A stretch of 27,438 bases of DNA from a bacterium (GTDB lineage Bacteria; JALSQH01), in NCBI GenBank assembly GCA_026985515.1, contig JALSQH010000213.1:1-27438 (forward strand). The letters are read 5' to 3'. Every line of letters begins with the position of its first letter. Position 1 is the first letter of the stretch. The position numbers and the translations under genes are program-made. Positions 1 to 27,438 of this stretch are shown one piece after another. The notes beneath the pieces were generated by a model, which was given only the letters and a program-made list of their open reading frames with translations, did no database searches and had not been told where the DNA came from.

Positions 1-102
1 ATGCGTTATCGCACTCGTCAACGTAGTCTTACCATGATCTATATGCCCGATCGTTCCAACATTTACATGCGGCTTACTCCTTACAAACTTCTCCTTGCTC
101 AT
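1..102 (-). CDS. tuf: Elongation factor Tu, second copy (5' end only)
   Basis: This is the first 34 codons of EF-Tu, the GTPase that delivers aminoacyl-tRNA to the ribosome. The gene runs off the left edge of the window. The visible protein contains the P-loop GHIDHGKT at residues 19-26. It is identical at DNA level to the start of the complete tuf at 15002-16195. The start is ATG at 100-102, with an AGGAGG ribosome binding site ending seven bases upstream. The gene begins 12 bp after the fusA stop, which is the classic rpsL-rpsG-fusA-tuf order, so it is the tufA-type copy. Only the amino end is visible, so nothing can be said about the remainder. Confidence 0.95.
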
Positions 103-113
103 CGCTACCTCCT
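1..113. repeat. tuf 5'-end repeat, copy 1
   Basis: These 113 bases are identical to 16094-16206, covering 34 codons of tuf, the start codon and the Shine-Dalgarno sequence. Identity stops abruptly at base 114, just upstream of the ribosome binding site. The repeat is cut by the window start and presumably continues through the rest of tuf. Confidence 0.95.
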
Positions 114-114
114 T

Positions 115-2196
115 TTATTCTCCCTTGGCCTTTTTGATTATCTTTTCAGCTACATCAGGCGGTACAGGACTGTAGTGAGAAAACTGCATCGTAAAATTAC
201 CGCGACCCTGCGTCAAACTCCTTAATCTTGTAGCATATCCAAACATCTCTGCAAGAGGAACTTCAGCAGTTATTACCTGTCCCCCTGACCTTGCTTCCAT
301 TCCAAGAATCTTCCCTCTTCTGGAATTGAGATCACCAATCACTTCACCCATATATTCATCTGGAATGACAACTTCAACTTTCATAATTGGTTCCAGTAAA
401 ATTGGTTTTGCCTTCTCAACTGCCTGCTGAAAGGCCAGGGAACCTGCAATCTTAAAAGCCATTTCTGATGAATCAACCTCGTGGTAACTTCCATCAACAA
501 GGGTGACCTTAATATCGATCATGGGATAACCGGCAAGAAAACCTTTCTCCATTGCCTCTTCAATACCCTTCTGCACCGCAGGAATAAACTCCTTGGGTAT
601 TACTCCACCGGTAATCTTATCAATAAATTTAAAACCAGAACCCTGAGGTAGAGGTTCAATTTCAATGATGGCGTGTCCATACTGACCCCTACCCCCTGTC
701 TGCTTGATATACTTACCCTCACCTTTTGCAGGTTTTGTGATCGTTTCTTTATAGGCCACCTGTGGTTTACCTACATTGGCACCAACTTTGAATTCTCTTT
801 TTAACCTGTCCACAATTATTTCCAGGTGCAACTCACCCATTCCAGAAATTATGGTCTGACCAGTTTCCTCATCAATTTTTACCCTGAAAGAAGGATCCTC
901 TGTGGCAAGTTTCTGAAGAGCTGTGCTCAGCTTCTCCTGATCCTCTCTTGTTTTTGGTTCAATTGCAATTGATATAACAGGCTCAGGAAATTCCAGAGAT
1001 TCCAGTACAATGGGATGCTCAAGGTCACAGAGGGTATCACCGGTATAGGGAGTTTTCAATCCAATTCCAGCAATAATATCACCTGCATACGCTTCTTTAA
1101 TTTCCTCCCTTTTATTGGCGTGTACCCTTACCAGCCTTCCAATCCTTTCTTTCTTTCCTTTTGTAGCATTCAGAACGGTGGAACCGGATGTGAGTGTTCC
1201 GGAATATATTCTGAAGAATGTGAGCTGTCCTATATATGGATCAGTTATGATTTTAAAAACAAGAGCTGAAAATGGCTCTTTATCATCTGCCCTTCTTATC
1301 TCTTCTTCACCCGTTTCTGGATTTATACCTTTAACAGGTGGAATATCAAGTGGTGATGGGAGAAAATCCACCACTGCATCGAGAAGAGGCTGCACACCCT
1401 TATTCTTATACGCGGAACCACACAGGGTGGGAACAGCATTTAAAGAAAGTGTAGCCTTTCTTATGGCCCTGTAGAGGTCTTCTTCGGTTATTTCTGCATC
1501 TTCAACATACTTCTCAAAAAGTTCTTCATCAGATTCTGCTGCCTCTTCAATTAATTTATGACGCCACTCCTCTGCAAGACTCTTCAGGTCTTCTGGAATC
1601 TCCTCGTAATGATATTTTGCACCGAGTGTCTCCTCCTCCCAGATTATTGCCCTCATTTTGACAAGATCAACAACCCCCACAAATTTATCCTCGGAGCCAA
1701 CTGGAATCTGCAAAACGAGAGGTCTGGTATTCAGTTTCTTCTTCATCTGTTCCACAACATCGAAGAAGTTGGCCCCTATACGATCCATCTTGTTAACAAA
1801 TGCTATTCGGGGAACGCCATAGTTATCAGCCTGCCTCCAGACTGTTTCAGATTGTGGCTCAACGCCTTCAACAGCAGAAAAAATAGCAATGGCACCATCA
1901 AGGACCCTCAGTGCTCTCTCAACTTCAATGGTAAAATCAACATGACCGGGAGTATCAATGATATTTATCATATGATCTCGCCAGAAGCATGTGGTGGTTG
2001 CCGAGGTGATTGTTATCCCCCTCTCCTTCTCCTGTTCCATGTAGTCCATCACAGCGGTACCTTCATGAACCTCACCAATTTTGTGAGATTTACCTGTATA
2101 GTAAAGAATTCTCTCCGTGGTGGTTGTTTTTCCGGCATCAATATGAGCCATAATTCCTATATTTCTGTATCGCTCAATGGGAACCTGTCTTGGCAT
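115..2196 (-). CDS. fusA: Elongation factor G
   Basis: EF-G is the translational GTPase that drives tRNA-mRNA translocation on the ribosome and helps ribosome recycling. The 693-residue length is normal for the family. The G-domain motifs are all visible: AHIDAGKT at residues 17-24, DTPGH at 81-85 and NKMD at 135-138. The switch I signature RGITI follows at 59-63. The carboxyl half carries the usual domain IV and V text, including GRGQYG and the GDLNSRRG loop. The start is ATG at 2194-2196, with GGAGG about ten bases upstream. The gene lies 15 bp after rpsG and 12 bp before the second tuf, so it is a standard member of the str operon. Confidence 0.98.
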
Positions 2197-2211
2197 CTCT
2201 TCTATCCTCCA

Positions 2212-2694
<483 letters not shown>

Positions 2695-2698
2695 TCAA

Positions 2699-3070
2699 TT
2701 ATTTGGGTTTTTTGGTTCCATACTTGGATCTGCCCTGTTTTCTATTCTCAACACCAGCTGCATCAAGAGCACCCCTTATTATGTGATACCTGACACCTGG
2801 CAGATCCTTAACCCTTCCACCTCTCACCAGCACAACGGAGTGCTCCTGAAGATTATGACCAATTCCTGGGATATAGGCAGTTACCTCATATCCGTTGGAT
2901 AATCTCACCCTTGCGACCTTTCTAATAGCAGAATTTGGTTTTTTTGGCGTTGTTGTAAATACTCTAACACAGACACCTCGTCTCTGGGGACAACCTGTGA
3001 GAGCAGGAGATTTCGACTTTTTCTTTATCTTTTCTCTTCCTTTTCTCACCAGCTGATTAATGGTCGGCAT
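2699..3070 (-). CDS. rpsL: 30S ribosomal protein S12
   Basis: S12 lies at the decoding centre and controls translational accuracy. It is the classic streptomycin-resistance target. The 123-residue protein has the family core [10 protein letters not shown], with Lys43 and Lys44. The second resistance hotspot Lys88 is present in VKDLPG. Both hotspots hold the wild-type lysine, so a streptomycin-sensitive S12 is expected. The start is ATG at 3068-3070, with AGGAG about nine bases upstream. This is the first gene after a strong internal promoter and a leader hairpin, so the str genes can be expressed apart from the upstream rpoBC segment. Confidence 0.98.
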
Positions 3071-3088
3071 CTATCACCATCTCCTTTT

Positions 3089-3117
3089 TAAAGGTTAAAG
3101 CCCCCCTTATGGGAGGC
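3089..3117 (-). terminator. Leader hairpin before rpsL (weak terminator or attenuator)
   Basis: On the minus strand GCCTCCC at 3117-3111 pairs with GGGGGGC at 3106-3100 around an ATAA loop. This gives seven pairs including one G-U, followed by CTTTAACCTTT. On the plus strand one position becomes a C-A mismatch, so the structure favours minus-strand RNA. It lies downstream of the rpsL promoter and 30 bp before rpsL, so it could attenuate the str transcript or stop read-through from rpoC. The T-rich tail is interrupted, so strong termination is not assured. Confidence 0.45.
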
Positions 3118-3164
3118 TAATTTTTCGTTAAAGCAATATTTTGTATAGCTAAAACCGTTTCTAT

Positions 3165-3192
3165 ATTCTACAATTTAAAGGCAGTCTGTCAA
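3165..3192 (-). promoter_or_regulatory. Promoter for rpsL-rpsG-fusA-tuf
   Basis: On the minus strand a perfect -35 TTGACA (3192-3187), a 16-bp spacer and a -10 TAGAAT (3170-3165) match the housekeeping sigma consensus closely. Transcription would start near 3158, giving a leader of about 88 nt before rpsL. The -35 lies within an inverted repeat (AGGCAGT and ACTGCCT). A ten-base direct repeat of CCTTTAAATT occurs once in the spacer and once 41 bp upstream. Confidence 0.75.
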
Positions 3193-3225
3193 ATCTTTTC
3201 CTAACTGCCTGTAATTTAAAGGTTT

Positions 3226-6200
3226 TTATGCTTCTGTTCTTTCTTCCTCTGTTTCTGCTGTTTCCTTCTTTTCCTCCTCAGCAAGGACCTTCATCTTCAG
3301 CTTATGATACTTTGGAAATCCAGTTCCAGCTGGAATCAGCCTGCCCATAATTACATTCTCTTTAAGTCCATGGAGATAATCTATCTTTCCAGCAATGGAG
3401 GCATCTGTTAAAACCCTCGTTGTCTCCTGGAAGGATGCAGCAGAAATCCAGCTCTCAGTGGTAAGGGCCGCTTTGGTAATTCCAAGCAGAACAGGCTCAG
3501 CTTTTGCGGGTCTCTTACCTTCCTCTATCATTTTTCTGTTCTCTTCCTCAAAGATATATTTAGGTACATCCTCTCCGGGAAGGAAGAATGTATCCCCTGG
3601 ATCAACAACCCTCACTTTCCTGAGCATCTGTCTGACAATGATCTCAATATGTTTATCGTTGATTTTAACTCCCTGATTCCTATAAACCTCCTGAATCTGA
3701 TCAACAAGGTATCGTGCAAGTTCCTTCTCACCTTTAACCTTGAGGAGAGCATGAGGATCAGGAGCACCCTCAACAAGCTGATCACCTGCCCTTACGTAAT
3801 CTCCTTCCTGAACGATTATATGTTTCCCGCTGGGTATGAGATACCTCTTGGGTTTTCCTATTTCAGGCTGAATAATAATTTCCACTTTACCCTTCAGATC
3901 CTGACCCCTGTGGACAACGCCATCTATTTCTGAAATAATGGCGTAATTCTGAGGTCTCCTTGCTTCAAACAATTCAACAACTCTCGGGAGACCACCTGTA
4001 ATGTCTGTGGCTTTTGATGTTTCTCTTGGAATCTTTGCTATAACTGAACCAGCTGAAATTTCATCACCATCCTTGTAAACCAGAAGCGCACCAATGGGAA
4101 GGTCATATACCGCATCCTGACCTCTGTAGGTTTTCAGAATATTTCCATCCTTATCTGTGATGATAGCTCTGGGCTTGAGGTTTGGATCTTTGGGTTTAAT
4201 TATCCTTCTGGTGGACAGACCCGTTCTTTCATCGGTGGTTTCTTCCATTGTCACATTCTCCACAACATCCTCATATCTTATAATTCCGCTTACATCTGAA
4301 ACGATGGGGTTATTGTATGGATCCCACTCTGAAATCTTTGCTCCTTTTGGTACCTTGCTGTTTTCCTCATAATAGAGGATTGCACCATAAACTCCTGGAA
4401 ATCTTTCCTTTTCTCTACCAGTCTTTTCATCAACTATCTTCAGATAACCACTTCTATTTACTATTACAAGCTTTCCATCTTTGTTTCGAACAGTGGCAAT
4501 TCCCTCAAATTTAAGAATTCCACCAAATTTGCTCTCCTGAGAACTCTGTTCCATTTTTCCTGTAGCAGCGGCGCCACCCGTATGGAAGGTTCTCATGGTA
4601 AGCTGAGTACCGGGTTCACCAATAGACTGGGCAGCAATTACACCCACAGCCTCACCAAGATTTACAAGTCTTCCACGTGCCAGGTCTCTTCCGTAACAGA
4701 GGGCACACACTCCTCTCTTCGCTTTACATGTGATAACAGATCTTATCTTCACCTTTTCAATCCCGGCATTCTCAACAGCCTCTGCCAGTTCCTCTGTAAT
4801 CTCCTGATTCCTGTAAACAATTATCTCTCCTGTATCAGGATGAATTATATCTTCTGCTGCGACTCTTCCGAGAATTCTGTCTTTCAGATGCTCAACTAAT
4901 TCTCCATTTTCATAGAGAGGAGTCATTTCAATCCCATCAAGCGTACCACAATCATACTCAGTAACTATCACATCCTGAGCAACATCAACAAGCCTTCTGG
5001 TGAGATATCCTGAATTTGCAGTTTTAAGAGCTGTATCAGCAAGCCCCTTTCTTGCACCGTGAGTCGAGATGAAGTATTGAAGAACGCTCAATCCCTCTCT
5101 AAAATTAGCAAGGATAGGAGTTTCAATAATATCTCCTGATGGTTTCATCATCAGACCCCTCATTCCGGCAAGCTGCTTCATCTGATCAGAGGAACCCCTT
5201 GCACCAGAATCAGCCATTATGTAGATGGAGTTAAAACTCTCAGTTTCTACTTCGGTTCCATCAGGTCCCTTCACTTTTTCCTTACTGATCTCCTTCATCA
5301 TTTCGCTTTTAACTTCATCTGTAGTCCTCTTCCAGATATCAACAACTCTATTGTGTCGTTCACCGTCGGAGATCATCATATTTCTATGCTGTTCCTCAAT
5401 CTTCTTCACCTCTTCTTCAGCTTTTTTAATAATTTCCCATTTCCTGGAAGGAATCTTCATGTCATCCACTGCAATTGAAATTCCGGCTCTGGTAGCGAAA
5501 TCATACCCCATCTGCATCATTCTATCTGCGAATATGACGGTGGTCTTCTCACCAGCTCTCCTGTAGGAAAGATCAATGAGGTGTGCCAGATCTTTCTTTT
5601 TGAGATTTTTATTAACCTCATCAAAAGGAATTTCCTTTGGAACAACTTCATAGAAGATCACCCTGCCAGTTGTCGTCTCATAAATTTTTCCATCAATCCT
5701 TACCTTTATTTTTGCATGGAGGCTGACCTCACCATTTTCAAATGCAATCCGCACCTCTTCCGGAGATGAAAATGTCATGCCCTCACCTTTCTGGAAGGGT
5801 CTCTCCCGGGTCATGTAGTAAATTCCAAGAACAATATCCTGAGTAGGATAAATTATCGGCTCACCGCTGGCAGGTTTCAGAATGTTGTTGGTGGACATCA
5901 TAAGCACCCTTGATTCAGCCTGAGCCTCAAGGGAGAGAGGTACATGAACTGCCATCTGGTCTCCATCAAAATCTGCATTAAAGGCTGTACATACAAGGGG
6001 GTGCAATCTTATTGCCTTGTCTTCAACAAGAACAGGCTCAAAAGCCTGAATGCTCAGCCTGTGAAGAGTGGGAGCCCTGTTGAGGAGAACCGGGTGCTCC
6101 CTTACAACCTCTTCAAGAGCCTCCCAGACTTCGGGATCACCTCTTTCAACCATTTTTTTGGCTGCCTTTATTGTGGAAACTATTCCCTTTTGCTGGAGCT

Positions 6201-7347
6201 TGCTGTAGACAAAGGGCTTGAACAATTCAATGGCCATTACCTTCGGGAGACCACACTGGTGGAGTCGCAACTCTGGTCCCACAACAATAACCGACCTTCC
6301 AGAATAGTCAACCCTCTTTCCCAGAAGATTCTGTCTGAATCTTCCCCTTTTACCACTGAGCAGCTGACTGAGGGACTTAAGAGGCCTCCTGTTTGAACCC
6401 ATGATGGGTCTGCCCTTCCGCCCATTATCGAAAAGGGCATCCACCGCTTCCTGGAGCATCCTCTTCTCATTTCTGATTATGATCTCCGGAGCATTCAATT
6501 CTATCAATTTTTTCAACCTGTTATTCCTGTTGATAACTCTTCTGTAAAGATCATTCAGATCGCTGGTGGCAAATCTTCCACCTTCAAGGGGAACAAGGGG
6601 CCTCAAATCAGGTGGAATAACAGGGATAACTGTGAGAATCATCCATTCAGGTCTGTTCCCTGAATTTTTGAAAGCTTCCACTATCCGCAATCTCTTAACA
6701 ATCTTCTTCTTCTTTGCCTCGGAAGAGGTCTTATTCAGAGCATCCCTTAATTCCTGAGATAGGTTCTCAAGATCAATCTCTGCAAGGAGCTGTCTTATAG
6801 CTTCAGCTCCCATACCCACTTTAAATTTATCACCATACTTCTTTTTGTACTCCAGATACTCCTTCTCGCTAAGCACCATACCCTTTTGAAGGTCAGTTTC
6901 ACCTGGATCGAGAACTATGTAATCCTCAAAATAGAGAACCCTTTCAAGCTCCTTGGTCTTCAGATCAAGAATAGCTCCAATTTTACTTGGGATACTCTTA
7001 AGATACCAGATATGAGCCACGGGAGCAGCCAGCTCAATATGACCCATTCTCTCTCTTCTAACCTTGGAGGTGGTAACCTCCACACCACACTTCTCACATA
7101 CTATTCCCTTGTATTTGTAACGTTTATATTTTCCGCACAGACATTCGTAATCCTTTATGGGTCCGAAAATCTGAGCGCTGAAGAGTCCATCCTTTTCCGG
7201 TTTGAAGTTCCTGTAATTTATTGTTTCTGGTTTTTTTACTTCCCCGTAGGACCATTCCCTGATTTTCTCCGGGGAAGCTATTCCAATCTTTACCGCTTTA
7301 TAATCTGAAGGATTTTTGGGTTTTTCTTCAAAGTCATAGATCCTCAA
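3226..7347 (-). CDS. rpoC: DNA-directed RNA polymerase subunit beta'
   Basis: This is the catalytic beta' subunit of RNA polymerase. The active-site motif NADFDGDQ is at residues 457-464, with the three magnesium-binding aspartates 459, 461 and 463. The amino zinc site uses Cys69, Cys71, Cys84 and Cys87. The second zinc site uses Cys799, Cys873, Cys880 and Cys883. Between MRTFHTGG (trigger loop) and the DITGGLPRV segment, residues 930-1112 form a large insertion resembling E. coli SI3, which is typical of Gracilicutes-type bacteria. Total length is 1373 residues. The start is TTG at 7345-7347, five bases after GGAGAGG; the conserved amino terminus begins there and no in-frame ATG competes. 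It follows rpoB by 22 bp. Confidence 0.98.
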
Positions 7348-7369
7348 GGCTACCTCTCCTTTTTAGGTT

Positions 7370-10300
7370 TTATTCTTTTTCTTCTTCAGGTAACTCTTCA
7401 AGCAACTCCACATCCAGCGCCAGACCCCGCAACTCTCTGAAAAGAACATTGAAGGATTCAGGCACTCCAGGCTCAAGTTTGGGATCACCTTTTACTATCT
7501 GGTAGTAAATCCTGGTCCTGCCAATAACATCATCCGACTTAACGGTGAGAAACTCCTGCAGAGTATAGGCGGCTCCATAAGCCTCCAGAGCCCATACCTC
7601 CATTTCTCCCAGTCTCTGACCACCAAACTGCGCTTTTCCTCCCAGAGGTTGCTGGGTAATGAGAGAATATGGACCGATGGATCTCGCATGAACCTTGTCT
7701 TCAACAAGATGGATCAACTTCATCATATACATAACTCCGACAGTGACCGGAAAGTGAAATTTCTCTCCGGTTCTTCCATCGTAAAGTTCTGTCTGGCCAG
7801 ATTCGGGTAAACCAGCTTCTCTGAGCAGTTCTTTAATCTCTTCTTCATGAGCACCGTCAAAAACTGGTGTCGCGATATGAATGCCATCTTTCAACTTTCT
7901 GGCATACTCCAGTATTTCTTCGTCATTGTAGCTGTCAAGAATTTTAGCCTCCTCGCTGTCACCATAGATTTTCTTCAAATACTCCCTTATGAACTCTGGC
8001 GAAGTGGCTTTTTCGACCATCTCCGCCACTTTTCTGCCAAGTTCTCTGGCTGCCCACCCAAGGTGGGTTTCAAGAACCTGTCCAACATTCATTCTGGAAG
8101 GAACTCCAAGAGGATTGAGAACAATGTCAATAGGTGTACCATCAGGCAGGAAGGGCATATCCTCCACCGGGAGTATCTTTGAAATAACTCCCTTGTTACC
8201 ATGTCTACCTGCCATCTTATCCCCAACCTGAAGCTTCCTCTTGATGGCAATGTAAACCTTTATCCTTTTGATCTCTCCAGCAGACAGCTCATCACTCTTT
8301 TCAAGTCTCTCTTTTTTGGCCTTATAAAGTTTTTCGAGGTTTCTGACTTTTGAAGAGAAATTCTTAATGAACTGGGAAAGTTTCTCGTTTGCTTCTTTAT
8401 CTTTTACCCTGGCTTCTTTCAAAAACTTCAAGAGCGTTTCGCTCCTGGTATTCTGAGCCTTCTCTACGACCTCTTCCCATTCCTTTTCCGTTATTTTATG
8501 TCCCCTGGCAAATGAGATATCCTTTCCCATGCTCCACTTTGGAGAGAGTTCCTTCCCCACAATCAGTGGTTTTATTCTGGCAAAGGCTTCTCTGAAAAGA
8601 ATTCTCAATTCCTCTTCCTTCTCCCTCTCCAGTTTTTCTATTTCTGCAGCAAGAATTGCCTTTGCCCTTCTGTCCCTCTGAACCCCTTTTTTGGTGAGAA
8701 TATCCACACCAATTACAGTTCCATAAACTCCAGGGGGAACCCTCAGTGAGGAATCCTTGAAATCACCAGCCTTTGAACCAAATATGGCTTTTAAAAGTCT
8801 GTCCTCAGGATCAAGCTGACTTTCACCCTTGGGAGTTATTTTCCCAACAAGAATATCTCCCGGTTTTACCTTTGCTCCTATTCTTATTATTCCCTCTTCA
8901 TCCAGATCCTTGACAGCTTCCTCACTTAACCCGGGAATATCTCTTGTTATAACCTCTGGACCAAGTTTTGTTTCTCTTGCAGCGACCTCATACTCCTCTA
9001 TGTGTATGGAAGTGTAAACATCCTCTTTAACAAGTCTCTCACTTACAAGTATGGCATCCTCAAAGTTGTAACCTCTCCATGGGATAAAGGCAACCAGAAC
9101 ATTCCTTCCAAGAGCAAGTTCTCCATGCTCAACAGCGTGACCATCAGCGATAACTTCCCCTTTCCTTACATAATCACCTTTTTTTACAATTGGTTTCTGA
9201 TTGATAGTTGTATCCTGGTTGGATCTTTTGAACTTCTTTAAGTTGTAAATATCAAGTCCAACGTCACCCTCCTCCTCAATCTCACTCTCATCAACTTTTA
9301 TCACAATTCTCTGAGAATCAACATACTCAACGGTTCCGCTTCTTCTGGCAACGACAGATACACCAGAATCTCTGGCAACAATCTTTTCCATACCTGTTCC
9401 AACAAGGGGGGCCTCAGTTTTCATCAATGGTACAGCCTGCCTCTGCATGTTGGAACCCATCAGAGCCCTGTTGGCGTCATCATGTTCCAGGAATGGTATG
9501 AGAGAAGCAGCGACACTGACCACCTGATTTGGAGAAACATCCATCAGGGTCACCTCACTGGCCTTTGCCATTATAAATTCACCCTGATGTCTTGCGGCCA
9601 CATATTCGTTAACAAACCTTCCTTCCTCATCAACTGGTGCATTGGCCTGAGCAATAACATGGTTCTCCTCTTTTGGAGCTGTGAGGTAAACAATTTCGTC
9701 TGTTACTTTCCCATCCTTTACAACTCTGTAAGGTGTTTCAATAAATCCATATTTATTTACACGGGCATAGGTGGTAAGTGAGGAAATCAGTCCAATGTTC
9801 GGACCTTCCGGTGTCTCAATAGGACAGATTCTACCATAGTGAGTGGTATGAACGTCTCTAACCTCAAATCCTGCACGCTCCCTCGTTAATCCACCAGGAC
9901 CCAGGGCAGAAAGCCTTCTCTTGTGAGTGGTCTCTGAAAGGGGATTCACCTGATCCATAAACTGTGATAACTGGCTGCTACCGAAAAATTCGTTAAGAGC
10001 GGAAATAACAGGTTTGGAGCTTATTATATCTCTTATATTTGAGGCAATAGCATCCTCATAACTCATGGTCTTCATTTTTTCCTGAACCGCCCTCTCAATT
10101 TTAACCATCCCCACCCTGAACTGGTTTTCCACAAGCTCACCAACAGATCTCACCCTTCTGTTACCCAGGTGGTCTATATCATCTTCCTCAGCTCTTCCAT
10201 CCTTCATCTCCAGCAGATAGCGAATTGTTTCAAGAATATCCTCTCTGGTAAGAACCCTCTGGGTGACTGGAAAATCAAGTTTCAACTTTTCATTTATCCT

Positions 10301-11674
10301 TACTCTACCAACCTCGCTCAAATCATATCTCTGGGGATCGAAGAACAATTCATGGAATAACTTCCTTGCTGCATCAATATTATGGGGATCGCCAGGTCTC
10401 AGCTTCCTGTAAATTTCTATAAGGGCTTCCTCAGGGTTGGAGGCTCTATCAACCTTCAGCGTATTTCTGAGGTATGGACCCACATGATAATTGTCTATGT
10501 AAAGGACATCTATTTCCCTTATGCCTGCCTGAATCAGTTTTTCAAGGATCTCCTCAGTGAGCTCTTCATTAACCTTGAAAAGGATCTCTCCAGTTTGAGG
10601 ATCGATATGATCTCTGGCTGCAATTTTACCAATGATATCCTCTTTCGTTGCCTCCAGTCTATCAACCTTGTAAACTTCAAAAAACTCTCTTCTTGCTTCT
10701 TTCGCCTTTTTTACGTGTTCTTCAGTAATTATCTCCCCGGCCCTTATGAAAACTTTTCCATTGAGGTCAAGATAATCATCTGCAACTTTTCTTCCTATAC
10801 TTTTCTCAACCGGGACGGTTTCAACCAGATACCTCAGTGCTCTTTTGGGAACACTCTTTCCTTTCTTGAGTGTTATCACAGGTTCCCCGGTTTCAGGATC
10901 ATAAATGGTTGTTCTTGCCTTCAATCCGCTGAGAAATTTTGGATAGTAAGAAATGTAGAACTTATCAGGCCCCTCTATCCAGATCTTCTGTGGTCTGTAA
11001 AAGTAATTGAGGATCTCCTCCTCACTCATTCCGAGAGCCCTGAGGATGTATGTTGCAAAAAGCTTCTTTTTCCTGTCTATTCTTGCAAAGAGAAGGTCCC
11101 TGTGATCAAACTCAAAATCAAGCCAGGAGCCTCTATATGGAATCAATCTTGCATTGTAATTTATTCTCTGTGCAGTGGATTTCATCTTCTCCTTTACAAA
11201 AACAACACCCGGTGACCTGTGCAACTGATTGACAACAACTCTTTCAGTTCCGTTAATAATAAAACTGGCTGTATCCGTCATGAGAGGAATTTCACCAAAG
11301 TAGATCTCTTCTTCCTTTATCTCAGATATCTGACCTGTAGAGGGTTCCCTCAATATAAGCTGAAGATGTACATGAAGTGGCGCTCCATAGGTCTGTTTCT
11401 TCCTCTTGCATTCATCCACATCGTAGCGGGGTTCACCAATTTCATATTTAACGAACTTCAACTCAAAAAGACCGTTGGAAGATTTTATGGGGAAAATCTG
11501 ATTAAACACTTCCTGTAATCCCTGATTCTTTCTCTTTTCTGGAGGGACATCCTTCTGCAGGAATTCTTCATATGACCTCTTCTGAACCTCAAGTAAATAG
11601 GGTATTTCAAGTGGAGCTTTTATTCTTCCAAAATTTTTTCTGATTCTCAATCTTTCAGGTGAAGGTAATTTCAT
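7370..11674 (-). CDS. rpoB: DNA-directed RNA polymerase subunit beta
   Basis: The beta subunit of RNA polymerase forms half of the active-site cleft and holds the rifampicin pocket. The rifampicin region reads [18 protein letters not shown] and onward. The residues matching E. coli Asp516, His526 and Ser531 are Asp574, His584 and Ser589, so a rifampicin-sensitive enzyme is expected. A coiled-coil insertion lies between [11 protein letters not shown] and [18 protein letters not shown], at the place of E. coli SI2. The chosen start is ATG at 11672-11674, eight bases after GAGAGG, giving 1434 residues. A GTG three codons upstream abuts the ribosome binding site and is less likely. A hairpin with a U-tract precedes the gene. 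Confidence 0.98.
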
Positions 11675-11704
11675 GGACCACACCTCTCTCTTGTTTTAAA
11701 ATAG

Positions 11705-11749
11705 AAAAAGGGTATCCCGTTTTGAGGGAAATCCCTCTCCGGGACACCC
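11705..11749 (-). terminator. Attenuator-like hairpin between rplL and rpoB
   Basis: On the minus strand GGGTGTCCCG (11749-11740) pairs over ten positions with CGGGATACCC (11719-11710), with a single G-U. An inner stem GAGGG/CCCTC closes an ATTT loop. TTTTTCTATTTT follows immediately. The layout is that of an intrinsic terminator. rpoB must still be transcribed and has no obvious promoter of its own in this gap, so partial termination is the natural reading. E. coli has a partial terminator and an RNase III site at the same place. Confidence 0.75.
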
Positions 11750-11784
11750 ATATCTTCCCCGGAAAAAGCCAGTAAAATTGCGGA

Positions 11785-12174
11785 TCATTGAATTTCGACT
11801 TGACCCCCAACCTCTTCCAGTTTTTTCTTTATTTCCTCCGCTTCCTCTTTGCTTATTCCTTCTTTAACCGCTTTGGGCAGACTTTCAATAAATTCTTTGG
11901 CTTCCTTCAAACCAAGACCTGTAATATCCTTCACAGCCTTAATTGCCTTGACTCTGTTATTTGGATCAATTGCCTTGAGGATCACGTTGAACTCGGTCTT
12001 TTCCTCAGCAGCGGCTTCACCTCCTCCCGCAGCCGGTGCAGCAGCAACAGCTACAGCGGCCTGTGCAGACACCCCAAACTCTTCCTCGAGCGTTTTCACC
12101 AGATCGGCCAGCTCCATAACCGTCATGGCCTTAATAGCCTCAATGATCTGTTCCTTTGTTAATTTTTCTGCCAT
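11785..12174 (-). CDS. rplL: 50S ribosomal protein L7/L12
   Basis: L7/L12 forms the multimeric stalk of the large subunit that recruits and activates translational GTPases. The 129-residue protein has a helical amino dimerisation domain, an Ala/Gly-rich hinge around residues 40-56, and the conserved carboxyl domain with [14 protein letters not shown]-like [10 protein letters not shown] and [12 protein letters not shown]. It lies 27 bp after rplJ and about 110 bp before rpoB. The stalk protein is needed in several copies per ribosome. The hairpin downstream of it would let the cell make more L7/L12 than RNA polymerase from the same transcript. Confidence 0.97.
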
Positions 12175-12201
12175 CTTAAGACTCCTCCATTTGTTCTTTA
12201 T

Positions 12202-12729
12202 TTATGCAGCCTTTTCCTTTTCCTGCCTTATCTGATCAAGTACCACGACAAAATTCCTGAGAAGCCCGGAAGTAACATTGACAAGACCCTGTACCGGATA
12301 GTCGAAAAGATAAAGCAACTTGCCCACCAGTTCTTCCTTTCCGGGTAGTTTTGACAATTTCACAACATCATCAGCCTCCAGAACATCACCACCCGGGATA
12401 AGTCCACCCTTCACTGTGAGATGCTCAAAATCTTCACTTCCCTTGACAACTTTTTTGGCCACAGCCACAGGATCTGAATAGGCAAATACAATCGCGTTAT
12501 TTCCGGTTAAAAACTTTTCAATCCCCTGATAAGGAGTATCCTTTAAGGCTATTTTCAAAAGAGTATTTTTCACAACTTTTAATTCTCCATCAACCTCTTT
12601 TATGCTTGCCCTTACGCTCATCATATCCGCCACAGTGAGTCCTTTAAAATCAACTAGAAAAACACCTTCAGATCTCAGCAACTTTTCATGCATCTCTTTT
12701 ACAACTTCTGCTTTTTTCTCCTTTTTCAT
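12202..12729 (-). CDS. rplJ: 50S ribosomal protein L10
   Basis: L10 anchors the L7/L12 dimers to 23S rRNA at the base of the ribosomal stalk. The 175-residue length is typical. The amino domain shows the family pattern FLVDFKGLTVADM near residues 24-36, followed by KVVKNTL and the NAIVFAYSDPVAVAK block. The carboxyl helix that binds L7/L12 is at the end. The start is ATG at 12727-12729, with GGAGG four to five bases upstream. It is preceded by a recognisable L10 leader, which in other bacteria binds the L10-L12 complex to repress its own translation. rplL follows 27 bp later. Confidence 0.97.
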   Translation of the reverse strand: MKKEKKAEVVKEMHEKLLRSEGVFLVDFKGLTVADMMSVRASIKEVDGELKVVKNTLLKIALKDTPYQGIEKFLTGNNAIVFAYSDPVAVAKKVVKGSEDFEHLTVKGGLIPGGDVLEADDVVKLSKLPGKEELVGKLLYLFDYPVQGLVNVTSGLLRNFVVVLDQIRQEKEKAA

Positions 12730-12730
12730 C

Positions 12731-12798
12731 GACCCTCCTTTCCAGGAGCCTCAGGGACCAATCTCCGCAGGATATTAAGCCCTCTGGGCACCTGCTTC
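12731..12798 (-). promoter_or_regulatory. Ribosomal protein L10 leader (autoregulatory RNA)
   Basis: The 69-bp gap between rplA and rplJ has the signature of the L10 leader. On the minus strand AGCAGGTGC leads into GGCTTAATATCCTGC, so GCAGG (12795-12791) can pair with CCTGC (12771-12767). GGAGATTGGTCCCTGAGG follows, and then the rplJ ribosome binding site. In known members the L10(L12)4 complex binds a kink-turn here and blocks rplJ translation. I recognise this from sequence pattern, without a covariance search. Confidence 0.8.
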
Positions 12799-13515
12799 TC
12801 AGATTTTTTCCTTGGCAAGCTTTACAACATCCTGCAAATCAACCTTAATAGAAGGACTCATGGTAGTTGAAAGATATATGTTTTTAATGTATCTTCCCTT
12901 TGCCGCAGCAGGTTTTGCCCTCACTATTGCATCATATACAGCCAGAAAATTATCCACCAGATCATCAACTGAAAATGATTTCTTCCCAATTATGATATGA
13001 ACATTTCCATATTTGTCAACCTTAAAATTCAATTTTCCTTTCTTGCTTTCCTCCACTGCCTTTTTGATGTCAAAAGTTACCGTACCTGTCTTGGGGTTAG
13101 GCATTAATCCTCTGGGTCCAAGGATCTTACCAAGCTTTCCAACCCTGGACATCATGTCGGGAGTTGCAATGGCCACATCAAAATCAACCCACTTTTCCTT
13201 CATTATTTTCTCAATAAGATCATCATCACCCACATAATCAGCACCCGCTTCCTTCGCTTCAATAGCTTTTTCTCCTTTGGCAAAAACAAGAACTCTGGGC
13301 TCCTTCCCTGTCCCATGAGGTAATACCACCGACCCCCTCACCATCTGATCAGCCTTTGTGGGATCCACTCCAAGTAGAAAAGCAGCATCTATTGACTCGT
13401 CAAAATTTGCATATGAAATTTTTTTCAGCAATTCTATAGCCTCTCTCAATGGATAAGCCTTTTCTCTGTCAATCTGCTGAAGAGCCGCCAGATATTTTTT
13501 GCCATGTTTAGCCAT
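12799..13515 (-). CDS. rplA: 50S ribosomal protein L1
   Basis: L1 binds 23S rRNA at the mobile L1 stalk and helps release the deacylated E-site tRNA. It also acts as a translational repressor of its own operon in many bacteria. The 238-residue length is normal. The family signature [19 protein letters not shown] sits near residues 127-145, and VLPHGTGK near 64-71. The start is ATG at 13513-13515, 12 bp after rplK. The stop codon directly precedes the L10 leader. I saw no L1-binding mimic before rplK, where the gap to nusG is short. Confidence 0.98.
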
Positions 13516-13527
13516 TTATCCCACTCC

Positions 13528-13953
13528 TTATTCTTTAATTTCGATCCCCATGCTTCGAGCCGTGCCCTCTACCATTCGCATTGCCGCCTCAATGGAGGTG
13601 GTATTCATATCCTGCATTTTTCTTTCAGCAATTTCCCTTATCTGTTTCTTCGTCAGGGTGGCCACTTTGTTTCTGTTTGGTTCCCCTGAGCCTTTTTCGA
13701 TTCCCGCTGCTTTCTTCAATAAAAAGGAAACCGGTGGTTGCTTCAGAACAAAGGTGAAGCTCCTGTCTTCATAGACAGTTATAACAACGGGAATAATATC
13801 TCCCCTCATTTTTTCAGTTTTGGCATTGAAAGCCTTTATAAACTCTCCAATGTTCACTCCATATTGACCCAGAGCAGGACCAACAGGAGGAGCCGGATTC
13901 GCCTGACCTGCAGGAAGCTGTAATTTAATCTGGCCTATTACTTTCTTTGCCAT
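13528..13953 (-). CDS. rplK: 50S ribosomal protein L11
   Basis: L11 binds the GTPase-associated centre of 23S rRNA and is the site of thiostrepton action. In many species it is also needed for stringent-response activation. The 141-residue protein has the conserved amino segment [20 protein letters not shown] and the rRNA-binding carboxyl domain ending in [10 protein letters not shown]. The start is ATG at 13951-13953, about 21 bp (from the rebuilt map) after nusG. The order nusG-rplK-rplA-rplJ-rplL is the usual one and implies a single transcript. Confidence 0.98.
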
Positions 13954-13974
13954 TTCAGCACCTCACTTAAATTA

Positions 13975-14511
13975 TCAGGTTTTTTTCTCTACCTGTTCAA
14001 AATCAAGCTCAACAGGGGTGTGCCTTCCAAAAATACTCACAAGAATCCTCACCTTCCCCTTTTCCTCATTAACCTCCTCAACAACACCTTCAAAATTCGC
14101 GAAGGGACCCTCCTTGACTCTCACCAGGTCGCCAACATCGAATGAGTGAAGATACTTAACACGCAGTTTACCTTCCTCAATGTCTCTCCTGAGTCTCTCC
14201 ACCTCTTCTTCCGGAACGGGTAACGGTTCATGTTTTCTTCCAAGAAAACCGGTTACCCTGGGAATACTGGTTATAAGATGCCAGGTTCTATCATTCATTT
14301 CCATCTTTATGAATACATAACCGGGTAAAAATCTTTTCTCAACTGTCTTCTTTTTCCCCTTTTTCACTTCTTCCACTTTTTCTTTAGGTATGAAGATCTC
14401 CTCGATCATGTCAGAGAGACCTTCCATCTCAGCCTTATCCAGGATCATCTTTTTTACATTATCTTCAAAACCAGAATATGTATGGATGGCATACCACTTT
14501 TTCTCGCCCAT
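13975..14511 (-). CDS. nusG: Transcription termination/antitermination factor NusG
   Basis: NusG binds RNA polymerase, suppresses pausing and links it to Rho or to ribosomal protein S10. The protein is 178 residues from the chosen start. The amino NGN domain begins KKWYAIHTYSGFED and contains the FLPGYVFIKMEM strand. The carboxyl KOW domain contains DLVRVKEGPFANFEG. The start is ATG at 14509-14511, five bases after a GGAG that overlaps the end of secE. A GTG two codons upstream lies on that ribosome binding site itself and is less likely. The gene follows secE by about ten bases and precedes rplK. Confidence 0.97.
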   Translation of the reverse strand: MGEKKWYAIHTYSGFEDNVKKMILDKAEMEGLSDMIEEIFIPKEKVEEVKKGKKKTVEKRFLPGYVFIKMEMNDRTWHLITSIPRVTGFLGRKHEPLPVPEEEVERLRRDIEEGKLRVKYLHSFDVGDLVRVKEGPFANFEGVVEEVNEEKGKVRILVSIFGRHTPVELDFEQVEKKT

Positions 14512-14521
14512 ACTCACTCCA

Positions 14522-14719
14522 TCATATAAAAATTCTCAAAACCAGTGAAATAACCCAGTCCACAAGGGCCAGGTAACCGGCAGAAATTAGAATGAAGATA
14601 ACCACCGCCACAGTAGCAAGTGCAGCCTGTTTCCAGTTAGGCCATGTTACCTTCTTCCCCTCAGATACTACCTCTCTTAAAAATTCTACCGACCTTTCAA
14701 TGAAATTCTTATCTTCCAT
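14522..14719 (-). CDS. secE: Preprotein translocase subunit SecE
   Basis: SecE is the small clamp subunit that stabilises SecY in the inner-membrane SecYEG protein channel. This is the short, 65-residue single-span form found in most bacteria. The amphipathic helix with the family motif EGKKVTWPNW is at residues 20-29. One transmembrane segment follows at about 33-57. The start is ATG at 14717-14719, with only a weak GGGA upstream. It follows tRNA-Trp by 28 bp and is nearly joined to nusG, the near-universal secE-nusG pairing. Confidence 0.97.
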   Translation of the reverse strand: MEDKNFIERSVEFLREVVSEGKKVTWPNWKQAALATVAVVIFILISAGYLALVDWVISLVLRIFI

Positions 14720-14747
14720 ACGTTAAATCCCCTGATATGAAAAATAA

Positions 14748-14824
14748 TGGCAGGCCAGGAGGGACTCGAACCCCCAACCACCGGATTTGGAGTCCGGCGC
14801 TCTACCAGTTAGAGCTACTGGCCT
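14748..14824 (-). tRNA. tRNA-Trp (anticodon CCA)
   Basis: On the minus strand the acceptor arms AGGCCAG and CTGGCCT pair perfectly. The D arm is GCTC/GAGC. The anticodon stem CCGGA/TCCGG closes the loop CTCCAAA, which gives anticodon CCA. The T arm carries TTCGAGT. The terminal CCA is encoded. It lies between rpmG (4 bp away) and secE, so it must be cut out of a messenger transcript. Confidence 0.97.
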
Positions 14825-14828
14825 AATA

Positions 14829-14987
14829 TTACTTCACCTCTTTATGCCATGTATGTCTATGACAATGCGGACAATACTTTCTCAGTCTAAGTTTCTCCCT
14901 GTGTTTCTTTTTGTTTCGTCTGTATGAGTAATTCCTGTTTTTACACTCTTCACACATCAGATGTATTGTGACAATATCTCCCGCCAT
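14829..14987 (-). CDS. rpmG: 50S ribosomal protein L33
   Basis: L33 is a small large-subunit protein near the E site. The 52-residue protein begins MAGDIVTIHLMCEECKNRNY and ends HTWHKEVK. It holds two CxxC pairs, CEEC at residues 12-15 and CPHC at 39-42, so it is the zinc-binding (C+) form of L33. The start is ATG at 14985-14987, with GGAG about six bases upstream. It sits 14 bp after tuf and 4 bp before tRNA-Trp, the common tuf-rpmG-trnW-secE order. It is short but the family match and placement are clear. Confidence 0.96.
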   Translation of the reverse strand: MAGDIVTIHLMCEECKNRNYSYRRNKKKHREKLRLRKYCPHCHRHTWHKEVK

Positions 14988-15001
14988 TATGCTACTCCAC
15001 T

Positions 15002-16195
15002 CTATTCAATTATTTTAGTTACCACTCCAGCTCCTACTGTCCTTCCTCCTTCCCTTATCGCAAACCTCAATCCTTCCTCCATAGCCACAGGCTTGATCAG
15101 CTCAACTCGCATCGTCACATTATCCCCTGGCATCACCATCTGTACATTCTCAGGCAACGTTATCACTCCCGTCACATCCGTCGTCCGAAAATAAAACTGC
15201 GGCCTGTAACCACTGTGAAACGGCGTATGACGCCCTCCCTCCTCCTTCTTCAATACATACACCTCCGCCTCAAATATCCTGTGCGGAGTTATCGTTCCTG
15301 GCGCAGCTAACACCTGCCCCCTCTCCACATCATTCTTCCGAATCCCCCTCAACAAACACCCTACATTATCTCCTGCTATACCTTCATCCAATACCTTACG
15401 GAACATCTCCACTCCCGTCACCACCGTCTTCTGCGTCTCCCGTAAACCAACTATCTCTACCTCATCACCCACCTTAACCTTACCCCTCTCTATCCTCCCT
15501 GTAACCACCGTTCCCCTACCACTTATGCTGAATATGTCCTCTATCGGCATCAAAAACGGCTTATCTACATCCCTAACAGGCTCAGGTATGTACTCATCCA
15601 TCGCATCCAGCAACTCATATATAGGCTTCACCCATTCATCATCCGCACTCGTCGCCTCCAGCGCCTTCAATGCACTACCCCTTATCACCGGCACCTCATC
15701 ACCTGGAAATCCATAACTGCTCAATAAATCACGTACCTCCATCTCCACCAGCTCAAGCAACTCCTCATCATCCATCATGTCTATCTTGTTCAAAAATACC
15801 ACTATGTACGGAACTCCAACCTGCCTCGCCAGCAATATGTGCTCACGCGTCTGTGGCATAGGTCCATCCGGAGCCGCCACAACTAAAATCGCTCCATCCA
15901 TCTGCGCAGCTCCAGTTATCATATTCTTAATGTAATCCGCATGACCTGGACAATCAATATGCGCATAATGCCTCTTCTCCGTCTCATACTCAACATGCGC
16001 TATGTTTATCGTTATCCCCCTCTGCCTCTCCTCTGGCGCCTTATCTATCTCCTCAAATGGTACCTCCTGCGCCTTACCCCTCAACGCCAGTGCATGCGTT
16101 ATCGCACTCGTCAACGTAGTCTTACCATGATCTATATGCCCGATCGTTCCAACATTTACATGCGGCTTACTCCTTACAAACTTCTCCTTGCTCAT
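15002..16195 (-). CDS. tuf: Elongation factor Tu (complete copy)
   Basis: EF-Tu carries aminoacyl-tRNA to the ribosomal A site as a GTP complex. The 397-residue length is normal. G-domain motifs are GHIDHGKT at residues 19-26, DCPGH at 81-85 and NKID at 136-139. The carboxyl domains include [13 protein letters not shown] and the [21 protein letters not shown] block. The start is ATG at 16193-16195 with AGGAGG upstream. It is the tufB-type copy, behind a four-tRNA cluster. Codon choice is odd: of the first 45 codons, 23 end in G and 2 in C, while the first 45 codons of fusA have 7 of each. The amino end is identical to the second tuf. Confidence 0.98.
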
Positions 16196-16206
16196 CGCTA
16201 CCTCCT
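16094..16206. repeat. tuf 5'-end repeat, copy 2
   Basis: This stretch is identical to window bases 1-113. It covers the ribosome binding site, start codon and first 34 codons of tuf. Upstream sequence differs completely: a tRNA spacer here and the end of fusA at the other copy. Confidence 0.95.
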
Positions 16207-16229
16207 AAAAGAATTTTTAGATGTATCAG

Positions 16230-16305
16230 TGGAGCCCACGACCGGGCTTGAACCGGTGACCTCACCCTTACCAAGGGTGTGCTCTACCTGCTGAGCTACG
16301 TGGGC
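16230..16305 (-). tRNA. tRNA-Thr (anticodon GGT)
   Basis: On the minus strand the acceptor GCCCACG pairs with CGTGGGC. The anticodon loop TTGGTAA gives GGT. The T loop is TTCAAGC and the terminal CCA is encoded. It is the last of four tRNAs before tuf and matches the position of E. coli thrT. Confidence 0.97.
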
Positions 16306-16318
16306 GTATCTTCTAAAA

Positions 16319-16395
16319 TGGAGCGGGAGACGGGATTCGAACCCGCGACCCTCAGCTTGGAAGGCTGATGCTCTAGCCAGCTGAGCTACTCCCGC
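16319..16395 (-). tRNA. tRNA-Gly (anticodon TCC)
   Basis: On the minus strand the acceptor GCGGGAG pairs with CTCCCGC. The stem TCAGC/GCTGA closes the loop CTTCCAA, which gives anticodon TCC. The T loop is TTCGAAT and CCA is encoded. It corresponds in position to E. coli glyT. Confidence 0.97.
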
Positions 16396-16402
16396 ATATA
16401 AA

Positions 16403-16487
16403 TGGTGGTGGGAGGAGGATTCGAACCTCCGAAGGCTGAGCCAGCGGGTTTACAGCCCGCCCCCTTTGGCCGCTCGGGCATCCCACC
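16403..16487 (-). tRNA. tRNA-Tyr (anticodon GTA)
   Basis: On the minus strand the acceptor GGTGGGA pairs with TCCCACC. The stem GCGGG/CCCGC closes CTGTAAA, giving anticodon GTA. A long variable arm, as expected for bacterial tRNA-Tyr, makes the gene 85 bases. CCA is encoded. It corresponds in position to E. coli tyrU. Confidence 0.97.
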
Positions 16488-16489
16488 AC

Positions 16490-16565
16490 TGGAGCTGGCG
16501 GAGGGACTTGAACCCACAACCTGCTGATTACAAGTCAGCCGCTCTACCAATTGAGCTACGCCAGC
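16490..16565 (-). tRNA. tRNA-Thr (anticodon TGT)
   Basis: On the minus strand the acceptor GCTGGCG pairs with CGCCAGC. The stem GCTGA/TCAGC closes CTTGTAA, giving anticodon TGT. CCA is encoded. It is the first gene of the tRNA-tuf operon, about ten bases after the predicted transcription start, and matches the position of E. coli thrU. Confidence 0.97.
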
Positions 16566-16580
16566 TCACGACAAAATATA

Positions 16581-16608
16581 ATTATACTATTTGAATTCAT
16601 ACTGTCAA
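16581..16608 (-). promoter_or_regulatory. Consensus promoter of the tRNA-tuf-rpmG-sec-rif operon
   Basis: On the minus strand both elements match the housekeeping sigma consensus exactly: TTGACA at 16608-16603 and TATAAT at 16586-16581, with a 16-bp spacer. The predicted start is near 16574, just before tRNA-Thr(TGT). Such a promoter fits the high output needed for tRNAs and EF-Tu. Confidence 0.88.
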
Positions 16609-16676
16609 GCACAAAATTAACTTTCAAATCTTTATTTTACAAAAAAGGGCTTTGCTTTCAATTAAAGTTTCCTGTC

Positions 16677-18602
16677 CTATTTACTGTAAAACAGATCATT
16701 CAAATCCACATACCTGTAAGGATTATTGGAAGCCCTTATCCATTTACCATCCTCAGTTTTCTCAAATGCAACCATTATCTTCAAAGCAGTGGCATCATAA
16801 GCCACTGAAAAAATATCTCCATGCATAGCAGCCCAGCTTGCAATTTTGCTCCCGGCTGCGAGATCAATAGGTGTAAGATAACCATTGTTATCAGGGGCAA
16901 TCTCAACCTGTTCCCCTGTAATATCATCTGTAACAACGAGTTTTTCACCGTTCTGATATGCAAGAATTGCCCTGTACATTCGCAGATACCTCTTATTATA
17001 AGAGCCACCCTCAAGCATCTTCCTTTCAAGGTCCTGATAAAAGATATTTTCAGGCTTATATGCCCATGGACCATGACATGCTTCCTGCCACATTCTCAGA
17101 CCATGCATCATCATCTCATCACCTCTGTAAACTGCACAGGCAAGCTCTTTACCAACCTTTCTCACAATTCCATCTTTTGAAAATCTGTAACCTTCGGGAG
17201 TATCAATGATGGGCTTTGGAAGGGCTATTATATCTTTGACGGGTGTATCAGTAAGGCTGTAGGGATATGGAGGATATGGTGAAGGATCATTCCTGTCCTT
17301 GAGCATTATCTCCTCAGCATCTCTTTCATAATTTACAAGCCATGGGTCTTCTGCATGAGTTATGGACTTTACCATTTTTCCATCTTTATCAAACTGGTAA
17401 AGTGTCGCCTCAACTTCACAATTATGTTTCCTTCTGTAAACACCTATAAATACTCCGTTATTCTCCACATTCATCGCTTCCGCATGTGCTCCATTATGAG
17501 CTGGATCACCATAGGTTATCAACCAGTTGTAACCAATTGTGGGAGGCCTGTTAAATCCGTCACCCACATCGTTGATCACATACTTAAGTGCTTCATCAAG
17601 ATTGTGAGCTTTTCCCAGAATTTCTCTGAATTTCAACACCCATGGTTCCCCTTTTAACCTTTCAAAAACACTGGAAGAACCAACCTCGCTTACCGTTATG
17701 CCCGCCTTGCTGATACCTGCAAGGGCGCCCAGGAATCCTATATACCCGATTGTAACATGGGGAATTTCACCATCGGGCATCCATACAGTTAGAGCTTTAA
17801 AATTGGCGATTCCAGTATTTGAATTCCAGTCAAGGTTTCTGCTTGCAATGAGATGACCACCCTTTGTCCTGAAATTCCAGGCAGCAAAGAAGCTGCAGTG
17901 ACCAAGTAATCCGTGAAGATTTATCTTCTCAATACCATGTTCCTTCACCATCTGAGCCCATTCTCTCACCTTCGGGGAGAGTTGCGGTTGAATACCGTAA
18001 AAATCCATTGCCTTAAGCGAAAATCCAGTGGAAAGGACCATTCCCATGTCACCCTGCGGGTCCTCCTCCAGAAGGTCAGAAATATTGCTTATTGCTATGA
18101 TTCTCTTTACAAGTGTTGAAATTGAAACAGTGTTATCGTAGTGATCCTGACCATCTATTTTATACTCATTTTTAAATCCTGCGGCATCTGCTCCATCCTG
18201 TATACCCTTAATCTCCTCCAGAAACTCGTGGGGAACATATGGTGAAAGCTGAGACCATGCCATATCCAGTAACTGACCAAAAATGGTGTTTGCCATGTCG
18301 GGACCCACACCAAGTTCGTTGCCAAGATAATTCATAAAACTCCACCAGGTACCAGCTATCATATCACCAGCTAAATATCCATACTGGTATCCCATCTCGT
18401 AATGAGTTCCCTTCACCCTCAGCACGTAGAGAGGACCATAATCTGTATCCATTTGAGCAAGTATACCCTCACCATAACTTTTTAGCACCTTGCCCACATG
18501 AGCCGAATAATAATCAACAGGGGATTCCTTCTCTTCTTTTTTGCTGCAGGATGTAATTGCAAAAAAAGCGAGTAAAACAAGAATAAATACTGCTTTCCTC
18601 AT
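16677..18602 (-). CDS. Lipoprotein Ntn-hydrolase, peptidase C45/acyl-transferase (AAT) family
   Basis: The 641-residue protein starts with a lipoprotein signal (hydrophobic residues 5-15, lipobox ITSC, lipid Cys19), so it should be anchored in an envelope membrane facing the periplasm or surface. The body resembles acyl-CoA:6-aminopenicillanate acyltransferase/C45 peptidases, which are self-cleaving amide hydrolases. The key stretch GHCSFFAAWN is followed by GGHLIASRNLDW. Cys236 would become the amino-terminal nucleophile after autocleavage. G-x-Y-G repeats at residues 65-80 match the family's amino half. The substrate is unknown; other members act on N-acyl amides, peptides or beta-lactam precursors. 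It stands alone, divergent from the fadH-like gene, with its own promoter and a GGAGG site before ATG at 18602. Confidence 0.75.
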   Translation of the reverse strand: MRKAVFILVLLAFFAITSCSKKEEKESPVDYYSAHVGKVLKSYGEGILAQMDTDYGPLYVLRVKGTHYEMGYQYGYLAGDMIAGTWWSFMNYLGNELGVGPDMANTIFGQLLDMAWSQLSPYVPHEFLEEIKGIQDGADAAGFKNEYKIDGQDHYDNTVSISTLVKRIIAISNISDLLEEDPQGDMGMVLSTGFSLKAMDFYGIQPQLSPKVREWAQMVKEHGIEKINLHGLLGHCSFFAAWNFRTKGGHLIASRNLDWNSNTGIANFKALTVWMPDGEIPHVTIGYIGFLGALAGISKAGITVSEVGSSSVFERLKGEPWVLKFREILGKAHNLDEALKYVINDVGDGFNRPPTIGYNWLITYGDPAHNGAHAEAMNVENNGVFIGVYRRKHNCEVEATLYQFDKDGKMVKSITHAEDPWLVNYERDAEEIMLKDRNDPSPYPPYPYSLTDTPVKDIIALPKPIIDTPEGYRFSKDGIVRKVGKELACAVYRGDEMMMHGLRMWQEACHGPWAYKPENIFYQDLERKMLEGGSYNKRYLRMYRAILAYQNGEKLVVTDDITGEQVEIAPDNNGYLTPIDLAAGSKIASWAAMHGDIFSVAYDATALKIMVAFEKTEDGKWIRASNNPYRYVDLNDLFYSK

Positions 18603-18626
18603 ATAAGAACCTCCTCTTTTTCAAAA

Positions 18627-18655
18627 AAGGTAGCACACTTTTTTTACCGTGTCAA
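18627..18655 (-). promoter_or_regulatory. Promoter for the C45-like lipoprotein
   Basis: On the minus strand TTGACA (18655-18650) and TACCTT (18632-18627) are separated by 17 bp. A TG at the extended -10 position (TGCTACCTT) supports the weaker hexamer. GAGGAGG and the ATG follow within 30 bp. The -35 overlaps the inverted repeat TCAATT-T-AATTGA at 18652-18664. Confidence 0.55.
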
Positions 18656-18665
18656 TTTAATTGAT

Positions 18666-18694
18666 TTGTCTTCAAGAAATACATAATTTATAAT
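18666..18694 (+). promoter_or_regulatory. Promoter for the fadH-like gene
   Basis: TTGTCT at 18666-18671, a 17-bp spacer and a perfect TATAAT at 18689-18694 precede the gene by about 30 bp. The GGAG ribosome binding site and ATG follow. It is divergent from the promoter of the C45-like lipoprotein, and both lie beside the same 13-base inverted repeat, where one regulator could act on both. Confidence 0.65.
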
Positions 18695-18723
18695 GAATAG
18701 CAAAGCAAAGAAAGGAGAAAAAG

Positions 18724-20745
18724 ATGGAAAGATTCAAAATTTTGCTCTCACCCATCAGGATAAGGAAGATGGAAATTCCAAACAGAGCCGGTATGCCTTC
18801 CATGCATCTTCACTACACACCAGGAGGAGAAATTACCGAAAAATTCATAGCATTTTACAGGGAGAGGGCAAAGGGAGAGGTTGGATTAATTGTTATTGGT
18901 GGATGCAGTATTGATAAGACAGCCGGAGGACCAATTCTGGTGGGATTGCATGATGACAAATTCCTTCCGGGCCTGAAAAAATTTACAGATGAAATTCACA
19001 GAGTGAGCGAAACAAAAGTGGCAGCTCAGTTATATCATGCAGGTAGATACGCCTTTTCTTTTCTGATAGGGGAACAGCCAGTTGCTCCCTCCCCTGTTCC
19101 TTCAAAATTGACAAAGGAAACACCCAGGGAACTTACTGTGGATGAAATCAAGAAAATTGAAGACGATTTTGCAGAAGCTGCTTACAGAGCAAAAAGGGCC
19201 GGATTTGACGCTGTGGAAATCCTCGGATCAGCAGGATATATCATTTCCCAGTTTTTATCACCCCTCACCAATTTAAGAAATGATGAATATGGTGGGAGTC
19301 TGGAAAACAGGGCACGATTTGGAGTAGAAGTTATAAAGAAAGTTAGAGAAGCTGTTGGGGAGGATTTTCCCATCATTCTAAGACAGGGGGGAAGTGACTT
19401 TATGAGAGGTGGAAATACCTCAAGGGACATTCTGGAGGCGGTTAAATACTTTGCTGAAGCTGGAGTTGATCTCATAAATGTAACAGGGGGATGGCATGAA
19501 ACTCATGTTCCCCAGATAACTGGAGCAGTTCCCAGAGCAGGCATGGCGTATCTCGCACAGGGTATCAGGAGGGTTACGGGGAAACCTGTTATAATCTCAA
19601 ATAGAATAGCAACTCTGGACCTGGCAGAATCGCTTCTGAGGAATGGGTGGGGTGACATGGTAAATTTTGGTAGACCTCTCATTGCTGATCCCTATCTGAT
19701 AAAAAAGGCAAAGGAGGGTAGGGTTGATGAGATAAGGCCATGCATAGCCTGCAATCAGATGTGTTTTGATGCGGTTTTTCTCGGTCAGGAAGTTGGCTGC
19801 ACTGTCAATCCATTTGTGGGGAAGGAAAATGAAATGACAGATGATACTCTTCCACCTGCTGAGAAACAGAAAAAGATAGTTGTGGTGGGAGCAGGAGCAG
19901 GAGGTCTTAGCGCTGCCATAACTGCTGCAAAGAGGGGACACAAGGTTGTAATTTATGAGAAGAAAGAAAAGATTGGAGGGCAGTTAGAGGTGGCATCTGC
20001 TCCACCAGATAAAAAAGAATTCGCAAGGTTGATAGATTATTATCGTGGTGAGGTTGAAAGACTCAAAATTCAGCTTAAACTCAACAGACCAGCAACACCA
20101 GAGGACATAATAAGCGAAAAACCTGATGAAGTGGTTATCGCCACAGGGGGAATCCCCATTGTACCTCCAATTAAGGGGGTTGATCTACCCCTGGTCGTTA
20201 AAGGTGAAGAGGTGTTGAGGGGGGAAGCTGTACTGGGTGAAAAGATCGTAATTGTTGGGGGTGGAGCTGTGGGGGTGGATGTGGCTCTTTACATAGTGGA
20301 TAAGACTCAGATAAATGGTGAGCAGAGTAAATTTCTCCTCAAGTGGGAAGCGGAAGATTGTGAACGGGTTAAGGAACTGATTCAGAAAAGCTTTAAAGAG
20401 ATAACAATAGTTGAAATGCTGGACAGTATTGGAAGGGATATAGGGAAATCCACAAGGTGGGTGGCCTTAAAGGAACTTTCCAGAGCCGGTGTAAAAATGT
20501 TAGTTAAGACCAGAGCAGTGGCAATTGAAGAGGATGGAGTAGTAGTGGAAAGTGAAGCAGAAGGCAGGTACAAGATTCCGGCAGATACTGTTGTTCTCGC
20601 TGTTGGGTACAGGCCTGAAAATTCACTTTATGAGCAGTTAAAGGAAAAATTTGGTGATCATATCCATCTGATCGGGGATGCCAGAAAAGTGAGGAAGCTT
20701 CCGGACGCTATCCATGAGGGTTTCAAAATTGCCTTGAAATTTTAG
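18724..20745 (+). CDS. fadH: 2,4-dienoyl-CoA reductase-like iron-sulfur flavoenzyme
   Basis: This is a 673-residue Old Yellow Enzyme-type flavoprotein, close in length to E. coli FadH (672). FadH reduces 2,4-dienoyl-CoA with NADPH so that unsaturated fatty acids can enter beta-oxidation. Residues 1-335 form the FMN TIM barrel. The two FadH active-site residues are recognisable: Tyr172 in GSAGYIISQFL and His258 in GGWHET. Cys340, Cys343, Cys347 and Cys359 form the 4Fe-4S site. A dinucleotide fold GAGAGG begins near 389, and GGGAVG is at 512-517. Related 2-enoate or aromatic reductases share this plan, so the substrate is inferred. The acyl-CoA dehydrogenase gene 1.8 kb away supports fatty-acid breakdown. 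The start is ATG with GGAG upstream. Confidence 0.8.
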   Translation: MERFKILLSPIRIRKMEIPNRAGMPSMHLHYTPGGEITEKFIAFYRERAKGEVGLIVIGGCSIDKTAGGPILVGLHDDKFLPGLKKFTDEIHRVSETKVAAQLYHAGRYAFSFLIGEQPVAPSPVPSKLTKETPRELTVDEIKKIEDDFAEAAYRAKRAGFDAVEILGSAGYIISQFLSPLTNLRNDEYGGSLENRARFGVEVIKKVREAVGEDFPIILRQGGSDFMRGGNTSRDILEAVKYFAEAGVDLINVTGGWHETHVPQITGAVPRAGMAYLAQGIRRVTGKPVIISNRIATLDLAESLLRNGWGDMVNFGRPLIADPYLIKKAKEGRVDEIRPCIACNQMCFDAVFLGQEVGCTVNPFVGKENEMTDDTLPPAEKQKKIVVVGAGAGGLSAAITAAKRGHKVVIYEKKEKIGGQLEVASAPPDKKEFARLIDYYRGEVERLKIQLKLNRPATPEDIISEKPDEVVIATGGIPIVPPIKGVDLPLVVKGEEVLRGEAVLGEKIVIVGGGAVGVDVALYIVDKTQINGEQSKFLLKWEAEDCERVKELIQKSFKEITIVEMLDSIGRDIGKSTRWVALKELSRAGVKMLVKTRAVAIEEDGVVVESEAEGRYKIPADTVVLAVGYRPENSLYEQLKEKFGDHIHLIGDARKVRKLPDAIHEGFKIALKF

Positions 20746-20759
20746 TGAACATATGTTCA
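20746..20759. promoter_or_regulatory. Perfect 14-bp palindrome, LexA-box-like
   Basis: TGAACATATGTTCA is a perfect palindrome starting immediately after the fadH stop codon. Its core fits the GAAC-N4-GTTC pattern of the LexA box known from Gram-positive bacteria. It lies between two convergent genes and not at a visible promoter, so a regulatory role is uncertain. Confidence 0.3.
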
Positions 20760-20816
20760 AATATATATGTCTAAATGAACTGTAAGCACCTCCCTGCCTC
20801 CCTTCATTGATCCCCT

Positions 20817-20850
20817 CCCGATCCCGCCGCCGGCGGGATCGGGATTTTTT
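20817..20850 (+). terminator. Strong intrinsic terminator after the fadH-like gene
   Basis: CCCGATCCCGCCG (20817-20829) and CGGCGGGATCGGG (20831-20843) are perfect reverse complements around one base, forming a very GC-rich hairpin followed by A and six T. It ends the fadH-like transcript. The stop codon of the convergent OmpA-fusion gene (TAA at 20849-20851) abuts the T-run. On the minus strand there is no U-tract after the stem. Confidence 0.93.
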
Positions 20851-21895
20851 ATCGGCTCAAAACCACCACTTCTACTCTTCTGTTCAGCTGACGATTTCTT
20901 CTGCTGATATTGGGAAGTAAAGGATAATCTGACCCTTTTCCGATTACCTGCAACCTGTTGGGAGAAATATTAAACCTGGAAATGAGATACTGGAAAAGGA
21001 CTTTTGCCTGATCTTCTGTTACTTTTCTATCCAGAGCTGAATTCCCTGAAAGGTCAGTATGGCACTCTATTCTCAACCTGATAGAAGGATTATCCACAAG
21101 TACCTCCCCCAGCGCATCAAGTGTTTGATAGCTCTCTGGAGTTAGTCTGCTGCTTCTATCAATAAACTTTACGCCTTCAAGAATAAATCTGTCCCTTGTG
21201 TTTATCAGATTGTAAATCCTTTCTGCAAGTTTGCCATATTTTTTTACCTTTTTCCTTACCCTGAAAAATCCAGTCTTTCCTGCAATTGTCCAGATATTTT
21301 TCTGTAGATTACATTCATACCTTCCTTTACCCGTTCGTCTCTCAATATCATCCACCATTCCTCCAACCACCTTCTTTGCAAGGGTTACCACTGAATCGTT
21401 CAGACTTCCTATTACAGATGTGAGACCACTCCAAATTACTCTCCCTGTAGCTGTATCAATAAGTTTGGCAGAAAATGAGACAACCGGAACCAGTACCCCA
21501 GTACCGGTAAATCTGTAATTGAAATTCAGAACAGATCCATATAATACGCTGCCGGCCCCTATCTTTCTGCCAAACTGAGCAATTTGTTCATTGGTAGGGG
21601 GAGTGGACAGTTTTACAATCTTTGCCTCTCTTAACCTCACAACCGTATCCCAGTTTACAACATTCCATCCCCTTCTCCGCGAAATTACATCATAAAAAAT
21701 CTGAGAAACAACCACACCAGCATCAGGAACAGAACTCAAATTTCTGAAAGGATAAATTGCCACGCATCTCGCAGAAGGTGGCAGTTCTCTGAGAGGTGCA
21801 ACTACATTGAAAGATGGGGAGGTACATGAATACAGCAATAAAAGTAATGTTGCCAGAATCAAAAAAGTTTTTCTTTCAAATCCTGATAAAACCAT
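20849..21895 (-). CDS. Lipoprotein with CsgG/GNA1162-like domain fused to an OmpA domain
   Basis: The protein has 348 residues. Residues 1-24 are a lipoprotein signal (LLLLLYSC, lipid Cys24). Residues 44-185 form an alpha/beta domain (VAIYPFRNLSSVPDAG, then GAGSVLYGSVLNFNY and ATGRVIWSG) of the CsgG/GNA1162 kind found in periplasmic lipoproteins. Residues 235-348 are an OmpA-type peptidoglycan-binding domain with HTDLSG and NRRVEV. The diaminopimelate-binding aspartate is Asp281. The partner arginine of the usual LSxxRA motif is replaced by Gln296, so binding may be altered. The likely role is to tie an outer-membrane lipoprotein assembly to the cell wall. The ATG start overlaps the upstream gene by 37 bp, with AAGGA about ten bases before it, which suggests coupled translation. 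Confidence 0.7.
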   Translation of the reverse strand: MVLSGFERKTFLILATLLLLLYSCTSPSFNVVAPLRELPPSARCVAIYPFRNLSSVPDAGVVVSQIFYDVISRRRGWNVVNWDTVVRLREAKIVKLSTPPTNEQIAQFGRKIGAGSVLYGSVLNFNYRFTGTGVLVPVVSFSAKLIDTATGRVIWSGLTSVIGSLNDSVVTLAKKVVGGMVDDIERRTGKGRYECNLQKNIWTIAGKTGFFRVRKKVKKYGKLAERIYNLINTRDRFILEGVKFIDRSSRLTPESYQTLDALGEVLVDNPSIRLRIECHTDLSGNSALDRKVTEDQAKVLFQYLISRFNISPNRLQVIGKGSDYPLLPNISRRNRQLNRRVEVVVLSR

Positions 21896-22416
21896 TTTGT
21901 TACATCCTTCAAAAGAAGAAGTAGTGGATCGGTACCAACTCCTGCAACATTCTCAGATGAAGTGTGGAAGAATCCTTTATAAACAATTTTTTTTCTTTTG
22001 ACATCGAATATGTACACAGAGAATGAAATTACGGGTGAAGACCTCTCCCCATAACCGCTTGATCTGTAACCATATTCCTCAACATACCCATAAATTATGT
22101 AATCCAGGTGAAGCTTCCTGCCTGCATATTCCAGTTTAAGAGGATCATTCAAATCAATAATTCTGTACTCCGGTACAGCTTCCGAAATTCTTGAGGATTC
22201 AACTATCCTGATGGGAAGAGAATAAAGAAGGGAAGTAATGGCCTCTGCCACCACAATACCTGCATTGGGATAACCGGACAGATTTGAGAAATAGATAACA
22301 CCCACTCTGCTATTTTTCTCCATCTTCGAAGTTGAAACACTCTCCACCCTGTTTGTAGCCATACAACCGGCAAAGAATATGAGAACAGAGAGGTGAAAAA
22401 GCACAGATTTTTTCAT
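21859..22416 (-). CDS. Small lipoprotein with CsgG/GNA1162-like domain
   Basis: This protein of about 185 residues has a lipoprotein signal ending FAGC. The rest is one alpha/beta domain. VGVIYFSNLSGYPNAGIVVAEA closely parallels the start of the domain in the gene that follows. LEYAGRKLHLDYIIYGYV and DVKRKKIVYKGFF parallel its middle and end. It is therefore a paralogue of its partner's amino half, without the OmpA tail. Two such lipoproteins made together may form a mixed oligomer in the periplasm, but the exact function is unknown. The likely start is ATG at 22414-22416; GTG one codon upstream is possible. There is no clear ribosome binding site, and a promoter sits almost on top of the start, so the messenger may be leaderless. 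Confidence 0.65.
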   Translation of the reverse strand: MKKSVLFHLSVLIFFAGCMATNRVESVSTSKMEKNSRVGVIYFSNLSGYPNAGIVVAEAITSLLYSLPIRIVESSRISEAVPEYRIIDLNDPLKLEYAGRKLHLDYIIYGYVEEYGYRSSGYGERSSPVISFSVYIFDVKRKKIVYKGFFHTSSENVAGVGTDPLLLLLKDVTKWFYQDLKEKLF

Positions 22417-22425
22417 CACTCATTT

Positions 22426-22454
22426 AGTTTATTGAATTTCTGTGAAAATGTAAA
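22426..22454 (-). promoter_or_regulatory. Promoter for the twin lipoprotein genes
   Basis: On the minus strand TTTACA (22454-22449), a 17-bp spacer and TAAACT (22431-22426) match the housekeeping pattern at nine of twelve positions. The expected start point is 22418-22420, which coincides with the GTG/ATG start region of the first lipoprotein. Confidence 0.5.
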
Positions 22455-22482
22455 GAAAATTCCCCTTTCTTATTTTAATTGC

Positions 22483-22488
22483 TATAAT
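22483..22488 (+). promoter_or_regulatory. Extended -10 promoter for the acyl-CoA dehydrogenase operon
   Basis: TATAAT is preceded by TGC, forming an extended -10 element (TTGCTATAAT). The -35 region (TTCCCC at 17 bp) is poor, as is usual for extended -10 promoters. AGGAGG at 22501-22506 and the GTG start at 22514 follow. Confidence 0.6.
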
Positions 22489-22513
22489 TACTTCAAAAAG
22501 AGGAGGAATCGCT

Positions 22514-23659
22514 GTGAGGTGCAACATTTTTACGCAGGAGCATGAAATTTTCAGAAGGACGGTTAAGAATTTTGTTGAAAAGGAAATCAAACCATATGCA
22601 ACTGAATGGGATGAAAAGGAAGAATTCCCGAGAGAGCTTTTCAAAAGGCTGGGGGAACTGGGATTCCTGGGGATAAAGTACCCCGAGAAATATGGAGGAG
22701 CCGGTCTGGACTTTACCTATGAAACTGTATTTATTGAAGAAATGGCAAGGGGTGGGTCACTTGGAATGCTGCTGAGCATACTGGTACAAACTGACATGGC
22801 AACACCTGCAATTTACCATTTCGGGACAGAGGAGCAGAAGGAAAAATTCCTGAAACCGGCTCTTTCCGGTGAAAAGATTTTTGCAATAGGAATAACAGAA
22901 CCAGGGGCTGGTTCAGATGTTGCTGCCATAAAAACGACCGCCAAAAGAGAAGGTGATTACTACATTGTAAATGGAAGCAAAACATTCATAACAAACGGAG
23001 CCATTGCTGATTATATAACCCTTGCAGTTAAAACCGCACCTGAGAAGGGGCACAGAGGTATAAGCCTCCTTATTTTTGATACAGGAACTGAAGGTTTCTC
23101 TGTGGGGAAACACATAAAAAAGATGGGCAACTGGGCATCCAACACCGCTGAACTATTTTTTGATAACTGTAGAGTGCCCGTAGAAAACAGGATAGGGGGA
23201 GAAAACATGGGGTTTTACTACATAATGAAGGGCTTTGAAACTGAGAGGTTATCGGGAGCAGTTATGGCTCAGGCTGCTGCTGAATATGCCCTCGAAATAG
23301 CACTCAAGTACGTGAAGGAGAGAGAGGCATTTGGTAAAAAGATAATAGACTTACAGGCAATAAGACATCGACTGGTGGATCTTATGACAGAGGTGGAGGT
23401 AAGCAAAAGATTCCTGTACTATGTAATTGACAAATATGTATCAGGTGAAGATACACTAACCGAAATAACAATGGCCAAACTCTGGATAGGGGAGATGGCC
23501 ATAAGAGTGGCAAACGAGGCTCTGCAATTTCTGGGGGGTTATGGATACACAAGGGAATACCCCATTGAAAGAATATTGAGGGATGTTAGACTATATACGA
23601 TAGGAGGCGGAACATCAGAAATAATGAGAGAAATTCTTTCCAAAAGACTTTTATCCTGA
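22514..23659 (+). CDS. Acyl-CoA dehydrogenase (LCAD/isovaleryl-type active site)
   Basis: This flavoenzyme makes the first double bond in fatty or branched acyl-CoA oxidation and passes electrons to ETF. The 381-residue length is standard. ACAD signatures are GITEPGAGSD at 126-135 and QFLGGYGYTREYP at 338-350. The carboxyl motif reads IGGGTSEIM, with Gly365 where medium-chain enzymes have their catalytic Glu. Glu244 in FETERL sits where long-chain and isovaleryl-CoA dehydrogenases carry the base, so the enzyme should be active but of that subclass. Chain-length preference cannot be told. The start is GTG, seven bases after AGGAGG. The end overlaps the PEGA gene. It probably works with the nearby FadH-like reductase. 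Confidence 0.9.
   Translation: MRCNIFTQEHEIFRRTVKNFVEKEIKPYATEWDEKEEFPRELFKRLGELGFLGIKYPEKYGGAGLDFTYETVFIEEMARGGSLGMLLSILVQTDMATPAIYHFGTEEQKEKFLKPALSGEKIFAIGITEPGAGSDVAAIKTTAKREGDYYIVNGSKTFITNGAIADYITLAVKTAPEKGHRGISLLIFDTGTEGFSVGKHIKKMGNWASNTAELFFDNCRVPVENRIGGENMGFYYIMKGFETERLSGAVMAQAAAEYALEIALKYVKEREAFGKKIIDLQAIRHRLVDLMTEVEVSKRFLYYVIDKYVSGEDTLTEITMAKLWIGEMAIRVANEALQFLGGYGYTREYPIERILRDVRLYTIGGGTSEIMREILSKRLLS
23602..23607 (+). promoter_or_regulatory. AGGAGG site that places the PEGA gene start at ATC
   Basis: AGGAGG lies six bases upstream of ATC at 23614-23616 in the PEGA reading frame. It also encodes part of the conserved glycine run of the acyl-CoA dehydrogenase, so it could be coincidental. 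No ATG, GTG or TTG occurs in this frame between the last upstream stop (23587-23589) and the GTG at 23761. Confidence 0.4.
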
Positions 23660-24576
23660 TTCTGCTGATCTTCACATGCTCAAATTCTCTGCTCTCTTCT
23701 CATGAAGTTCTTATTACCACCGACCCTCCCGGTGCCTTTCTCAACATTGATGGTAAGCTTGTGGGCAAAACTCCAGTTATAATTAACGAAGATTCACCAT
23801 TCAAGGAGTATTCAATCCTCATTACAAAGAGTGGTTACAGACCTCTGCAGAGAACTTTATTCAGTAATCATCCCGGCAATGGATTATGGGAAAGCCTCTT
23901 CTTTGGTGGAGGAATCTCACTTTTACTGGCAACCCCTGCCCTCCCCTCAACCCTGCATCCCCTCACCATTTCCTCCTCCATTCTTTTCATGCTTGCATCA
24001 ACTTCTCTTCTTGACAGATACCACTTCCTTCTAGTGAGAAAAGATGGGAAAAGGAAAATATCAACTCCGGGCATAATAAAATGGAAATTTCCTGTGAATT
24101 ATTTTCCCTCTGATGAGAGATTCAACATTTACTTTGCCACAAGAAAAGAAGTGGACTCAGAGGGTCACAGCAAGAGAATCATTCTCAACCTTAAAAGATT
24201 TTCTGCACAATTCGATATTCTCTCCAGCTTCTCTCATCATACCACTTACGAAAACCTCTCACTCCTTTTTTATCCCGGGAAAAACTTTGAAGGGAAGTTC
24301 TCATTAATAATGGATGAGTTCAAATATTCAGGATTCAAAATTGGAATCAACAGACTTTTTCCCATATGGAATGGCGATTATGGGAGGGTCTTTCAGGTTT
24401 CTGCGGGAATAGGAGGAGGGAAGCTCAACAATAAATTTATTCTTTCCGTTCCTCTTCTGGTGGAAGTTTCTGTCACAGAAATAACATCCTTCTTTTCAGG
24501 TATTGAATTTGACCATACTGGTGCGGAAAAGAGTATCGATATGGGTATCTTAACTGGAGTAAGGTTTCTGTTCTGA
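23614..24576 (+). CDS. PEGA-domain envelope protein with barrel-like carboxyl part
   Basis: From the proposed ATC start the protein has 320 residues. Residues 1-29 make a good signal peptide: basic start, hydrophobic TFILILLIF, then SNSLLSS. A PEGA domain follows (residues 31-80: VLITTDPPGAFLNIDGKLVGKTP and onward), a small beta domain found in surface or periplasmic proteins. Two hydrophobic stretches occur near residues 92-112 and 117-133. The carboxyl part has alternating beta-like strands and ends VRFLF, with the final Phe typical of outer-membrane barrels. GTG at 23761 would cut the PEGA domain and remove the signal, so it is rejected as the start. The gene overlaps the acyl-CoA dehydrogenase by 46 bp and the next gene by 1 bp. 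Function is unknown. Confidence 0.65.
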   Translation: MRNNERNSFQKTFILILLIFTCSNSLLSSHEVLITTDPPGAFLNIDGKLVGKTPVIINEDSPFKEYSILITKSGYRPLQRTLFSNHPGNGLWESLFFGGGISLLLATPALPSTLHPLTISSSILFMLASTSLLDRYHFLLVRKDGKRKISTPGIIKWKFPVNYFPSDERFNIYFATRKEVDSEGHSKRIILNLKRFSAQFDILSSFSHHTTYENLSLLFYPGKNFEGKFSLIMDEFKYSGFKIGINRLFPIWNGDYGRVFQVSAGIGGGKLNNKFILSVPLLVEVSVTEITSFFSGIEFDHTGAEKSIDMGILTGVRFLF

Positions 24577-25343
24577 TGAGGATCACTGTTCTGGGTTCTG
24601 GAACATCTACCGGGGTTCCCGTAATAGGATGCAGCTGCGAGGTATGCAGATCTGAAAACCCCAAGAATAAAAGAACTCGGAGCAGTATCTACATTGTTGA
24701 AGATGAAACTCATATTCTTGTGGACACAACCCCCGATCTGAGATTTCAGGCTTTGAGGGAAAGGATTACCAGAATTGATGCGGTGATTTACACCCACACT
24801 CATGCCGATCACCTCCACGGCATAGATGAATTGAGAATCTTTAATTTTCTGAAAATGGGTCCAATTCCAATCTATTCCTACAGAGAACATCTTGAAGAAA
24901 TTAAAAGAAGATTCTCATATATATTTGATGGGAAATCTGCTCCAGGAGGTGGAAAACCGTGGCTGATTCCAGAAGAGGTGAAAGAGAACGAACCCTTCAA
25001 GATCGGTAGACTTGTCTTTATTCCATTAACACTGTACCATGGAAATATGAGGGTCCTTGGATTCAGGTTAAAAGATTTTGCTTACCTCACCGATTGTAAC
25101 AGGATCCCTGATGAAAGCATGGAAAAACTCAGGGGAGTCAGGGTCTTAATCATTGATGCTCTGAGATACTCTCCACACCCCACACATTTTTCTCTATCGG
25201 AAGCAATTGAAATTATAAATGTGATTTCTCCTGAAAAGGCGTATCTCACTCATATGAGCCACGATTTTGATCATGAAAAACTGAAAAATGAACTTCCAGA
25301 TAACGTTGAACCTTCATACGATGGAATGGTCATTGAGTTATGA
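24576..25343 (+). CDS. PhnP-like metallo-beta-lactamase-fold phosphodiesterase
   Basis: This 255-residue MBL-fold hydrolase opens with LGSGTSTGVPVIGC, the PhnP-type amino terminus. Metal ligands are all present: His74, His76, Asp78 and His79 in THTHADH, then His155, Asp173 (LTDCN) and His226. The extra structural zinc site of PhnP is also recognisable as Cys19, Cys21, Cys24 and probably His229. E. coli PhnP opens cyclic ribose phosphates in phosphonate breakdown. No phn genes are seen here, so the natural substrate may be another cyclic phosphodiester. The start ATG overlaps the PEGA stop as TGATG, and the stop overlaps the next start as ATGA, so translation is likely coupled through the operon. 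Confidence 0.85.
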   Translation: MRITVLGSGTSTGVPVIGCSCEVCRSENPKNKRTRSSIYIVEDETHILVDTTPDLRFQALRERITRIDAVIYTHTHADHLHGIDELRIFNFLKMGPIPIYSYREHLEEIKRRFSYIFDGKSAPGGGKPWLIPEEVKENEPFKIGRLVFIPLTLYHGNMRVLGFRLKDFAYLTDCNRIPDESMEKLRGVRVLIIDALRYSPHPTHFSLSEAIEIINVISPEKAYLTHMSHDFDHEKLKNELPDNVEPSYDGMVIEL

Positions 25344-27438
25344 TTGAAGAAAATTACAAAAGATGGTTTCAGAAAAACAGAAGAAAATTCTCTGTTAAAT
25401 TATGTTCAGTTGAATTTTTAAGGAAACTTCCTTTTTACCTGATTTCTCTGGAAATTCTCCTCCTTTACAACCTTATCCTTTCACCCACACAACCATTGAC
25501 CAACATGATTATTACCGGACTATTGATTTCCCACTCCCTTTATCTTCTACTTAAAAATTGCGTTGCAATGTGGAAACTCCCCCGTGACACATTTCTCCTC
25601 AAAATGGAGAAAGAACTCTCCATTCCGCATAATCTGCTGAGTTCCGGAGAGACTATAGATGATCCCACCGTAAAAAGGATTCTCATAAAAAAGCTTCAAC
25701 CCCACACAGAGAAAGAGATAAAAATTCTACCACCAGCCATCAAGAAGAATTTAATTGCGACAACTTTAATCTTTTTTTTCACTGTAATCTATTCTCCCTC
25801 AACCTTTTTCAGAATAATTTTTTCATTGAATCAGGAAAAAAGTGGCAGTGGTACTGCAATTGTTAGCTGGGTAACCGACCTGAATTTTGAAATAAAACCT
25901 CCACCCTACACCGGACAGAAACCGTATGAACTTGAAGGTGTGGAAAAAATTCCCCTGCTCATGGGTTCAACGGTGACGATAAAATTCTCAACGACAGTTG
26001 AGGTGGATAAAGCTGAACTGGTTACTCCGGGTGGAAGAAGTATCTACTTCAAAAGGGACGGGGATATTTTTCTCACTTCCTTTACTCCTATTGAAAACGG
26101 GAAGTACAAAATCTTACTTGTAAAAAAGAGTAAAATTTACACCGACTCAACACAACCTTTTTTTGCTCTCAGAGAAGATAAACCTCCTGATGTAAAGATT
26201 CTCAAGCCCGAGAAAAATCTAACTGTAAAACTGGGAGAAAAGGTTGAATTCAGGGTAAGAGTAACTGATAACTATGGTATTCAGAAGTTGAAAGCTGTAA
26301 TGTTAACAGGAAACGAAAAGAAGGAAGAGGAACTGGAGTTAAATGAAGGTGAAAAATATGTTGAGAAAATCTGGTATTTTGACCCGGAAAAGGACGGTTT
26401 TCACGAGGGAGATACGGTGGTCATTCACTTTGAAGCAGAGGATAACAATAGTTTCAACGGACCCGGGATCGGAAAAAGCAGAGAAATAAAAATTGAGATA
26501 TTCAGTCCCGTAAAAGCGCACAGAAAACTGCTCAGAAAGGAACAGCACATCCTCGATCTCTTAGTGGATGCTCTTGATCTCTCCATAAGAATAATTGTTT
26601 ACAATGAGCAAAAGTCAGGGATGTGGAAAAAATTCAGGACTCAGATAATTCAACAGATCAGCATACTGCTACCCGAACTCAGAAATGATCAATTTACTTC
26701 AAAAGAGGTGGTAGCCTTTTTTGAAATCCTCAGGAGAAAACTTGCTTCTCTACCCGTCCCCCGCAAAGGAAAACTAAGAGATATTGAAGTGCTGGAACAT
26801 CTGATACTGAAATTAGATAACCTACTAAAAGATGAAAGATTTCAGCAAATAAGGTTGTATCAGGACCAGATAAATTTCCTGAGGGAAAAGCTACAGGATC
26901 TAATAAATCAGTACAGGCAATCCCATGACCCGGAAATATTTAGGGAGATTGAAGATACCTTGAGAGATCTTCAGCAAAAACTGAGTGAGCTACAGAACTT
27001 CATCAACGAAACAACTCCTTACCACCTTCCAGATCAATTTGTAAACTCTGAGGCATATAGGAATCTCTCCTCAGGAAGATTGAAGAGAGAAATCGAAAAA
27101 TTGAGGAAGAATCTTCAAAATATGGATAAAGAATCGGTAATAAGGGAGGCTGAGGATCTGCTCAGCAAACTCTCCCACTTCAATCAGGCTCTCTCAAAAG
27201 CTGAAGAGAAGTTTTCCGCATCCCTTCAAAGTGTAAATGCACAGCTGCAGCGGCTGGAAAAGGAATTGGAATTCATATCAAAGGAGCACAAAAAGTACAT
27301 GGAATCTCTTCGCCGCTACAACCGGAAGATTTCAAAATCTGCCTCAAAAAGAATAAGAAACATGATCAAAAGGATTCTGGACGAGATGAATTTAAGCATA
27401 CCTTCCTTTTATCTCTACTCACCCCCCATTTCGAAAAG
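25340..27438 (+). CDS. DUF4175-like membrane protein with long coiled coil (3' end cut)
   Basis: The gene is open to the window edge, giving 699 codons without a stop. Three hydrophobic segments lie near residues 31-50, 54-72 and 137-160. A periplasmic beta-rich region follows, with IKPPPYTG at 185-192 and VTDNYGI at 308-314, both typical of DUF4175-type proteins. From about 410 onward the protein is charged and helical, with heptad-like Leu/Glu/Lys/Gln patterns at about 490-660, which suggests long coiled coils. Such proteins are large envelope components of unknown function in Bacteroidota, Alphaproteobacteria and relatives. The start is ATG, overlapping the metallo-hydrolase stop by four bases. 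The family call rests on motif pattern only. Confidence 0.65.
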   Translation, partial: MIEENYKRWFQKNRRKFSVKLCSVEFLRKLPFYLISLEILLLYNLILSPTQPLTNMIITGLLISHSLYLLLKNCVAMWKLPRDTFLLKMEKELSIPHNLLSSGETIDDPTVKRILIKKLQPHTEKEIKILPPAIKKNLIATTLIFFFTVIYSPSTFFRIIFSLNQEKSGSGTAIVSWVTDLNFEIKPPPYTGQKPYELEGVEKIPLLMGSTVTIKFSTTVEVDKAELVTPGGRSIYFKRDGDIFLTSFTPIENGKYKILLVKKSKIYTDSTQPFFALREDKPPDVKILKPEKNLTVKLGEKVEFRVRVTDNYGIQKLKAVMLTGNEKKEEELELNEGEKYVEKIWYFDPEKDGFHEGDTVVIHFEAEDNNSFNGPGIGKSREIKIEIFSPVKAHRKLLRKEQHILDLLVDALDLSIRIIVYNEQKSGMWKKFRTQIIQQISILLPELRNDQFTSKEVVAFFEILRRKLASLPVPRKGKLRDIEVLEHLILKLDNLLKDERFQQIRLYQDQINFLREKLQDLINQYRQSHDPEIFREIEDTLRDLQQKLSELQNFINETTPYHLPDQFVNSEAYRNLSSGRLKREIEKLRKNLQNMDKESVIREAEDLLSKLSHFNQALSKAEEKFSASLQSVNAQLQRLEKELEFISKEHKKYMESLRRYNRKISKSASKRIRNMIKRILDEMNLSIPSFYLYSPPISK

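Follow-up and report, generated by a model that had tools for sequence, protein, structure and literature searches.

An intact gene for a PEGA-domain protein, found in the window (the whole stretch of 27,438 nucleotides analysed here, which belongs to a 2.36 Mb genome, G000), offers no ATG, GTG or TTG codon ahead of its conserved domain, and probably starts instead at a near-cognate codon (ATC, CTG or ATT), among which the evidence leans towards ATC at 23614. The open frame (23590-24576, forward strand) is bounded upstream by a TAG codon (23587-23589), runs to a TGA codon (24574-24576), and is otherwise intact over approximately 300 codons. According to both the sequence and a six-frame list of open reading frames, its first canonical start is a GTG (23761-23763), which lies inside the match to the PEGA domain (PF08308, residues 39-89 of the open frame, 23704-23856, forward strand, E = 1.2e-7, 31.9 bits against a gathering cutoff of 20.8), as the initial annotation had stated. 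A canonical start is thus missing from the frame before the conserved protein begins.

The start region overlaps a gene encoding an acyl-CoA dehydrogenase (22514-23659, forward strand), which has a GTG start behind GAGGAGG and a TGA stop (23657-23659). The enzyme is complete, with full N-terminal, middle and C-terminal Pfam domains, and its C-terminal end is normal, many homologs stopping at about the same place. Seventeen matches to it, some of them fragments, are present in the same genome, and another acyl-CoA dehydrogenase gene (L112, G000:C109) is frameshifted at approximately 4660-4690, its N-terminal part (ATG at 4414) being in another frame. The PEGA frame is -1 relative to that of the window's dehydrogenase, and in this register an NTG codon requires that the next dehydrogenase codon begin with TG, i.e. 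that it encode Cys or Trp or be the stop codon TGA. The last 27 residues of the dehydrogenase include no Cys and no Trp, and the sole site in this stretch that could hold a canonical start is the NTGA at the stop, which actually reads CTGA (TCC TGA). In 20,000 synonymous recodings of the overlap, no canonical start arose upstream of the hydrophobic stretch of the PEGA product. The overlap therefore lacks ATG, GTG and TTG because the coding sequence of the dehydrogenase forces their absence, a constraint that the initial annotation had overlooked, although the missing start that it reported is real. The absence of a canonical start at the dehydrogenase stop and in the next 100 bases is not forced: any serine codon of the form TCN except TCC would create ATG, GTG or TTG at the stop. 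The genes around the PEGA gene are tightly packed in the same direction; the downstream gene, encoding a metallo-beta-lactamase-fold protein (24576-25343, forward strand), has an ATG that overlaps the PEGA stop (TGATG) and a stop that overlaps the following gene (ATGA). The commonest gene junction in the sampled part of the genome is a 4-base overlap, the usual overlaps being of 1 or 4 bases.

ATC at 23614-23616 (forward strand) is put forward as the start codon on the strength of its Shine-Dalgarno (SD) site, spacing and signal peptide. An SD-like AGGAGG (23602-23607, forward strand; SD match 6, spacing 6), embedded in the dehydrogenase codons ATA GGA GGC GGA for IGGG, is followed by CGGAAC and then by the ATC, an arrangement noticed earlier and borne out here. 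The SD spacing of ATG genes in the same genome peaks at 5-6 bases, and no other candidate near-cognate start of the PEGA gene has a strong SD site (match 6). Translation from ATC 23614, and from no other candidate, would also yield a full signal peptide, composed of a charged n-region and a long hydrophobic core, so that the earlier expectation of a good signal peptide holds: the signal-peptide-like stretch QKTFILILLIFTCSNSLLSSH (23641-23703, forward strand) reaches a Kyte-Doolittle value of 3.31 over FILILLIFT and has three Lys or Arg residues before it, signal peptides being judged here by hydropathy and charge. The evidence from the SD site is weaker than it appears, because AGGAGG...ATC can be a by-product of the conserved dehydrogenase motif IGGGTSE, which alone can spell both elements. 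The same SD-6-ATC arrangement occurs in 3 of 25 other motifs of the xGGG type (the window's own copy, L005, being left out of this comparison), where no PEGA gene is present, and 2.5% of synonymous recodings in a codon-shuffle null model place an SD match of at least 6 before a near-cognate codon. An ATC start also implies a 46-base overlap with the dehydrogenase gene, longer than is usual in this genome. With the caveat about the dehydrogenase motif standing, a near-cognate codon does lie at the proper distance behind an SD site, and a non-canonical start behind AGGAGG is still the best reading of the region, as first proposed, with its SD argument reduced.

We infer a near-cognate start for the PEGA gene, with ATC 23614 as the most likely codon, which the AGGAGG six bases upstream would select within mRNA that is still coding for the dehydrogenase. 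The predicted product would begin with fMet-RNNERNSFQKTFILILLIFTCSNSLLSS, forming a Sec-type signal peptide with the PEGA domain directly after it. Expression from ATC would presumably be reduced and might be modulated by IF3, as for other such starts. The likelihoods attached to this and the following readings of the start are judgements and not computed values.

A lesser but credible possibility is termination-coupled re-initiation, in which ribosomes finishing the dehydrogenase would restart at CTG (23656) or ATT (23659), two codons (23656-23661, forward strand) that overlap the upstream TGA as CTGA and TGATT. Such coupling would suit the TGATG and ATGA overlaps at the two following junctions of this cluster, as well as the prevalence of 4-base overlaps in the sampled genome, and a membrane-protein gene described below (L147) apparently begins at a CTG preceded by a strong SD site. 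Both codons have a weak SD site (match 4), however, and a product started at either would have a short hydrophobic core and no positively charged n-region; moreover, a silent change of TCC could have supplied a canonical start at this very junction.

Approximately 1.25 Mb of the genome, about half, was screened for frames in which coding signal, judged by codon usage, sets in ahead of the first canonical start (1145 coding frames, of which 1046 are closed at the 5' end). Flagged frames were read by eye, so the resulting count is a lower estimate and partly a matter of judgement. Most of them are ordinary, and five further genes have no usable canonical start, nearly all of them lying behind a strong SD site: infC (SD match 8), recG (7), a MinD/ParA-like ATPase gene (7), a Wza-like lipoprotein gene (5) and a gene for a small membrane protein (9). 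For comparison, 247 of 817 ATG genes have an SD match of at least 6. Because the same genome has these other near-cognate starts, a non-canonical start of the PEGA gene is better supported than the initial annotation could know. About six such genes in roughly half a genome looks high against the known examples, but the screen is uncalibrated and we claim no rate. Codons behind SD sites are enriched genome-wide 1.5-fold for ATA and 1.0-fold for both ATT and ATC, versus 19-fold for ATG; a new genetic code or general initiation at AUA was rejected because of this near lack of enrichment, which also weighs against the ATC reading. Nothing suggests a special tRNA, since an initiator-like tRNA with a CAU anticodon and GGG/CCC in the anticodon stem is present. 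The 16S gene was not found in the assembly, so the anti-SD sequence could not be read. One gene, which by eye resembles those of thiamine-diphosphate enzymes, is broken by an in-frame TGA (L106, G000:C263, minus strand, 5831-5833 of the reverse complement).

Two of the five genes keep their near-cognate start in G001, the closest relative with a sequenced genome, which belongs to the same family but another genus and is 80% complete; the phylum is represented here by these two genomes. The recG gene, identified by Pfam (L107, G000:C157, 15076), starts with ATA behind AAGGAGG, and its G001 ortholog (L254, G001:C120, 1036) likewise has ATA, in the context TAG AAG GAG GAG AGC AGA ATA AAT CTG; the two genera share the element ATA AAT CT(A/G), preceded by AAGGAGG or AAGGAGGAG. 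The ATA is followed by 57 codons in G000 and 44 in G001 with no canonical start. In the aligned region, 25 of 44 residues are identical, and the nucleotide differences are distributed 12/6/25 over codon positions 1/2/3, which matches the expectation for coding sequence. The MinD/ParA-like ATPase gene, also assigned by Pfam, has ATA behind AAGGAG (L151, G000:C32, minus strand, 16865 of the reverse complement), and so does its ortholog (L247, G001:C153, minus strand, 1516 of the reverse complement; TAA AAG GAG AAA GAG ATA GGA AGG ATA ATT). The P-loop precedes the first canonical start in both genera, and in G001 the gene has no canonical start before the P-loop because the in-frame TAA bounds the frame. 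In G014, a genome of another family, ATG GGG AGG aligns with this ATA start. A near-cognate ATA start together with its SD site is thus conserved between two genera for both recG and the ATPase gene, so that ATA starts in the family of G000 and G001 are well supported by comparison of the genomes, and their conservation is evolutionary evidence that selection keeps near-cognate starts far from model species.

The infC gene, matching the IF3 family of Pfam, has ATT or ATA behind GGAGGT (L127, G000:C7, 2353-2358) and no canonical start; its G001 counterpart is cut by the end of a contig. The Wza-like lipoprotein gene, matching the polysaccharide export family of Pfam, begins ATT AAA AAA ATT (L197, G000:C58, minus strand, approximately 307 of the reverse complement), which aligns with ATG AAA AAA ATC in G001 (L268, G001:C123), and the Cys of its signal peptide precedes the first GTG. 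The small membrane protein has as its only plausible start a CTG behind AAAGGAGGT / AAAGGAGGTAGGTAAA (L147, G000:C28, 5402), and its match in G001 is to the C-terminal part only, at the end of a contig.

These genes bear directly on the proposal that the missing PEGA start is a consensus error or strain variant. The assembly would then show an erroneous or minority base, and the organism itself would carry a canonical start, for example NTGA at 23656, where a single base would be enough. This is judged improbable, nonsense-broken frames being scarce. The assembly is a draft in 268 contigs, and damaged genes do exist in it (the frameshifted dehydrogenase on C109 and the in-frame TGA in L106). 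If approximately five lost starts among 1046 genes were due to substitution errors, the implied rate would be approximately 2 errors per 1000 bases, by a rough estimate in which 7 of 9 ATG changes are visible as a lost start; assuming that 4.5% of codon substitutions are nonsense and that a gene has approximately 900 coding bases, approximately 85 nonsense-broken genes should then accompany them, whereas at most three candidates were seen, and substitution errors were rejected on this count as the cause of the genes with no start. Errors also cannot account for every start of this type, given the ATA starts conserved in G001, and any indel at the junction would have disrupted the end of the dehydrogenase, which is normal.

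Similarly doubtful is the idea that the internal GTG at 23761 is used, giving a protein with no signal peptide and a truncated PEGA domain, or that the gene is decaying after a recent loss of its start. This GTG is the first canonical codon of the frame, and the gene may be dispensable, as no match to the PEGA protein was found in G001, the one other genome of the phylum examined. Searches of 59 genomes found no ortholog, yielding weak PEGA-domain matches only, and no relative of the protein was found among GTDB contigs. The nearest relatives of the dehydrogenase are at most 54% identical, and therefore no orthologous junction could be aligned. Use of the GTG would nevertheless cost the PEGA match its first 19 residues, and the product its signal-like stretch, and the sequence that precedes it, TTTCTCAACATTGATGGTAAGCTT, has no SD-like site; the intactness of the frame argues against decay.

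Programmed -1 frameshifting, by which ribosomes translating the dehydrogenase would pass into the PEGA frame, had been offered as an alternative in the initial annotation and is very improbable: the PEGA frame is indeed -1 and stays open over the 69 bases that precede the dehydrogenase stop, but inspection of the overlap codons before the stop (GAA ATT CTT TCC AAA AGA CTT TTA TCC TGA) reveals no slippery heptamer of the form X XXY YYZ in frame, and the fusion would have a signal-like stretch embedded midway in a cytosolic enzyme. A near-cognate start is, in sum, more probable than a frameshift, a sequence error or use of the internal GTG.

A wider and more tentative suggestion, drawn from the sequence patterns, is that this poorly sampled lineage may begin a small group of genes well beyond infC (recG and the genes for the MinD/ParA-like ATPase, the Wza-like lipoprotein, the membrane protein and the PEGA protein) at AUN and CUG codons preceded by strong SD sites, and that the level of IF3 could control these genes jointly; whether near-cognate starts form an IF3-sensitive set becomes testable. 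Because gene finders generally accept ATG, GTG and TTG only, genes with other starts are truncated or missed: the signal peptide and part of the domain would be dropped from the PEGA protein, and the P-loop from the MinD-like protein.

The PEGA gene would most likely join an already known class, that of non-canonical bacterial start codons. The infC gene starts with ATT in Escherichia coli and with ATC in Streptomyces, and the sigR gene of Streptomyces starts with GTC, as shown by experiment, with repression by IF3 demonstrated (PMC5472188). Streptomyces infC is the natural precedent for ATC, and infC and the PEGA gene would share an ATN start, but infC autoregulates IF3, whereas no connection between the PEGA gene and IF3 is known, and the SD site of the PEGA gene sits within another gene. 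The infC gene of G000 itself, with ATT or ATA behind GGAGGT, resembles the known cases of infC autoregulation. Like the PEGA gene, sigR would be an instance of a non-canonical start outside infC, with a different codon. In Staphylococcus aureus, infC and ccpN start with AUA and cvfC1 with AUU behind extended SD sites, and expression of reporters from such near-cognate starts is approximately 10-30% of that from AUG (PMC13009471). There, ccpN and cvfC1 are ordinary genes whose near-cognate starts are set by strong, well-spaced SD sites and recur in other species, much like recG and the MinD-like ATPase gene here, with the difference that the starts of ccpN and cvfC1 were demonstrated with ribosome profiling and reporters and those described here are known from sequence alone. 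Overlapping gene pairs that undergo termination-reinitiation have a canonical start at the stop codon (PMC10666635), and the TGATG and ATGA junctions next to the PEGA gene are of this kind; the junction of the PEGA gene with the dehydrogenase differs from them in offering only CTG or ATT at the stop, the favoured ATC lying 46 bases inside the upstream gene.
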